In this document: piece after piece, positions 1 to 64,000 of the stretch
How the letters are laid out: each line of letters begins with the position of its first letter
Position numbering within the stretch: the stretch's first letter is position 1
Source of the DNA: Lacipirellula parvula
GTDB lineage: Bacteria; Planctomycetota; Planctomycetia; Pirellulales; Lacipirellulaceae
DNA length: 64,000 nucleotides
Assembly (NCBI RefSeq): GCF_009177095.1
Contig: NZ_AP021861.1
Coordinates: 3,516,501 to 3,580,500 of the forward strand
Direction of reading: 5' to 3'
The notes under the pieces: model-generated
What the model was told of the DNA's origin: nothing
The model's database searches: none
What the model saw: the letters and a program-made list of their open reading frames with translations, nothing else
Program-made: the position numbers and the translations under genes

Positions 1-1
1 C

Positions 2-364
2 GGCATCGATCAAACGTCGTTCCTGCTGAACGATGACGGCGAGTCGAACCGGCAAGCAGTGTTCTGCTACAACCAAGCCGACTTCTCAGGACTCCGCTGG
101 GACTCGTTCAAGGCCTACTTCAAGGTGCAGCTGTCCGAACAGCCGTTCACGAACATCAGCATGTCGACCTACGTCCCCGTCGGCGTCTCGCCGTGGGTGT
201 TCGACATTTATCGCGACCCGAAGGAACGTCGCACCATGAGCAACAGCGACTACGAATGGGCCTACGGTCCGGTCCTGCAAATGCAGTCGGAACATGCGAA
301 GACGTTCGTCAAGTATCCTGCAAAAGATATCGGCCTTGGGATTGGTGCGCCTGATACGCATTAA
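2..364 (+). CDS. Sulfatase family protein, C-terminal fragment
   Basis: Only the last 120 residues lie in the window; the frame is open from base 2 and stops at TAA 362-364. It begins GIDQTSFLLNDDGESNRQ and ends with an SPWVFDIYRDPKE stretch, which fits the small C-terminal subdomain of arylsulfatase-type (type I) enzymes. These hydrolyse sulfate esters and are abundant in planctomycetes. The catalytic N-terminal part, with its formylglycine site, is upstream of the window, so neither activity nor substrate can be judged. The fragment has no membrane segment. A GC-rich hairpin follows the stop. The alternative is another alkaline-phosphatase superfamily hydrolase. Confidence 0.68.
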   Translation, partial: GIDQTSFLLNDDGESNRQAVFCYNQADFSGLRWDSFKAYFKVQLSEQPFTNISMSTYVPVGVSPWVFDIYRDPKERRTMSNSDYEWAYGPVLQMQSEHAKTFVKYPAKDIGLGIGAPDTH

Positions 365-385
365 CCTACCGACCGCCAACCTGCC

Positions 386-408
386 CCCTTCTCCCCCCGG
401 GAGAAGGG
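386..408. terminator. Hairpin after the sulfatase gene
   Basis: A 10-bp perfect stem (CCCTTCTCCC / GGGAGAAGGG) closes a 3-base loop 21 bp after the stop. No T run follows, so it could be a 3' stabilising hairpin or a repeat half-element rather than an intrinsic terminator. The sequence resembles one arm of the 113-bp element at 43225 and 47487. Confidence 0.45.
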
Positions 409-476
409 CTGGGGATGAGGGCGAACCCGCCGTCCAGCCCAACCCTCGCACGCGCCGGTCGACGCTTCGCGACGAC

Positions 477-974
477 TCACCCTCCGTAAGAACGGTCAAA
501 GAACTCCTTGGCCGGCATCACGTTCGTATACCCAGGCCACGTCGCGTTGATCTGGCTGGCTAAACCATAGGCAGGCGATTCCGGCGAGCAAGTGAAGTCG
601 AAGTCGCAGCACGCATCGCGATAGTCGGGCTCCGAATCCTCGATGCAGTACCGCAACAGCCAGTCGTGGGAACTCGGGAAGATCGCCACCCGCACATGCT
701 CGTCCTGATGGCGACTGTCGTACAGAGCGCGCGGGCTGGCGAACCTCTCGAGCAACTCTTCCCACGCAATCGGCGACGGCTCCGTCAGAAAGCCGTCATG
801 CTCGTGCCAATCGTCGCTGACGTAAACGTCCGGAAAGGCGCCCTGCAATCGACCGGCCGCCAGCAGCAGCATTTCTTGCAGGATGCTCGGCCCATGTTCG
901 TCGCACGTCGTCACGACCATGCCGTCGAACGGTGCTGAAGCGGCCTGCCAACGGCGTTGCAGTTCTGGCGTCAC
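477..974 (-). CDS. Hypothetical protein, 165 aa
   Basis: I do not recognise the family. I place the start at GTG 974 because AAGGA lies a few bases upstream, giving MTPELQRRWQAASAPFDG. A longer reading frame exists up to 1103, but its first codons run through a dispersed 89-bp repeat (1043-1131), which argues against them. The protein is soluble-looking, acidic and rich in Trp, His and Asp. It carries paired cysteines near the C-terminus (DACCDFDFTCS) and has no signal peptide. It stands alone, facing the sulfatase fragment. Confidence 0.6.
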   Translation of the reverse strand: MTPELQRRWQAASAPFDGMVVTTCDEHGPSILQEMLLLAAGRLQGAFPDVYVSDDWHEHDGFLTEPSPIAWEELLERFASPRALYDSRHQDEHVRVAIFPSSHDWLLRYCIEDSEPDYRDACCDFDFTCSPESPAYGLASQINATWPGYTNVMPAKEFFDRSYGG

Positions 975-1042
975 GATAGTTCCTTGGCTCCATACGCAGT
1001 GCAAAGTGCCAATATACGGCCGCGAAGCCGCTTCCGCTGGGT

Positions 1043-1131
1043 GCAATGCTCTTGCCCTTCTAGGCATGAGCATGCTGAACTCGGAGCAGACTCCAACTCT
1101 CACATCAACATGTCGACGCTCCGCGACGATA
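1043..1131 (+). repeat. 89-bp dispersed element, copy 1
   Basis: The first part is a hairpin-forming block (GCAATGCTCTTGCCC followed by GGCATGAGCATGC). After a 28-bp spacer comes ACATGTCGACGCTCCGCGAC. The same two blocks with the same 28-bp spacing recur at 50815-50903, and the first block alone recurs at 50671-50707. There is no coding potential of its own. Confidence 0.7.
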
Positions 1132-1205
1132 TGCCACCCGCACGTTACTGGAAATGGTTGTGGCGAATTAAATGATGGAAAAGCCTTTCAGAGACGTTAC
1201 AACGC

Positions 1206-2504
1206 ATGCTGGGGCTCCCGACTAGGCGACTACCTTTGCGCACTTTCTCCACGCTCGTTTCCACAGTCCTGCTCGTACTGAATTCTGCCCATGCTGCAGA
1301 CCGCTACCATGTGAGCGTTGTGCCCGACACGCTTGGGATTGGCGTCACCAACCCAATCAACTTCGTGCAATTCCAGGGCGAACTTTACTTTCGCGGGCAG
1401 ACATCCGCCCATGGTGCCGAACTGTTCAAGTATGACGGGAGCACGCTGCGGCTAGTTGCGGACAACGTGCCTGGTCCACGGGGTGGGAATATTTTTGACC
1501 CTATCGTCTTTCAGGACAGCTTGTACTTCACTTCATGGAATGGCTTCTCCGGGTACGAGCTATTCAAATTCGACGGGTCTTCAGCGACTATGGTCGCCGA
1601 TATCTACCCTGGTGAAATCGGCTCGGCCCCAGACGGAATGCTTGAATATCAAGGCAAGCTTCTGTTCAGTGCGCTCGATCCATCTGGCCGTAGCATGTAT
1701 TCTTATGACGGTTTGACCCTTACGCCAATTAGAGGCGCAAGTCCCGTTGAAAATTGGTTTAACTTCAGCGGGATTCGGTTTGGTGGAAGGCTACTTGTGA
1801 CTGCGCAGGGCGATGCCTCAACTGGGGTTGAGCTGTACGAATATAATGACGACTCTATCACGTTAGTAGATGATGTTTGGCCCGGAAATGGTTCCAGTGA
1901 GCCGCGATCGTTCTTAGAACTAAATGGCAAAGTGGTTTTCGCGGCTACTTATGGTGTTTCCGGTGACGGCCAATTCGAATACGGCTTATTCGATTACGAC
2001 GGCGTCTCCGTTGAGCAAGTTCCGCACGATGCGGGATTGTCTTGGTCTGGCGCGAACTGGCCGACTGAGTTCAACAATAACGTGTATTTCACTGCTGACG
2101 GCGGGCCCTCGGTAGGATTTGAACTGTTCAAGTATGATGGCAATGTCGTCACCCTAGTTGCGGACATCGCTTCTGGATTTCAAAGTTCAAATCCTTCAGA
2201 CTTTACAGTATTTGACGGCAACCTATTCTTCACGGCCTCAAGATCCGATGTCGGGAGCGAACTGTTCATGTTCGATGGGCAGACTGTAAGTCTCGTCAAG
2301 GACATTCGGACCGGTCGACAGGGTTCGATGCCATCCTTTCTATTCGAGTTTGACGGCGAGCTTTACTTCAAGGCTAATAATGTACTCATGCGAGTTAGCG
2401 TCATTCCCGAACCTCGCAGTGCGGCGCTCGGAACGGTGCTGTTGGCTTGCATCGCATTTAGCAGCCGCCGATGCATTAAGGCTGCACGGTTTAAAGCGTA
2501 TTAA
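1206..2504 (+). CDS. Secreted PEP-CTERM protein with seven ELFKYDG-type repeats
   Basis: The 432-aa product starts with a signal peptide (MLGLPTRRLPLRTFSTLVST then a hydrophobic run ending NSAHA). Seven repeats of about 47 residues follow, each with the pattern LYF..., ELFKYDG, TLVADI.PG...S.P; examples are ELFKYDG, ELFKFDG, ELYEYND and ELFMFDG. A further strand (ELYFKANNVLMRVSV) could close the ring, as in a seven-bladed beta-propeller. The tail VIPEPRSAALGTVLLACIAF plus arginines is a PEP-CTERM signal, so exosortase-dependent export to the envelope is expected. No catalytic motif is visible. The gene looks less GC-rich than its neighbours, which may indicate transfer. The propeller fold is inferred from the repeat count. 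Confidence 0.8.
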   Translation: MLGLPTRRLPLRTFSTLVSTVLLVLNSAHAADRYHVSVVPDTLGIGVTNPINFVQFQGELYFRGQTSAHGAELFKYDGSTLRLVADNVPGPRGGNIFDPIVFQDSLYFTSWNGFSGYELFKFDGSSATMVADIYPGEIGSAPDGMLEYQGKLLFSALDPSGRSMYSYDGLTLTPIRGASPVENWFNFSGIRFGGRLLVTAQGDASTGVELYEYNDDSITLVDDVWPGNGSSEPRSFLELNGKVVFAATYGVSGDGQFEYGLFDYDGVSVEQVPHDAGLSWSGANWPTEFNNNVYFTADGGPSVGFELFKYDGNVVTLVADIASGFQSSNPSDFTVFDGNLFFTASRSDVGSELFMFDGQTVSLVKDIRTGRQGSMPSFLFEFDGELYFKANNVLMRVSVIPEPRSAALGTVLLACIAFSSRRCIKAARFKAY

Positions 2505-3240
2505 ACATCGCCGGGTGCCACTGGCGTGTCGCCAGTGCGAATCGCCGTTGAAGAGTGGTTGCCGCTTCGCCAGCAAGCAGCCTGGAAGATCAGGCAACCA
2601 AAACCAGTGGGGCGACAGGAAACTCACCTGTAACGGCGACCAGCGTGGCCGGCAACGTCTCGCAGCAATTCCAGAAAATACCATCTAGAAAATGGCCACT
2701 CAATCGTTTATAGTGGTCGCATGTCCACGTTTCGCGCGATCGCTGCGCCCACGCGTTATCCGCCGGGAGAGGGCGATGCTCAACCCGCACTTGCGCCGCG
2801 CGTGACGCAGGCAGTCGCCAGCCGGGTTGCCGTCGGTGGGGCAGGGAAGCGAGCCGCACAATCCCCGGCGACGCCTACGCTCCCTCCACGACGCCCCATT
2901 CTGTCACTTTTGGCATTTCTGTCGCCGACGGCTTCGCCGCAAACCCAACGAAGCAAACAACTTCCGAATTGTGTCGCCAAAAACGCGTTTGGCGACACAA
3001 TTCGCCCCGCGACAAAACTCACGCCCCGGCAACAAGAAGTCTCTCGCGTCGACGCGCATCGCCGTGGCCACTGGGCGGAAACAGACGTTCTCTCTGTGCC
3101 TCAACATCTACCGCGACGCACAATCTCCGGTCGGCCAGCCGCGGCCAAAATTGCCACCCCCTCGCCGCGCCGCGCATCAAGCGGCAAACTTTCTCGCCCT
3201 TCTCCTGTGACATCGCCCCCGCCCGCGCATTATTAGGGGT
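2505..3240. other. Intergenic stretch with palindromes
   Basis: I see no credible gene here. A hairpin CACTGGCG/CGCCAGTG lies near 2519-2537 and a strong palindrome at 2965-3004. The last bases before the sigma-factor start are CATTATTAGGGGT. Confidence 0.5.
2965..3004. repeat. 40-bp palindrome of the GTGTCGCC family
   Basis: Two 17-bp arms, CGAATTGTGTCGCCAAA and its exact reverse complement, surround a 6-bp centre (AACGCG). Related half-sites and hairpins occur at 54716-54729 and 54876-54903, so this is a dispersed family and not a local accident. Confidence 0.75.
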
Positions 3241-3813
3241 ATGACGCACGATGTCCCCCACTCGCCGAGCGACGACGACGCCTTGCTGGCTCGGGCTCGG
3301 ACCGATCGCGAGGCCTTTGGCGAGTTGTGCGATCGCTGCTATCCGCCGATTTTTCGCTACTGCCGGCGGCGGCTGTTTCGTTGGGACGACGCCGAGGAAG
3401 TAACCGCGGAAGTTTTTCTGAACGTCGCGCGGTCGATGCACGGTTTTTGCGACGGCGGGCATCGCGACTTCATGCGGTGGGTGTACGCCATCGCCGCGAA
3501 TCAAGTGAACGCCCATTTGCGGAAGAGCGAGCGACGCGACCGGCTGCTGCTGGCGGCGGCCCAAAATGGCGCCGTCAATTCGTCGCCTGAGGCAAAGAAC
3601 GTCGGCAGCTTCGCGGCGCTCGAGTGGCCGAGCGTCTATCAGTCGCTCCTGCGACTGAGTTTGCGAGATCAATCGATCGTGGTGCTCCGCTACTTCGAAA
3701 GTATGCCGCACCGCCAGATTGCTGAAATTTTGAGGATGCGGCCGGGCGCCGTGCGGACGGCGGAGATGCGGGCCATCGAAAAACTGCGACGCGATTTAGG
3801 AGTCATCACATGA
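3241..3813 (+). CDS. ECF-type RNA polymerase sigma factor
   Basis: The 190-aa protein has the two ECF regions. Sigma region 2 (about residues 25-70) contains FGELCDRCYPPIFRYCRRRL and WDDAEEVTAEVFLNV, the core-binding and -10-recognition helices. Region 4 (about 138-188) contains LRDQSIVVLRYFESMPHRQI followed by the helix-turn-helix with RPGAVRTAEMRAIEKLRR, for -35 recognition. It should direct RNA polymerase to a small regulon. The stop overlaps the next gene's start by 4 bp (ATGA), so the two are co-translated and the neighbour is probably its regulator. The only SD-like sequence (AGGGG) ends 2 bases before the ATG, too close to act normally, and CATTAT sits at a -10-like position. The mRNA may be leaderless. 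Confidence 0.88.
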   Translation: MTHDVPHSPSDDDALLARARTDREAFGELCDRCYPPIFRYCRRRLFRWDDAEEVTAEVFLNVARSMHGFCDGGHRDFMRWVYAIAANQVNAHLRKSERRDRLLLAAAQNGAVNSSPEAKNVGSFAALEWPSVYQSLLRLSLRDQSIVVLRYFESMPHRQIAEILRMRPGAVRTAEMRAIEKLRRDLGVIT

Positions 3814-4310
3814 ACGAAGCCAACGACAACTTTGGCGAACTGCTGCAAGGCTGTGCGTTTGACGATTCGATTCGCGAGCAGCATCGTCGCGAGGTCCGCG
3901 AACGGGCGATGCAAGCCTTCGACGAAGCGGCGGCGGCGGCGCGGACTTCTGCCGTCGTCGTTGAACGCCCCGCATCAAAGGATTGGACGCAGCGCTGGAC
4001 GAAGCGGCAACTCGTACGGCGGTCGCTGGCGATGGCCGTGGCGGCGAGCCTCTTGTGGGGACTGAACATGTGGCGGCTGGCGCCGGGCCCCTCGGCTGAG
4101 CCGAGCGAGCAACTCATGCAATTGGCTGCCGCGCGATCGAGCGCTCGCGACGCGGCTGATGAGCGGCTGGCGACCGCGATTGATTTGCTGAGCACGTTCA
4201 ACGACGAGCACGCAGCGCAGGCGTTCGCCCAAGGGATCGACGTCTGCGTGAGCGAACACAACGGCCGGCTGACGGCGATCGAACACTCGTTAGCGGGAGT
4301 GGGGAGCTAG
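3810..4310 (+). CDS. Single-pass membrane protein, probable anti-sigma partner
   Basis: The 166-aa product overlaps the sigma factor gene by 4 bp. The N-terminal 70 residues are charged, helical and cytoplasmic (ELLQGCAFDDSIREQHRREV). One membrane segment lies at about 72-90 (SLAMAVAASLLWGLNMW), and an extracytoplasmic helical part of about 75 residues follows. I see no zinc-binding HxxxCxxC anti-sigma motif. The functional call therefore rests on position and topology, not on sequence family. It probably holds the sigma factor at the membrane; this is inference. Confidence 0.6.
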   Translation: MNEANDNFGELLQGCAFDDSIREQHRREVRERAMQAFDEAAAAARTSAVVVERPASKDWTQRWTKRQLVRRSLAMAVAASLLWGLNMWRLAPGPSAEPSEQLMQLAAARSSARDAADERLATAIDLLSTFNDEHAAQAFAQGIDVCVSEHNGRLTAIEHSLAGVGS

Positions 4311-4416
4311 CGGGACTGGGGAGTCAGTCGAGCGCTTCACTGCGTGCGGCTGCGAGTTTTTTCACTTACGTAACGGATGAGTAGTCACGGAATTTCATTT
4401 GAAGGAGTTGGTTGCC

Positions 4417-5214
4417 ATGAAGTTTGGATTTTTACTGGCTGTGTTGTTGCTTTCGCGTCTGGCGTCGGCCGAGGCCTGGACGCCGCCGAAAGATCCCGAT
4501 CCGATGCAGATCTTGCAGGAAGTCGACGTCGACACGCAAGCGAAGCGCTACGAAGAGTCGCTCGCGAAGCTGGAATGGTTCTACGAGCACGCGCTGGAGT
4601 ATCAGCCGTCGCTGACGGGCGTCCGGTTGTCGTTTGCCCTCAGCAACTGGGGTAAGTTGGGCCAATCTTACCCGCCCGCGCTGGTGAAGCTGCGCGAGGT
4701 TCGCGACGCCGCCAAGCAGCGCATCACCCCCGAGGAGGGACGGAAGATCGCGTTCGAGGACTTCCAGGAGTTTACGAGCATCAACCGCGAGCTAGGCGAC
4801 GAGGAGCAGACAGTGGACGCCTTCCGCGCCATCGACGCCACCGATACTGACGCGGCGCAACGGGTCTTCGCGTTGGCTGAACCTGCGCTCATTCGAGCGA
4901 AGGATTATGAACTGTGCGGGAAGTACATCGACGCCGATGAATCGCTTGAGCAGATTCTCAACAGCTACAAGATGGCCGAGAAGTTGGCGAAGAACCCAAA
5001 AATAGGTGATTCGTATATTAAATATGCCAACAAGAAGTTTCTCAATGACTCGGCGACGCTGGTGGCTTTGCTCGTGGTCAACGATCGGACCGCCGAAGCC
5101 GAAGAAGTGATGCACGAACTGAAGAAGGTCGAAGGCGACGGCAAGCTGCACGCCAAGCTAACGAAGGAGCTGGATACGGCGATTCAGGGCGTCGTGCCGA
5201 AGCCTTGGCCCTAA
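4417..5214 (+). CDS. Secreted helical (TPR-like) protein
   Basis: The start is the ATG at 4417, with GGAG upstream. It begins MKFGFLLAVLLLSRLASAEA, a clear signal peptide, and the mature part is about 245 residues. The mature region is almost entirely helical with pair-like spacing, such as AKRYEESLAKLEWFYEHALE and TAEAEEVMHELKK, as in TPR solenoids. No catalytic residues are visible. It follows the sigma/membrane pair on the same strand after a gap of about 105 bp and could belong to the same regulon. Its function is unknown. Confidence 0.7.
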   Translation: MKFGFLLAVLLLSRLASAEAWTPPKDPDPMQILQEVDVDTQAKRYEESLAKLEWFYEHALEYQPSLTGVRLSFALSNWGKLGQSYPPALVKLREVRDAAKQRITPEEGRKIAFEDFQEFTSINRELGDEEQTVDAFRAIDATDTDAAQRVFALAEPALIRAKDYELCGKYIDADESLEQILNSYKMAEKLAKNPKIGDSYIKYANKKFLNDSATLVALLVVNDRTAEAEEVMHELKKVEGDGKLHAKLTKELDTAIQGVVPKPWP

Positions 5215-5256
5215 CAGCGTCTGGCCCGCTGCCTGGGCGTCGCGTGGAAGCTGTGG

Positions 5257-6210
5257 CTATTCGCCGCCGCTAGCCTCCGCGACGCCCGACGCTCCGCCTT
5301 CGACCGCCACTGGCGCGGCCGAAGGCGCCGTCGTTGGGGCAGGGGAGGGCGCCGCCGCTGGAGCAGTAGCGCCGGCAAAGCCAACGCCGCCGCTCCCGCC
5401 GAAGTCGATCCCCTCCTCGCCGCGGATGAAGTTCCGGGGATCGCTCCGCGGCAAGTCGCCCGGCAAGCTCGCCGCCCCCGCGATCTTCGGCGGCGGAGTC
5501 ATTGGATCGAGCGTTGGATAAAACGGATTGAATCGCAATCGCTTTGCGTCGAGCGCCGAGGCAATCTCCGCCCGCCGCCCCTGTTGCCGCTCTTGCGTGA
5601 GGAACCGCTCGACGTCGAACCGCGATTGCAGCCACTCGGCGCTACGGCCTTGCCACTGACGGACGCTTTGCCGCGCGGCCTCTTGCTCGCGCAGCAGGGC
5701 GAGCGCCTCCTCTCGCTGTGCCTCGCGCGCTTCGTCCTCGACGGCCCGTTGCACCGCGATGCCGCGCCGCTGCGCCTGCAACCGCTGCAGCCACGTGGTC
5801 ATCTGCTCCGCCGAAAGGGCGCTCAGGCGGTTCAAGAACGCCTGCGCCTCGCGCTCGCTCGACCGCGCGGAGCGCTTGCCGACCTCGAGCACATACCGCC
5901 GCGCTTCGAGCATCTCCTCGCTGTTCCAGACGGCGAACCGCGCGGCTTCTTCGCGCTCCGCATCGGTTGGACCGCCGTTGGCAGTCGCATCGGGTTGCCG
6001 ATACTGTGCGTCGATTCTGCTCCCCGGCTGACTCGCCGCCCGGGCCAGCGCCGCCACCGCCGCAGCCTGCCGATCATCGTTGGGCGACGCCCCCGTCGCC
6101 CGAGTAAGTGCCGGGACCATCGCATGCGGAACTTCATCCGGCGGCGCGGCCGTAGCTTGGCCGCACAGAACTCCGCAGAAGATTGCCAGTCGAGTTGCGA
6201 TTCGATCCAT
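5257..6210 (-). CDS. Secreted coiled-coil protein, function unknown
   Basis: The 317-aa product has a signal peptide (MDRIATRLAIFCGVLCGQAT then AAP). An Arg/Glu/Ala-rich helix runs from about 85 to 220 (REEAARFAVWNSEEMLEARR, AQREEALALLREQEAARQSV) and should form a coiled coil. The C-terminal 70 residues are a low-complexity Ala/Pro/Gly tail. It converges with the upstream TPR-like gene with a gap of only 42 bp. No family is recognised. Periplasmic location is inferred from the signal peptide. Confidence 0.65.
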   Translation of the reverse strand: MDRIATRLAIFCGVLCGQATAAPPDEVPHAMVPALTRATGASPNDDRQAAAVAALARAASQPGSRIDAQYRQPDATANGGPTDAEREEAARFAVWNSEEMLEARRYVLEVGKRSARSSEREAQAFLNRLSALSAEQMTTWLQRLQAQRRGIAVQRAVEDEAREAQREEALALLREQEAARQSVRQWQGRSAEWLQSRFDVERFLTQERQQGRRAEIASALDAKRLRFNPFYPTLDPMTPPPKIAGAASLPGDLPRSDPRNFIRGEEGIDFGGSGGVGFAGATAPAAAPSPAPTTAPSAAPVAVEGGASGVAEASGGE

Positions 6211-6595
6211 GCGATCTCCCCAGTCCTGTTACCGCGCGAGCGTGGCCGCCTCCCCCCACCGCAGTGTAAGCGAAACGACAAGCTTCCGCCCGCAGGCAGC
6301 AAACCTCTGCGGATATCGAGTCGCCGAACGGGCCAGCATTGCCTCGCGTTCTAGGCGTTGACGCCGCAGGCGGCAGCATCTTCTTATTCGACAGTGCTGC
6401 CACGCTTCGCCTAATCCCCCACACTCCCAGCGATCACCGGGCATATCATCGCTTCGCCGGCCAATTAGGCTTACCGCCTCTTGTAACTATTTCTTCGCCT
6501 ACGCACAATCAGCTCTGATAGTCGCCGACATCTGCAAAAGCTCTCGTCAACGCTTCCTGGCGGCACGGCATGTTGCTCTCTAAAGGCCGGACACA
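6211..6595. other. Gap before the giant helicase gene
   Basis: This 385-bp stretch lies between divergent genes and must hold both promoters. I see no gene and no strong promoter match. AAAGG at 6582-6586 is the probable ribosome site of the helicase gene. Confidence 0.35.
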
Positions 6596-9500
6596 TTGGA
6601 CGCATCGCTCTTTTCTCGCCCTCCGCTTCGTTCCACTTTCGAAGTGACGGCCGACCGACTCAAGCCGGCAGGCAACGACGAGGAATTCGCGTTGCACCGC
6701 GCGGCGCTCGAGTGGAGCCTGGCCGATCCGATCGTTATTCACAGCATTGAGGACGTCAAATCGCGAACCGAGTGGCGTGAAGGATTCGCCCCCTTCGAGC
6801 ATCAGGTTCAAAACCTTATTACGTTCTGCCGATGCTTGCCGGTGACGCTGCTCGCCGACGACGTCGGCCTCGGCAAAACGATCAGCGCCGCACTGATTTT
6901 GTGCGAGTTGATGAAGCGCCATCGCATCTCGCGGACGCTGGTGCTGTGCCCCAGCATTCTTTGCGAGCAGTGGGGCGAGGAACTCGAGACGAAGGTCGGC
7001 ATCTTTGCGCGCACGGCGAAAGGGGCGGACCTCGATCGTGAACTGCGGGGGCAATGTCCCGTCGTGGTCACCACGTACGAATCGGGCGTACGGCGCCTCG
7101 CCTCTGTCCCCGCGGGTGCGTTCGACATGCTCATCCTCGACGAAGCCCACAAGCTGCGGAACCTCCACGGTACGGCGCAACCGCCCAAGATGGCGCAGAA
7201 GCTTCACAAGGCGCTTGAGCAACGGCTGTTCAAATACGTGCTGATGCTGACAGCCACGCCCATTCACAACCGGCTCTGGGATCTCTACTCGCTAATTTCG
7301 TGTCTGACGATCGCTAAAGGGCACAAAAACCCGCTGGGTGAACCGGCCCAATTCTCTGCTCGCTACATTGCCGACGCCCCGGCGGCGCGGCGCCTACGCG
7401 ACGGAACGCAGGAGCCGTTCAAGGAAATCTTGCGACAGTACGTCGTCCGCACCCGCCGCCAAGACGCCGGTTTGGTGTTTCCAGATCGACGAGTCGATCT
7501 CCAGTCGGTAGCCGCGACGTCCGAAGAGATCGAGATGCAGCGACTTGTCGCGGAGCACCTCGACGGGATGAACGGCCTGCTGCAAACATCGATCCTGACC
7601 GCGCTAATGAGCAGTCCGCAGGCGCTGCTCGCTCAGCTGAACAATATGGCGGAGCGAAACCCCTTCTTCGCGGAACTCAGGGATGCAATTCGTAGGCTCG
7701 TCGATCCCAACAGGAACTTCGCGAAGGCTGAAGGCCTGCGGTTGATCATTCAGGAACTGCGCGAAAAGCGTCCCGACGACTGGCGCGTCCTGGTGTTCAC
7801 CGGCCGCAAAGAAACGCAAGCCGCGATTGGCCGCATGCTGGAGCGCGAAGGCGTGAAGTTCGGCTTCATCTCCGGCGGCGAAGCGAACGCCAACATGCGG
7901 ACGATTAAACAGTTCATGAACGATCGGCCCGAAGTTTCGGTCGTCGTCTCGACGGACTCAGGCGCCGAGGGCGTCAACCTGCAAAAATGCAATGTGCTGG
8001 TCAACTACGATCTGCCGTGGAACCCGATGGTCGTCGAACAGCGCATCGGTCGTATTCAGCGTCTGTCTTCGGTCCACCGCTTTGTGACCGTATTCAATTT
8101 GTGCCTGGCAGGCAGCCCCGAGCAGCGCGTCGTCGCGCGGCTGATGGAGAAGCTGCAAACAATCTCCGCGACCGTCGGCGATATCGAAGCCATTCTTGAA
8201 ACGACCTACGGCGAATCGAAAGACACGGCTGAATCGTTCGCCGTCCAGGTGCGGAGGCTCGTCGTCGAGTCGCTATCAGGGCAGGACGTCGAGCTAGCGA
8301 TGAAGAAGACTGAAGCTAGCCTAGAAAAGGGCAAGCAGTTGCTTAAAAAACGCGCCGGCGAACTCGATCGCACGTTAGGCAGATTGGACGCGCTTCACAA
8401 AACCGGCCCAGCAGCCCCCAAGGTCGCTCGCACCGAACCGCGGCTACCCCATCGCCAATTTGTCGAGCGAGCGCTCGCTGCACGGGGCGCCACGCTATCC
8501 AGCGCTAGCAACGGCGTTTTCTTAGCGTCCTACGCTGATCGTCCAAACGAAGAGTTGACCTTCGATGAAGAGATTTGGCGGTCGCGCGCCACCGACGGCG
8601 TGTTTCAGGGTCGCGCGCCAAAGCTTTACTTGCCCGGCAAGCCCGATTTCGAGCGTCTAGTCCAGCACTGGATCGACCACGCCAGTCATCGCGTGAAACC
8701 GGCCGACAGCGCCTGCAAGGCGGAGGCCGAGCAGCTCGCAACTAACTGGCTAACGCGAATTCCGCAGGCCCAGCTAACAGGGGTTGAGTACACGCCCAGC
8801 GCCCGGCAGTTCGCCGGCACGGCCACCGTAAAAGCCGCCGTCCACAATGCGGTCGATAGCTACGAGAAGCTTATCGACGCGCCCATCATGGCTAACGACG
8901 GGTTGGTGAGCGAAACTTTTCGCACCGATCAGGCGGGGTACGTGAACGACGCCCTCGAACCCGCCGGCGTGGCCGCCGATATCCGCAGCGTCGTGAGATC
9001 GTCGATCGAGACCGATCAAGACGTCATTGCGTTCAGCGACTTTTACGAGCGACGGCTGCGGGAAGAGCTAGCCAAAACTGCCGGCGATGCGCCGATGGAA
9101 AAGAAGATCATCGGCGACTTCCAGCCGACGATCCATGGCTATGTTTTGAGTTTGGAAGGCAACTTCCGCACCAGCGGCCAACTCGTCGTGAAGTTCTCGA
9201 TCGACGGCCAAGGCGACTACGAAGCGATGCTCGAGGGGCGTCCCGCGACGGGCGAGGTCGTCACGGCGCCGGCGTTCGCGAATTGCCAAGAGACGGGAGC
9301 CGCCGTGCCAGAGAACTGCCTCACGCGGTGCCAACTGACGCGCAAGTTGGTCCTCAAGCATTTGCTCGTCGAGTCGGCGGAATCTGGAAAGCTCGGGCTT
9401 AAAAAGCTCTGCCAGGCATGCCAAGAAACCGGCCGCCTCGTTTTCCCGGACGAACTCGCCCGTTGCGAGATCACCGGCAACCGCGTCGCGCGCAGCACCG

Positions 9501-12367
9501 TGCAACTATCGGCCATGTCTGGCCGCCTTGGCTTGCAGCGGTTAATGGAGACGTGCGACTTCACAGGCGCGCGGGTGCTTCCGGCAGAAATCCTCGCTAG
9601 TCAAATCAGCGGCAAGAGATATCGCGCAGACGAAGGAGCCGAATCGAGCGTTTCGAATCAGCGCGGACATCGCAGCGAGTTCATTCAATGCGAACTGACG
9701 CGAGAACCAATCCTGGCAAGCGAGTCGGTCGTCAGCGACGTCAGCGGTCGCAACGTTCGATACGATGCGACCGTCGTTTCCGAAAAACCGCCTCACCGGC
9801 AAGGCGCCAGCGACGAAGCGGTTCAATGCGACGCCACCGGCCGGCGCCTGCTCGTTGACGAGGCAAAACAGTCGGCGGCGTCGGGTCGAATGGTCGACGT
9901 CGAATTGCTAGTCCCTTCGGAGGAAAGCGGCCGCCTGGCGCTGGCTGATGAGATGGTCGTCTGCGAGCAGTCCGGCAAGCGAATCTTGCCCGACGAAGCC
10001 GGCCAATCAGACGTCTCCGGGCAAACGATCTGCCAATCGCTCCTGTTTCGCTCGCCGATTGACGGACGCCGGGGACGCGGAAGCGAAACGGCAGTCTGCG
10101 AGTTTTCCTCAGACCGCATCCTCGCCGACGAGTTGGTCGTCAGCGACTATTCCGGCAAGCGGCTACGGAAGGATCGCGCCGTCGCGTCGCAGCTTTCGGA
10201 GCGCATCGGCGATCGCTCCGAAGCGGTGCAGTGCGAGTACACCGGCGTCATCGTTCTTCCCGACGAGGCGGGGCGATCCGCGCTCACTCAGAAACGCGCC
10301 GCGCTGAGGGCCTTAACGCCTTCCGAAAAATCGGGACGCGTCGGCGTCGCCTCGGCCGGGGAACTCGTTCGTTGCGAACTCACGGGCAAGCTGCTTCTGC
10401 GCGATGAGACAGCCGCCTCGGTCATCTCCCACAAAGTCGTCGATCGAGAACTGCTCACCCCCTCCGACGAAAGCGGCCGGCTGGCGCTGGCGGAAGAAAT
10501 GTTCGTGTGCACCGCCACGGGCAAGCCCATCCTTCCCGCCGAAGCGGCCCGTTCCGAGGTTTCGGGCGCCATCGTTCGGCGTCGTTTGCTGCAAGCGTCA
10601 GCCATCGGCGGACGCCTCGGCCTCGCAGAAGAAACCGTCGCGTGCGAGCTGACGGGCGCCAGCGTCCTCCGCGACGAGCTGTCCGTAAGCGAAGTTTCCG
10701 GAGCCCGTTATAGAAATGATCAATCGGTGGTTTCCGAAGTCTCCGGCCGCCGCGGACATGCTTCCGAGGGCGTCGAATGCGGCTACACCGGTCGCCTGCT
10801 CTTGCGCGACGAGGCGGCTCAGTCCGCAGTGAGCGGCAAGTGGGCGCTGCTTGCCGAACTAACGCCGTCGGAGAAATCTCAACGCTTGGGACGCGCGGCC
10901 TCAGGCGAATTCACGCACTGTGAAACGACGGGACGCCAGTTGCTCAGCGACGAGATCGCCGCCTGCGAAGTCACCGGCAAGCAAGTCGACGTCGATTTGC
11001 TGGTCGCCTCCGCGGCAAGCGGCCGCCGAGCCCTGGCCGAATGCTTGCGCTCGTGCGAAGCCACGGGCCAGCGGGTTCTGCCCGACGAACTGGCGCTATC
11101 AGACGCATCGGGCAAGTCGGTCCTCGCTACGCATCTACGCAAGTCTGCCGCCAGCGACCGTCGCTGCCTGCAAGCGGAGATGAAGCAGTGCGCGTTCACC
11201 GACGCCTGGGTGTTGCCCGATGAAATTCAAGTCAGTCAGTATTCCGCGAAACCGTTTCGCAGCGACGAAGCGATCGCTTCGGCGATTTCCAGCAGAACGG
11301 GCCATGCGTCGGAGTTTGTGACGTGCGACTACTCGCGCCGCAAATTGCTGCCCGATGAGACGAGCCCGTCGGATGCAACGGGCCGGCTTGCCGGCGTCGA
11401 TCTACTCGCCCAATCCGAACACTCGAAACGAAAGGGAGTGCAACTGGCAGGCGAAGTCTGCCAGTGCGAATCGACCGGCAAGAGAGTGCTATGGGATGAA
11501 ACTGCGATCTGCGCCGCGACGGGTAAGCGAGTCGTCTCGGAATTGCTCGTTTCGTCTGAAGCATCAGGCTTGAAAGGCCTCCCTGAAGCGATGGTCCGCT
11601 GTGAAAAGTCGGGAGCCCGTTTGCTCCCCAGCGAAACATCGCACTGCGAAGTTTCTCAACAGCGGGTCGATTCGCGACTGACGATCGCCAGCGGTATTTC
11701 AGGACGGCACTGCTTGAAAGAGTACGCGATCACCTGCAGCGTGACGCGGAAAACGGGATTGCCCGATGAGGTCCGTATCTGCGAAAGCTCTCAACTGCCG
11801 GTCGTCGTTTCCAAGCTGAAGCAATGTTTTGCGACTGGCAAGGTCACCAACGAAGACCTCATGTTACGCAGCAACGAATCAGGAAATTGGCTGCTGAAAC
11901 AGCACGCCCGGCAATCAAAGATTGTGCCCGGGTATTACGCCGCCCACGAACTCGTGCAATGCCAATGGCTGGAGGAAGAAATTCCGCTCAGCCACACCGC
12001 CGAATGCCAATGGACCGGATTGAGATTTGCCGCGAGCCAACTTGAAGCATCGCACCACTTGTCTGCCCTGAGCGATTTGATGTCGGGCAAACTCGCCTAC
12101 AGCGGCGGTGCGCACCTCGGGGACTGGCTGAAGCAGTTGCATCCCGAGCTGTTCAGCGGGCTCCACTCAGTGCAAATCGCCGGCTCACCCAAGAAAGGCG
12201 TCTACGCTTTCGTGTGCGAGATGCATCGCGCGTTCGGCTTTAAGAAACGCGTTGCCGCGTTCCTGGCCTCAAACCACGATCCGAAACGGATCATCGGCAA
12301 GATCGCCCTGTTCCGCCTGGAGCGGAAGGAGCTGACGTTCCAAGAGGCGGTCGCTGCCTCACAGTGA
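6596..12367 (+). CDS. SNF2 (RapA/HepA-like) helicase with giant 15-residue repeat array
   Basis: The 1923-aa protein starts at TTG 6596; an in-frame TAA at 6581 excludes earlier starts and AAAGG is spaced 9 bp upstream. Residues 60-520 are an SNF2 ATPase: Walker A DDVGLGKT (88-95), DEAH (182-185), TATP (219-222), and the helicase-C motif QRIGRIQR (482-489) after AEGVNLQ. This predicts ATP-driven movement on double-stranded DNA. Residues 520-890 are helical and unassigned. Residues 897-1818 are 61 tandem units of about 15 residues, [CS]xx[ST]G(K/R)xxLxxE. Every third unit from 1 to 55 starts with Cys, and a pattern of 12 units (180-182 residues) is repeated five times, with module starts at residues 897, 1078, 1260, 1442 and 1624. 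The last 105 residues form a separate domain. The gene has no partner on its strand. Role in repair, transcription recycling or defence is undetermined. Confidence 0.85.
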   Translation: MDASLFSRPPLRSTFEVTADRLKPAGNDEEFALHRAALEWSLADPIVIHSIEDVKSRTEWREGFAPFEHQVQNLITFCRCLPVTLLADDVGLGKTISAALILCELMKRHRISRTLVLCPSILCEQWGEELETKVGIFARTAKGADLDRELRGQCPVVVTTYESGVRRLASVPAGAFDMLILDEAHKLRNLHGTAQPPKMAQKLHKALEQRLFKYVLMLTATPIHNRLWDLYSLISCLTIAKGHKNPLGEPAQFSARYIADAPAARRLRDGTQEPFKEILRQYVVRTRRQDAGLVFPDRRVDLQSVAATSEEIEMQRLVAEHLDGMNGLLQTSILTALMSSPQALLAQLNNMAERNPFFAELRDAIRRLVDPNRNFAKAEGLRLIIQELREKRPDDWRVLVFTGRKETQAAIGRMLEREGVKFGFISGGEANANMRTIKQFMNDRPEVSVVVSTDSGAEGVNLQKCNVLVNYDLPWNPMVVEQRIGRIQRLSSVHRFVTVFNLCLAGSPEQRVVARLMEKLQTISATVGDIEAILETTYGESKDTAESFAVQVRRLVVESLSGQDVELAMKKTEASLEKGKQLLKKRAGELDRTLGRLDALHKTGPAAPKVARTEPRLPHRQFVERALAARGATLSSASNGVFLASYADRPNEELTFDEEIWRSRATDGVFQGRAPKLYLPGKPDFERLVQHWIDHASHRVKPADSACKAEAEQLATNWLTRIPQAQLTGVEYTPSARQFAGTATVKAAVHNAVDSYEKLIDAPIMANDGLVSETFRTDQAGYVNDALEPAGVAADIRSVVRSSIETDQDVIAFSDFYERRLREELAKTAGDAPMEKKIIGDFQPTIHGYVLSLEGNFRTSGQLVVKFSIDGQGDYEAMLEGRPATGEVVTAPAFANCQETGAAVPENCLTRCQLTRKLVLKHLLVESAESGKLGLKKLCQACQETGRLVFPDELARCEITGNRVARSTVQLSAMSGRLGLQRLMETCDFTGARVLPAEILASQISGKRYRADEGAESSVSNQRGHRSEFIQCELTREPILASESVVSDVSGRNVRYDATVVSEKPPHRQGASDEAVQCDATGRRLLVDEAKQSAASGRMVDVELLVPSEESGRLALADEMVVCEQSGKRILPDEAGQSDVSGQTICQSLLFRSPIDGRRGRGSETAVCEFSSDRILADELVVSDYSGKRLRKDRAVASQLSERIGDRSEAVQCEYTGVIVLPDEAGRSALTQKRAALRALTPSEKSGRVGVASAGELVRCELTGKLLLRDETAASVISHKVVDRELLTPSDESGRLALAEEMFVCTATGKPILPAEAARSEVSGAIVRRRLLQASAIGGRLGLAEETVACELTGASVLRDELSVSEVSGARYRNDQSVVSEVSGRRGHASEGVECGYTGRLLLRDEAAQSAVSGKWALLAELTPSEKSQRLGRAASGEFTHCETTGRQLLSDEIAACEVTGKQVDVDLLVASAASGRRALAECLRSCEATGQRVLPDELALSDASGKSVLATHLRKSAASDRRCLQAEMKQCAFTDAWVLPDEIQVSQYSAKPFRSDEAIASAISSRTGHASEFVTCDYSRRKLLPDETSPSDATGRLAGVDLLAQSEHSKRKGVQLAGEVCQCESTGKRVLWDETAICAATGKRVVSELLVSSEASGLKGLPEAMVRCEKSGARLLPSETSHCEVSQQRVDSRLTIASGISGRHCLKEYAITCSVTRKTGLPDEVRICESSQLPVVVSKLKQCFATGKVTNEDLMLRSNESGNWLLKQHARQSKIVPGYYAAHELVQCQWLEEEIPLSHTAECQWTGLRFAASQLEASHHLSALSDLMSGKLAYSGGAHLGDWLKQLHPELFSGLHSVQIAGSPKKGVYAFVCEMHRAFGFKKRVAAFLASNHDPKRIIGKIALFRLERKELTFQEAVAASQ
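9284..12049 (+). repeat. Coding tandem repeat: 61 x 15 residues in five 12-unit modules
   Basis: This is the repeat part of the helicase gene, residues 897-1818. Units such as CEQSGKRILPDEAGQ, SDVSGQTICQSLLFR and SEESGRLALADEMVV repeat every 45 bases. Unit-specific marks recur every 12 units: GH(R/A)SE in units 9, 33 and 45 (GDRSE in 21); 17-residue versions in units 24, 36 and 48; (V/L)D-x-(E/D)LL in units 14, 26 and 38. At the DNA level the units have diverged well beyond recognition as recent duplication. Confidence 0.88.
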
Positions 12368-12688
12368 ACGCCGCAACCCATTCAGTGCAAGGGAGTTACA
12401 TTGTTAGGCGGGCGTAGCTTTCGGCGATGGGTGATGGTCTTTCTCCGTACTGTGGGCGATCTTTCCCGTTCGAATGATCCGCTCCTACACACCGCCCAAA
12501 CGCCCATTTCCCCCGTTGCGGTCTGACGTAACTTCCGTATACTAAGCCGTTTACCCTACAACGACCGATCAATACTGGTCGCCCACGGGCACGCTTCTGC
12601 GAGCCTCAGCCAGCGGTCATCGGATGGCCCGGCCTCACTCGCGGCGATCAGACACATAGCGTTTTTTGAGAAGTACACAGGATCGATC
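12368..12688. other. Leader region of the rpmB-gatCAB operon
   Basis: 321 bp without a gene. It holds a good promoter at 12516-12543 and a leader of about 140 bp before the rpmB start. Confidence 0.5.
12516..12543 (+). promoter_or_regulatory. Sigma-70-type promoter for rpmB
   Basis: TTGCGG (12516-12521), a 16-bp spacer and TATACT (12538-12543) are close to the consensus -35 and -10 boxes. Transcription would start near 12550, leaving an untranslated leader of about 140 bases that could carry regulation. Confidence 0.6.
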
Positions 12689-12964
12689 ATGGCCAGAAAG
12701 TGCGAAGTCTGCGGCAAGGGCCCTCAGGTTGGTAACCAGGTCACCATCCGCGGTAAGAAGAAGTACCTCGGCGGCGTCGGTACTAAGATTACCGGCATCA
12801 CCAAGCGGACGTTCAAGCCGAATCTGCAGCGGGTCAACGTCGTGACCGCCGGCGGCGCCAACAAGAGCCAGCTCGTTTGCACCCAGTGCATCCGCTCGGG
12901 CGGCGTGAAGAAGATCGTCCGCGTCGCTCCGTTCAAGCTGCCCGTCGGCGCTGCGAAGGCCTAA
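12689..12964 (+). CDS. rpmB: 50S ribosomal protein L28 (bL28)
   Basis: The 91-aa protein starts MARKCEVCGKGPQVGNQV, the standard bL28 opening, and continues with KRTFKPNLQRVNV and a basic core. Cysteines C5/C8 and C64/C67 form two CxxC pairs, so this is the zinc-binding form. It is part of the large ribosomal subunit. It is the first gene of a tight cluster: gatC starts 5 bp after its stop. This linkage of bL28 to the tRNA amidotransferase genes suggests coordinated expression of translation functions. Confidence 0.97.
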   Translation: MARKCEVCGKGPQVGNQVTIRGKKKYLGGVGTKITGITKRTFKPNLQRVNVVTAGGANKSQLVCTQCIRSGGVKKIVRVAPFKLPVGAAKA

Positions 12965-12969
12965 GCCCG

Positions 12970-13260
12970 ATGGCGCTCACGCGTGCCGACGTTGAAAAGG
13001 TCGCGCTCCTCGCCCGGCTCCGGCTCACCGAACCCGAGCTGGGGACCATGACGGAGCAGCTTACCCAAATCGTCGGCTACGTCGACCAGCTTGCCGAAGT
13101 CGACACCGAAGGCGTTGAGCCGATGGCTCATGCGGTCGAGGTGACGAACGTTTTTGCCGACGATGTCGTCGCACCAAGCTTGCCGCGCGAGGCGGCTCTC
13201 GCTAACGCACCGCGGCAAAATGGCCGCGGCTATTTGGTGCCGCCGGTGTTGGGCGAGTAG
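12970..13260 (+). CDS. gatC: Asp/Glu-tRNA amidotransferase subunit C
   Basis: The 96-aa product begins at ATG 12970. It carries the GatC signature: DVEKVALLARLRLTEPEL near the N-terminus, then the connecting stretch GVEPMAHAVEVTNVFADD and the C-terminal LPREAALANAP...YLVPPVLG. GatC stabilises the GatA-GatB heterodimer, which converts Glu-tRNA(Gln) and Asp-tRNA(Asn) to the amidated forms. It is cytoplasmic and of normal family length. A hairpin separates it from gatA. Confidence 0.96.
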   Translation: MALTRADVEKVALLARLRLTEPELGTMTEQLTQIVGYVDQLAEVDTEGVEPMAHAVEVTNVFADDVVAPSLPREAALANAPRQNGRGYLVPPVLGE

Positions 13261-13280
13261 CGAGTCAGCGTTCAGCCGTC

Positions 13281-13338
13281 AGCGTTCAGCAGTCAGCCCG
13301 ACGGCGTCGCGTGCATGTCTGGCTGACTGCTGAACGCT
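13281..13338. repeat. Perfect 18-bp inverted repeat between gatC and gatA
   Basis: AGCGTTCAGCAGTCAGCC (13281-13298) is exactly complementary to 13321-13338 across a 22-base loop. There is no T run. It lies inside an operon, so it may attenuate or stabilise the transcript. Its CAGT-rich arms resemble the inverted repeat upstream of bioA. Confidence 0.7.
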
Positions 13339-13359
13339 GAAGCTGAGAGCTTGCCGCCC

Positions 13360-14910
13360 ATGTCTATCGTCGATCGACCTGCCAGTGAGCTTCGCAAATC
13401 GCTGGCTTCCGGCGAACTCACGTCCGTCGAACTGACGCAGGCGTGCCTCGATCGCATCGTCGCGCATGATCAGTCGATCGGCGCCTTTCTTCGCGTCGAT
13501 GGCGAGCGCGCCCTGGAGCAAGCGAAGTCCGTCGACAAGCGGCGCGCTGCGGGCGAAAAGCTCGGCCCGCTCGCCGGGATTCCAGTCGCGGTGAAGGACG
13601 TGCTGTGCGACTCGCAGGCGATCACCACGTGCGCGTCGCGGATGCTGGCCGAGTTCCGCCCGCCGTATGATTCGACGGTCGTGGCGCGGTTGAAGCAGGC
13701 CGATGCGGTGCTGCTCGGCCGCACGAACATGGACGAGTTTGCCATGGGCGGCTCGACCGAGAACTCGGCGTTCCAACCGACGCGCAACCCGTGGGACACG
13801 ACGCGGACGCCGGGCGGTTCGAGCGGCGGTTCGGCGGCGGCCGTCGCGGCGCGATTCGCTCCGCTGGCGATCGGCACTGACACCGGCGGCTCGATTCGTC
13901 AACCAGCCGGACTCTGCGGCATCGTCGGGATGAAGCCCACCTACGGCCGCGTCAGTCGTTACGGACTCGTCGCGTTTGCGAGCAGTCTCGACCAAGTCGG
14001 CCCGTTCGCGACGACGACTGAAGACGCCGCACTGTTGCTCGAAGCCGTCGCCGGTCACGATCCGCGCGATTCGACGTCGATCAATCGCCCGACGCCGGCC
14101 TACACAGAATCGATCAACAAGCCGCTCGCCGGTTTAAAACTTGGCATCGTGCCAGAGCATTTTGGCGCGGGACTCGATCCCGAAGTTTCTACCGCGGTGA
14201 AGTCGGCGATCGAAGTCTACAAGTCGCTCGGCGCCGAAGTGAAAGAGGTCGCCCTGCCGCACGGCAAGTATGGCGTGGCCGCTTACTATGTGATCGCTCC
14301 GAGCGAAGCTTCAAGTAACCTCGCTCGCTACGATGGCGTGCACTACGGCTTCCGTGCGGATCAATCGTCGGCGCTCGCGGATCTCGCCGCCGAACGCCAA
14401 GCCTTCGTTGCCGCGGGCAACGCCGCCGCGGCCGACAACGTCGACTCGCCGCTGGTGCGGATGTATCGCAGCACCCGCGAAGCAGGCTTCGGGCCTGAAG
14501 TAAAACGCCGCATCATGCTCGGCGCCTACGCCCTGAGCGCCGGCTACTATGACGCTTACTACCTGAAGGCGCTGAAGGTGCGTCGGCTCATTCGCCGCGA
14601 CTTCGACGAAGCGTTCAAGCAAGTCGATCTCATTGTCGGCCCCGTCACCGCGGGCCCGGCGTTCAAGCTCGGCGAGATGGTTGACGATCCGCTGGCGATG
14701 TACTTGGTCGACCTCTACACCGTGAGCGCGAACCTCGCCGGCATCCCCGCGATCAGCCTCCCGTGCGGGATGACTAAAGCAGGTCTTCCCATCGGCTTGC
14801 AACTCCAAGGCCCGCCGCTGGAAGAAGACCGCCTCCTCCGTGGGGCGCGGATGTTTGAAGCGGCAACTGATTGGCACACGAAGCAACCCACGCTTGCGGG
14901 GGCGAAATGA
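13360..14910 (+). CDS. gatA: Asp/Glu-tRNA amidotransferase subunit A
   Basis: The 516-aa amidase-signature enzyme releases ammonia from glutamine for transamidation. The Ser-cisSer-Lys triad is complete at K79 (IPVAVKDVL), S154 ([11 protein letters not shown]) and S178 ([10 protein letters not shown]), the same positions as in Staphylococcus aureus GatA. The start is ATG 13360; an in-frame TTG at 13351 is a weaker option. The stop overlaps gatB by 4 bp (ATGA), consistent with translational coupling in an equimolar complex. Confidence 0.97.
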
Positions 14911-16382
14911 GCGACGTTCCCTACACCACCGTCATCGGCCTTGAAGTTCACGTCCAGCTGGCGACGCAGAGCAAGCTGTTTTGCCGCTGCAGCACGCAGT
15001 TTGGCGCCGAGCCGAATACGCAGACGTGCCCCGTTTGCATTGGCATGCCAGGTTCGCTGCCGGTGATGAATCGCCGCGCGTTCGAGCTCTCGCTGAAGAC
15101 GGCCGTCGCGCTCAACTGCAACATCCCCGAGTTCACCAAGTGGGATCGCAAGCAGTACTACTACCCCGACCTGCCGAAGGGTTATCAGATCAGCCAGTTC
15201 GATTTGCCGATGTCGGCCGACGGCTATCTGGAAATCAGCGATCCGAAGGACAAGTTCGAGCCCAAACGCATCGGCATCATCCGCGCGCACCTCGAAGAAG
15301 ACGCTGGCAAAAGCGTCCATGACGAAGCGCACGGCAAAGCCGACAGCGAGATCGATCTCAACCGCACCGGCACGCCGCTGCTGGAGATCGTCTCGCAGCC
15401 CGACATGCGCAGCTCCGCCGAGGCGCGAGCCTTTCTCGACGAACTGAAACTGCTGCTGACCTACATCGCGGTCTCCGATTGCAACATGCAGGAGGGAAGC
15501 CTCCGCGTCGACGCGAACGTCAATCTTCATCTTGAGAAGGATGGAAAGAAGATCGCGACACCGATCGTCGAAATCAAGAACATGAACAGCTTCCGCGCCG
15601 TCGAACGGGCGCTGGAGTACGAGGCGCCGCGGCAGTATCGCGAGTGGCAAGAGACGGGCCGGCAACTCGGCGAGGCGCCGAAGCAGACCCGCGGTTGGGA
15701 CGACGTCGCCGGCGTCACGCGCGGCCAGCGGAGCAAGGAAGAGTCGAGCGACTATCGCTACTTCCCCGATCCTGACTTGGCGCCGGTGATCACCTCTGCC
15801 GCCGAGGTGGAAGCGGTGCGTGAGTCACTCGGCGAACTCCCCGACGATCTGCGCACGCGGCTCACCGAAGGTTACAACCTCTCACCCTACGACGCCGACG
15901 TGCTCGTGAACCAAGGTCGCGCGGTAATCGACTACTACCTCGCCGTTGCCGGCGAGTCGGGAGACCCGAAGCTCGCCTGCAATTGGGTCACCCAGCAGGT
16001 GCTCCGCGAATTGAAAGAACGCGAGCAAGCGATCGATGCGTTCGGCATTAGCGCCACGAAGCTGGCGGGATTGATCACTGCCGTGAATGACGGCCTGCTT
16101 CCTTCGACGCGCGCTCCGGAAGCGTTCCAATTGATGCTCGCCCAAGGCTGCGACATCACCGCCGCGCTCGCGGAGTTGAAAATCGAGCGGGTCGACGAGT
16201 CGGCCCTCGTCGAGTTGGTAAAAGAGTTGCTGGCTGCCAACCCGAAGACGGTCGCCGACATTCAGGGGGGCAAACTCCAAGCCGCCGCCTCGCTGATCGG
16301 TCAGGCGAAGAAAAAGAACCCCAACGTCGACCCGAACCGGGTCCGCGAGCTGGCGATCGAGTTGGCCACGGCCGGCAACTAG
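14907..16382 (+). CDS. gatB: Asp/Glu-tRNA amidotransferase subunit B
   Basis: The 491-aa subunit binds the misacylated tRNA, phosphorylates its side-chain carboxylate with ATP and receives ammonia from GatA. It shows the N-terminal [16 protein letters not shown], the cysteine set CRCS...[13 protein letters not shown] (zinc site), and [16 protein letters not shown]. The C-terminal 150 residues form the helical tail with a YqeY-like domain ([20 protein letters not shown]). It is full length. Its stop lies in the first base-pairs of a strong inverted repeat. Confidence 0.97.
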
Positions 16383-16465
16383 CCCCGGGCTCCGCCCGGG
16401 GGTCGGTTTCCGTCACAGCAGACGTCGCCTCACGTAACGCCACCCCCGGGCGGAGCCCGGGGCTA
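16380..16465. terminator. 24-bp inverted repeat overlapping the gatB stop
   Basis: Arms 16380-16403 and 16442-16465 are perfect reverse complements. Each arm is itself nearly palindromic (CCCCGGGCTCCGCCCGGGG), so either one large or two small hairpins can form. The left arm starts with the T of the gatB TAG. There is no T run. It is either a terminator-like end of the operon or a repeat element; the core resembles the terminator at 18398. Confidence 0.55.
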
Positions 16466-16768
16466 GAGCGCGAAACGCCCACTTTTCTCGGCTATTCTCA
16501 CAATTTCCCGAATTCCAAAATTCTTCCCGTAACCGCCGTCGCGCCGCCGTTAAGTAACTGAGGCTCATCAGGCGCGAGTTCTTCCCGGCGGCACTTTTCT
16601 GGGGAAACGGCCCGCCTGCAGTCGCGATCAGACATGCGGAGAATCCAGGCGTTGCGGCATTGCCCGTAGCGCCTGGGTTCGACCGCCAGCGGCGTGCGGA
16701 CTCCTGTTCAGGCGTCCCGAAACATCAGCTTTGCAACACTCGTCTCGACATCTGGGAGTAACGCTACT
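16383..16768. other. Gap between gatB and a PEP-CTERM gene
   Basis: 386 bp with no gene. It contains the inverted repeat above and GGGAG at 16754-16758, the ribosome site of the next gene. No clear promoter was found. Confidence 0.4.
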
Positions 16769-18352
16769 GTGAACATCCGCAATCGATTCTCGCGCCTGCT
16801 CGGCGCGGGGGCGGCCCTCTGCCTGGTCGCCGCTCCGCTTCATGGAGCCAACATCTACTGGCAGGGGACGAACGTCTCGGGCAACCTCATGGGGCCCAAT
16901 TACACCGACGGCGTCACCAACAATCTCACGCCCACCGCGAGCGACGTCGTTCACGTCGGCGGCGGCGGAACGGCTTCTTACTCGACGCCAGGCACGGTGA
17001 GCCTGCAGAAGCTGCGCGTCGGCCACAATACGGTGGCGCCTGCCAATCCAGGCACGGGCATCGTCAATCTCAGCAACGGCGCCAAGATCGATCTGACCGT
17101 TGGCGGCGCCGGCGGCGCCAACGCCTCGTTGTGGGTCGGCAACGTGCAGAACGGCACGCTCAATATCGACGGCGCCGGCACCAGTGTCACCGCGGCCCGC
17201 TTCATCGCGATCGGCTACGGCAACAACGTCGCCCGTATGGGTACGGTGAACATCACCAACGGCGGCTCCCTGATCGCCACGCTGGGGAACATCAATCTCG
17301 GCGAATCGAACAACGCCATGAACGGCGTGCAGGGGCACGTCAACGTCGACGGTACGGTCTCGGCGATGAGCGCCGGCGCCGACCTGGTCGTCGGCGTCTA
17401 CGGCGCCAAGTCGACGTTCACGCAAACGGGCGGCCTGGTCTCGATCGACGATTCGATCGAAGTCGGCGCCAGCACGAGCCTTATCGCCAACGTCGGTTCC
17501 AGCTACAGCATCTCCGGCGGCACGACGACCCACAGCGGCAACTTCTTCCTCGGCCGCGGCGCCTCGGTAAACGCCACCGCCAACATTTCTGGCACGGCGA
17601 TCCTCAACACCGGCAACCGCTTCCTGATGGGCGCCGGCACGGCGACCGGCGTCGTCACCAACCACTCGGGCGGCACGCTCAACACGACGCTTGATCTCCG
17701 CGTCGGCGACTCGGGCAGCGGCGACACGACCTACAACCTGAGTGGCACAGGCGTCATTAACTCGACCACCGGCGGCATCGTCGGTCGGCAAGGAGCCGCC
17801 AAGTTCTTCCAAACTGGCGGCGTCGCCAACTTCAACGGCACGCTGTCGATCGGCAACCGCGAAACGGCCACCGGCGCCAACAGCGGCTTGTACAAGATCT
17901 CGGCCGGCGATCTGAACATTGCCACCGCGCTCAACGTCGCCAACAACGGCGTCGGCGAGTTCCGCGTCGTCGGCGACGACGCCACGATCGACGTCACCGG
18001 CAACATGCTCGTCGGCAACACGGCCAACGGCCTCGGCACGCTCGCCTTCGAACTCGAAACGGGCGACATCCTCTCGCAACTGGCCGTCACCGGCACGGCG
18101 ACGTTTAGCTCCGGCGCCGCGCTGGTGTTCGATGCGACGAATGCCGCACCGACGCAGAACGTGTATAATCTGCTCACCGCGGCGAGCATCGTCGACAGCG
18201 GCATCGCCTTCACCGCCCCAACGGGTTGGAGCTACCAGATCGTCAGCGGCGGCAACGGGCAGATCCTGCAGGCCGTGATGGCCGTGCCGGAACCGAGCAC
18301 GATTGGCTTGGCGCTGCTGGCGGGCATTGGGTTGGTTCGTCGTCGTCGCTAA
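16769..18352 (+). CDS. Secreted PEP-CTERM protein with autotransporter-like beta-helix repeats
   Basis: The start is GTG 16769 with GGGAG 10 bp upstream. The 527-aa product begins MNIRNRFSRLLGAGAALCLV, a signal peptide. The body is rich in Gly, Asn, Thr and Ala, with recurring short strands (NITNGGSLIATLGNINLGES, FTQTGGLVSIDDSIEVGAST, NISGTAILNTGNRFLMGAGT) as in right-handed beta-helices of PEP-CTERM and autotransporter passenger proteins. The tail AVPEPSTIGLALLAGIGLVR plus RRR is a textbook PEP-CTERM signal. It is probably a surface or matrix protein. A T-tailed terminator follows. Confidence 0.85.
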   Translation: MNIRNRFSRLLGAGAALCLVAAPLHGANIYWQGTNVSGNLMGPNYTDGVTNNLTPTASDVVHVGGGGTASYSTPGTVSLQKLRVGHNTVAPANPGTGIVNLSNGAKIDLTVGGAGGANASLWVGNVQNGTLNIDGAGTSVTAARFIAIGYGNNVARMGTVNITNGGSLIATLGNINLGESNNAMNGVQGHVNVDGTVSAMSAGADLVVGVYGAKSTFTQTGGLVSIDDSIEVGASTSLIANVGSSYSISGGTTTHSGNFFLGRGASVNATANISGTAILNTGNRFLMGAGTATGVVTNHSGGTLNTTLDLRVGDSGSGDTTYNLSGTGVINSTTGGIVGRQGAAKFFQTGGVANFNGTLSIGNRETATGANSGLYKISAGDLNIATALNVANNGVGEFRVVGDDATIDVTGNMLVGNTANGLGTLAFELETGDILSQLAVTGTATFSSGAALVFDATNAAPTQNVYNLLTAASIVDSGIAFTAPTGWSYQIVSGGNGQILQAVMAVPEPSTIGLALLAGIGLVRRRR

Positions 18353-18397
18353 CGACGACGAATCGCGGCAATCGCCGCGACTAGTTGACTCTTCATC

Positions 18398-18433
18398 ACT
18401 AGCCCCCGGTCGCTGACCGGGGGCTAGTTTTTT
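18398..18433 (+). terminator. Intrinsic terminator after the PEP-CTERM gene
   Basis: ACTAGCCCCCGGTC pairs with GACCGGGGGCTAGT over a 3-base loop and runs into TTTTTT. This is a strong Rho-independent terminator. Confidence 0.85.
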
Positions 18434-18562
18434 GCGCCGACGTCGCCGCATACTCACGCCGCTACGCCAAACTCCCGGGTCACTGCCGCCATGTGTTAAA
18501 CTTCAACTATTCACTTCGATAGATTCCCTCCCGCCGCCCCTGCAGTTCGCCTCGCCGCTCAC

Positions 18563-20179
18563 ATGCCCACCGAAACAGAAGTCCTCATCGTCGGCGCCGG
18601 GCCGACTGGTTTGCTCCTAGCCGCCGAACTCCAGCGCCGCGGCGTTGCTTGCCGGCTGATCGACGCCAATCCCGAACCGCTCCACTGGGATCGCGCCACC
18701 GTCGTGCACCCTCGCTCGCTCGAAATTTTCGAGTCGCTCGGCATCGTCGAGCCGCTGCTCGCTGCGGGCGTGAAGCAGCGCCGCGCCCTCATCCACTCGG
18801 CCGGCAGCGTGCTTGGCGATATTGATCTTGCCATCTGCGGTAGCCGCTATGGATTTAATATTGGCATCTCGGAGGAAGTGACCGAGACAATCCTCACCGG
18901 GTATTTGGAGCAGCTCGGCGGCCATGTGCAGCGTGCGTCGCGGTTGATTAATCTCGAACAACATGCCGACGGCGTGCTGGCGACCGTCGATCACAACGGC
19001 GCGACGGAGCAAATCACCGCCAAGTGGGCCGTCGGCTGCGACGGCGTTCGCAGCGTCACGCGGCAGCTGAGCGGCATCGAACTCACTGGCCACGATCAGC
19101 CCGATCCCTGGGCCGTGTTCGACACGACGATCGCCGGCTGGCCTCACTCCTACGAGGCGAACTACGCCTACCTCGACCAACCGCCAGTGATTCTCACGGC
19201 GCTGGCCGGCCGGCGATGGCGCGTTTACTTGCGGCCGACTTCCGAGCAGTCGGACCTCGAAACCGATGCGGCGGCGACGTTGCAGCAATACTTGCCGCAG
19301 ATTTCGTTCACAGACGTTTCGCACCCGACGCGATTCCACTGCCACACGAAGGTCGCATCGCACTACCGATCGGGCCGCGTCTTCCTCGCCGGTGATTCGG
19401 CCCATGTCTGCTCGCCTTCGCAAGGCCACGGCATGAACAGCGGCCTGCAAGACGCTTTTAATTTAGCGTGGAAATTGGCACTCGTTTGCCAAGGCCGCGC
19501 GGCCGAGAGCATCCTCGACAGTTACGAAGCCGAACGCCGCCCGGTCGCCGAGATGATCACCGCTTCCGGCTACGCCTTTGAGCAAGCCCAGTCGATCACC
19601 GACCCCGCCGAACGCCGCGCGCGCGACGAGGAACTCCGCAATATCTTCTCAAACCCGACCACTCGCCACCATGAATCGATTGCCGAGGCGGAACTCGACA
19701 TCGAATACTGCGCCTCGCCGATCGTGATGGGCGACCGGCACGACGCGCTCGCGCCGGGCCACCGCCTCCCCGACACAATCAAAATCCGACACGGGAACGG
19801 CGCCGCGGCCCTGCTGCACGAGTTGGCCCATCGCCCCGGCCACACGGCGATCGTCATCGCTGCATCGCCGACAGCCGCTGAACGTGCAGTGCAACTCGCC
19901 GCGACGATCGAGAGCAACGGCGGAAGTTTACTAGTCGAATCGACGGCAACGTTCATCGCCAGCGACACAGACTTGCACTCGCACGCGCAACTCACTGCCG
20001 CTGCCGCCAGCCAACTCGGCGTGAACGACCTCACCCTGCTGCTCATCCGCCCCGACGGCCACGTCGGCCTGCGGGCCAATCGCGATCATCTTGAGGCGTT
20101 ACGCGCCTACATCGAGCTACTTGGGTCGGGACGCGACAGTCCGGCGCCAGCGCGGCGCGACCGCCCACGCCGCCGCTAA
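18563..20179 (+). CDS. FAD-dependent aromatic-ring monooxygenase family protein
   Basis: The 538-aa protein has the class A flavoprotein hydroxylase layout. The ADP-binding fold VLIVGAGPTGLLLAAEL is at residues 7-23, the DG motif AVGCDGVRSVTRQ near 155, and the GD motif VFLAGDSAHVCSPSQGHGMN near 275, followed by SGLQDAFNLAWKL. These enzymes use NAD(P)H and O2 to hydroxylate phenolic or polyketide substrates. A C-terminal thioredoxin-like part of the PheA/TfdB type fits the last 150 residues. The substrate cannot be read from the sequence. Its 3' end overlaps the convergent DUF642-like gene by 63 bp. It does not look like part of an operon. Confidence 0.85.
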   Translation: MPTETEVLIVGAGPTGLLLAAELQRRGVACRLIDANPEPLHWDRATVVHPRSLEIFESLGIVEPLLAAGVKQRRALIHSAGSVLGDIDLAICGSRYGFNIGISEEVTETILTGYLEQLGGHVQRASRLINLEQHADGVLATVDHNGATEQITAKWAVGCDGVRSVTRQLSGIELTGHDQPDPWAVFDTTIAGWPHSYEANYAYLDQPPVILTALAGRRWRVYLRPTSEQSDLETDAAATLQQYLPQISFTDVSHPTRFHCHTKVASHYRSGRVFLAGDSAHVCSPSQGHGMNSGLQDAFNLAWKLALVCQGRAAESILDSYEAERRPVAEMITASGYAFEQAQSITDPAERRARDEELRNIFSNPTTRHHESIAEAELDIEYCASPIVMGDRHDALAPGHRLPDTIKIRHGNGAAALLHELAHRPGHTAIVIAASPTAAERAVQLAATIESNGGSLLVESTATFIASDTDLHSHAQLTAAAASQLGVNDLTLLLIRPDGHVGLRANRDHLEALRAYIELLGSGRDSPAPARRDRPRRR

Positions 20180-20794
20180 CCACAACACAGCGGGCTCCGG
20201 CACCAACGTTACCGAAACATTATCAATCGCCGGCCCGCGCGTGGAATTGAATGGATCGAGGCTCGCAAAGAGAAGCCGCTCCGTGGCGTTCGTTGCGACG
20301 AATATCATGTTTTCGGTCCGCCATCCCATGTTCGGAACCAACGCCGGCGTAGGCCAATGGTAGGGTGCGACGTCGAACTCAAGATCTGTACTTACGCCAG
20401 CAATCGAGACGCGCAGATTTTTCACGTTGTCCGCCGTTCCTACTGGGTCGCCATTAACATACGGGTTGCCGCTCAACGCGAAGCTCAACAGGTAGGAGCT
20501 GCCAACGTTCAGACCGCCGACGTCTTGATACATCGAAGCATTCGTCACCCCGTTCAGGTCGATGCTCCGACTCCCGTCCGCAGCCGGCCATTCGACGTTA
20601 GTGACGATCTCAAGATCGTTGCTGGCCACGGTCCAGCCTGGCAGAGTCGATCCGTCGGGTGCATTGATTGTGAGCAGTCGACCTGGGATGGGAGGTCCTT
20701 GCTCGAAGCTGCCGTTCGTCACCAGATTCGCTCCCAATGCATTTCCGGTTGCAAGGACCGCCGTGAACAGCAGTGATCGTATCGCCGTCTTCAT
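20117..20794 (-). CDS. PEP-CTERM protein with DUF642/choice-of-anchor domain
   Basis: The start is ATG 20794, with AGGAG at proper spacing. The 225-aa product has signal peptide MKTAIRSLLFTAVLATGNAL, then NLVTNGSFEQGPP, PGWTVASNDLEIV and YQDVGGLNVGSSYLLSFALS. These are the hallmarks of the galactose-binding-like DUF642 or choice-of-anchor C fold. The end LVPEPAVLWLAAAWAVAPRW plus Arg/Lys is a PEP-CTERM signal. It is probably an envelope-attached carbohydrate-binding protein. The last 63 bp overlap the oppositely oriented monooxygenase gene. Confidence 0.82.
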   Translation of the reverse strand: MKTAIRSLLFTAVLATGNALGANLVTNGSFEQGPPIPGRLLTINAPDGSTLPGWTVASNDLEIVTNVEWPAADGSRSIDLNGVTNASMYQDVGGLNVGSSYLLSFALSGNPYVNGDPVGTADNVKNLRVSIAGVSTDLEFDVAPYHWPTPALVPNMGWRTENMIFVATNATERLLFASLDPFNSTRGPAIDNVSVTLVPEPAVLWLAAAWAVAPRWRRTVASRPK

Positions 20795-21640
20795 GAGCGT
20801 ACTCCTGTGAGAAGCCAACAATCTGATCGCCGCGCGAAGACGTCGATCAATTTTGGGAAGTAGCAACCACGGCAAGCCCCTCAGCCGGAAGATAAAACGG
20901 TTCCTCGAGAGAGTGCATCGCCGTCGCTATTTTTACTTCACCAATCACTTAGTCAAGTAACCCGACTTTTAACTCGCCTATTGTCACAACAATAATTTCT
21001 GAGACTGCTAAAGCTATAAAGGAATCGCACTAGCGTCATCACCCCTCAGTGAATGGTTACGGCTAACGCTGAGACAAGTCAGCACTTAGTACCTGTCGGC
21101 TGCTTCGATCGCGCGCCGCTGCGCGAGATGCGATTAGGGAAATAGGCAGCATGGGTACAACGGCCAAATTGCAGTCTGTCGCAAAATACGCCACCACACA
21201 CTGTCGATCCGATCGACACGCAACCATTCTCCGTCGGCTCCTTGCTCATTAGATATGCGCAGCAAGGCCTGAACTCTGCGCAACGCTTGCGCATCCGCTC
21301 GTTGCGACTTCTTTACAACATCGCGCGACGCCTTCATCGTGCGCCACTCCGCTTTCAGCTCACGTCGCTGACTCGCGGCCAACAGACCATCGGCGCCGCT
21401 GGCGACGCAGCGTCACAATCGTCGCCGCTGCCGCTCAGCATATAATTGGCGCCGGATATCTCTTATACGCGCATACCCGCAATCGACGATAGCTCGCTTC
21501 GCGTAACGGCGAGCGTACTGTTAGGGCATCGCCAAGCTATTGAGCTGCGATTCAATTCACTGTTCGCCGTGGCAATCCATCGATTGCCCGGTTCGCTCGC
21601 GGCGTGCGCTTGCGACGGCGAACGGTAAACGGAGGATGCG
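20795..21640. other. AT-richer divergent gap before cheW
   Basis: 845 bp between the divergent DUF642-like gene and cheW. The left part is notably AT-rich for this window. Small reading frames in 21130-21450 lack ribosome sites or family motifs and are not called. A candidate promoter for the minus-strand gene lies at 20929-20956. Confidence 0.4.
20929..20956 (-). promoter_or_regulatory. Candidate promoter of the DUF642-like gene
   Basis: On the minus strand TTGACT, a 16-bp spacer and AAAAAT give a good -35 and a fair -10, about 135 bp before the start codon. Confidence 0.35.
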
Positions 21641-22135
21641 ATGCAAGACGACTATTCGGCCGCAGAGTTGGATTTGGCCCGAGAAAACGGGCAGTTTTTA
21701 ACTTTTACCCTTCAGAGCGAGGAATACGGGATTGAGATCCTACAGGTGCAGGAAATCAAGGGCTTCTCGAAGATCACGCCGATTCCGAACGCTCCGCCGT
21801 TCGTGCGCGGCGTGATGAATCTACGCGGCACCGTGGTGCCGATCATCGATCTTCGCGCTCGGTTCGCGATGACGGCGAAGGAGTACGACCAGTTCACCTG
21901 CATCATCGTGGTGAACGTCGGTGCGCGCGTCGTCGGCCTGGTGGTCGACACCGTTTCCGACGTGTTAAACATCCCCCATGGTTCCATCTCCGATCCGCCG
22001 GAGTTGACCGCCGTCGGCGATGCGTCTTGCATCACCGGTATGGGGAAGTTGGGCGATCGCATCGTGATGTTGCTCGACACTGGGCGACTCGTTGGAGTCG
22101 AAGAAGCCGGGTTGCCGGCGCTTGAGGCCGCATAG
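21641..22135 (+). CDS. cheW: Chemotaxis coupling protein CheW
   Basis: The 164-aa protein has GGAGG before its ATG. It carries the CheW SH3-like core: [20 protein letters not shown], then [20 protein letters not shown] followed by DLR, and [20 protein letters not shown]. CheW joins chemoreceptors to the CheA kinase in the membrane array. It is 57 bp upstream of a receptor gene, and the two are probably co-transcribed. No cheA, cheR or cheB lies in the window, so the rest of the pathway is elsewhere. Confidence 0.96.
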
Positions 22136-22191
22136 CGTTTGCGTTGCAAATTTTTCGGTTTTTTTCTCTCACTCGATACAGGATTATTGTC

Positions 22192-23790
22192 ATGAGTTGG
22201 TTTAAACGGTTGAGCGTCGGCGCCAAGCTGTTCTCCGCGTTTCTGGCGCTCTTGCTGCTCATGGGCGTCATGGGCTCAGTTTCCATTTGGAAGATGGGCG
22301 CTCTCAACGGCAATTGCACGGAACTTTCGACGAACTGGATGCCTGGCATCAGCGCGGCCAACGCTCTAAACACGGCGACCTCCGACTTCCGCATTCAAGA
22401 GTATCGCCACCTTGCCGCTGCGACCCCGGAAGCAACGGCTCAGGTCGACAAGAATCTCGGCGAACTCCAAGCCACCTGCGAGAAGAGCATGGAGAACCTC
22501 GTCGCTGCTTGCACGCTGGAGGCGGAGCGAAAAATCCTCGACGAACTGAAAGGCGTGTTGAACGCCTACTTCGCCGAAAGCGCTCGCATCATGAGCCTCT
22601 CGCGCGAAGACAAGAAGGAAGAAGCAGGGGCCGCTCTCGACGGGCAGTCGCAGCAGCTGGTGGCCAAGCTGAACACGCTCATCGCCGACGACATCAAATT
22701 CAATCAGCAAGGGGGCGATGAAGAAGTCGTCAAAGCGCAGGCCGGTTACACCGTCGGCCGCAACGTGACGTTGATCGTCTTGGCGGTCAACGTCGTTCTT
22801 GGGCTGGGCCTCGCGATCTGTATCAGCCGCTGGTTCACCAAAGCGATCGTCGAGGTCGACGACATCTCGAACAGCGTCGCCTCCGCCTCGCAGCAACTGG
22901 CCGCGGCGAGCGAACAGCTGAGCTCTGGCGCCCAGCAATCGGCTTCGAGCCTGGAAGAAACCGCTTCGTCGCTGGAAGAAATTACCGCGACCGTCCGCCA
23001 AAACGCCGACAACGCCGACCAGGCCAACCAACTCGCGAACAGCTCGCGTGAAACGGCCGAAAAGGGTGGCGCCGTCGTCGCTCAGGCCGTCGACGCCATG
23101 AGTGAAATCAACCGCTCGTCGCGGAAGATTGCCGACATCATCACGACGATCGACGAGATCGCGTTCCAAACGAACCTGCTCGCTCTCAACGCCGCGGTCG
23201 AGGCCGCTCGTGCCGGCGAACAAGGTCGTGGCTTCGCGGTCGTCGCCGGCGAAGTTCGCAACCTGGCTCAGCGTTCGGCGACTGCCGCCCGCGAGATCAA
23301 GGGACTCATCGAAGACTCGGTGCAGAAGGTTGAAACTGGTTCGGAACTGGTCAACAAGTCGGGCGAGACCTTGGGCATGATCGTTACGAGCGTGAAGCGC
23401 GTGACCGACATCGTCGCCGAGATTGCCGCTGCCAGCCGTGAGCAAACGGTCGGCATCGAGCAGATCAACAAGGCGGTCGCTCAGATGGACCAAGTGACGC
23501 AGTCGAACGCCTCGCAAACCGAAGAGATGAGCGGCACCGCCGTAGCTCTGTCGGGGCAAGCGGAGCAGCTGCAAATGGTCGTGGCTCAGTTCAACCTGAA
23601 CCGCGATGCGAAGCAGACGACGAAGCCCAGCTACGCCCCGCAGGCGACCGCTGCCAAGCCAAAAGCCCCAAGCTATTCGACGCCGAGCAAGCCGGCCAAG
23701 CGGAAGGCTGTCAAGGCGACCAGCAGTCGGGCGGAAGAGTTCGAACTGGTCGGCGCCGGCGCTGGGCACGGCGGGTTTGAAGAGTTCTGA
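22192..23790 (+). CDS. Methyl-accepting chemotaxis protein
   Basis: The 532-aa receptor starts at ATG 22192. The first membrane segment is at about residues 11-32. A periplasmic four-helix-bundle sensor follows ([20 protein letters not shown]), then a second membrane segment at about 190-212 and a long cytoplasmic coiled coil. The hairpin tip carries the conserved core [20 protein letters not shown], then [20 protein letters not shown], which binds CheA and CheW. The C-terminus is a Lys/Pro/Ala linker ending GGFEEF; GFEEF fits the x-[HFYW]-x-x-[HFYW] pentapeptide that tethers CheR. The ligand is unknown. A terminator follows. Confidence 0.95.
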
Positions 23791-23820
23791 GCCGAGTAAG
23801 TTCTTCCTCAGCAACGTCGA

Positions 23821-23856
23821 CCCTCGGTCCGCTCGCTCGCGGGCCGAGGGTTTTTT
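23821..23856 (+). terminator. Intrinsic terminator of cheW-mcp
   Basis: CCCTCGG...CCGAGGG, with an internal CCGC/GCGG extension, is followed directly by TTTTTT. Confidence 0.85.
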
Positions 23857-23926
23857 ATTCGCCGTTCGATGGAAGTCACTGTCTCCGCCGGCAGACGGCG
23901 AGAAATACGGCCAACCTGCATTTCGT

Positions 23927-23945
23927 CCACCGGCAGAGCTGGTGG
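23927..23945. repeat. CCGGCAGAGCTGG hairpin element
   Basis: An 8-bp imperfect stem around AGA. Related sequences stand at 32452-32470 (CCGCCGGCAGAGCCGGTGG) and 27665-27678, always between genes. Confidence 0.5.
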
Positions 23946-24607
23946 TTTTATGGGGACAGTCCCGATCGTGAACATTTCCTGCATTACCAGCCGCCCCGCC
24001 GCGACAGCCGCCATCGATGCGATGTTGTCGAAGGCGCGTACCAGCTACTTCACCACGTTCAATCTATCAACCGCGGCTTCACACGCGAATCAGCGAGCAC
24101 GCCAATCCGGGCCGCCCACTACCGCGGTTTCGCAAGGACTAGGGAAATCTTGTTGACTCCTCCGTTGAGCAGTTCGCCCCTTCGATAGCGGCGGCCGCTC
24201 GTCGAAATTACCCGGCGCCGGCATCTCCATTTCCGCCGTCGGCTGCTGGCGAAGGAAACGCCGGCCACGCCGGTGCGCGCCGGCGTGCTCGTTTCTGCAG
24301 GCGTGTGAACTAGCACCGCATGCTGCCAGCGGTCGCGCCTCCGGGTGATGGTTAGCCCCAGTTGCCGCCCTGGTAGGCGAGTACGCCGACTTGAGCCACC
24401 CGCCGCCCGCATACTCTCCCCAGCTTCGCATCCGCGTCTGCAGCCACTCAGTCGCCGGCCAAACCGCAACGTTTCCCCCATTTTCTGCTGGCGACCCCCG
24501 ATTCCCGCCTGTTAGGTTATAGGAACCGCCGTCGCCTCGCTCGCGCTGCTAATTCCCATGCGGCCGCGGGGCGCACCACCTCCCATGCTCCCTCGGGAAC
24601 ATCGCCT

Positions 24608-26119
24608 GTGCTCACCAACCTTCTGAATGGCGCCGCCGGGATTTCGAATCATCTGGCCGTCGTCATTGGCGTCAGCATGGTCTTCTTTGCCGTTCAAACG
24701 ATTCTCAGCATGAAGCTCTACGCTCAGGCGTGGGATCAGAACCGGATGCTTCGCCAGTTGCTACGCGAGCTCGACAATGGCGAGAGCGGCCGGCCGCTGG
24801 CGAATGAGGCGGTCGTCGACTTCGCCTGGCTCGACTGGGTGCTGCGGGTCTTCCCGGCGAGCGGCGAACAACGGCCGACGAACTTCACGCGCGAAAACGC
24901 CCTCGAAGAACTCGACACCCGCGTCGGAAGCGAGTGGGCCTACCTGCTGCTCCAGCGGATGGGCATCATGGCGCCGCTGCTCGGCGTGGTGCTCACCGTC
25001 ATCGGGTTCTACTGGCTCGAAGTCGACAACGCTGGCGACCAATCGCTGCAGACGATTCTTGCCGCCGTGACGCCGCTCATTTGCGGCGTTGGCGCCGGGG
25101 CCATTCTCGCGTTGATCAATCAAGTGCTGCTGCAAGGCGTCGGCGGACGGATCGAGCGGCTCCGCATGTCGGCCCGCACCTGGTTCGACGCCGTCATTTG
25201 GCGGAACGTCGCCCACGGAGCGCCGAGCGAGGCGATGCGGGCGATCGGCGAGATGGAAACGTTTGCCAGCATCCTCGTCGGCACGGCCAAGCGGCATGCC
25301 GAGAGTTCGGAGCAAATCGGCCACTCGACCGCGCTGCTCCAACAGGCGGCGGCGCAGTTCGAGCGAATCATCGGCGGCATGAAGGGCGAGATGCAAGGCA
25401 TCCCCGCCGCGCTCGGCGTCATTCGCGACGCAACGGCCGCGTCGGCTCAAGCGTTGCAAGATTTGGCGCCTGCCGGCGAACGGGCCGTCGCCAACCTCGA
25501 CGTGTCGGTCGCCGCGTTCCGCACGACGATCGACCAGCAATTCAACGAAGCGGCGAAACTCCACCACGCGGCAAGTCAGTCGCTCGCCGCGTCGGTGGCT
25601 CACATTCACTCGTCGAGCGAAGCCCTCGCCGCTCGCACCGAGCAGTTCAACGGTTCTGCGGCGGAAACAGCCCGCTCACTCGCACAGATCGATGCGTCGC
25701 TCACCAGCGCTGCGACGATGCTCGCCGCCGCGAGCAATCGCATTCAGTATGCGATCGAGCACGACGCCGGCCCGGCACAGTCCGCGCTGCATGGCGCCGC
25801 GAGTTCCGTTGCCCAGTCGGCAGAGAAGCTGTCGGGCTTCGTCGAGCATGGCATTCAGCCCGCCGCGCACGATTTGGCGACGCTCCACCGCTCACTGCAG
25901 CAACTGCAGGGAACGCTCGCGTCGATCGAACGGTTCAGCGCGTCGCGCGAAGACGTCGACAAGCTGATCGCCGCTCTCGGCCAAGCGGGCAGCATCGCCG
26001 ACGCGATCGCCGCGCTGCCCGAGCAGATTCGCGAGCTGATGGAACAGAACGTCGAACACCACGGCAGTCTCACCGTCGCTCGTCACAAGAAGACCTGGCT
26101 CTACAGCCGTCCCCGCTGA
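24608..26119 (+). CDS. MotA/TolQ/ExbB-type (ZorA-like) ion-channel protein with long coiled-coil tail
   Basis: The 503-aa product begins at GTG 24608. Three membrane segments are visible: about 15-37, 117-137 (MGIMAPLLGVVLTVIGF) and 151-176 (LAAVTPLICGVGAGAILALI). The last two match the proton-channel helices of ExbB, TolQ and MotA. From residue 180 to the end is one long cytoplasmic Ala/Gln-rich helix with chemoreceptor-like heptads. Such tails are typical of ZorA rather than of ExbB or MotA. The partner gene starts 132 bp downstream, past a 91-bp repeat element. The likely role is the stator ring subunit of an ion-driven membrane machine. The family call comes from the channel-helix motifs; the purpose is unknown. 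Confidence 0.75.
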   Translation: MLTNLLNGAAGISNHLAVVIGVSMVFFAVQTILSMKLYAQAWDQNRMLRQLLRELDNGESGRPLANEAVVDFAWLDWVLRVFPASGEQRPTNFTRENALEELDTRVGSEWAYLLLQRMGIMAPLLGVVLTVIGFYWLEVDNAGDQSLQTILAAVTPLICGVGAGAILALINQVLLQGVGGRIERLRMSARTWFDAVIWRNVAHGAPSEAMRAIGEMETFASILVGTAKRHAESSEQIGHSTALLQQAAAQFERIIGGMKGEMQGIPAALGVIRDATAASAQALQDLAPAGERAVANLDVSVAAFRTTIDQQFNEAAKLHHAASQSLAASVAHIHSSSEALAARTEQFNGSAAETARSLAQIDASLTSAATMLAAASNRIQYAIEHDAGPAQSALHGAASSVAQSAEKLSGFVEHGIQPAAHDLATLHRSLQQLQGTLASIERFSASREDVDKLIAALGQAGSIADAIAALPEQIRELMEQNVEHHGSLTVARHKKTWLYSRPR

Positions 26120-26128
26120 TCATTTAAC

Positions 26129-26219
26129 TGTGGGAGGCGTCTCCGACGCCGATTTCGCTTACCACTCGATACCATTCCGATTTACGCACGCCGCTTCGGG
26201 GTCGGAGACCCCTCCCACA
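26129..26219. repeat. 91-bp TGTGGGAGG inverted-repeat element, copy A
   Basis: It begins TGTGGGAGGCGTCTCCGACG and ends GGTCGGAGACCCCTCCCACA, so the ends are imperfect inverted repeats. A copy of identical length and opposite orientation is at 35981-36071. The ends are strongly conserved and the middle is diverged. It sits between the channel and VWA genes and may form a transcript hairpin there. Confidence 0.85.
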
Positions 26220-26251
26220 AATATTCAGGTCGTACGCCTGGAGCACTAAGC

Positions 26252-27649
26252 ATGCATCTTGAACGAGTCACCTCGCGATCGAGCGAAGCCGGCCTGGCTG
26301 GTTGGATCGCGAGCAACGACGTGACGCTTTTCACCATGGTGTTGGTCATGGTGATCGCCATCTTTTTGCATTCGAAGCTCAACAAGGGCGCCGCCGAACA
26401 GAACGCACTCGCGAATCAGAATACCGCGATCTCCGCAACCCTCGCCGCAACGGCCCGCGAACTCGAATCGGCTCGGCAACTGCTCGCCGAAAGCAAAGAC
26501 CGGCTGACACTCACCCAAGCGGAGCGCGACCAGTTGCAGGCGAAGCTGGTTGAAAAGCTCACCGCCTTGGCGGAACTCAACGCCAAGCTCGACGCCCTGG
26601 TCGCCGAGAAGAGCGAACTCTCCCGCCAGCAGAAGACGCTCCTCGCCCAGAAGGAAGCGCTCGCCAAAGAAAAGCTAGCGATCGAAGGCGCCCGTGATAC
26701 GGCGAGCGCCACGAACGTTTCGCTGCAGTCCGAACTCGAATCGCTCACCGCGAAACTCGCCGAGAAAATCGCCGCCCTGGAAGAAGTCGAAGCCCAGCGC
26801 GACCGGCTCACCAAGCAAGCCACCGAGTTGACGACGCTCGTCACGGCGCTCAAGACGCGCCTCGAAGAGATGAACGTCGACGTAAGCGCTGCAAAGCAAC
26901 TCGCCGACAAAACAGCTGAGGACCTGCGGGCCCAAGCCGCCGCAGCCGACAAGAAGGCCGAGGACTATCTCGCCGATTTGAAGCGGGCCACCGAGATGCT
27001 CGCCACGCTCAAACTGGAAAAGCAGCAACTGCAAACCGAACTCACCGCCGCGGAACGCAAGCGTCAGGCCGAACTCCTCGCCGAAGCGGAAAACAACCGC
27101 GCCCTCGTCGGCCTCCGCGGGCCGATGCGGAAAGTGGCGATCCTCTTCGACGCCTCCGGCAGCATGCGGCAAGAGGGCGCCGGCGGCAGCGACCGCTGGA
27201 GCGAAGCGCAAGAAATTACCGCCACGTGGCTCAAGCATCTCAACGTTCAAGAGTGCGTGCTGATCGTTTACTCGACCGACGTCCGCACGTTCCCGCAAGA
27301 CGGCAAGCTCGCTAGCCTTATGGGCGAGCAGGGGGCGCTGATGCGCGACCTGCTGCTGCAACAACTCTCAACCGTCTCTCCCGGCGGCTGGACCGACACG
27401 CACGCCGCCTTCCAAAAGGCATACGAATACGACGTCGACACGATCCTGCTCCTCTCCGACGGAGCGCCGAGCAAAGTTGCGTCGGGCGTCTACCAGGACG
27501 AACTCGCTCAGCAGATCTACCAACTCTGCCGCCAGCACGCCGGCATCCCGGTCAACACGATCGGCCTCGGCAACTATTTTGACAAAGACATGTCGAACTT
27601 CTTGCGAACCGTCGCCAGCCTCACCGGCGGCGCCTTCCGCGGCGAATAG
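26252..27649 (+). CDS. MotB/ExbD-like anchored coiled-coil protein with C-terminal VWA domain
   Basis: The 465-aa product has a short N-terminus, then Asp23 directly before one membrane helix (NDVTLFTMVLVMVIAIFLHS). This is the arrangement of the proton-carrying Asp in MotB, ExbD and ZorB. Residues 45-290 form a Glu/Lys/Leu coiled coil. Residues 293-465 are a von Willebrand A domain: MIDAS D300-x-S-x-S (FDASGSM), a conserved Thr in GGWTDTHAAF, and D403 (LLSDGAPS). VWA domains bind metal and protein ligands. No OmpA-type peptidoglycan-binding domain is present. Together with the preceding gene it forms an apparent two-component channel plus effector. It might instead be a plain VWA membrane protein. 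Confidence 0.78.
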   Translation: MHLERVTSRSSEAGLAGWIASNDVTLFTMVLVMVIAIFLHSKLNKGAAEQNALANQNTAISATLAATARELESARQLLAESKDRLTLTQAERDQLQAKLVEKLTALAELNAKLDALVAEKSELSRQQKTLLAQKEALAKEKLAIEGARDTASATNVSLQSELESLTAKLAEKIAALEEVEAQRDRLTKQATELTTLVTALKTRLEEMNVDVSAAKQLADKTAEDLRAQAAAADKKAEDYLADLKRATEMLATLKLEKQQLQTELTAAERKRQAELLAEAENNRALVGLRGPMRKVAILFDASGSMRQEGAGGSDRWSEAQEITATWLKHLNVQECVLIVYSTDVRTFPQDGKLASLMGEQGALMRDLLLQQLSTVSPGGWTDTHAAFQKAYEYDVDTILLLSDGAPSKVASGVYQDELAQQIYQLCRQHAGIPVNTIGLGNYFDKDMSNFLRTVASLTGGAFRGE

Positions 27650-27691
27650 CGGCAACGCCCATCAAAGCCACCGGCTCTTACCAACGCAGCT

Positions 27692-30600
27692 TCAGTCAAA
27701 CGCCTTAGCAAGCTCCGCCTCCATCGCACTCCACTCGGTCGTCGACGCCAGCAGCGTTCCGTCGGGCCCAATGAGGTAGTACGTCGGTACGGAGCTGAGC
27801 GCCAACTGCTTCGCGAGATCGGACTGGTCCCCGAGATAGTTCTGGGCCCAACTCATCCCTTCGCGCTCAGCGATCCGCTTTCCAGCTTCGGGGTCGCGAT
27901 CGAGGTTAAGCCCAACCGCCGTAATCGGCTGCTGCGCCAACCGATCGACCGTCGCCTTTAGTTGCGGCATACTCTCCAAGCAGGGCCCGCACCAACTCGC
28001 CCACGCATGCATTAACACGTGCCGCCCCTTGAGATCGTTGACGTGCAGCTCTCTCCCGTTCGCATCGACGAACTTGAACGCCGCCATCGATTGCCCAATG
28101 CGCGGCCCGCTACGGCAGGGAACTTCGATCTCGCCGATCTCTTTGAGGCCCGCCGCCGCGTCGGCCTCGGTCACCTCCACGGTCACGACCTTCTCGCCAA
28201 TCGTCTCGACCAAGCACCCGGCGGGCTGCTCGTAGAGCCGCAGCACAAGGTCGTACGTTCCGGGCGGCACGCCGTTGACGCGGAACGCCCCGTCGGGCGT
28301 CAGCTTCACAAAATAGCTGCGACGAGTCGACTGCCAGTCGTTGCTGGCGGGGTCGAGAAACCAGCTCGCTTCGACCGGCTTTGTCGGATCGAAACTAGGC
28401 CGCGGCAACGCTTCCGGAAACTCGATGCCGTGGTCGCGGCTGATGAGGTAGCTGAGCGACCAATTCTTGTCGAGCTTGTCGTTCTCACGCCCTGTCGCCA
28501 CGACGCGGCCGGAAATCGCCCCCCCCTCGCCGCCAAGTGCCACCGTGCGGCGTTCGCCTGGTTGCAAATCGAGCGGCTCCGACTGACTGGAGGCAAGCGG
28601 CGATTCTCGCCATGGCCCCAGCAGCGCACTGATAGAACTCGGCGCCGGCGCCACTCGCTCAAATTCGAATCGACCATCGCCATCGGTCAGCGCTTGGTAG
28701 TTTCCTTGGATACGCGGCTCGCCAAGCGGCGGCTCCCCGATTGCGTACAGGAGGACCCGCTCGTTGGCCACCGGCTTGCCTGCTTGCAGGAGTTGCCCCG
28801 AGACGTTCGCCCAAGGTTGTAGGGCGATGGTCCCGATCGGCTCGTCGGGTTCACGGGCGATCTCTGCGAACCCTAGCGAGTCGTGAAATATTCGAAGCAG
28901 GTACTTCTCGCTAGTTGCACGCAGCTGAAAGCGTCCTTCGCCATCCGTTTCAATTTGTCGACTGCCGAAATCAACCTTGTTCCGATAGATCGACGGGACG
29001 ATACTCACCGTTGCTTCGACGACCGTGGCTCCCGCGACCGGCTTGCCCGCTGCGTCGACAACCTCTCCTTGCCGATCTGGTGCAGGCTCCAAGGCGAAGT
29101 CCTGCGAGACTTGGCCGTCCTTCACGCCGTAACTCTGCTCGCTCACTTTGGAGCGGTAGCCGTCGGCCTCGACGCGGACGCGGTAACGGTACGAATCGGA
29201 ACCTCCGCCTTCCAACGGCAACTCGTAGGCGCCGTTGCTTGCCGACTTGAGATGATCGAGTCGCGAACTCAGATGGCCAGGCTGGAACTCAATAACCGGA
29301 GCGACCGAGAACTTCTGAATCGGTTCTCCCGTGCCGGCGTCTGTCACCTTTCCCGCAGCGAGTAGCTGCTTTGCCAACTCGACGACGTGCGGTGCGCCCT
29401 CCGGCTTGGCGACCAGCGTTGCCGACGTGGCTGTATAACCCTTCGCGGAGACATTGTACGTCACCGCATCCTCCGGCGCCCAATCCCAAACGTAGAGGCC
29501 ATGTTCGTCCGCGTGCCGCGGGATGTGCGATTCCGGCACGTTCGGATGCTTTTCGTTGTAGATGGCATCGACGCCACGCCACGGACCGATGCCGACGTAG
29601 GCATTGGGGATCGGCTTGCCATGCTGATCGACGACCTTAAGCGTCACGCGGTGTCCGGGATTCAGTGTGAAGTGCAAGGGCGGCAACCCCGGGCGTACGC
29701 GGACTTGGCGTCGCTGCGGAGCATAACCAGGTGCGAGAACGGTAAGCCATCGTTTTCCCAACTCGAACGGCTCCGTTTCAAACTGACCCTCCTGGCCGAT
29801 CTGGCATTCGTTCACGCCATCCGCGAAGTAAGTATTATCGCTCCAAATGACCAGTCCCTTGGTCACTGCCCGGCCCTCGAGATCAGTAATCGTTCCCACA
29901 ACGGGCACGCCGCGCCGCATGACGACCTTCGCCGTCGCGTCTCGCAGCTGAGCAACTGTCACGCCATTAGTTCGCTGCAGCTCGCCCCAGTTTTCGTCGC
30001 TGATGTAGTCGTCATGAAGGAATTTCAGTTGGAAATCGAAGTCATCGCCTGGCGTCGCTGCCGGCGCGCAATTGATCGACCAGCGTCCCTCCTGATCGGT
30101 CTGAGCGGGCCCGCCGCTAAAGTCCTCATCCGTCAGCCAGGTACAAGTCGTTGCGCGTGGGTTTGGTCCCCAATTTGGTTCGTCGTCTTGAACACTGACG
30201 TCAATGCGCACCCCAGCAATCGGCTTGCCATCCACGTCGACGACTTGCCCTCCTAATTTCGTCCCGCGTTGCAGTTTGAAATGGTATTTAGCGGGGATCA
30301 GCTTGCCGTCCTCGTGCGTTCCCTCAGCAAAATTCGTAAACGCCGGCACATAGCCGGGCGCTGAAGGGAAAAACCGCAGAATATTCAACTGTTGTGGAAC
30401 GGCCACTTTCATGACGCCGTCTTTGTCAGCGACATACGTCTTGGTTGGATAGGCTCGCTTCCCTTCCAACTCCCAGATCGATGCCACCATCCTCGCGTCA
30501 GGCAACGGCGCCCCCGCTTCATCGGTGATAAGCACCTCCATGATCCGGCCTTCGGGATCGGGGGCTTCGCTCGTTGGCGTTTCTTTCGAATCCGCCGCTG

Positions 30601-31867
30601 GCGGAGCAGCTGCTGGCGCGTCGTCTTTAGCCGACGACTTGGCTCCGGCAATCTTCGTCGACGCTTCGCGGGCTGCTGTCGTCGCCGTTTCCTCCGCCCG
30701 CGATTGCAGGCGAACCGTTCCCACCAGCGTCGCCGCCGCAACGGCAGCGGTAAGGAGCGTGCGAATCGCCCGCTGCGACAGTGCGACGCGGTTGCGGGCG
30801 CGATCGAGAATCGCCAGAATCCGCCGCTCGACGTTCGCGCCGCGGGCCATCCCCACCGCCAGCGCCCGCCGGCGATGGCAATAAACGCGAGCCACTTCCA
30901 ACAGCACGTGGGCGTAGTCGCTCGGCCGCTGGCCGGCGGCGACCACCATATCGTCGCACGCCAGTTCGCGGAGCTTCCGCATTTGCGCGAGCCCGAACCA
31001 AGCGATGGGGTTAAAGAAGTGCAGCGTGCCCACCACGCCGGCGATCGTTTGCGTCAGCACGTCGCGCCGCTTCGCGTGCGATAACTCGTGGAGGAGCACC
31101 ATCTCACACCGCTCGTCGCTCCAAGCAGCGGCGCCCGCCGGTAGCACTACCTTCGAAGCGGCGATCCCCGCCACCAGCGGCCCTTCGGCGCCCGCGGACT
31201 CCAGCAGGCGCGCAGCGCCGCCGAACTCCAATCGCCGCGCTGCCGCCGCGAACCGCTCCAGCAATCGTTCGTCAGTCACTGCATGGCACTTGCGTAAGAA
31301 GCTGCGCAGCTGCCAGCCGCGCCAACCACTGCGAATCGCAAGCAACGCGACGCCCGCGAGCCAGCAGACAAACGCCAATTGGGTCCAAGAGACTGGCACT
31401 GTCTGAGCCCTCGCGAACGCGGGGGAACTGAAGCTTGGCGACGGCGGCGACGCGGAGGGTGCAGGCTCAGCATCCGGCCCACTCGCTGGCAACATGCCGC
31501 CCTGTGGGGAGCGCCCTGCAAATCCAATGTCGCGTTGCCGGTCGTTCTGACGTTGCGAATCGGCTCGCTGCGAATCAAATCTCCCAGCCTGCGAATACCC
31601 GCCGCTGCTCGCCGCGTTAGTTGGCAACGACGCCGGCAAAATGGCCAAATTCCACCCCGGCGCCGCGAGCGCGATCAACGGCAGCACGAGGCAAACGCAA
31701 AACCCCGTCGTCCAAACGCCATGCTGCAGCGCTGCGGAACGACGCCGCAAGCCCCACGCGACTAGCGCCGCCGCGAACAGCACCAGCAGCGACTTCACCG
31801 CCACGTCGACAAGCAATTCGCCGCCCACGGCGACGAGGCGGTTGAGCGATAACAAATCACCGACCAT
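27692..31867 (-). CDS. BlaR1-like M56 peptidase fused to regulatory-like beta domains and a thioredoxin domain
   Basis: The 1391-aa protein starts at ATG 31867, overlapping the blaI-like stop by 11 bp. Membrane helices lie at about 10-75 and 160-180. The M56 zinc protease site HELSH is at 260-264, with the downstream RELACDDMVV motif. A fourth helix near 370 leads to the outside. Residues from about 430 to 1240 hold repeated carboxypeptidase-regulatory-like beta-sandwiches (EGRIMEVLITDEAGAPLPDA, GQVVDVDGKPIAGVRIDV, GEVVDAAGKPVAGATVVEAT). The end is a TlpA-type thioredoxin domain with WCGPC (Cys 1293 and 1296) and VPTYYLIGPDG. BlaR1 proteins normally sense a ligand outside and cleave a BlaI repressor inside. 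Here the penicillin-binding sensor is replaced, so the signal is not a beta-lactam by this evidence. Confidence 0.85.
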   Translation of the reverse strand: MVGDLLSLNRLVAVGGELLVDVAVKSLLVLFAAALVAWGLRRRSAALQHGVWTTGFCVCLVLPLIALAAPGWNLAILPASLPTNAASSGGYSQAGRFDSQRADSQRQNDRQRDIGFAGRSPQGGMLPASGPDAEPAPSASPPSPSFSSPAFARAQTVPVSWTQLAFVCWLAGVALLAIRSGWRGWQLRSFLRKCHAVTDERLLERFAAAARRLEFGGAARLLESAGAEGPLVAGIAASKVVLPAGAAAWSDERCEMVLLHELSHAKRRDVLTQTIAGVVGTLHFFNPIAWFGLAQMRKLRELACDDMVVAAGQRPSDYAHVLLEVARVYCHRRRALAVGMARGANVERRILAILDRARNRVALSQRAIRTLLTAAVAAATLVGTVRLQSRAEETATTAAREASTKIAGAKSSAKDDAPAAAPPAADSKETPTSEAPDPEGRIMEVLITDEAGAPLPDARMVASIWELEGKRAYPTKTYVADKDGVMKVAVPQQLNILRFFPSAPGYVPAFTNFAEGTHEDGKLIPAKYHFKLQRGTKLGGQVVDVDGKPIAGVRIDVSVQDDEPNWGPNPRATTCTWLTDEDFSGGPAQTDQEGRWSINCAPAATPGDDFDFQLKFLHDDYISDENWGELQRTNGVTVAQLRDATAKVVMRRGVPVVGTITDLEGRAVTKGLVIWSDNTYFADGVNECQIGQEGQFETEPFELGKRWLTVLAPGYAPQRRQVRVRPGLPPLHFTLNPGHRVTLKVVDQHGKPIPNAYVGIGPWRGVDAIYNEKHPNVPESHIPRHADEHGLYVWDWAPEDAVTYNVSAKGYTATSATLVAKPEGAPHVVELAKQLLAAGKVTDAGTGEPIQKFSVAPVIEFQPGHLSSRLDHLKSASNGAYELPLEGGGSDSYRYRVRVEADGYRSKVSEQSYGVKDGQVSQDFALEPAPDRQGEVVDAAGKPVAGATVVEATVSIVPSIYRNKVDFGSRQIETDGEGRFQLRATSEKYLLRIFHDSLGFAEIAREPDEPIGTIALQPWANVSGQLLQAGKPVANERVLLYAIGEPPLGEPRIQGNYQALTDGDGRFEFERVAPAPSSISALLGPWRESPLASSQSEPLDLQPGERRTVALGGEGGAISGRVVATGRENDKLDKNWSLSYLISRDHGIEFPEALPRPSFDPTKPVEASWFLDPASNDWQSTRRSYFVKLTPDGAFRVNGVPPGTYDLVLRLYEQPAGCLVETIGEKVVTVEVTEADAAAGLKEIGEIEVPCRSGPRIGQSMAAFKFVDANGRELHVNDLKGRHVLMHAWASWCGPCLESMPQLKATVDRLAQQPITAVGLNLDRDPEAGKRIAEREGMSWAQNYLGDQSDLAKQLALSSVPTYYLIGPDGTLLASTTEWSAMEAELAKAFD

Positions 31868-32258
31868 GTTCCGTCTCCTCGTGGCGTGCACGTTGAATGG
31901 CTTGTTCTAGACGGTCGAGATCTTCCGCCGTCAACTTGGCCGCCGTGTCGTCGATGAGCCCCGCGAGCGCATCGCCCGGCGAACTTGGAAAAAACGTTTC
32001 GATTAGTCCCCGCAGCGCCGACCGCCCAACCGATCGCGGCGATTTTACGGGCGAGTAGAGATGCTTCACGCCGGCCCGATCGCGGCGCAAATGGCCCTTG
32101 CGCTCCAGATGGCCGATCATCGTTCGCACGGCCGAATAGCTGGGCGGATCGGTGAGCCGCTCCCGCACCTCGGCGACCGACGCCTTGCCGAGCTGGTAGA
32201 TCACTTCCATGATCTGCTGCTCGCGGGCGGCCAATCCTCGACTCGCTTTCTTCGCCAT
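31857..32258 (-). CDS. BlaI/MecI/CopY-type transcriptional repressor
   Basis: The 133-aa protein starts at ATG 32258, with GAGG upstream. The winged helix occupies residues 8-75 (LAAREQQIMEVIYQLGKASV, SYSAVRTMIGHLERKGHLRR). The C-terminal helical part (DALAGLIDDTAAKLTAEDLD) is the dimerisation region. Its stop overlaps the M56 gene, making a classical repressor-protease pair in which proteolysis relieves repression. It probably autoregulates through the inverted half-sites upstream of it. Confidence 0.93.
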   Translation of the reverse strand: MAKKASRGLAAREQQIMEVIYQLGKASVAEVRERLTDPPSYSAVRTMIGHLERKGHLRRDRAGVKHLYSPVKSPRSVGRSALRGLIETFFPSSPGDALAGLIDDTAAKLTAEDLDRLEQAIQRARHEETEHGR

Positions 32259-32614
32259 TTCAGCCTCGCAATTGCGGTGAGAGCGACGCCCGACGAGTGT
32301 CACTCAATTAACACGTGCCAATTTATTGACACATTGCGACCGGAGTCAAGGCGATTTGCTGAATTCTGTAGAAATGGCGACCGCGTCAAAACTTACAGCT
32401 TTCCGGGTAGAAGCCATCACGAGGTGCTTGCCGACGTGCCCAGTGCTCCGTCCGCCGGCAGAGCCGGTGGCTTCTAATTTCGTTTGAGGCATTGAGCACT
32501 CGCCGCTGACCGTAACGTTCGTTCCCAGCAGAGGTTTACTCCGGCCGCAGAATGTCGATCATGGGTTGCTACGGCTCCATGCAAACCCACTCGTTCCACA
32601 ACAGGTGAGCTATC
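32259..32614. other. Divergent gap between blaI-like and propeller genes
   Basis: 356 bp with the candidate operator and a CCGCCGGCAGAGCCGGTGG hairpin at 32452-32470. No gene. Confidence 0.45.
32297..32332. promoter_or_regulatory. Candidate BlaI-like operator
   Basis: GTGTCA (32297-32302) and TGACAC (32327-32332) form inverted half-sites about 40-75 bp upstream of the repressor start. Each has an adjoining CAAT/ATTG extension, and the region between is AT-rich. Position and dyad symmetry suit autoregulation; the motif is not the known staphylococcal BlaI box. Confidence 0.4.
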
Positions 32615-33880
32615 GTGCCTTCCCTCTTTCGTATCCTCTCTTTGATCGTCGTCATCTCCGCGCCACTGGCCGTCGCTGAGCCAGTCAACGACGGCATCAC
32701 CGTCGACGCCGCCGACTGGCCCTGGTGGCGCGGCCCGAGCCGCAACGGCGTCGCCAATCCCGACCAAACGCCGCCGACCGAGTGGAGTGCCACGGAAAAC
32801 GTTGTTTGGAAGACCCCCGTCCCCGGCCGCGGGCATAGTTCGCCAACTGTTTTCGGCGACCACGTCTACCTCGCCACGGCCGACGAAGAAGCAGAAACCC
32901 AATCGATCGTCTGCTTCGATCGCACGACCGGTAAGCAGTTATGGGAGACAGTCTGCCATCGCGGCGGCTTGATGCGCAAGAACGAAAAGTCGTCGGCCGC
33001 ATCAGGCACCGTCGCCTGCGATGGCGAAAGCCTCTTCATCTGCTTCGCCAACAGCGACGCCGTATTCGTGACGGCGCTCGCCCTCGACGGAGAGCGGCGC
33101 TGGCAAGAAAAGATCTGCGATTACAAGATTCACCAGGGTTTCGGCGCCTCGCCGGCGATCTACCAATCGCTGGTCATCGCCTCAGCCGACAGCCACGCCG
33201 GCGGGGTTCTCGCCGCGCTTGATCGCAAGTCGGGGAAAGTCGTGTGGAAGCACGATCGCCCGCAAGAACCGAACTATACCTCGCCGATCATTTTGCACGC
33301 CGCCGGCAAGGACCAGCTCTTTCTTACGGGTTGCGGCCTCTTCTCCAGCTTTGATCCGCTGACCGGCAACGTGCTGTGGGAAGTCCCCGGCGCCACGATC
33401 GAGTGCGTCACCTCGACCGTCACCGATGGCGAGCGCGTCTTTTGCAGCGGCGGCTATCCGAAGAATCATCTCGCCGGCGTTGCGGCCGACGGCTCGGGCG
33501 AGCTCGCTTGGGAAACGCGTGACCGCGTGTACGTCCCCTCGCTCATCGAGCGCGACGGTTACCTGTTCGGCGTCCTCGATGCGGGCGTCGCCACTTGCTG
33601 GGAGAGCGCCACCGGCGATCAGGCCTGGAAGAAACGGCTCGGCGGCGAGTTCAGCGCTTCACCCGTGCTCGTGGGAGACGTGATTTACGCGACCAGCGAA
33701 AAGGGCGAGACGTTTGTCTTCCGGGCAAACACCAAGAAGTACGAAGAAATCGCCGTCAATAAGCTCGGCGACTTGGCGCTGGCGAGCCCCACGATTTGCG
33801 GCAGCCGAATTTACATGCGCGTCGTCGAGCAAGTCGACGGCGAACCGCAGGAAATGCTCTACTGTCTCGGGAAGGAGTGA
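32615..33880 (+). CDS. Secreted PQQ-type beta-propeller protein (BamB-like repeats)
   Basis: The 421-aa product starts at GTG with AGGTGAG just upstream and has signal peptide MPSLFRILSLIVVISAPLAV. The mature start DWPWWRGPSRNGVANPDQTP, with TEWSATENVVWKTPVPGRGH, is the characteristic opening of planctomycete PQQ-like repeat proteins. Repeated blades contain FDRTTGKQLWE, LDRKSGKVVWK, FDPLTGNVLWE and WESATGDQAWK. No PQQ-dehydrogenase catalytic residues are evident, so it is probably a structural or binding propeller in the periplasm. The next gene follows after 84 bp. Confidence 0.88.
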   Translation: MPSLFRILSLIVVISAPLAVAEPVNDGITVDAADWPWWRGPSRNGVANPDQTPPTEWSATENVVWKTPVPGRGHSSPTVFGDHVYLATADEEAETQSIVCFDRTTGKQLWETVCHRGGLMRKNEKSSAASGTVACDGESLFICFANSDAVFVTALALDGERRWQEKICDYKIHQGFGASPAIYQSLVIASADSHAGGVLAALDRKSGKVVWKHDRPQEPNYTSPIILHAAGKDQLFLTGCGLFSSFDPLTGNVLWEVPGATIECVTSTVTDGERVFCSGGYPKNHLAGVAADGSGELAWETRDRVYVPSLIERDGYLFGVLDAGVATCWESATGDQAWKKRLGGEFSASPVLVGDVIYATSEKGETFVFRANTKKYEEIAVNKLGDLALASPTICGSRIYMRVVEQVDGEPQEMLYCLGKE

Positions 33881-33964
33881 GCCCTCGCGATCGGCCACGA
33901 TGCCGATCGACTGCCCCGCCGCGTTGATAGACCAGCCTAGCACCTTGGGCGATCCGGAGAGCGT

Positions 33965-35944
33965 ATGCCATCGCCCCCTTCACATGATTCGGCGTCTGAC
34001 TCGCCGCCGCCGAACACCGCCACGAGCCGCACGCGGTTCGATCACTACCGCGAGTTGGTGCGGACGAAGCAACTGCCGAAAGGGGGCGGCCCACACGGCG
34101 AAGGACGCAATCGCGAGGAAAAAGGGCGCGTCCGCTCGGCGCGGCAACTGGCGTGGGCATTCATTCGCCTGCTACGCCCCTTCCGCCTGCAGGTTTTCTG
34201 GATCCTCGCCTCGGCAACGATCGCCACGCTCATCGGCCTGCTCCCCCCCGCCGGCACGAAGTTCATCATCGACTACGGCCTCAGCGGCCGGACGCTTCCC
34301 GAGCCGTGGCGCAGCCGCTTCCCGCAACTCGCTGATCCGCACCGGCTGCTGTTAGCAACCGTGGTCGCGGTGGTCATCGTGTCCCTCGTAAAAATCGTCA
34401 TCTACCTGTGGGGCCGGTGGTACGCGACGAAGATCTCAAAGCAAATTCAACTCAATGTCCGGCAGCGCGTCTTCGAACATGCCGTGCGATTGCCGCTCCA
34501 TCGCGTGCAGCAAATTCGCTCGGGCGGCGTCGCGTCGATCTTGCGCGAAGACGGCGGCGCCGTCGGCGAGTTGATGTTCGGCATGATCTTCAACCCCTGG
34601 CGAGCGGTCATCCAGCTCGTCGGCAGCCTCGCGATTCTGGCTTGGGTCGATTGGAAGCTGCTCACCGGCGCCGTCATCTTGCTGCCCGTCGTGTTCTTCA
34701 CGCACCGGGCCTGGATTAGCAACATCCGGCCGCAGTTCCGCGTCATTCGCAAGCAACGCGAGCAAATCGACGCCGGCGCCGCCGAATCGTTTGCCGGCAT
34801 GCGCGTCGTGCGAGCGTTTAGCCGGCAGCGTCGTGAGACGGCCCGCTTCGTCACCGACAACAACCTCATGGCGCGGCAGGAACTTTACGCCTGGTGGTGG
34901 ATGCGCGGCATCGAGATGGTGTGGGAAGCGCTCATTCCCATCGCGAGCGCGGCGCTGCTGTTTTACGGCGGTTGGCAGGTCCTCGCCGGGCAAATCACCG
35001 TCGGCGACCTGATGATGTTCCTCGTCTACCTCCTGATGCTGCTCGAACCGCTCGCCACGTTGGTTTCCAGCGCTACGCAATTTCAGAACAGCCTCAGCGG
35101 CCTTGATCGAGTGCTCGACCTGCTCGACGAAGCCCGCGAGATGCCCGCTTCGCCGAACTCGATCAAAGTCGATCACCGCGCGATTGCCGGCGCCATCGAG
35201 TTCGACAACGTCACCTTTGCCTATCCCGGCGGCGAAGCGCCGGCGCTCAGCGACGTGAACCTGAAAGTGCAGGCGGGGCAAACGGTCGCGCTCGTCGGCC
35301 CCAGCGGCGCCGGCAAAACGACGCTCAGCAATCTGGTGGCGCGGTTCTACGATCCCACCGCCGGCCGCGTGCTGCTCGATGGCCGCGACCTCCGCGACTA
35401 CGACGTCGAATCGTTCCGCGCGATCCTCGGCATTGTTGAACAGGACGTGTTTCTGTTCGACGGGACGATTGCCGCCAACATCTCTTACTCCCGCCGCGAC
35501 GCAACAGAGGGCGAGATTCGCGCCGCCGCCGAAACGGCTAACGCCGCCGAGTTCATCGACCGGCTCCCCGACGGACTGCAAACCGTCATCGGCGAACGCG
35601 GCGTCCGCCTCAGTGGCGGGCAGCGGCAACGCCTCGCGATCGCACGGGCCGTCCTCGCCGATCCGAAACTGCTGATTCTCGACGAAGCGACAAGCAACCT
35701 CGACACCGACAGCGAGCAACTTATCCAGCAAAGCCTGGCGACGCTCATGCAAGGCCGCACAAGTTTCGTCATCGCCCACCGCCTCAGCACGATCGCCGGC
35801 GCCGACCTCATCGTCGTGGTCGAAGGGGGCCGCATCAGCCAGACTGGCACGCATGCAGAACTGATGGCCCAAGGGGGTAAATACCGCAGCATGGTCGAGC
35901 AGCAGATTCACATGACGCTCGGCAGCATGGCCCCCGGCGGCTAA
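33965..35944 (+). CDS. ABC-type exporter, fused permease and ATPase (MsbA-like)
   Basis: The 659-aa half transporter has a 75-residue charged cytoplasmic N-terminus and a six-helix membrane domain (about 75-375). Its nucleotide-binding domain has Walker A GPSGAGKTT (K451), a Q-loop (IVEQDVFLFDG), signature LSGGQRQR, Walker B LLILDEAT and H-loop IAHRLSTI. It should dimerise and export a lipid, lipopeptide or drug from the inner leaflet. The substrate is unknown. The N-terminal extension is longer than in MsbA itself. It may be co-transcribed with the propeller gene. Confidence 0.93.
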   Translation: MPSPPSHDSASDSPPPNTATSRTRFDHYRELVRTKQLPKGGGPHGEGRNREEKGRVRSARQLAWAFIRLLRPFRLQVFWILASATIATLIGLLPPAGTKFIIDYGLSGRTLPEPWRSRFPQLADPHRLLLATVVAVVIVSLVKIVIYLWGRWYATKISKQIQLNVRQRVFEHAVRLPLHRVQQIRSGGVASILREDGGAVGELMFGMIFNPWRAVIQLVGSLAILAWVDWKLLTGAVILLPVVFFTHRAWISNIRPQFRVIRKQREQIDAGAAESFAGMRVVRAFSRQRRETARFVTDNNLMARQELYAWWWMRGIEMVWEALIPIASAALLFYGGWQVLAGQITVGDLMMFLVYLLMLLEPLATLVSSATQFQNSLSGLDRVLDLLDEAREMPASPNSIKVDHRAIAGAIEFDNVTFAYPGGEAPALSDVNLKVQAGQTVALVGPSGAGKTTLSNLVARFYDPTAGRVLLDGRDLRDYDVESFRAILGIVEQDVFLFDGTIAANISYSRRDATEGEIRAAAETANAAEFIDRLPDGLQTVIGERGVRLSGGQRQRLAIARAVLADPKLLILDEATSNLDTDSEQLIQQSLATLMQGRTSFVIAHRLSTIAGADLIVVVEGGRISQTGTHAELMAQGGKYRSMVEQQIHMTLGSMAPGG

Positions 35945-35980
35945 CGCATGAGATAGAATATGCGCGCCGTGCGAAAAGCC

Positions 35981-36071
35981 TGTGGGAGGGGTCTCTGACC
36001 CCGAAGCGGCGTTGCGCTGCCAGAATCGCTGGCAGTGGTGACCGGCATCGGCGTCGGAGACGCCTCCCACA
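35981..36071. repeat. 91-bp TGTGGGAGG inverted-repeat element, copy B
   Basis: Same length as 26129-26219 and reverse-complement orientation. The outer 23-24 bases at each end match almost exactly, while the centre differs. It lies between the ABC exporter and the SAM-cleaving enzyme gene. Confidence 0.85.
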
Positions 36072-36096
36072 GAAAACTTGCTGAAAAAATAATTCG

Positions 36097-36888
36097 ATGC
36101 CCCCCATCCCCGTCATCACGCTCACGACCGACTTCGGCGAGGGGAGCCCTTACATCGCCGCGATGAAGGGCGTCATCCTCTCCATCAACCCCGCGATGCA
36201 AATCGTCGACGTCACGCACGCCATCGCTCCGCAAGACGTCCGCGGCGGGGCGATCATTCTCGACGAAATCACCCCGCTATATCTGAGCGGATCGCTGCAT
36301 ATTGCGGTCGTCGATCCGGGCGTCGGCTCGGCCCGGGCGCTCGTTTACGCCGAGATCGGCGATCAGCGATACATCGGCCCCGATAACGGACTGTTCTCGC
36401 GGTTGGCGAGTCGGCTCGGCGCGTCTAAGATACGTGCTATCACCGAGGAGCGGTGGTTCCGGCAGCCCGTGGCGCCGACGTTCCACGGTCGCGATATCAT
36501 GGCGCCGGCGGCAGCGCATCTCAGTCTCGGGGCAAATCCCGACGACCTGGGCCCGCCCTTTGCGCAGCTCGTTGAACTCGTCTGGCCGGGAGCAGTGAAA
36601 GTGGCAAATCGCATCGACGGCCAGGTGACGGCGATCGACTCGTTCGGCAACCTGATCACCGACATCACCCGCGAAATGCTCGCCGGCGTCCCGACCGACG
36701 AGACAGTCGGCATCTTCTGCGACGAGCACGAAACCCGCTGCATTTTCAACGCCTACGCCGATCAGCCCCCAATGACGCTGATCGCGCTCATTGGCTCGAA
36801 CGACTGCCTCGAATTGGCAATCGTCGAGGACAGTGCGAAGATCATGCTCGGCGTCCGCGTCGGCACGCCGGTGCAGGTTAAATGGTAG
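36097..36888 (+). CDS. S-adenosyl-L-methionine hydroxide adenosyltransferase (DUF62 family)
   Basis: The 263-aa protein shows the family's conserved blocks: VITLTTDFGEGSPYIAAMKG at the N-terminus, VDVTHAIAPQDVRGGA, IAVVDPGVGSARA, YIGPDNGLFS and FHGRDIMAPAAAHLS. Characterised members split SAM into adenosine and methionine using an activated water; fluorinases and chlorinases are relatives. It is cytoplasmic and full length. It is followed after 130 bp by bioA, whose product consumes SAM. Confidence 0.92.
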   Translation: MPPIPVITLTTDFGEGSPYIAAMKGVILSINPAMQIVDVTHAIAPQDVRGGAIILDEITPLYLSGSLHIAVVDPGVGSARALVYAEIGDQRYIGPDNGLFSRLASRLGASKIRAITEERWFRQPVAPTFHGRDIMAPAAAHLSLGANPDDLGPPFAQLVELVWPGAVKVANRIDGQVTAIDSFGNLITDITREMLAGVPTDETVGIFCDEHETRCIFNAYADQPPMTLIALIGSNDCLELAIVEDSAKIMLGVRVGTPVQVKW

Positions 36889-36898
36889 CTGACGCTAC

Positions 36899-37005
36899 GT
36901 CAGTGGTCCGTTGTCAGTCGTCAGTTGCTGCTGCCGCTCGTTCAAGCTCCCCGCCTACGCTCCCTCCCCGTATTCGCAACTGACAACTGACTACGGACCA
37001 CTGAC
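36899..37005. repeat. 30-bp inverted repeat upstream of bioA
   Basis: Arms 36899-36928 and 36976-37005 (GTCAGTGGTCCGTTGTCAGT... against its complement) match at 28 of 30 positions around a 47-base loop. The right arm ends 13 bp before the bioA start and could hide its ribosome site. Confidence 0.75.
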
Positions 37006-37018
37006 ACTCCAGATCACC

Positions 37019-38344
<1,326 letters not shown>

Positions 38345-38509
38345 CCGCGACTGCAGCCGCCGGTCAACGACCGGCCGGAGCGTCCCTGCAAACGCTCGCC
38401 AAACCGCCGAATGCTCGTAAAATCATTGCGTAGCGCTTCGCAGCGAAATGGAACTCGCTCCGGCGGCTCGTTGAGCCGCGGCTCCCCGAACGCGAGCTCG
38501 CGCGACGCC

Positions 38510-39919
38510 CTAGTACGTCAGCGTCGGAGTCCGCTTCTTGAACACGCCCGCCGGCTGCACCGTCTTGCGCGGCAGTTGCTCGCCGAGTTTTTCAGGCGGG
38601 AAATCTTCCGCCCGCGAGCCGTAGCCCATGACGACCGAGCGGTTGTCGACGCGCCAGCCCATCAGCTTGATGAATTCATCGAGCGGAATCGTCTCAATGC
38701 CCAGCCGTCCTGCGTCTTCGCTGAGCGTATTCCAGGTGTCGCGGATCGCCTGATCGCGAGCCTGCGTCCCGTCGGGATATTCGCCCAGCACGAGGTAGCG
38801 AGTTTCGAGCTTCAGGTCGCCTTCAAGTTTACCCGCGTCGTCGATCGCCGCGTCGACCCGGCCGTTGCTGGCGGCAATGATGTTCTTCAGCTTCTGCAGG
38901 TCGTCCTTGCCGTCTTTATCGAGATCAATCTCGCCGGCAATGGCGAACCCAACCGTCCGGCCGCGATCCCAAACCTGGCTGAAGACGCGATCGCCCGTGA
39001 GGATCGGATTCTTCGGATCGTCGGATGTGATCTGAGCCTCGGCCATGTGGCCGTCGATGATGCGGGTGATCTCGATGCTCCCCTTCTTGGCGGCGGCCTC
39101 GGCGTCGGCGTTTCCTTCGCCGGCGACGCTGAACGTCACCTGCGGGCGCAGGCCGTCGTCCGAACCGAGATCAATCCACACCTTGCCGTGCCGCTGGTTG
39201 ACCCAGGTGATTCGGCCGTCGGCCGGCTGGGCGAAGGCGTCGACCTTCGGCAAGCCTTCCTGAAGCTTCGAGATCATCCGCTCTTGCTTGTCGCTCGCGT
39301 TCTTTGCGGCCGATTTTTCGGCTTCGAGCTTCGACATCGCCTCGGCGTGCGTCGCGCGATCCTTCTCCATGCTCGCCGCGATAGCGTTGTTCTTCGCACT
39401 AATCTCGTCGTATTGCTGCTTCGACTTCGCCTGGACGTCGGCAAGATCTTGCTTCGCTTTTTCTAAGGCGGCGAGATGCTCCTTCACGCGGGCGTCTTTC
39501 TCCGCTTCCAGAGCGACCAGCTTCTCCTTGAGGCTCTTCACCTCAGCCTTGGTATTCACTTCGTTCTTGACGAGCTTTTCCTTCTCTTCGAAGACGTTTT
39601 CCAGCATCGTCTTGTAGTGCTTGCTGGCTTCGTCGTCGCCGATGCCGAACCGCTTCATGTCTTCGTCGAATTGCGGCTGCAGCGATTCGAAGAGCGCGTC
39701 TTCCTTGAAGCCAATCCAGTTCTTGTAGTTGCCCGCTTCCGCTTCGGCCTTGGCAACTTTGGAGTTAGCCTCATTGAGTTCGGTTCGCGATGCATCGCGT
39801 TCCGCGATCGCCGTTTTTCGCCAATTGTTGACGACCACCAATCCCACGACAAAGAGCAGGAGGAAAATCGTCAGGACGATGACGACGGCTTGAAGACCTT
39901 GATTCTCTTTCGCGGCCAT
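38510..39919 (-). CDS. Membrane-anchored coiled-coil protein, function unknown
   Basis: The 469-aa product has one N-terminal membrane segment (residues 10-30, LQAVVIVLTIFLLLFVVGLV). A coiled coil follows at about 36-230, rich in Lys, Glu and Ala (KAEVKSLKEKLVALEAEKDA). The C-terminal region of about 240 residues is mostly beta and contains VNQRHGKVWIDLGSDDGLRP. That segment resembles the beta-barrel of MreC-like or HlyD-like proteins. It is a planctomycete-type conserved hypothetical; a cell-envelope scaffolding role is only a guess. Confidence 0.75.
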   Translation of the reverse strand: MAAKENQGLQAVVIVLTIFLLLFVVGLVVVNNWRKTAIAERDASRTELNEANSKVAKAEAEAGNYKNWIGFKEDALFESLQPQFDEDMKRFGIGDDEASKHYKTMLENVFEEKEKLVKNEVNTKAEVKSLKEKLVALEAEKDARVKEHLAALEKAKQDLADVQAKSKQQYDEISAKNNAIAASMEKDRATHAEAMSKLEAEKSAAKNASDKQERMISKLQEGLPKVDAFAQPADGRITWVNQRHGKVWIDLGSDDGLRPQVTFSVAGEGNADAEAAAKKGSIEITRIIDGHMAEAQITSDDPKNPILTGDRVFSQVWDRGRTVGFAIAGEIDLDKDGKDDLQKLKNIIAASNGRVDAAIDDAGKLEGDLKLETRYLVLGEYPDGTQARDQAIRDTWNTLSEDAGRLGIETIPLDEFIKLMGWRVDNRSVVMGYGSRAEDFPPEKLGEQLPRKTVQPAGVFKKRTPTLTY

Positions 39920-40216
39920 GCGGCGACCTCAGTGTGCTTAATCTGCGCTAACTTCTTCTGTTCTCTAACAACGCTCTCGCTAACTTCTCAAACAATCGAG
40001 CGGGCGGGAGCGACGAGTCGGCGGGAAAAGATCTCGGTGGGAAAAGATCAACGCGGCGACTCGACCAACGCTTCCGCGCGGCGACCTCGGGCGATAGAAT
40101 CGCCGTAAGTCGAGCTTAATTGCGGGATTAGGGTGTGTCAAACACCTGCTGGACCAGGGCCGTGGCGACCCCGCCGAACCGGTTGAGCAAGCCTCTCGCC
40201 TCTCCATCACTATTTT

Positions 40217-43159
40217 ATGGCCGGGATTCGCCGGGCCCAGAGAAAATCGCCGACAATGGCCAAAAGAGCTCGCCAAACGACGTTCCCGGGCATGGACGAA
40301 CCGGAACCGCAGCCCGCCGCCAAAGCGAGTCGCGCCGCTGCGGGGTTGGTGGTAAACCACGCCGCCGCGCCAGCCGAGGATTCGACGCCAGCCGGCCCTC
40401 TCGCCATCTGCGATTGGACGATTTATGTCGTCGACTCCTACTCGCTGATTTTCCAGGTCTTCCACGCGATGTCGGGCTCGGAGCTAACCAGCCCCCGCGG
40501 CGAACCGGTCGGCGCCGTCTATGGCTTCACCCGCGATCTGGTCCAGCTGATGGAGCGGAAGCAGCCGACGGCTCTCCTCTGCGCGTTTGACCTCTCGGGG
40601 CCGACATTTCGTCACGAAATGTACGACTCCTACAAAGCCGACCGCAGCGAGATGCCCGAATCGCTCTCGGCTCAGATCCCGAAAATCCGCGAAGTCGTCC
40701 AGGCGATGGGCATCCCGGTGGTCGACTACCCCGGCTTCGAGGCCGACGACGTGATGGCCACCGTTGCCCGCCTGTGCGAAGAAGGGGGGGCCCGCTGCCT
40801 GCTCGTTACGGCCGATAAGGACTGCCGGCAACTCCTCACCAGCCAAACCGCGATCTACAACATCCGCAAAGACCTCGAATACGGCGCCACCGAACTCTAC
40901 GGTGATTGGGGCATCGCCCCCGAACAGGTCGTCGACTTCCAGTCACTCGTGGGCGACAAAATCGACAACGTCCCCGGCGTCCCGCTCATCGGGCCGAAGA
41001 TCGCCAAGGAACTGCTCGAAAAGTACGGCTCGCTCGAAAACGTCCTCGATCACGCCGGCGAACTTGGCGGCAAGCGGAGCCAGAACCTCATCGAGCATCG
41101 CGAAGCCGCGCTCCTCTCGCGCAAGCTGGTCGAACTCGACAAGAACGTGCCGATTGCCATCGACTGGAGCTCGGCCCGCATCGGCGGCTTCGACGAAGCG
41201 CGGCTCGCCGACCTCTTCCGCGACTACGGCTTCCGGGGCCTCGCCGAGCGGGTGATGGCTGTCGCCGGCGCGAACACCGTGAAGACGCCGGGCCAGTTGA
41301 TTCCCGCAGTCAGCGACTGGGACGGCGACTATCAGGTCGTCGACACCCCCGAAGCGCTCGCGGTGCTCATCAGCCAGATGGAGCAGCAGGAGCAGCTCTC
41401 AATCGACACCGAAACGACCGCGATCTCGCCGCGAATCGCCGAGGTCGTCGGTTATTCGTTCGCGTGGCGGCCAGGGCAGGCGTTTTATGTACCGGTGCGG
41501 GGCCCCGAGGGCGACCGCGTCCTCGACCCTGCGGAGACCGCCGCCGCCCTGAAACCGATCTTCGAAAACCCCGCGATCGCGAAGATCGGCCAGAACATCA
41601 AGTACGACATCATCGTGCTCCGCACGGTTGGGATCGAACTGCGCGGCGTCGCCTTCGACACGATGGTCGCCGACTATCTGATCGACTCGGGCGAGCGGAC
41701 GCACAACCTCGACCACCTCTCGCTCAAGTACCTCGGTCACGAAACGATCCGCATCGGCGAGATCATCGGCTCGGGCAAGAACCAGCTCCGCATGGATCAG
41801 GCCCCCGTCGCCGCCGTCGGCGAATATGCGGCCGAAGACGCCGACGTGCCGCTGCGGCTGATGCCGCTCCTTGTCGACCGCCTCTCCGCGGACAACCTCG
41901 CCGAGCTCAACGAAACGATCGAAGTCCCGCTGATCGATGTCCTCGCCGACCTCGAGTACCTCGGCGTCAGCGTCGACGTCGCTCGGCTGAAGGAACTGAG
42001 CGTCGAATACGGCGAGCGGCTGCAGCAGCTAAAGATCGAGATCGAAGAACTCGCCAGCCGGCCGCTGAACATCGACTCGCCCAAACAGCTCGCCGAGCTG
42101 CTATTTACCGACCTGAAGCTGCCGGTCATCAAAAAGACGAAAACCGGCGCGAGCACCGACGCCAGTGTGCTGGAAGAACTTGCCCCGCTCCACCCGCTGC
42201 CGGCCAAGATTGTCGAGTACCGCCAATACTCAAAACTGCTCGGCACCTACATCGATGCCCTGCCGGAACTGGTGAATCCCGCCACCGGCCGCGTCCACGC
42301 CTCGCTCAACCAGGTCGTCGCCGCCACCGGCCGGCTCAGTTCCAGCAACCCGAACTTGCAAAACATCCCCATCCGCACCCGCGAAGGCCGTGAAATCCGC
42401 TCGGCGTTCAAAGCGGGAGAACCGGGCTGGGTGCTGCTCGCCGCCGACTATTCGCAAATCGAGCTCCGCGTCCTCGCCCACTACTGCGGCGACCCCAGCC
42501 TGCGGCAGGCGTTCGAAAACGACGAAGACATCCATCGCCTCGTCGCCAGCCAAGTAAACGGCGTGTCGATGGACGAGGTGACCAACGAAATGCGTCGCGG
42601 CGCCAAGGCGGTCAACTTCGGCATCATCTACGGCCAAAGCCCGTTCGGCTTAGCGAAGGGACTCGGCATCTCCAAGGAAGAGGCGTCCGACTTCATCGAG
42701 AAGTACTTCGCCACCTACCCGGGCGTGATGGATTACCTGATCGACACGCTCACCCTCTGCCGCGAGCAAGGATACGTCACCACGCTGTTCAACCGCCGCC
42801 GCGCGATCGACGGCGTCCGCCCCGTGCCGCCGGGGCTGCGCGAAAAGTCGGGCGCCCTCCGCTTCCTCAACGTGCCCGAACGAACCGCGGTGAACGCCGT
42901 CATCCAGGGAACCGCCGCCGATCTCATCAAGGTCGCGATGATCCGCATCCAAGACCGCCTCAAGCAAGAAAAGTTGCCCGGCCGGATGCTGCTGCAAATC
43001 CACGACGAACTACTATTCGAAACGCCGCCCGAAGCTGCCGCGGAACTCGCCGCGCTCGTCCGGCAAGAAATGTCGACCGTCGCCGAGCTCGCCGTGCCAC
43101 TAAAGGTCGACGTGAAAGTCGGCCCCAACTGGGCAGCATGCGAAGCCTGGGAAGAATGA
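40217..43159 (+). CDS. polA: DNA polymerase I
   Basis: The 980-aa protein has all three domains. The 5'-nuclease (about 65-340) includes FDLSGPTFRHEMYDSYKADR and GFEADDVMATVAR. The 3'-5' proofreading domain (about 370-560) keeps the catalytic D397 and E399 in SIDTETTAI, so proofreading is probably active, unlike in several thermophilic homologues. The polymerase domain has motif A D744 (LAADYSQIELR), motif B (RRGAKAVNFGIIYGQ) and motif C D930 (QIHDELLFE). It fills gaps and removes RNA primers. The start may be 40217 or ATG 40256; the extra 13 residues are basic and not conserved in type. Confidence 0.97.
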   Translation: MAGIRRAQRKSPTMAKRARQTTFPGMDEPEPQPAAKASRAAAGLVVNHAAAPAEDSTPAGPLAICDWTIYVVDSYSLIFQVFHAMSGSELTSPRGEPVGAVYGFTRDLVQLMERKQPTALLCAFDLSGPTFRHEMYDSYKADRSEMPESLSAQIPKIREVVQAMGIPVVDYPGFEADDVMATVARLCEEGGARCLLVTADKDCRQLLTSQTAIYNIRKDLEYGATELYGDWGIAPEQVVDFQSLVGDKIDNVPGVPLIGPKIAKELLEKYGSLENVLDHAGELGGKRSQNLIEHREAALLSRKLVELDKNVPIAIDWSSARIGGFDEARLADLFRDYGFRGLAERVMAVAGANTVKTPGQLIPAVSDWDGDYQVVDTPEALAVLISQMEQQEQLSIDTETTAISPRIAEVVGYSFAWRPGQAFYVPVRGPEGDRVLDPAETAAALKPIFENPAIAKIGQNIKYDIIVLRTVGIELRGVAFDTMVADYLIDSGERTHNLDHLSLKYLGHETIRIGEIIGSGKNQLRMDQAPVAAVGEYAAEDADVPLRLMPLLVDRLSADNLAELNETIEVPLIDVLADLEYLGVSVDVARLKELSVEYGERLQQLKIEIEELASRPLNIDSPKQLAELLFTDLKLPVIKKTKTGASTDASVLEELAPLHPLPAKIVEYRQYSKLLGTYIDALPELVNPATGRVHASLNQVVAATGRLSSSNPNLQNIPIRTREGREIRSAFKAGEPGWVLLAADYSQIELRVLAHYCGDPSLRQAFENDEDIHRLVASQVNGVSMDEVTNEMRRGAKAVNFGIIYGQSPFGLAKGLGISKEEASDFIEKYFATYPGVMDYLIDTLTLCREQGYVTTLFNRRRAIDGVRPVPPGLREKSGALRFLNVPERTAVNAVIQGTAADLIKVAMIRIQDRLKQEKLPGRMLLQIHDELLFETPPEAAAELAALVRQEMSTVAELAVPLKVDVKVGPNWAACEAWEE

Positions 43160-43224
43160 TTCACGGTCCCTCGTGGCAAACTAATTCAACGAGTAACGGT
43201 CGCATGCTCAAGCATACTCAACTG

Positions 43225-43337
43225 TGAGGTTCCCTCCCCTTGAGGGGGAGGGTTAGGGAGGGGTGAAAGCAGCGGGTACCAGCGTTCACTCCCCCCTCCC
43301 CAGCCCTCCCCTCCAGGGGGAGCGAGCCAAAACATTT
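43225..43337. repeat. 113-bp G/C-rich element, copy 1
   Basis: It begins TGAGGTTCCCTCCCCTTGAG, carries the core AGCGGGTACCAGCGTTCACT and ends in AACATTT. The left and right thirds are imperfect inverted repeats. The second copy, of equal length and the same orientation, is at 47487-47599. Confidence 0.9.
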
Positions 43338-43417
43338 CCAATGGCTGAGCTGGCTCTCAACCAAGTGCAGTGACGCTCGCCACAAACGAGATTTTGCCGC
43401 GTCCGCTACCACTGAAA

Positions 43418-43455
43418 CCCAACACCTGAACCCCAACACCTGAACCCCAACACCT
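43418..43455 (+). repeat. Short tandem repeat before coaE
   Basis: Almost three copies of CCCCAACACCTGAA in a row, ending 3 bp before the coaE start codon. There is no recognisable SD in this stretch. Confidence 0.7.
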
Positions 43456-43458
43456 TCG

Positions 43459-44064
43459 ATGCTCACCATCGGCCTTATCGGCGGCATCGCTAGCGGCAAG
43501 TCAGCGGTTGCTGCTGCGCTTGCCAAGCGCGGGGCCGTCATCTTCGACGCCGACCGAATCGGCCACGCGGTTCTCCAGCGCTCCGCCGTTCGCGACGAAC
43601 TCGTCGCCTTGTGGGGCGCCGGCATCCTCGACGGGGCAGGGGGGCTCTCACGACCCGCAATCGCGAAGCTCGTCTTCGGCGATACCCCCGCAGCGAAGGC
43701 CAACCGCCAGCATCTCGAAGAGCTTCTCCACCCCCTGATTCGGGCCCAAATCGAAGCCGAAATCCGCCAACTCCCCGACACCGACGTGCCCGCCGTGGTC
43801 ATCGACGCTCCGCTGCTGCTCGAGTCGGGCTGGAACGAGGTCTGCCAGGCGGTCGCGTTCGTCGACGCCCCCCGCGAGCAGCGACTCGCCCGCGCCGAAC
43901 AAAATCGTGGCTGGTCGGCCGAAGAATTCGCTCGCAGAGAAGCCTCCCAAATGCCGATAGAGCAGAAGAAGGGTTGGTCGACCCACATCATCCGCAACGA
44001 CGGCTCGCTGTCGGAATTGGATGCCGAGGTCGACCGATTCTGGACCGCGGTTAGGCGTCGCTAG
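43459..44064 (+). CDS. coaE: Dephospho-CoA kinase
   Basis: The 201-aa kinase starts MLTIGLIGGIASGKSAVA, with P-loop G8-S15. It has the FDADRIGHAVL motif that positions dephospho-CoA, then LIRAQIEAEIR and PAVVIDAPLLLESGW. It phosphorylates the ribose 3'-hydroxyl of dephospho-CoA in the last step of CoA synthesis. It is cytoplasmic and of normal length. It follows polA in the same direction, a neighbourhood seen in other bacteria. Confidence 0.96.
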   Translation: MLTIGLIGGIASGKSAVAAALAKRGAVIFDADRIGHAVLQRSAVRDELVALWGAGILDGAGGLSRPAIAKLVFGDTPAAKANRQHLEELLHPLIRAQIEAEIRQLPDTDVPAVVIDAPLLLESGWNEVCQAVAFVDAPREQRLARAEQNRGWSAEEFARREASQMPIEQKKGWSTHIIRNDGSLSELDAEVDRFWTAVRRR

Positions 44065-44372
44065 CTTGGTAAAAGCCGCAAATCTGTACCAAACTGCTTC
44101 CCCTGACTGCGGACGCTTGCCATACTAAAGGTCGCTTTTGTACGGAGTTTGGCCGAGGTCCCCGCCTTTACCTTGGCATTGAGTCCAGCGTCGCCGATTC
44201 CTGGCGAGGCTCGACAGAGAACGACTTCCTAATGTTTCCCGTTTCGTAGCGTGTTGCGCGGTAGTCCTGGCACGGGACTGCAGCGTCGTATCGTCGTGCA
44301 CCAATCCCTCCCGTTGGCGCGTTTCATGCGCCGACGACTCTCCCTCTTTTCCGATTTCAGGAGTTTGTAGCC
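44065..44372. other. Leader region of rho
   Basis: 308 bp without a gene. A small hairpin TCGCC...GGCGA lies near 44189-44205. Long untranslated leaders are common for rho, which is often autoregulated, but no specific element can be named here. Confidence 0.35.
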
Positions 44373-45854
44373 ATGGCAGAGACCGGCAACCGCGGGCCGC
44401 GGTACAGTCGGCCCCAACAGCCCTTCCCCCGTCAACGTCGTTCGTACGACGAAGGCGTGGCCCCGATCGATCGCCAACGCTTGGCGGAGCTCGAGCAGGA
44501 AGAACCGCTGTCGTTCGCCGAAGAACTCGACAAGGCCGCCGAGCGCGTTCGCCGCGTCGGCAGCAGCATCGAACGGACCGACAAGCCCGATCCGAACATC
44601 CACATCGCCGCCCTTCAGCGATTGAGCATGCCCGAGCTCATCGAGATGGCGGAAGAAGAAAACATCGAAGAAGCGAGCGGCCTGAAGAAGCAGGACCTCA
44701 TCTTCCGCATCCTCAAGTCGCGGGTGAAGTTCAACGGCATGATGTCGGGCGAAGGGACGCTCGAAATCCTCCCGGACGGCTTCGGCTTCCTCCGCTCGCC
44801 CGACTACCACTACCTTTCCTGCCCGGACGACATCTACGTCTCGCCGAGCCAGATCCGCCGCTTCGGTCTCCACACCGGCGCCACGGTCTCCGGCACGATT
44901 CGTCCGCCGAAGGAAAACGAGCGCTACTTCGCGTTGCTACGGGTCGAGTCGATCAACGGCCTCGATCCGAACATGGTCAACAAGAAGGTCATGTTCGATA
45001 ACCTAACCCCGGTTCACCCCGACGAGCGGATCCGCATGGAAACGACGCCGGAAGAAATCGGCATGCGGGTGGTCGACATGATCGTCCCCATCGGCTTCGG
45101 CCAGCGCGGTCTCATCGTCAGTCCCCCGCGGGCCGGCAAGACCGTCCTCATGCAGAAGATGGCCAAGTCGGTCCTCGCCAACTATCCCGACGCTTACGTC
45201 ATCATGCTGTTGATCGACGAGCGGCCGGAAGAAGTGACCGACATGGAGCGCCAAGTGAAGGGCCCCAATTGCGAGGTCATTTCTAGCACCTTCGACGAAA
45301 CCTCCGCCCGCCACGTCCAGGTCGCCGAAATGGTGATCGAAAAGGCGAAGCGGATGGTCGAGTACGGCCGCGACGTGGTGATCTTCCTCGATTCGATCAC
45401 ACGCCTGGCCCGTGCCTGGAACAGCGAATGCCCCAGTTCGGGCAAGCTGCTCTCCGGCGGCATCGACGCCAATGCGATGCAGCGCCCGAAGCGGTTCTTC
45501 GGCTCGGCTCGTAAGGTCGAAGAGGGGGGCTCGCTCACCATCATCGCGACGGCGCTCGTCGACACCGGCAGCCGCATGGACGAAGTGATCTTCGAAGAGT
45601 TCAAGGGGACCGGCAACCAGGAGATCGTCCTCGATCGCCGCCTAGTAGACCGCCGCATTTGGCCCGCCATCGACATCACCAAGAGCGGCACCCGCCGCGA
45701 AGAGATGCTGATGGATCCCGAAGAGTACCGCCGCGTGAGCCTGCTGCGTCGCGTCCTCAACGAGATGAACGGCCCCGATGCGATGGAACTGCTCGGCACC
45801 CGGCTCCGCAAGACCGGCTCGAACGCCGAGTTCTTGATGAGCATTAAGGACTAG
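44373..45854 (+). CDS. rho: Transcription termination factor Rho
   Basis: The 493-aa protein has an extra N-terminus of about 75 residues that is charged and disordered ([19 protein letters not shown]). The Rho N-terminal RNA-binding domains follow ([40 protein letters not shown]). The hexameric ATPase has Walker A PPRAGKT (K256), Walker [15 protein letters not shown], the Q-loop region [20 protein letters not shown] and the R-loop [13 protein letters not shown]. Rho stops transcription of untranslated RNA. A T-rich hairpin follows. Confidence 0.98.
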
Positions 45855-45864
45855 CCCGCCATTC

Positions 45865-45947
45865 AAAGCGGAGAGTGGAAAGCCGAGAGCGGAGTGTCCC
45901 CGCAGGACGCCGCCTTCCGCTTTCTGCTCTCCGCTTTTTTATTTTTT
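45865..45947 (+). terminator. Terminator after rho
   Basis: AAAGCGGAGAG (45865-45875) pairs with CTCTCCGCTTT (45927-45937), leading into T6-A-T6. An inner partial repeat lies in the loop. It is close to the next start, so read-through would produce the ferredoxin transcript. Confidence 0.75.
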
Positions 45948-45954
45948 GGAACTG

Positions 45955-46323
45955 ATGCCGAACGATTCCGCCACTCCCTGGTCCGAATTCACCGCCGTCG
46001 GCGCTGACAAAATTCAGCGTCACCTGTTTCTCTGCGCCGACCAAACGAAGCCGAAGTGCATCGATAAGGAGTCGAGCCTCGAGTCGTGGGATTACCTGAA
46101 GCGCCGACTGAAGGAACTGAAGCTCACCGGCGACGGCGGCGTCTTCCGCACGAAGGCCAACTGCCTGCAAGTTTGCGCCCGCGGACCGATCGCAGTCGTT
46201 TACCCTGAGGGGGTCTGGTATCACTCCTGCACCGTCGCGGTGCTCGAGCGGATCATTCAAGAACACCTTATCGGCGGGCAGATTGTGGAAGAGTTTCACT
46301 ACGCTCCGCCGGAAGCCGTGTAG
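45955..46323 (+). CDS. (2Fe-2S) ferredoxin, thioredoxin-like fold
   Basis: The 122-aa product starts at ATG 45955. Cysteines C27, C35, C70 and C74 ([20 protein letters not shown]) fit the thioredoxin-like [2Fe-2S] ferredoxin family found in Aquifex and Azotobacter (Shethna-type) and in the NuoE subunit. The middle carries helices [15 protein letters not shown] and the end [20 protein letters not shown]. It is a small soluble electron carrier whose partner is unknown. It sits between rho and ribH, probably by chance. Confidence 0.9.
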
Positions 46324-46406
46324 CCATCGTCAGTTGTCCGTGGTCATTAGCCGCTGAAAGGCAAACTGCTTCCGATCACGGATCCCCGATCACCGATCCC
46401 AAACTC

Positions 46407-46880
46407 ATGCCTAACGAAATCCAACCCGCTCCTGCTGACGCCCACGACCGCTACGCGATCGTCGTCGCCCAGTGGAACCAGTCGGTCACCGGCGTCTTGC
46501 TCGAAGGCGCCGTTGCCACGCTCCGCGGCGCAGGCGTCGCCGACGACCACATCGACGTCGCGTGGGTCCCCGGTTCTTGGGAGTTGCCGCTCGTCGCCCA
46601 GCGGTTTGCCGAGGGGGGCGAGCACGCGGCGGTGATTTGTCTCGGCGTCGTCGTCCGCGGTGAAACCTCCCATGATCAGCACATCAACCGCGGCGTGAGC
46701 CTCGCGATGAGCCAAATTTCGCTGCAATTCGACATTCCCGTTCTGTTCGGCGTCCTCACCTGCGAATCGATGGAACAAGCCGTCGACCGCGCCGGCGGAG
46801 CCCACGGCCACAAGGGCCAGGAGTGCGCCGAGGCCGCCCTCCACATGGTTGGATTGCTCAAGAACCTTCCAGCGTCGTAG
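46407..46880 (+). CDS. ribH: 6,7-dimethyl-8-ribityllumazine synthase
   Basis: The 157-aa enzyme contains the family core: RYAIVVAQWNQSVTGVLLEG, WVPGSWELPLVAQRF, LGVVVRGETSHDQHINRGVS with catalytic-region H89, and FDIPVLFGVLTCESMEQAVD. It joins the pyrimidine and dihydroxybutanone phosphate in the penultimate step of riboflavin synthesis and usually forms pentamers or 60-mers. The variant GETSHDQHI replaces the more usual KGET-x-H. The same strand continues into nusB after 119 bp, the classic ribH-nusB order. Confidence 0.97.
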   Translation: MPNEIQPAPADAHDRYAIVVAQWNQSVTGVLLEGAVATLRGAGVADDHIDVAWVPGSWELPLVAQRFAEGGEHAAVICLGVVVRGETSHDQHINRGVSLAMSQISLQFDIPVLFGVLTCESMEQAVDRAGGAHGHKGQECAEAALHMVGLLKNLPAS

Positions 46881-46999
46881 AATACTCCTGAATGACGAAG
46901 CCCGAATGACGAATGACCAAATTCGGGTAGCTTACGCATCGTCGCCGCCATTCGTCATTCGCTCATTCGCTCATTCGTCATTTAAGCATTCCCACCGCC

Positions 47000-47407
47000 A
47001 TGTCCCGCCGTAGCCGCGCCCGAGAAATCGCCCTCCAGGCCCTCTTTCAAGAAGACCTGAACCCCGAAAACGCCCTGGGTAACCTCGGCGTGTTCCTCGC
47101 CGCGCGCCTGCAAGAAGAAGAGCAACGCGAATTCGCCAAGCTGCTCGTCCTCGGCGTCAAACGCAATCAGGCGGAACTCGACGCCCTCCTCGCCGACAAG
47201 GCCGAGCACTGGTCGGTCGGCCGCATGCCCGCCACCGACCGCAACCTGCTCCGCCTCGGCGCCTACGAAATCCGCTACTCGGATACGCCCCACCGCGTCG
47301 CGATTAACGAAGCGGTCGAACTTGCCAAGCGCTACGGTACCGCGAACTCGCCGCAGTTCATCAACGGCATCCTCGACAAGCTGATTCAACGGCCCGCGGC
47401 GTCGTAG
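47000..47407 (+). CDS. nusB: Transcription antitermination factor NusB
   Basis: The 135-aa helical protein starts MSRRSRAREIALQALFQEDL and ends DTPHRVAINEAVELAKRYGT, PQFINGILDKLI, the two conserved NusB blocks. It binds BoxA RNA with NusE (S10) to protect rRNA transcription from Rho. It has the usual ribH-nusB adjacency. The intergenic AT-richer stretch before it (46893-46980) consists of several GAATGACGAA/TTCGTCATTC inverted pieces. Confidence 0.96.
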   Translation: MSRRSRAREIALQALFQEDLNPENALGNLGVFLAARLQEEEQREFAKLLVLGVKRNQAELDALLADKAEHWSVGRMPATDRNLLRLGAYEIRYSDTPHRVAINEAVELAKRYGTANSPQFINGILDKLIQRPAAS

Positions 47408-47818
47408 CGAGCGATTCCTTGGATCCGCAACCGTTCGCCCGCATGCCTGCGCGCACGGCTGCGCGAGCAGCGATAAATGTGAACTTTGAGGTCCCCTCCC
47501 CTTGAGGGGGAGGGTTAGGGAGGGGTGAAAGCAGCGGGTACCAGCGTTCACTTCCCCCTCCCCAGCCCTCCCCTCCAGGAGGAGGGGGCCAGAACATTTA
47601 TTTATTAGTTGCAGTTGCGCGCTCGCTATGCAACTCTATCGGTGCGCGAAACTCTACCGCTCGCTCCCAGCGAACCGAGCGTAACGTCTATTCCGCCCCA
47701 TGCGGAATCGTGCATCGCGCGTTCCCGCATCTGTCGATCTTTCCGTCCAGTCGAGGTACGGACTGCCTCGCACACGCGTGCTTCCAATGCACACGGCTAG
47801 CGATCAACGGAGTGGCGG
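47408..47818. other. Gap with 113-bp element copy
   Basis: 411 bp; the second 113-bp element occupies 47487-47599. GGAG at 47809-47812 is the ribosome site of the next gene. No gene. Confidence 0.45.
47487..47599. repeat. 113-bp G/C-rich element, copy 2
   Basis: Nearly identical to 43225-43337, with same length and direction and only a few substitutions. The two copies bracket coaE-rho-ferredoxin-ribH-nusB. Confidence 0.9.
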
Positions 47819-48940
47819 ATGTCGACGGTGTTGCGTGGCGCTGCGGCGCTCTTTCTCGGCGTGAGCATGATCGGCGCGGCTCAAGCTCGCCCCGCACTCG
47901 ACGCGGCGCTCGACGCCCCCGCGTGGGATGAATCAGCCGCCGCCGTCGCACAAGACGTAACGCTGACGAACCCGCTCGTCGCCGACGCGATCCAACTCGC
48001 CAGCGCGGACGAACCGACGCTCGCCACATGCGACAGCGGTCTCGCCTGCGACGCCGCCGTCGACTGCACCGACGATGTGAATTGCGGCGACCTCTGCGGC
48101 TGCGGCCCCAAGTGGTACGCTTCCGTCGGCGCCGTGTTCCTCAAACGCGACCGCCCCGATGCGGGCACGGTCGTCGCCGCGAACCCCGCCGGCACGCTAT
48201 TCTCCAGTGCCAGCGATTTCTCGTTCAACTACGACGCCGGCGTCGACGTCGGCCTCGCTCGCCGCTTCGCCAGCGGCACGATCGTCGAAGCCCGCTACTT
48301 CGGCGTCGACTCGACCGATACGAACCAATTCGTGACGCCCGGCGGCTTCATCGGCGCCGGCTTCACCGGCCCCGCGAATACGAGCTTCAACGGCAAGTAT
48401 CTCACGATGCTCGACAGCACCGAGATCAACCTCCGCCGTCCGCTGAACGACCGCCTCTCAATCCTCGGCGGCTTCCGCTGGGTCGAGCTCAAGGACGAAA
48501 TGTCCTATAAGATCAACGGCAACGTCGCCACCGGCACCTACGAATACAACAACCGCCTTTACGGCGCCCAAATCGGCGCCAACTACTCGCTCGCGCGCCC
48601 GACGAACCGTTGGATCGCCAGCGCTGAAACCAAGGTCGGCATGTACGGCAACGTCGCCGACGGCGGCATCTTCGAATACCAAGGCAACAACTTCATCGGC
48701 GGCTTCGCCGACGGCCACACCACCACCGCCTTCGTCGGCGAGATCGACCTCACGCTCGGCTACCGTCTGACGAAACACATCGTCGTCCGCGGCGGCTACC
48801 AAATGCTGTGGATGGACAACGTCGCCCTCGCCGGCAACGCCGCGAGCCGCAGCCTGCTCAACCCGAGCCTGCTACGCGACATCGACTTCAACAGCCTGTT
48901 CTACCAAGGCGCCACGAGCGGGATCGATTTCACTTGGTAG
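47819..48940 (+). CDS. BBP7-like outer-membrane beta-barrel protein
   Basis: The 373-aa protein starts at ATG 47819 and has signal peptide MSTVLRGAAALFLGVSMIGA followed by AQA. A Cys-rich linker CDSGLACDAAVDCTDDVNCG and LCGCGPKWYASVGAVFLKRD leads into alternating amphipathic strands (DVGLARRFASGTIVEARYFG, SILGGFRWVELKDEMSYKIN, EIDLTLGYRLTKHIVVRGGY). It ends in aromatic FTW, as barrel proteins do. BBP7-family barrels are characteristic of Planctomycetes. Cargo is unknown. A strong terminator follows. Confidence 0.85.
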   Translation: MSTVLRGAAALFLGVSMIGAAQARPALDAALDAPAWDESAAAVAQDVTLTNPLVADAIQLASADEPTLATCDSGLACDAAVDCTDDVNCGDLCGCGPKWYASVGAVFLKRDRPDAGTVVAANPAGTLFSSASDFSFNYDAGVDVGLARRFASGTIVEARYFGVDSTDTNQFVTPGGFIGAGFTGPANTSFNGKYLTMLDSTEINLRRPLNDRLSILGGFRWVELKDEMSYKINGNVATGTYEYNNRLYGAQIGANYSLARPTNRWIASAETKVGMYGNVADGGIFEYQGNNFIGGFADGHTTTAFVGEIDLTLGYRLTKHIVVRGGYQMLWMDNVALAGNAASRSLLNPSLLRDIDFNSLFYQGATSGIDFTW

Positions 48941-49236
48941 TGCGAGGAACGCACTCCAGCAGCACTCACTCAAAAGTTCGGCCTCAGTCTCTTCAGCGAC
49001 CAGGCGCGCACTACCAAACGCCCAGCATATTCATCAAAGCGTCGTACTCTCGCCCCCGCGAGAGTACGACGCTTTTTTTTCTTTCGAGTCTCGTGTCCCG
49101 AATCAAGCGACATCGACGCTCGACAATCCGCCCATTTGGTGTGATTTACCCGAAAAACAGCGACTCTTTTTATGGCCTATACTTTCCAGTAACTATTCTC
49201 CAGTACGCCCGCAGCCTCCTGTTCCTGCGACGCGCG
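48941..49236. other. Gap between barrel gene and RusA-like pseudogene
   Basis: About 300 bp with the terminator and a short AT-richer stretch near 49140-49200. No gene. Confidence 0.4.
49036..49082 (+). terminator. Strong intrinsic terminator
   Basis: A 17-bp perfect stem (AAAGCGTCGTACTCTCG and complement) with a short C-rich loop is followed by eight Ts. Confidence 0.92.
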
Positions 49237-49601
49237 ATGCTCTCGATTCGCCGAAAAATCGTTGGCGTTCCCTACAGCCAAACCTTTGTGGGCAAGAACG
49301 GTGCGGCCGTGGCCTGGACGAAGGCGGTCGTTGCCCAAACAGCCGACCTGCCGCTCGTCATTCGCCCTTGCCTGATGCGCGTCACGTTCCTGCTGCCTCC
49401 CAGTAAGTTCGCCACGAACCCGGTCGGCAACGACTTAGACAACTTGCTGAAGCGATTTTGCGACGCCCTCGTCAAAACGGTCTCCGCAAAGCCAAAGGGC
49501 AAGACGGTATCGTCATGTCGCTGGAGGCGACGAAGACCCGCGTCGAGTCCGACGCCGAAGCAGGCGCCGAACTCGAACTCATTTGCTGGCCCGCAACCTA
49601 G
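49237..49601 (+). pseudogene. RusA-type Holliday-junction resolvase, frameshifted
   Basis: From ATG 49237 the frame reads VGVPYSQTFVGKNGAAVAWT, VRPCLMRVTF-like strands and NDLDNLLKRFCDALVKT. The D-x-DNLLK block is the catalytic core of RusA-family endonucleases (here GNDLDNLLK). Near 49480 the reading frame changes by one base. The other frame continues KGQDGIVMSLEATKTRVESD and ends at TAG 49601, which is the expected RusA C-terminus. One missing base around AAAACGGTCTCCGC explains both halves. It is either a recent pseudogene or a sequencing error. RusA genes usually come from phage or integrated elements. I see no other phage genes around it. Confidence 0.7.
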
Positions 49602-49608
49602 CGCACAG

Positions 49609-50568
49609 CTAGTACAGCACCCCATGATCGGGCTGGATGACTGGCGGCAACGGGCTTTCACCCAGCACCTGCTCCAGATTCCGCTCGATCGTCCGCGCCA
49701 ACGAGGTCAGCGGCACGTCGTCCACGCGATTCTCGAACGGATCTTCCGTGCGCGAGCCAATTAGGTCCAACGATAAAAACACGAAGCTTACGGTCATCGA
49801 GAGCGGAATCATGATCCAACCAAACGCCGCGCTAATCGCAAACGGCAGCAGCGTCCCGTGAATCCGCACGAAGACGCGCGTGAAGTAACTGTACGGCCGG
49901 GGCAGGGGCGTCTTCTTGATTCGTTCGGAGCGACCCTGCACGTGGTTGAGCTCAACGAGCGTCTGGTCGAGCTGCACCAGTAGGTAGTCGCTCAACCAGT
50001 TCCGATCGCGCGCCGCCCGCAAGTCTTGCCCTTGAATCTGCAGAAGTGCGTCAGGCGGATTGTCAGACCGCCGCATCGCGCGAAAATCTTCGTCGCTGAT
50101 GAATTTTCGGCACTGGTCGTAGTCGTGGCCCGCTTCGCCCGGCTCCTCTTCGGTGTCTTCCAGCGGGAATGACTCGATGGTGCGCAAGTACACGCGAAGT
50201 GCGTAGATGAAGGCGATCTGCCGCCGGATGAGCCGCCGCCGCATCGCCTGCAACTCCTCGCGCTCGCCCGGTTCAGCGCTGAGCAGCGTCATCACTTGCC
50301 GCGCCCAGGCCCGGCTGTAGTTGACTCCCAACCCCCAAATCGAGCGAGCTTCCCACCACCGGCTGTAGGCTTCGTTGTTCTTGAACCCGAGAAAGATCGC
50401 CAAGGCGGTGCCCATGATCAGCACCGGCTCCAACGGAATCTCGAGGTCCAGCGTTTTGAAGCGCGTCCGCGAAACATAGACGCCGCTCGACACCAGCGCA
50501 AAATAAAACAAGCTCGGCCAAGCGTAATAAAACGTCCAGGACCAGGGGATATCGCGACGTACGAACAT
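49609..50568 (-). CDS. Bestrophin-family anion channel
   Basis: The 319-aa protein has the bacterial bestrophin layout. N-terminal helices include MFVRRDIPWSWTFYYAWPSL, with PLEPVLIMGTALAIFLGFKN and NNEAYSRWWEARSIWGLGVN, the family signature. A cytoplasmic helical part follows, and two C-terminal membrane helices (HGTLLPFAISAAFGWIMIPL; SFVFLSLDLIG). The acidic stretch EDPFENRVDDVPL matches the acid-rich cluster seen in bestrophins. Homologues form pentameric chloride or cation channels. The stop abuts the RusA-like remnant. Confidence 0.92.
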   Translation of the reverse strand: MFVRRDIPWSWTFYYAWPSLFYFALVSSGVYVSRTRFKTLDLEIPLEPVLIMGTALAIFLGFKNNEAYSRWWEARSIWGLGVNYSRAWARQVMTLLSAEPGEREELQAMRRRLIRRQIAFIYALRVYLRTIESFPLEDTEEEPGEAGHDYDQCRKFISDEDFRAMRRSDNPPDALLQIQGQDLRAARDRNWLSDYLLVQLDQTLVELNHVQGRSERIKKTPLPRPYSYFTRVFVRIHGTLLPFAISAAFGWIMIPLSMTVSFVFLSLDLIGSRTEDPFENRVDDVPLTSLARTIERNLEQVLGESPLPPVIQPDHGVLY

Positions 50569-50670
50569 CGGGGCCTCGCGCAGAGATCAGAACGGCGAAA
50601 ACCTAACAGTAACGATGACGCCGAGGACAAACTAGTCTCGCCGACCCCGTGTCTGCCCCCGCCGTCGGGT

Positions 50671-50707
50671 GGCATGCTTGTCCCCTTGAGGCATGAGCAC
50701 GCTGAAC
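50671..50707 (+). repeat. 89-bp element family, partial copy
   Basis: GGCATGCTTGTCCCC...GGCATGAGCACGCTGAAC is the hairpin half of the 89-bp element; the downstream block is missing or diverged. Confidence 0.6.
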
Positions 50708-50814
50708 CAGCGTACGCCTCGGCCTGAGTCGCTTCAGCGACCAGGCGGCGCCTACGCATCGCGTCGCACCACCGGGCAGCCTGGGTTGACGCAGCCGCAA
50801 GAGCTAGGTTGTGT

Positions 50815-50903
50815 GCCATGCTCTCGCCCCTCAAGGCGTGAGCATGGCGAACCCAAGGTCAAAATCAACCAGCGACTTCACATGTCGACGCTCTGCGACG
50901 ATA
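50815..50903 (+). repeat. 89-bp dispersed element, copy 2
   Basis: Hairpin block GCCATGCTCTCGCCC...GGCGTGAGCATGGCGAAC, a 28-bp spacer, then ACATGTCGACGCTCTGCGAC. Length and spacing are identical to 1043-1131. Confidence 0.75.
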
Positions 50904-51148
50904 CGCTATCGGTCAGGCAGGCCAGTTGACGCCAGCTATCCGCGCAGCGCGGCCACAAGAGACAAGCATTTCGAGATTAAGCGTCAACTTTTTCTTCCTT
51001 TGAGGCGTCGGCGCGTCGCCCACTCGCCTCAGTCGAGGCGCCAGCAATCTCTTAGATGCTGCAAGCGCGCTGCGAAACCTTGCGATCGTTTATTCCTCTG
51101 CTCCTTTCGCTAAGTAGACATTAGCGCGTCGAAATACACCACAGGCCA

Positions 51149-51184
51149 GCGTTGACGCTAGCCCAGCTGGGCTAGCGTCAACGC
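51149..51184. repeat. Perfect 36-bp palindrome
   Basis: GCGTTGACGCTAGCCCAG followed directly by its exact complement, with no loop. A second small palindrome GTCGGGCA-A-TGCCCGAC follows at 51189-51205. Such a structure can extrude as a cruciform or bind a dimeric protein. Confidence 0.85.
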
Positions 51185-51474
51185 GATCGTCGGGCAATGC
51201 CCGACAATAGCGCCCCGACCGACAATCTCGCGAGCCACGTCGCAGCCCGTCGCAACCACTGCGACTTATACAGCGAGAGAAGGCCGGCGGCACAAGCACT
51301 GCGAGCAGCCGAGTAATAAATAAAATAGGATCGTTATTTTTTTATATTTAGCAATGCTGTTACTTGTTTTTTGTCGCCAAGAAATGTTACCGTATCCGCA
51401 AGTCAAGTTCGATGCCGTCATCCTCTTAAGAATGAGCGGCGACACCGATAACTCTCACACGACTGGAGACTGCA

Positions 51475-53430
51475 ATGAGAAAGACTAGCGTGATCGCGTG
51501 GCTTGCTCTCGGCGCCGCCTTGCATGGCGGCGTCGCCCGCGCAGACCTCGAAGTGCACGGCGTCAACGTCGGCGTCGATCCCGACCGATTCGATCGTTTC
51601 GGCGGCGGAACTGACTTCATCGGCGACGGCATCGATTGGTCTGGCGTCGGCCGCGTCACGAGTTCCTCGTCCGTACCGGGACCAGGGTTCGCGACGATGA
51701 TCTCGAAAAGCTTCTTCGTAACTGCCGCGCACACGGTCAATCAGAGCACGAAAGCGGCAGGGGCGACGATGCGCTTCTATCCAACCAATAGTTCGTCGAC
51801 CAGCGTTGATCGCACAATCAGCGATGGGTGGCTGATTGGCGACGACCTCTGGTTAGGAAAGTTGAGTTCGCCCGTCCCCAACACGATCAAGCCGTTCCCG
51901 ATTCTCAACATCGAGGATGTCGGCGATTACGTCGGGCAGGAAATTTACCTCATGGGCCAGTCGGCTTCCGCGGGCGTGGCCGATAACAGCTTGCGGCAGC
52001 GCATCGGTCGCAACACGATCGACGCTTCAGATCTGACCGTGGCGACAACCGGCGGAACCTATGACAACATGTATAAGTTCACGTTCAACGCTACCCGAGC
52101 AGATCTTACGGGCCCCGACGGAGTCGGCGATGGCTTGATCGACCAATGGGATTGGGATGCATTTGAATCCGGCTTCGACCCAGGCCAGCCCGGCAAAGAC
52201 TACTTTGATGGCGATGTGACGGGCGACGGCTATGTAGACCTAGCCGACGGCAACGCCCTCTTCAACGCAGCTTCCGCTAACGCGAACGGAAAAACCAAAG
52301 GATTCGGTTGGGACGAAGCCCACGTCTCTGGCGGTGATTCAGGGGCTCCGAGCTTTCGAATTATCAACGGAAAAGCGGCGTTGGTCGGCACGCATACAGC
52401 ATCGTCCGGCGCTACGAACGCGTTGGGCGGCGGCAAAGGATACGACAGGCTCACCGCCGCTAGCATCGCGGCGATTAAGAGCCAAGTCAGCTCCTCCTCG
52501 TCCGGTAATGAGTCGCCCGCGTCGATAATGGCAGCGCGCGGAACTGCCATCGCTCGCCGTGAAGGACTGACTCTACCTGAAGGGCTGCGCGGTCTTAACC
52601 TTTATCGCGGAGACCTGACCGGCGACTACGTTGACGACGACGATGACATCGATCTGCTGAACAAGGAAATCGCAGCTTACGCCGCCGATGCGACTCGCCC
52701 AGTTAACTGGGGATTCGATATCGACGGCGACGGAGACGTCGATGCCAGCGACCGCACCGCATTCCTTGAACAGGAAATGGGCACGAAATTCGGCGATCGT
52801 GACTTAGACGGGGAGGTTGAGTACACCGACGACGTCCTGCCAGCGTACAACAATGTCACCGTGACGAACGTCGGGTGGGCTGGCGGAGACTTTAACGGCA
52901 ACGGCGTCGTGTCATTCGTGTCCGACGTCAACGCCGCAACTGCCAACATCGGCTACAAAGGGGTGCGGGCGCTTCCCGACTTGGACTTCGCCGGCAGCGA
53001 CGACAGCATCACTGCAGACGACATTGATTCGCTGACTGCGGCGTGGCGCAGCGGCCTCAACAATGCTGCTTTCGACCTAACCTTCGACGGCATTGTCGAT
53101 GAAGACGACTATGTATTCTACATCACCGAGGTTTTGGGCACGCTGCAAGGCGATTTGAACTTTGACGGCAAAGTGAGCTTCAATGGCGACCTTGAGCCCA
53201 TTCTGACGCTCGGATACGCGACCGGAACCGGCTGGGCGGAAGGCGACGTCAATGGCGACGGCGATACCGATCAAGATGACGTTGACTTTATCCTCGGAGT
53301 CATCGGCTCTGGAATGCAATTCGCGCCGGCGCCAGACCTCCCCGTATTGCCTGTACCCGAACCTAACACGGCGTCGATGCTCGCAATCTGCTCCTTAGCG
53401 GCCATCCTCTTCCGCCGCGGCCCTGCGTAA
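51475..53430 (+). CDS. Trypsin-like secreted protease with EF-hand (dockerin-like) repeats and PEP-CTERM tail
   Basis: The 651-aa product has GGAG before ATG and signal peptide MRKTSVIAWLALGAALHGGV. The protease part has H86 (VTAAHTV), candidate D123/D124 (GDDLWLGKL) and nucleophile S289 (GGDSGAP). Between them, near 205-265, a Ca-binding block is inserted (GDVTGDGYVDLADGNALF). Eight further Asp-rich EF-hand-like loops follow from 375 to 610 (DIDGDGDVDASDRTAFLEQE, DLNFDGKVSFNGDLEPIL, DVNGDGDTDQDDVDFILG). The tail PVPEPNTASMLAICSLAAIL plus RR is a PEP-CTERM signal. It is probably a calcium-stabilised surface protease. The catalytic Asp is uncertain. Confidence 0.82.
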   Translation: MRKTSVIAWLALGAALHGGVARADLEVHGVNVGVDPDRFDRFGGGTDFIGDGIDWSGVGRVTSSSSVPGPGFATMISKSFFVTAAHTVNQSTKAAGATMRFYPTNSSSTSVDRTISDGWLIGDDLWLGKLSSPVPNTIKPFPILNIEDVGDYVGQEIYLMGQSASAGVADNSLRQRIGRNTIDASDLTVATTGGTYDNMYKFTFNATRADLTGPDGVGDGLIDQWDWDAFESGFDPGQPGKDYFDGDVTGDGYVDLADGNALFNAASANANGKTKGFGWDEAHVSGGDSGAPSFRIINGKAALVGTHTASSGATNALGGGKGYDRLTAASIAAIKSQVSSSSSGNESPASIMAARGTAIARREGLTLPEGLRGLNLYRGDLTGDYVDDDDDIDLLNKEIAAYAADATRPVNWGFDIDGDGDVDASDRTAFLEQEMGTKFGDRDLDGEVEYTDDVLPAYNNVTVTNVGWAGGDFNGNGVVSFVSDVNAATANIGYKGVRALPDLDFAGSDDSITADDIDSLTAAWRSGLNNAAFDLTFDGIVDEDDYVFYITEVLGTLQGDLNFDGKVSFNGDLEPILTLGYATGTGWAEGDVNGDGDTDQDDVDFILGVIGSGMQFAPAPDLPVLPVPEPNTASMLAICSLAAILFRRGPA

Positions 53431-53457
53431 GGCATTTTCACCAAGCCGATTTCGTGG

Positions 53458-53490
53458 ACAGGGCGTCGCTGCACTCCAGCGACGCCCTGT
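53458..53490 (+). terminator. Hairpin after the protease gene
   Basis: A 14-bp perfect stem ACAGGGCGTCGCTG with complement over a 5-base loop, with only a short T-rich end. It is probably a terminator. Confidence 0.65.
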
Positions 53491-53658
53491 TATGCATTGG
53501 CGTGATCCTCATCTCTGCAGATTGAGCGTTCGCTTCGAATCGTTGCCAAGTGTCATATAGCTTGCCAGAAAGCGATGGTTCGCGAGCTATCGCAGCAACG
53601 TCAATGAAACTTGCTTATCGACGTTCTCGAAAGGACTGGCCGCTCCAGAAACCTCCTC

Positions 53659-53791
53659 CCCCCTCCGCCGCGGGGTGGCCGAAAGTGGCGGCTAGGATTC
53701 GGCCGCTTCTTCCACTACGGTGGAGGTATGTCCACGAACTGCGCTAACGCCGCGAGATGCCGCGAAGCCGTTTGCCGAGTGCCACTCGCCG
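53659..53791 (+). repeat. 133-bp exact direct repeat, copy 1
   Basis: It runs from CCCCCTCCGCCGCGGGGTGG to GTGCCACTCGCCG and is repeated without visible mismatch at 54550-54682. The inter-copy distance start to start is 891 bp. Confidence 0.92.
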
Positions 53792-54202
53792 ATTACTACT
53801 GGACTGCCGCCAGTGGGAGGAGCCAGTACGGCATAGTAGCCGACCGGCTCGTTAGCAGCTTGAAGGAAGAGCAACCAGCAGCACAGCGCCGAACTGAGCA
53901 TCTGGCCACACTTCCCGCTGGCGGCACGCCAGTAGCACGCCGAATCCGCCACATAACTCCAACTTCGGCAATCAATCCCCACAGTACTCGCCAAAATTCG
54001 ATGGTGATAGCTCAAGCCAAACGCAAAAAACGCTCGACATACCTCCGACTGGCTGCAGATCGCGTCACGCCACGTCGACGAAATCGACAGGCTGGTGGCT
54101 ATACATTATTAACACCCTATTTGTGGGAGTTGCGAGTGAGTCGTCCGCGATGCACACTGCCTGCCGCTTCCATGAACTGCAGCAGGGTGAATTTTGCGAG
54201 AC

Positions 54203-54586
54203 ATGCTCTTCATTGCCGAGTTGTGCATCGCGGGTCTTGGACAGCAAGTGGTCGTTAGCTGTCACGACGCCGGGGATATCAGCGTGCCTGTCTTTCTCGT
54301 AGATCCGGAGTTCTACGATGAGTTCCTCGAGTCTGCCGAGTACATGCACGACACGCCAGCCGCAACAGCTTGCTGCGAATTGTCAGGACGGTGCAATCGG
54401 CACGAATGGGAGCTGAGTTACTACGCTCGGTGGCGCGTCGTTTATCAGCCAGGCCCGTTCGACATCGACGTGACGATCGAGCCGGCGCCAACGAAGGTCG
54501 TCATGCCGCTGCTCTCGCGCGACAGCATGCCCCCCTTCAAATCTTCCTTCCCCCTCCGCCGCGGGGTGGCCGAAAGTGGCGGCTAG
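54203..54586 (+). CDS. Small hypothetical protein ending inside a repeat
   Basis: The 127-aa frame starts MLFIAELCIAGLGQQVVVSC and is acidic and aromatic (DPEFYDEFLESAEYMHDTPA, WELSYYARWRVVYQPGPFDI), with codon use like a real gene. It has no signal peptide and no recognised family. Its last 12 codons (FPLRRGVAESGG) are read from the second copy of the 133-bp repeat. The natural C-terminus was therefore probably replaced when the repeat inserted. The ribosome site is weak, and it could be a decayed gene. Confidence 0.4.
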   Translation: MLFIAELCIAGLGQQVVVSCHDAGDISVPVFLVDPEFYDEFLESAEYMHDTPAATACCELSGRCNRHEWELSYYARWRVVYQPGPFDIDVTIEPAPTKVVMPLLSRDSMPPFKSSFPLRRGVAESGG

Positions 54587-54682
54587 GATTCGGCCGCTTC
54601 TTCCACTACGGTGGAGGTATGTCCACGAACTGCGCTAACGCCGCGAGATGCCGCGAAGCCGTTTGCCGAGTGCCACTCGCCG
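54550..54682 (+). repeat. 133-bp exact direct repeat, copy 2
   Basis: Identical to 53659-53791. It overlaps the 3' end of the small hypothetical gene, whose stop codon it supplies. Confidence 0.92.
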
Positions 54683-55169
54683 CCACAATGCAACTCCAAT
54701 CCCGACAACTCGTTCCGAATTGTGTCGCCCAAAACGCGATGACGCGACAAAAAGCAGTCGACGACACAATGCGACGCCGGCCGCAAGTTCGACGACTGCC
54801 TCGCGTCGCCTGTCTCCCCACATGTCGCCTCAATTCCCCGCCTGCAACTTCAACCGTCGCAACGACTTTCGCTTAGTGTCGCCAAAAATGAAAAACGCGA
54901 CACAAAGCGACAGCAATGCGACATGACGAACAAATCGACCGCCAGCTAGAGAGGCCCGCGAATGACGCGAATTAGCGCCAATAGATTAGGGGGAAGCGCG
55001 AGGAGAAATCCGGTTCCTCAATCATTCCCCATCCGCGCAAATTCGCGCGATCCGCGGTCAACTCTCCGCATTTTCAATCGCACACAGCTCACTTCACCAC
55101 ATTCCGCCCCCACCCCATTCCGCTAAACTAAAGAGTTTCACCGCCGCTCGTCATTCGCCGGATCGCCGC
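54587..55169. other. Gap rich in GTGTCGC motifs
   Basis: 583 bp with no gene. It has a CGAATTGTGTCGCC half-site at 54716-54729 and a GTGTCGC...GCGACAC hairpin at 54876-54903. Several further CGACAC/GTGTCG copies are related to the palindrome at 2965. Confidence 0.5.
54876..54903. repeat. GTGTCGC-family hairpin
   Basis: GTGTCGC and GCGACAC flank an A-rich loop. Motif-level kin of 2965-3004. Confidence 0.55.
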
Positions 55170-56432
55170 ATGTCGCTCTACCTCGCCCTCGGATCGCCCA
55201 CCACCGAAATCTCGCTCGACGAGTGCCGCGCGGCGCTGCGCGAAGTCTTCGACCGGCTCGGCGTGCGGCAGCGGGTGCTGCTCGTGCCTCCCGACTACTC
55301 GCGGTTTGCCAGCCGCGCCGGCGAGCTGTCGTGCATCGCTCACGACTACTACGGCGAGCGGCTCGTCGACGTCCTCCCCGCGCTCGGCACGCACGAGGAA
55401 ATGTCGGAGAAGCATCGCATGAAGATGTTCCCCACAATTCCGGCCGAGCTCTTCCGCTACCACAACTGGCGGACCGACGTCGAGACGGTCGGCGACGTGC
55501 CGGCGGAGTTCGTCGCGCAGGCGACCGAGGGAATCTACAGCGAGCCGTGGCCGGCGCAGCTCAATCGCCTCATCTCGCGCGGCGGTCACGATCTCATTCT
55601 GTCGATCGGGCAGGTGGTGCCGCACGAGGTGATCGGCATGGCCAACTACAATAAAAACCTGTTCGTCGGCGCCGGCGGCGTGAAGGGAATCAACGAGAGC
55701 CATTACATTGGCGCCGTCTACGGCATGGAGCGGATGATGGGCCGCGGCGACACGCCGTTGCGGCGGATCCTCAACTACGCCGAGGAGCATTTTTGCCGCG
55801 ACCTGCCCGTCGTTTACATCCAGACGGTCATCGGGCCGAACGCGGCCGGCAAGTCGGTGATGCGGGGGCTGTTCGTCGGCGACGATCCCGAATGTTTTTG
55901 GCGGGCGTGCGACTTGGCGTTCGCGGTGAACGTAACCGTCGTGCCCGAGCCGTTCCAAAAGTGCGTCGTCTACCTCGACCCTGAAAAGTTCCCCAGCACG
56001 TGGCTCGGCAACAAGGCGATCTATCGCACGCGGATGGCGATGGCCGACGGCGGCGAGCTGATCATCTTGGCGCCCGGCGTGCGGATGTTCGGCGAAGACC
56101 ACGAGATCGATCGCCTCATTCGCAAGTACGGCTACATGACGACGCCCGAGGTGCTGGCGGCGGTCGAAGCGAACGCCGAGCTGCGCGACAACCTCTCGGC
56201 GGCGGCGCATCTCATCCACGGTTCGAGCGAGAAGCGGTTCCGCGTGACGTATTGCCCCGGCGGGCTATCGAAGGCGGAGGTCGAAGCAGCCTGCTACGAG
56301 TACGGTGACCTGGCGGAATACTCGCAGCGGTACGATGTGACGAAGCTCGCCGACGGCTGGAATAACACGGCCGACGGCGAGCGCGTGTTCTTCGTCCGCG
56401 ACCCCGCGATGGGATTGTGGAAGTACCAGTAA
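55170..56432 (+). CDS. LarA-like (lactate racemase domain, DUF2088) protein
   Basis: The 420-aa protein resembles the nickel-pincer lactate racemase family. Its N-terminal fold has VLLVPPDYSRFASRAGELSC and the LPALGTHEEMSEKHR loop. A downstream VVPHEVIGMANYNKNLFVGA then GGVKGINESHY block corresponds to the LarA active-site region with His and Lys. LarA isomerises D- and L-lactate, and relatives act on other 2-hydroxy acids. Accessory larB/C/E genes are not in the window. The substrate is unknown. It converges on the transglutaminase gene with only 8 bp between. Confidence 0.8.
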   Translation: MSLYLALGSPTTEISLDECRAALREVFDRLGVRQRVLLVPPDYSRFASRAGELSCIAHDYYGERLVDVLPALGTHEEMSEKHRMKMFPTIPAELFRYHNWRTDVETVGDVPAEFVAQATEGIYSEPWPAQLNRLISRGGHDLILSIGQVVPHEVIGMANYNKNLFVGAGGVKGINESHYIGAVYGMERMMGRGDTPLRRILNYAEEHFCRDLPVVYIQTVIGPNAAGKSVMRGLFVGDDPECFWRACDLAFAVNVTVVPEPFQKCVVYLDPEKFPSTWLGNKAIYRTRMAMADGGELIILAPGVRMFGEDHEIDRLIRKYGYMTTPEVLAAVEANAELRDNLSAAAHLIHGSSEKRFRVTYCPGGLSKAEVEAACYEYGDLAEYSQRYDVTKLADGWNNTADGERVFFVRDPAMGLWKYQ

Positions 56433-56440
56433 GCGGTGGG

Positions 56441-57307
56441 CTACGCGAGGACTTCCGCCCGCCGCTCAACGCGGACTTCCGTTTCCAATTCAGCCGTCAC
56501 GCCCGAGCCGCGGTAGGTGCCCACCACCGGCGCCGCCCCGGCAGCGGTCGCCGCAGCAGCCACGGCAACATGACTCTGGGCCACCGCCAACCCGCGCGAA
56601 GGATCGTACCCTCGCCACCCGGCCCCAGGGATATAGGCTTCCGCCCAAGCGTGCAGTTCGCCCCCGTCGCGATAGAGTTCCGATTCCTCGTACCCGCTGA
56701 CGAACCGCGCCGCGATGCCGAGCGAGCGGCAGACGTCGACGAAGAGCGCCGCCAGATCGCGGCAAGCCCCGCGCTTCTCGCGCCACGTCCGCTCCGGAGA
56801 CCAGACGCCCGGCTCTTGCCGGGTGACGCGCTCGAAGCGTTCGAAGATGGTGTTGTTGAGCGAGGTGAGCAGCGGCACCAACTCGCCCCGCGCCGCATCG
56901 CGGATCCGCGAGGCGAAGATCGCGATTTGGTAAGGCTCGCCGAGTCCGTGCGGGTTGCGATGCAGATACGGCCGCAGCGCGTCCGACTCTGCCGCGTAGA
57001 AGACCGGCAGCCGCGAGCGGCAATGATCGGGAAGGAAGTCGAATGGATTTTCTCGCAACGTTTCAACCGACGCGCGGCAAGTGATGGTCAACGAGCGATG
57101 AACGCCGTCGAACCAGAGATGGGTCACCGTGTTCCCCGCCGAGTCGAGGCCCGACGACATCCCCGCCGGTTGCGGATCAATGTCGAGCGAGAACTCTTGC
57201 AGAAGTTGTGCCCCGTCGCTTCGCGGCTGGAACCGCAGCACATGCGGCTCCAAGAAGACCGCTTCCGAAAATTCGTACCTGGTCGAGTGCCAGATTTCCA
57301 ATTCCAT
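56441..57307 (-). CDS. Transglutaminase-like cysteine protease family protein
   Basis: The 288-aa protein has a bacterial transglutaminase N-terminal domain (residues 1-90, IWHSTRYEFSEAVFLEPHVL) followed by the catalytic core. The triad is C182 (KRGACRDLAALF), H219 (ELHAWAEAYIPG) and D235 (GYDPSRG). There is no signal peptide. It is the last gene of a three-gene set with the alpha-E and ATP-grasp genes. This combination recurs in many bacteria and is thought to build or process a peptide-type product, without an established pathway. Confidence 0.92.
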   Translation of the reverse strand: MELEIWHSTRYEFSEAVFLEPHVLRFQPRSDGAQLLQEFSLDIDPQPAGMSSGLDSAGNTVTHLWFDGVHRSLTITCRASVETLRENPFDFLPDHCRSRLPVFYAAESDALRPYLHRNPHGLGEPYQIAIFASRIRDAARGELVPLLTSLNNTIFERFERVTRQEPGVWSPERTWREKRGACRDLAALFVDVCRSLGIAARFVSGYEESELYRDGGELHAWAEAYIPGAGWRGYDPSRGLAVAQSHVAVAAAATAAGAAPVVGTYRGSGVTAELETEVRVERRAEVLA

Positions 57308-57493
57308 GACCTGGGCTGCCTTGTAGTACGGGGTATGAATCGCCTCCGCCGCGCGGGGACGCTACTGCCGAAACTTGAGCCGCCTAGAGGTCTCCTTCCT
57401 CGTCCTGGTTGCAGCGAGTGTTCCCCGCCGCACGCCGACTCCTCGTGAGCCAGCGATCTCACTCAATGAGTGCTAATCGTGGAGGCCGCGTTG

Positions 57494-58501
57494 CTACGTC
57501 GCCAACTGGAACTGCGATTGCGTGACCGGCGATTGCCGTTGGATCGCCACGTCGATCGTCCGCATCGCGAAGAATGTATCGGAAATCCCCTCGCCAACCG
57601 AGTTGAGCCGCTTCTGCAAATCGTCGACGAACTCGTGGAGGCCGCGCTCGATAATTTGCTGCGACGACGTGTAGGCGAGTTCCGCCCGTAGTTGGCCGAG
57701 TTGCTGCTCCGGCTTGTTGACGAAGCCGCCGATCGCCGAACCGGAGATCGCATGTAGCGATTCGTTCGCCTTGGTCAGGCAGTAAAGCACCGCCCGCGGG
57801 AACTCGCGATCGAGCACCAGGAACTGCACGACTGAAGCCGGTTCGAGTCGCCCATGCCGCTGGCGGTACATTTCGAGCGCACTCGCGGAGCGGAGGAGCG
57901 CCGACCACTGGATGTCGTCAAACGGCGTCCCGACGTCGGCGGGGCTCGGCAAGAGGATGAAGTATTTCACGTCGAGGATCCGCGACGTTTTGTCGGCCCG
58001 CTCGATGAGCCGCGCGAGCCGGCAGAAGTGCCACCCCTCGCCGTGGGTCATTGTCGCGTCGGTGATCCCCATGAACTGCTGGCCGGAGAAGCGGATCTGA
58101 TCGAAGAAATCGTACGATTCCTCGAACGCCGCCGATTCGGCGCCACTCTCCCGCAGCATCAGGTAGAAGCGGTTGATGTGCTCCCACATTTCCGACGAGA
58201 TGCTTTCGCGGACGGCGCGGGCGTTCTCGCGGGCCGAGCGGACGCACGACATGATCGAGTTGGGGTTCTCACGATCGAACGTCAGGAACCGAATGACGTT
58301 TTGCTTGGTCGCCGTTTTGTATTGCTTGGCAAATGCTTCGTGGTCGCCGGTGGTGATCACCAGCGGCAGCCACTGCTGTTCGCCGGCGCCCGGCATGTCG
58401 AGGTTCAGATTCAGATTGACCGCGATGAAGCGCGCGACATTCTCGGCCCGCTCCATGTAGCGGCTCATCCAATAGATCGATTCGGCGACGCGGCTGAGCA
58501 T
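57494..58501 (-). CDS. Alpha-E domain protein (DUF403)
   Basis: The 335-aa helical protein begins MLSRVAESIYWMSRYMERAE, the invariant opening of the alpha-E family. It continues with WLPLVITTGDHEAFAKQY, and later DREFPRAVLYCLTKANESLH. The helical fold is soluble. It lies 31 bp downstream of the circularly permuted ATP-grasp gene and 186 bp before the transglutaminase gene. The family has no defined biochemical activity; a partner role to the ATP-grasp is likely from the constant gene pairing. Confidence 0.95.
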   Translation of the reverse strand: MLSRVAESIYWMSRYMERAENVARFIAVNLNLNLDMPGAGEQQWLPLVITTGDHEAFAKQYKTATKQNVIRFLTFDRENPNSIMSCVRSARENARAVRESISSEMWEHINRFYLMLRESGAESAAFEESYDFFDQIRFSGQQFMGITDATMTHGEGWHFCRLARLIERADKTSRILDVKYFILLPSPADVGTPFDDIQWSALLRSASALEMYRQRHGRLEPASVVQFLVLDREFPRAVLYCLTKANESLHAISGSAIGGFVNKPEQQLGQLRAELAYTSSQQIIERGLHEFVDDLQKRLNSVGEGISDTFFAMRTIDVAIQRQSPVTQSQFQLAT

Positions 58502-58532
58502 GGGGTTCGAAGCGGTTTGTTTTCGAGGCGGA

Positions 58533-60083
58533 CTAAGAGACGGCGGTCACGGAGGCAGGAACGGGAGCAGGCGCCGGGCGATCGCTCATCACCCATGTAT
58601 CCTTGCTGCCGCCGCCTTGCGACGAATTGACGACGAGCGAACCCTTGCGGAGTGCCACGCGAGTGAGCCCGCCCGGCAGGACGTAAATCTCTTTGCCGTA
58701 GATGACGAACGGCCGCAGGTCGACGTGGCGCCCCTCCATGCCGTTCTCGGTGAGCACCGGCACGCGGGAGAGGTTGAGCGTCGGCTGAGCGATGTAGTTG
58801 CGCGGCTTCGCTTTGATCAATTCGGCGAAGGTGGCTTGCTCTTCTTTCGTCGAGCGCGGGCCGATGAGCATGCCGTAACCGCCCGACTCGTTGGCCGGCT
58901 TCACCACCATCTTGTCGAGGTTGGCGAGCACGTGATTGCGCTGCGTTTCGTCCCAGCAGACGAATGTTTCGACGTTCGGCAGGATCGGCTCTTCATCGAG
59001 GTAGTAGCGGATGATCTCCGGAACGTAGGCGTAAACCACCTTATCGTCGGCGATGCCGGCGCCAGGGGCGTTCGCCAAGGCGACGTGCCCTTCGCGGTAG
59101 GCTTGCATCAGACCTGGAACGCCGAGCATCGAATCCGCGCGGAACGCTTGCGGATCGAGGAAGTCGTCGTCGATGCGACGATAAATAACGTCGACCCGCT
59201 CGAAGCCGCGGGTCGTCCGCATGTAGACGTAGCTGTCATGGACGACGAGGTCGCGTCCTTCGACAAGCGGGATGCCCATCTGCTGGGCAAGGTACGAGTG
59301 TTCGAAGTACGCCGAGTTGAACGACCCGGGCGTCAGCAGCACCACGTGCGGCTGACGGACGCGGTGCTGCATCTGCGCCTGGAGCGCATCGAGCAGGCGA
59401 CTGCAGTAGTCGTCGACCGGCAGCACATGGGCCTGCTCGAAAATCTGCGGAAACGTCTGCTTGATCAGCTGCCGATTTTGCAGAACGTACGAGACGCCCG
59501 AAGGACAGCGGAGGTTGTCCTCAAGAACGAAAAACTGCCCTTCGCGATCGCGGACCAAGTCGACACCGGTGATGTGGCACCAGATGCCCATCGGCGGGTC
59601 GAGGCCCATGCACTGTTGCCGCAGCGTGGCGCAGCTGCGAACCACGAACTCGGGGATCACGCCGTCGCGGACGATCGACTGCTTGTGGTAGATATCGTCG
59701 ATGAACTTGTTGAGCGCGATGATCCGCTGCTTCAGCCCGCGCTCGAGGAACTTCCATTCCGCTTCGGGAATGATCCGCGGGCAGATGTCGAACGGAATGA
59801 TCCGCTCCGAGCCCTCTTGATCGCCATAGACGCTGAAGGTGATGCCGAGCCGGCGCATCGAGCGTTCGGCCGCCATTTGGCGACGTTCGAGTTCGTCGGT
59901 GCGAAGCTGCCAGAAGCGGTCGTACAGCGCCCGGTAATGAGCGCGGGGCTTCCGCTCGGCGTCGAACATCTCGTCGTAGAAGTCGCCGACGTCGTAGGCA
60001 TCGAAACCGACCGCCGAGGCTTCGGCGCCGCCGGATTGGCTGGCGTGGCGTGAGCGGGCGGCGAGAGTTCCGTCTGGAGTCAT
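58533..60083 (-). CDS. Circularly permuted ATP-grasp type 2 protein
   Basis: The start is ATG 60083, giving 516 aa; a TTG at 60116 is the alternative. It has conserved DUF404/407 blocks [60 protein letters not shown] and [23 protein letters not shown]-grasp enzymes form amide bonds through acyl phosphates, and the permuted type probably ligates an amino acid or small peptide. It is the first gene of the set with alpha-E and transglutaminase. Confidence 0.94.
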
Positions 60084-60338
60084 GGCAAGCGTCTGTCTTC
60101 TGTACAGCAGCGGCAAGGCGTGGGCGGCGGGCAGTCGGCACAGGCCAACCAGCAGCGTGGGAGCAACTTATGCGCCGCGGCGCGAAGTGTGGATTCTTCG
60201 CGTTCGCAGAACCGGCTGCTGCTGAGAGGCCCATCATCCGCGCAGACGGTGCGCGTTCGGCGCGCAACGTCCGCCGGCGACCGTGAGGATACCATTATTG
60301 GCCGAATAGAGTCTGCGCTATTTCTGAGAGGCAAGAAA

Positions 60339-61034
60339 TCAGCGAGTCGGCGCGGGCGACCAGGGCTGTTGCGACACCTCCGCAGTAAACGGCGTGGCGC
60401 CGCCGGCGGCCGAGAAAGAGGCGGGATTGAGCGTTGCTTGCGAGACGAAGACTGAACGGTCAGCATCGCCGGTTGCATGAGCAGTTGTCCCGAGGAGGGC
60501 CGGCATGGCGCGGGCAAACCCGTTCGTCGAACGGTGCGATGGAGCGTAGTTCGCTGCGGACTGCTCGGCAGGCTGGTGGAGCGATTGCAAATGGGCAGCA
60601 GATGGCGCCGCGGGTTTGGCCGACGTGCTTGTTAGTGAGTGCGAACTCGTCGGCGCCCATTGCGAGCGGGTCGAAACGGCGAGCGGGAGGCGGCCGAGCA
60701 CCTCCCCCTTGGCCGCAGGAGTGCTGTGGAATGCGTGCGGACGGGGCGAAGCAGCGGTCACGCGGGCCGCTTGGGTCGTGGAAGTCCACGCCGTTTCGTC
60801 ACGGGCGGGTGTTTCTAGCGATGTGCCGACAAATAGCCGCGACTTCACGGTTGCAGCAGGGATGGTGCGCATCAGCGTCGCCGGCTGCGTGAGATCGTGC
60901 TGCACCAGCAAAGGCTCCGCACCAAGGGCAGATTGGCCGGCAAACGCGAGGATTAGAACGGCCGAGTGCCCCGGAAACCGCCGCGGTTGGAAGGCTAGGG
61001 CGGCGCGAAAACCGCCGAAGAAGGTTGCGCTCAT
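60339..61034 (-). CDS. Secreted low-complexity hypothetical protein
   Basis: The start is ATG 61034 (in-frame GTG at 61040). The 231-aa product has an N-terminal export-like segment (PRRFPGHSAVLILAFAGQSA). A Ser/Ala/Thr/Pro-rich body follows without conserved motifs. No family is recognised. Codon use looks genuine, but the composition makes it hard to judge. It precedes the ATP-grasp gene by about 250 bp on the same strand. Confidence 0.5.
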   Translation of the reverse strand: MSATFFGGFRAALAFQPRRFPGHSAVLILAFAGQSALGAEPLLVQHDLTQPATLMRTIPAATVKSRLFVGTSLETPARDETAWTSTTQAARVTAASPRPHAFHSTPAAKGEVLGRLPLAVSTRSQWAPTSSHSLTSTSAKPAAPSAAHLQSLHQPAEQSAANYAPSHRSTNGFARAMPALLGTTAHATGDADRSVFVSQATLNPASFSAAGGATPFTAEVSQQPWSPAPTR

Positions 61035-61256
61035 GTTCACCGTGACCCAGGTGGTGATGCCGCCTACGGCATGCCAATGGTCCCGTGCAGCAACTGCTGC
61101 GCCGGTCTACGAGCCCAGCTGCAAATGTCGTTTAGATCGGGACTTAGCGGCGGTTGGCCAACGCCCGTACGTCAGAAGATGACGATCTCGTAGGCAGCTG
61201 TAGCCCAGGAATGTCGCAATCGTCCGCTCGCTGTGCGTTTAGCCCAACACAACGAG

Positions 61257-61619
61257 TTAGCCGAAGAAGCCCCGCTTTGAGAACGACTTACGGGCCGTCG
61301 CCTCGTCGGACTGGATGTCAAAGACCTTGTTCAGCTTGGTGATCTTAAAGACTTCCAAGATCTCCGGCGCCACGCTGCAGAGCTTCAGCTTCGCCTTGAA
61401 CTCGTCGCACTTCTTCTTCATGGCGACCAGCTTGCCGAGCATCGCCGAGGCCATGAACTTCACTGCCTTGAAATCGACGACAACCTGCGTTTCTTCGCTC
61501 TTGCCGATGACGGTGTAGATGTCATCGAACAGTCGCTTTAACTGCTCGGGATCGATCAGACGCTCGTCGTGAATACGAATCGTCAAGATGTCGTCTTTGG
61601 CGTAGGAGTCGATGGGCAT
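61257..61619 (-). CDS. STAS-domain (anti-sigma-factor antagonist-like) protein
   Basis: The start is ATG 61619 (MPIDSYAKDDILTIRIHDER), giving 120 aa. It has the STAS pattern: a leading strand, DPEQLKRLFDDIYTVIGKSE, VVVDFKAVKFMASAMLGKLV with the phosphorylatable serine position (MASAMLG), then LKLCSVAPEILEVFKITKLN. In SpoIIAA-type systems, phosphorylation of that Ser controls anti-sigma binding. No partner kinase is encoded nearby. It stands alone in this orientation. Confidence 0.88.
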   Translation of the reverse strand: MPIDSYAKDDILTIRIHDERLIDPEQLKRLFDDIYTVIGKSEETQVVVDFKAVKFMASAMLGKLVAMKKKCDEFKAKLKLCSVAPEILEVFKITKLNKVFDIQSDEATARKSFSKRGFFG

Positions 61620-61876
61620 AATCGGCGGCTCGGGCGAAAATGGCGGCGAGTGGCGTGCGGAGAAGCGTTCCAGGCGACGCCGCGGGTGCGGGGCGTCGAG
61701 CGGGCAGATTCTAGCATTGCGAGTCTCGCTTGGCGATGTTCGGCGCCATTTACCTGTAGATTTCAGGGTCCGTGCGGTCACGGAGAGCCGAAATCGCGTC
61801 GCCGTAGCCGTGCAGAGTCGCCTTCCAACGATTAGGCTGGGCGGAGGCGAACTCTCTAGCTGAACTCTGCCCGACG

Positions 61877-63349
61877 ATGCGTCTGCCTCTCAATGTACTT
61901 CTCGGCGTCACCGCCGCCGTGCTGATCAGCGCCGGCGATGCGGCGGCCTTTTACTCCAACGGGCGCTGGGCTTCGACCGCCAGTTCGTCGCCAACCGCGG
62001 CCGTAGGATTCCCCGTCACGCTCACCTGGAGCATCGCCCCCGACGGCACGCCGCTTTCTAGCGGCGGCGTCAGCAACCTGGTGGCGTTTCTCGACGGCCG
62101 GTTCAACTACTCCGGCGGCGGATCTGACCTCACGCTGCGCCCCTGGTTTGGGCAAGTCTCGCAATCGTTTACCCGCTGGACCGACCTCAGCGGGCTAACG
62201 TTTGCGTTTGAAGCGACCGACGACGGAGCAACGCATGGCAACTTTGCCGGCGCCCTCGGCATCCGCGGCGATGTGCGACTCGCTGGCAAGTTCATCGACG
62301 GCGTCGGCGGCACCAACGCGATGACGGGATTCATCCCCAACGCCGATCTCACTGTCGATACGGGCGATAGCCCCTATTTTGGCAATACGGCGAACAACTA
62401 TCGTGCGATGCGAAACACGCTGATGCACGAGATCGGCCACTCGTTCGGGCTGGGGCACGTCGACTCGAACAGCGCCGCCTTCCTGATGGAAGGCTTTTCG
62501 AACAACTCGTTCGATGGGCCGCAACTAGACGACATTCGCGGCGTTCAGTGGCTCTACGGCGACAAGTACGAGCGGCTTGCCGGGGCGGGCGGCAACGGTT
62601 CGATCGCTCAAGCGACGTCGCTCGGCGTCATTGCGGATGGCGTGACGCTAACGCTCGGCGCCGACGCCGCAACGGGGACGCTCGTTCTGGCAGACGAGAC
62701 CAATTTCGTCAGCATCGCTAACGCAAATGACCTCGACTACTTCGCTTTCACTGTCACCGCCCCGTCGAGCGTCGACCTCACGCTGACGCCGCGCGGAGCG
62801 AGCTACAACGAGCGGATTGGCGGTACGAACGACAATTACACGACGACGAACGCCGCCCAGGCAAGCAACCTCAGCCTGGAACTGTACGGCCTCATCAACG
62901 GCGTCGCCACGCTCCTGGCGTCGGCGGCTCCTCAGCCGATCGGTATCGCCGAGTTGCTGACCGACGTCGAGCTACCAACGGCCGCCGATTACTTCGTCCG
63001 TGTAGCAGGGGACGCCAGCAATCTGCAGTTCTACGAGTTGGCGATTAGCGTCACCCACATGCCCGTGACGACCTTGCCGGGCGATTTCGATCTCGACGGC
63101 GACGTCGATGGGGCCGACTTTCTCGTGTGGCAGCGCGGGTTCGGGAACAGTTACGACGCGGATGACCTCGCCGTCTGGCGCGAGAATTTCGGGGCGACTT
63201 CTGCCACTGCGACCGCTGCGGCCGCAGTGCCCGAACCCAGCGGAGCGCTGCTGATGGCCGCCGCCTTTGCCGGCTTGGGCTTGGTCGCTCGATTGCGGTC
63301 TGCCGCAGGGCGTCGCTGCCTGAACGTCAAACCGGCGTCGTTTTCTTGA
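61877..63349 (+). CDS. Matrixin-like PEP-CTERM metalloprotease
   Basis: The 490-aa product has signal peptide MRLPLNVLLGVTAAVLISAG ending DAAAF. The zinc site HEIGHSFGLGH is at 184-194, the metzincin/matrixin motif, preceded by MRNTLM and followed by an F-LMEGFSN Met-turn region. A C-terminal prepeptidase-like beta domain (about 235-390) is followed by a dockerin-like pair (GDFDLDGDVDGADFLVWQRG) and the tail AVPEPSGALLMAAAFAGLGL plus Arg. It is a secreted, surface-retained zinc endopeptidase by motif. Confidence 0.9.
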   Translation: MRLPLNVLLGVTAAVLISAGDAAAFYSNGRWASTASSSPTAAVGFPVTLTWSIAPDGTPLSSGGVSNLVAFLDGRFNYSGGGSDLTLRPWFGQVSQSFTRWTDLSGLTFAFEATDDGATHGNFAGALGIRGDVRLAGKFIDGVGGTNAMTGFIPNADLTVDTGDSPYFGNTANNYRAMRNTLMHEIGHSFGLGHVDSNSAAFLMEGFSNNSFDGPQLDDIRGVQWLYGDKYERLAGAGGNGSIAQATSLGVIADGVTLTLGADAATGTLVLADETNFVSIANANDLDYFAFTVTAPSSVDLTLTPRGASYNERIGGTNDNYTTTNAAQASNLSLELYGLINGVATLLASAAPQPIGIAELLTDVELPTAADYFVRVAGDASNLQFYELAISVTHMPVTTLPGDFDLDGDVDGADFLVWQRGFGNSYDADDLAVWRENFGATSATATAAAAVPEPSGALLMAAAFAGLGLVARLRSAAGRRCLNVKPASFS

Positions 63350-63483
63350 ACACAACCGCCGCTCCGCCTATACTCGCCCGTGACTCCGAACAGATTTCGG
63401 AGTTCCCATCTTCGCTGGAGGCGGCTGAGATTGGCGAGTGGGCGTGTTGAGTTCGCACCATTGATTCGTGTGGAGTAACGCTC

Positions 63484-64000
63484 ATGCAAGTAGATCAAGC
63501 TGCTTCCTCTTTAGCGCCGTCGGTGCTGAAGCGCCGGGCGGCGTACGCCCTAGCTGCCGGCGCTGCTGCCGTCGGCGCGACCGATGCCGATGCTGCCGTC
63601 ATTTACTCGGGCCCGCAGAACATCAGCATCAACTCTGGCAATTCCCAGACGATCAATCTGGACGGCGACGGCTTCAACGACCTGCTGTTGAAGAACTACG
63701 TCTTCGGCGGCGGTTCTTACCAAGGCGCGACCGTTTCTTTTGCTCCCGGCAAACTCGTCGGGTTCACCAGCGGCATTAGCTACGCCTCGGCATTGACCGC
63801 GGGCAGCCCGATCAACAGCGGCACGTTGGGCCCGTCATTTTTTGGCTCGATGGCGTACGGCGCTGTTAATCCGAATGCTCAGTTCAACAACGTCACCAAC
63901 GCGTTTTTGGGTTTGAGCTTCCCCTCGGGTCCGAACACCTACTACGGCTGGGTGCGCGTCGACGTCAACAACGCTGCCAAGACGTTCGTTGTGAAGGACT
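63484..64000 (+). CDS. Secreted protein, N-terminal part
   Basis: It starts at ATG 63484 with GGAG 9 bp upstream and is open to the window end (172 codons). MQVDQAASSLAPSVLKRRAA, then YALAAGAAAVGATDADAAV, is a signal peptide of the late-hydrophobic kind. The body has a beta-rich NLDGDGFNDLLLKNYVFGGG stretch and SGPNTYYGWVRVDV. It is similar in style to PEP-CTERM family neighbours, but the sorting tail is outside the window. Confidence 0.7.
   Translation, partial: MQVDQAASSLAPSVLKRRAAYALAAGAAAVGATDADAAVIYSGPQNISINSGNSQTINLDGDGFNDLLLKNYVFGGGSYQGATVSFAPGKLVGFTSGISYASALTAGSPINSGTLGPSFFGSMAYGAVNPNAQFNNVTNAFLGLSFPSGPNTYYGWVRVDVNNAAKTFVVKD

Follow-up and report, generated by a model that had tools for sequence, protein, structure and literature searches.

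A SNF2-type protein of Lacipirellula parvula with 61 knuckle-like repeat units belongs to a widely but thinly spread bacterial family

Introduction

Bacterial defence repeatedly uses SNF2 motors, and how these motors recruit their effectors is a mostly open question. Among described proteins, those closest to the one analyzed here are DrmD of DISARM, DpdE, and BrxHI of BREX, which share its branch of SNF2 motors and are its best NCBIfam and PADLOC matches, and RapA (PRK04914), which matches its SNF2 core at 1.3e-29 and is also a weak fold match of the relative L063 (8t0l, 6bog). The likeness to the DrmD/DpdE/BrxHI type is that of the motor: the protein scores 199 of the 610 bits needed for NF038317 and 162 of the 500 needed for NF041062, and none of these NCBIfam matches has its best stretch past residue 594. 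Membership in DISARM DrmD (198.9 bits against a curated 610) and in RapA (103.1 bits against a curated 576) was rejected by these cut-offs. To our knowledge RapA is without any tail of the kind described below, and a literature search returned nothing that we recognized as describing a SNF2 family with a knuckle array.

Here we describe the gene in its window, a 64,000-nucleotide stretch of Lacipirellula parvula DNA, together with its relatives. The repeat array that makes up the C-terminal half of the protein is real, under selection and, by model, ordered, and it is the hallmark of a SNF2 family that is spread widely but thinly among bacteria.

Results and Discussion

Gene architecture and the SNF2 motor

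The gene and its parts are as follows.

6596..12367, plus strand: whole gene, 1923 aa, open reading frame read from TTG
6794..8215, plus strand: SNF2-type ATPase core, residues ~67-540 (Pfam, intact motifs)
8216..9283, plus strand: post-helicase region, residues ~541-896, perhaps RapA-like (Foldseek of the relative L063)
9284..12049, plus strand: repeat array, 61 units of ~15 residues (897-1818), [CS]xx[ST]G knuckle units
9284..9826, plus strand: module 1 (residues 897-1077)
9827..10372, plus strand: module 2 (1078-1259)
10373..10918, plus strand: module 3 (1260-1441)
10919..11464, plus strand: module 4 (1442-1623)
11465..12004, plus strand: module 5 (1624-1803), the most diverged, 28-38% identical to the other modules
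12005..12049, plus strand: last unit, 61 (CQWTG...), starting at residue 1804
12050..12364, plus strand: C-terminal domain, residues 1819-1923, common to the aligned relatives (alignments)

Upstream of the candidate start, TTG 6596, the frame stays open for just ~4 residues. Pfam placed PF00176 SNF2-rel_dom (92.4 bits) and PF00271 Helicase_C (66.2 bits) above their cut-offs, and the motor motifs DDVGLGKT, DEAH, LTATP and QRIGRIQR are intact; both domains, together with Walker A, DEAH and motif VI, assign the protein to the SNF2 ATPase superfamily, as the sequence-only reading had held in calling it a SNF2 helicase. Past residue 540 the only Pfam matches were at E 0.09 and 0.14. When residues 521-1234 of L063 were modelled and searched with Foldseek, RapA ranked first and was matched in two structures (8t0l_F, E 3.4e-3, prob 0.93, TM 0.15; 6bog_A, E 3.3e-2, prob 0.89) with low TM-scores, and no match reached E 0.001. 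The RapA match probably falls in the post-helicase region.

The repeat array of the window protein

Unit starts were taken from motif positions and checked by an independent dynamic-programming segmentation, which also gave 61 units and differed solely in the border of units 11/12. The count of 61 proposed from sequence was thus confirmed, and the modules start at residues 897, 1078, 1260, 1442 and 1624, with unit 61 at 1804, exactly as had been claimed. The alternation of Cys and Ser held equally well: up to unit 55, every unit whose number is 1 mod 3 opens with Cys (19/19; unit 58 opens with Ser and unit 61 with Cys), and most of the remaining 40 open with Ser (31, against 8 with Cys; unit 12 opens with Ser or Glu by choice of border). 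The proposed pattern [CS]xx[ST]G(K/R)xxLxxE stood in its first part, with S/T at position 4 in 56/61 units and G at position 5 in 41/61, and was weaker at its end, where E occupies position 12 in 32/57 of the units that are exactly 15 aa long.

The array contains 40 [CS]xx[ST]G motifs and 23 pairs of them exactly 15 apart, for which 2000 shuffles gave maxima of 6 and 1. Similarity between units peaks at lags of 3 (z = 6.9), 12 (z = 9.8) and 24 units (z = 7.8; unit order permuted 500 times). At the protein level the five modules share 28-52% identity, and at agreeing degenerate residues their third codon positions agree at 0.26-0.44, where 0.31 is expected from the third-position make-up of the gene. 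Since third positions are near chance while the protein pattern persists, the module duplications appear to be old and the pattern kept by selection. G+C content is 0.618 in the repeats, 0.607 in the gene before them and 0.62 in the window; the net charge of the repeats is approximately neutral.

Predicted structure and library searches

AlphaFold2 models of the part of L063 that follows the helicase (14 sequences; mean pLDDT 84.3, ~90 over the repeats, pTM 0.46) and of three window modules (the first 36 units; 11 sequences, an alignment that partly overlaps the other; mean pLDDT 88.5, pTM 0.41) predict an ordered array rather than disordered filler, with a single weak spot in the window model at model residues 480-493. 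Thirty of the 36 modelled units consist of a loop (CxxTG[KR]), a strand, a short helix and a strand; units 1, 13, 21, 32, 33 and 36 deviate. We read each unit as a predicted knuckle hairpin joined to the next by a turn, and a secondary-structure period of three units is visible in parts of the window model. The low pTM is compatible with an elongated or flexible array and also limits what the models can say of overall shape.

No significant match over the window array was found in Pfam, NCBIfam, PADLOC, PDB-sequence or Foldseek searches (best E 0.09 with Pfam on the window protein and 0.6, to MfpA, with array profiles), which agrees with the earlier statement that the repeat corresponds to no named domain. 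In Foldseek searches of the PDB with the array alone nothing passed E 0.001. The top rank, above LIM, went to megalin/LRP2 chains (E 3.6e-3, prob up to 0.16), which we did not accept as kin. Probability was highest for LMO2 LIM, at 0.57, followed by a microtubule entry at 0.54, an NSD1 PHD pair at 0.51 and PINCH LIM at 0.44, with the LIM, PHD and microtubule rows all at E 0.18 or worse. The LIM, zinc-ribbon and PHD domains (2xjy, 2naa, 7d2t) may resemble the array as tandem knuckle hairpins, strand-loop-strand in our models, the Foldseek matches being weak, at E of at least 0.18 and prob of at most 0.57. The viral-library matches at prob 1.00 are mostly uncharacterized phage and giant-virus proteins; a LIM-domain protein of a phage is among them at E 3.6e-4, as is a "prokaryotic metallothionein" at E 3.7e-3.

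Ranked first in that viral library with the 36-unit query were adenovirus fibres (E 4.8e-9, prob 0.97), with very poor superposition. Adenovirus fibre shafts have a 15-residue repeat, equal in length to the present one, and the array could on that account adopt a fibrous 15-residue-repeat fold, for example the triple beta-spiral of those shafts, and act as a trimer. The listed fibre matches superpose at rmsd 18.9-70.3 A with TM-scores of 0.13 or less, the adenovirus fibre repeat is not known to contain a knuckle motif, and we know of no trimeric SNF2 motor; we regard the fibre fold as very improbable.

Some further profile matches were set aside. The array of a distant planctomycete relative, L054 (L054:6448-12222), scored 29.6 bits against PF00766 (cut-off 27; E 7.1e-7; 19 residues) with no single stretch passing alone, which we take as chance arising from the repeats. 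DUF2093 (PF09866), a small bacterial family that consists of a single CxxTG-type unit and of which we know no array, stayed below cut-off on relatives' arrays (L054 E 3.3e-4, L052 0.18) and was not accepted as a homologue; it may be a single unit of the array's kind. A relation to FtsH ternary systems was likewise rejected: the short own-genome protein described below gave a weak ivWA match (E 0.016), and ivWA is not named in the passages of PMC7159879 consulted.

The array and metal binding

The sequence-only reading had named metal binding as an option for the tail. As a zinc-binding tail the array would account for the Cys that opens 243 of 441 units in 17 proteins, for the 12 of 17 unit starts at which nine aligned relatives either all have Cys or all have Ser, and for the LIM, PHD and RING zinc domains in the weak Foldseek list and the phage LIM-domain protein in the viral library. 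Zinc ribbons and LIM domains have four Cys/His ligands per site, arranged as CxxC pairs, whereas CxxC occurs in 0/441 units of the 17 proteins, position 4 is S/T in 402/441, and the four knuckle ligand places of a neighbouring pair of units never hold more than two Cys (52/60 neighbouring pairs in the window array hold one or none). Because the second knuckle Cys is almost always replaced by Ser or Thr, no four-ligand site can be assembled and the arm is most likely metal-free. A zinc array of the usual four-ligand geometry was thereby rejected, and a metal-binding (zinc) tail is altogether very improbable. The invariant starts imply that Cys and Ser are not freely exchangeable in the nine relatives and have some role; at other starts (e.g., unit 13) the two interchange among relatives.

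True CxxC knuckles do occur in register with CxxTG units in short Pirellulales proteins and in L055. The spacing into the CxxC is 15, and the next CxxC follows after 17 in four short proteins and after 15 in L055. The short proteins, of 427-504 aa and from the same order (L059:6330-7652, from the own genome, C1, near 6449000; L056; L057; L058), carry a few CxxTG-type units that run in register into CxxC knuckles, and are possible intermediates; no Pfam family was above cut-off in L056, L057 or L059, and L056 and L057 have a gene order in common. We infer from this register that the knuckle units descend from zinc knuckles with loss of the metal, the direction of change being part of the inference.

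Distribution, unit number, and phylogeny

Relatives sharing the architecture were found at several depths. Among the matches listed from 59 related genomes, G019, from another genus of the same family, holds the only tail-bearing relative (1557 aa, 37 units, i.e., two 12-unit modules fewer than the window protein). When 392 genomes of the phylum were searched with the repeat profile, 8 gave a match, the own genome among them: G095, G114, G212 and G412 have long relatives, and G049, G395, G413 and the own genome have short proteins of 427-504 aa. A motor-alignment scan of named genomes identified at least 14 loci that match almost the entire query at 49-60% identity, below which a gap precedes the next matches listed, at 35% or less. 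The listed loci come from Rhodopseudomonas (R. pseudopalustris, L060), Beijerinckiaceae, Hyphomonadaceae, Bradyrhizobium, Nitrospira, Elusimicrobia and three Planctomycetes, and from the candidate phyla Peregrinibacteria, Paceibacterota, Gracilibacteria, Uhrbacteria and one more Patescibacteria. Under table 11, twelve of these loci contain a full-length frame, and each of the twelve has the tail. Of the other two, L068:378-4082 (Gracilibacteria) has an open frame and tail only when TGA codes for an amino acid, as in code 25, and L121:8932-12629 (Bradyrhizobium) comprises two overlapping frames with the tail in the second. Four outgroup SNF2 ORFs (32-35% identity) contain no C..[ST]G motif.

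The number of units is not conserved and varies from 13 to 61. Seventeen units are present in eleven arrays (L053, L060, L062-L066, L068, L069, L121, L226), 25 in four (L052, L061, L067, L122), 13 in L070, 34 in L104 and 30-31 in L055. The window protein has 61, G019 has 37, and L054 has 60 by script, or 61 once its last three units are corrected by eye. Planctomycetota have the longest arms seen (37, 61 and 61 units), and the 17-unit form is found in several phyla. Compared with the 17-unit form, L070:11563-12447 lacks exactly four units (60 residues), in register. Similarity peaks at a lag of 12 units in the window protein, G019, L104 and L052; in L067 and L122 the peak is at 8, and L054 has peaks at 4 and 8. 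The 180-residue module is repeated in some relatives, and others show 60- and 120-residue steps. A strict rule of 4k+1 units was rejected: it fits 19/21 arrays (the eleven of 17 units and the four of 25, those of 13 and 37, and two of 61, L054 being counted as 61) and fails in L104 and L055. In the L055 protein (3640-9138), HEAT repeats precede the motor and the array is flanked on each side by CxxC-rich, zinc-finger-like stretches; by eye, the array contains a 4-unit (60-residue) cassette. A protein kinase/FGE-sulfatase ORF comes after the gene.

In the tree, 19 family rows form a clade (support 100/100) in which planctomycetes branch first, and an 11-row clade (100/100) unites Elusimicrobia, five candidate-phyla lineages, Nitrospira, one planctomycete and Alphaproteobacteria. 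L055 and L054 are long branches of unsure placement, and eight inner branches are drawn open. This topology is compatible with lateral spread of the 17-unit form, possibly out of Planctomycetota. The tail-bearing family occurs in <2% of genomes in three samples; single-copy status may be an undercount, as the assemblies of several genomes are incomplete. Among plasmid and phage records none reaches 80% coverage of the relative L069, the matches spanning the motor; two plasmid records at 60-80% identity to L069 were counted outside the matches listed, and the 80 viral loci retained out of 337 have 23-38% identity to the motor query. Carriage as mobile-element cargo was rejected, the family not having been seen on plasmids, phages or viral contigs among the matches listed.

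A conserved site in units 8-9

Units 8-9 carry a site with R, D, G, H, E and F invariant across the nine aligned relatives, present in the window protein as follows.

9620..9679, plus strand: conserved site 1, units 8-9 (YR-x-D ... GH-x-[ST]-E)
10163..10222, plus strand: site 2, module 2, partly degenerate (GD replaces GH)
10709..10768, plus strand: site 3, module 3
11255..11314, plus strand: site 4, module 4

Nine 17-unit relatives (L053, L060, L062-L066, L068, L069) have a single copy of the pattern, as do L070, L052 and L054. Two copies are present in L067, L122 and G019, and four in the window protein, the partly degenerate one included; the pattern was not found in this form in L061, L104 or L055. 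These copy numbers indicate that the duplications often multiply the site, the long L054 being an exception. In relatives too, a C-x-x-[ST] unit ends the array before the C-terminal domain, for which the L063 model predicts two helices followed mainly by strands.

The range of 13 to 61 units is what a passive spacer between the motor and the C-terminal domain would permit, the regularity of the array then being left over from duplication. Third codon positions are near chance, yet the protein pattern is retained, invariant residues occupy set positions across phyla, and model confidence is high; a passive spacer is on these grounds improbable.

Gene neighborhoods and proposed function

A DISARM DrmD would be expected to lie beside DrmA/DrmB and methylase genes. 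Pfam annotation of ten ORFs around the window gene revealed no defence, nuclease, methylase or helicase gene; GatA and GatB lie downstream, and the two N6-methylase matches of the own genome are ~290-410 kb away. Two long ORFs of the window overlap on opposite strands (16628-18457, minus, and 16694-18352, plus), the minus-strand one having no Pfam match. Across the family, the neighbours scanned or compared include a gene for restriction, recombination, defence or a nuclease at 13/21 loci, a proportion that has no matched control, and 8/21 gave no such neighbour among the part of neighbour ORFs scanned. No DISARM, Dpd or BREX genes were noticed among the neighbours scanned. In the candidate-phyla loci (L062 and L065 among them, with the TM0106 type) the neighbour is a TM0106-type RecB-like nuclease (TIGR03491/COG2251) or DUF2779, and 24 further loci in the sampled phylum that encode these nucleases do not have the tail. 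Linkage of the SNF2-tail gene to a nuclease in one lineage is well supported, the nuclease pair being the one neighbour for which linkage was controlled. The passages of PMC3985635 on the TM0106-type nuclease describe a PD-(D/E)XK-like domain with a presumed RNase H-like 3'-5' exonuclease. The DUF2779 nuclease beside L068 is likewise open only under code 25. As regards the suggested system, one lineage shows a constant nuclease and others a loose restriction/repair setting, and nothing of the kind was found among the ten ORFs scanned around the window gene.

We propose, with a probability of about 0.5, that the proteins are a family of RapA/DrmD-like dsDNA translocases with an ordered, likely metal-free knuckle arm and a surveillance or restriction role exercised with a partner enzyme. 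The SNF2 motor would be driven by ATP along double-stranded DNA and may act like the SNF2 motors of restriction-like systems. To judge from its predicted shape, its charge and its conservation, the stiff, approximately neutral arm would serve as a ruler and as a scaffold on which partner proteins dock. A candidate docking spot is the R-x-D...GH site of units 8-9, which the 12- and 8-unit duplications would multiply, to four in the window protein. The task of the family would be to survey or restrict DNA that is foreign or damaged, jointly with a nuclease or modification enzyme whose gene lies nearby or, for the window gene, elsewhere in the genome. More tentatively, an undescribed defence or DNA-surveillance family is possible in which a metal-free knuckle ruler, tuned by 60-residue (four-unit) blocks and bearing R-x-D...GH docking sites on its longer modules, sets the distance of the nuclease or modification enzyme from the motor.

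Against a role in defence count the lack of defence, nuclease and methylase genes among the ten ORFs scanned around the window gene and the distant methylases, the 8/21 loci without a suitable neighbour and the uncontrolled 13/21, and the family's absence from plasmids, phages and viral contigs among the matches listed, elements that carry many defence systems. The motor could instead be a housekeeping one, acting in RNA polymerase recycling like RapA or in DNA repair, with the arm docking there, as suggested by the weak fold match of L063 to RapA, the PRK04914 match, the SbcCD, RmuC and ExoI-type neighbours at some family loci, and GatA/GatB beside the window gene. The protein is far under the RapA cut-off (103 vs 576 bits), presence in so few genomes would be odd for such a role, and the tree is compatible with lateral spread; we consider a housekeeping role rather unlikely.

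The surveillance or restriction reading aside, the family supplies a repeat class that has no significant match in the profile and structure libraries searched, and a plausible evolutionary path from zinc knuckle to metal-free knuckle with in-register intermediates. Its natural length variants, from 13 to 61 units, are suited to testing the ruler model, and in very small genomes it comes with a likely nuclease partner.
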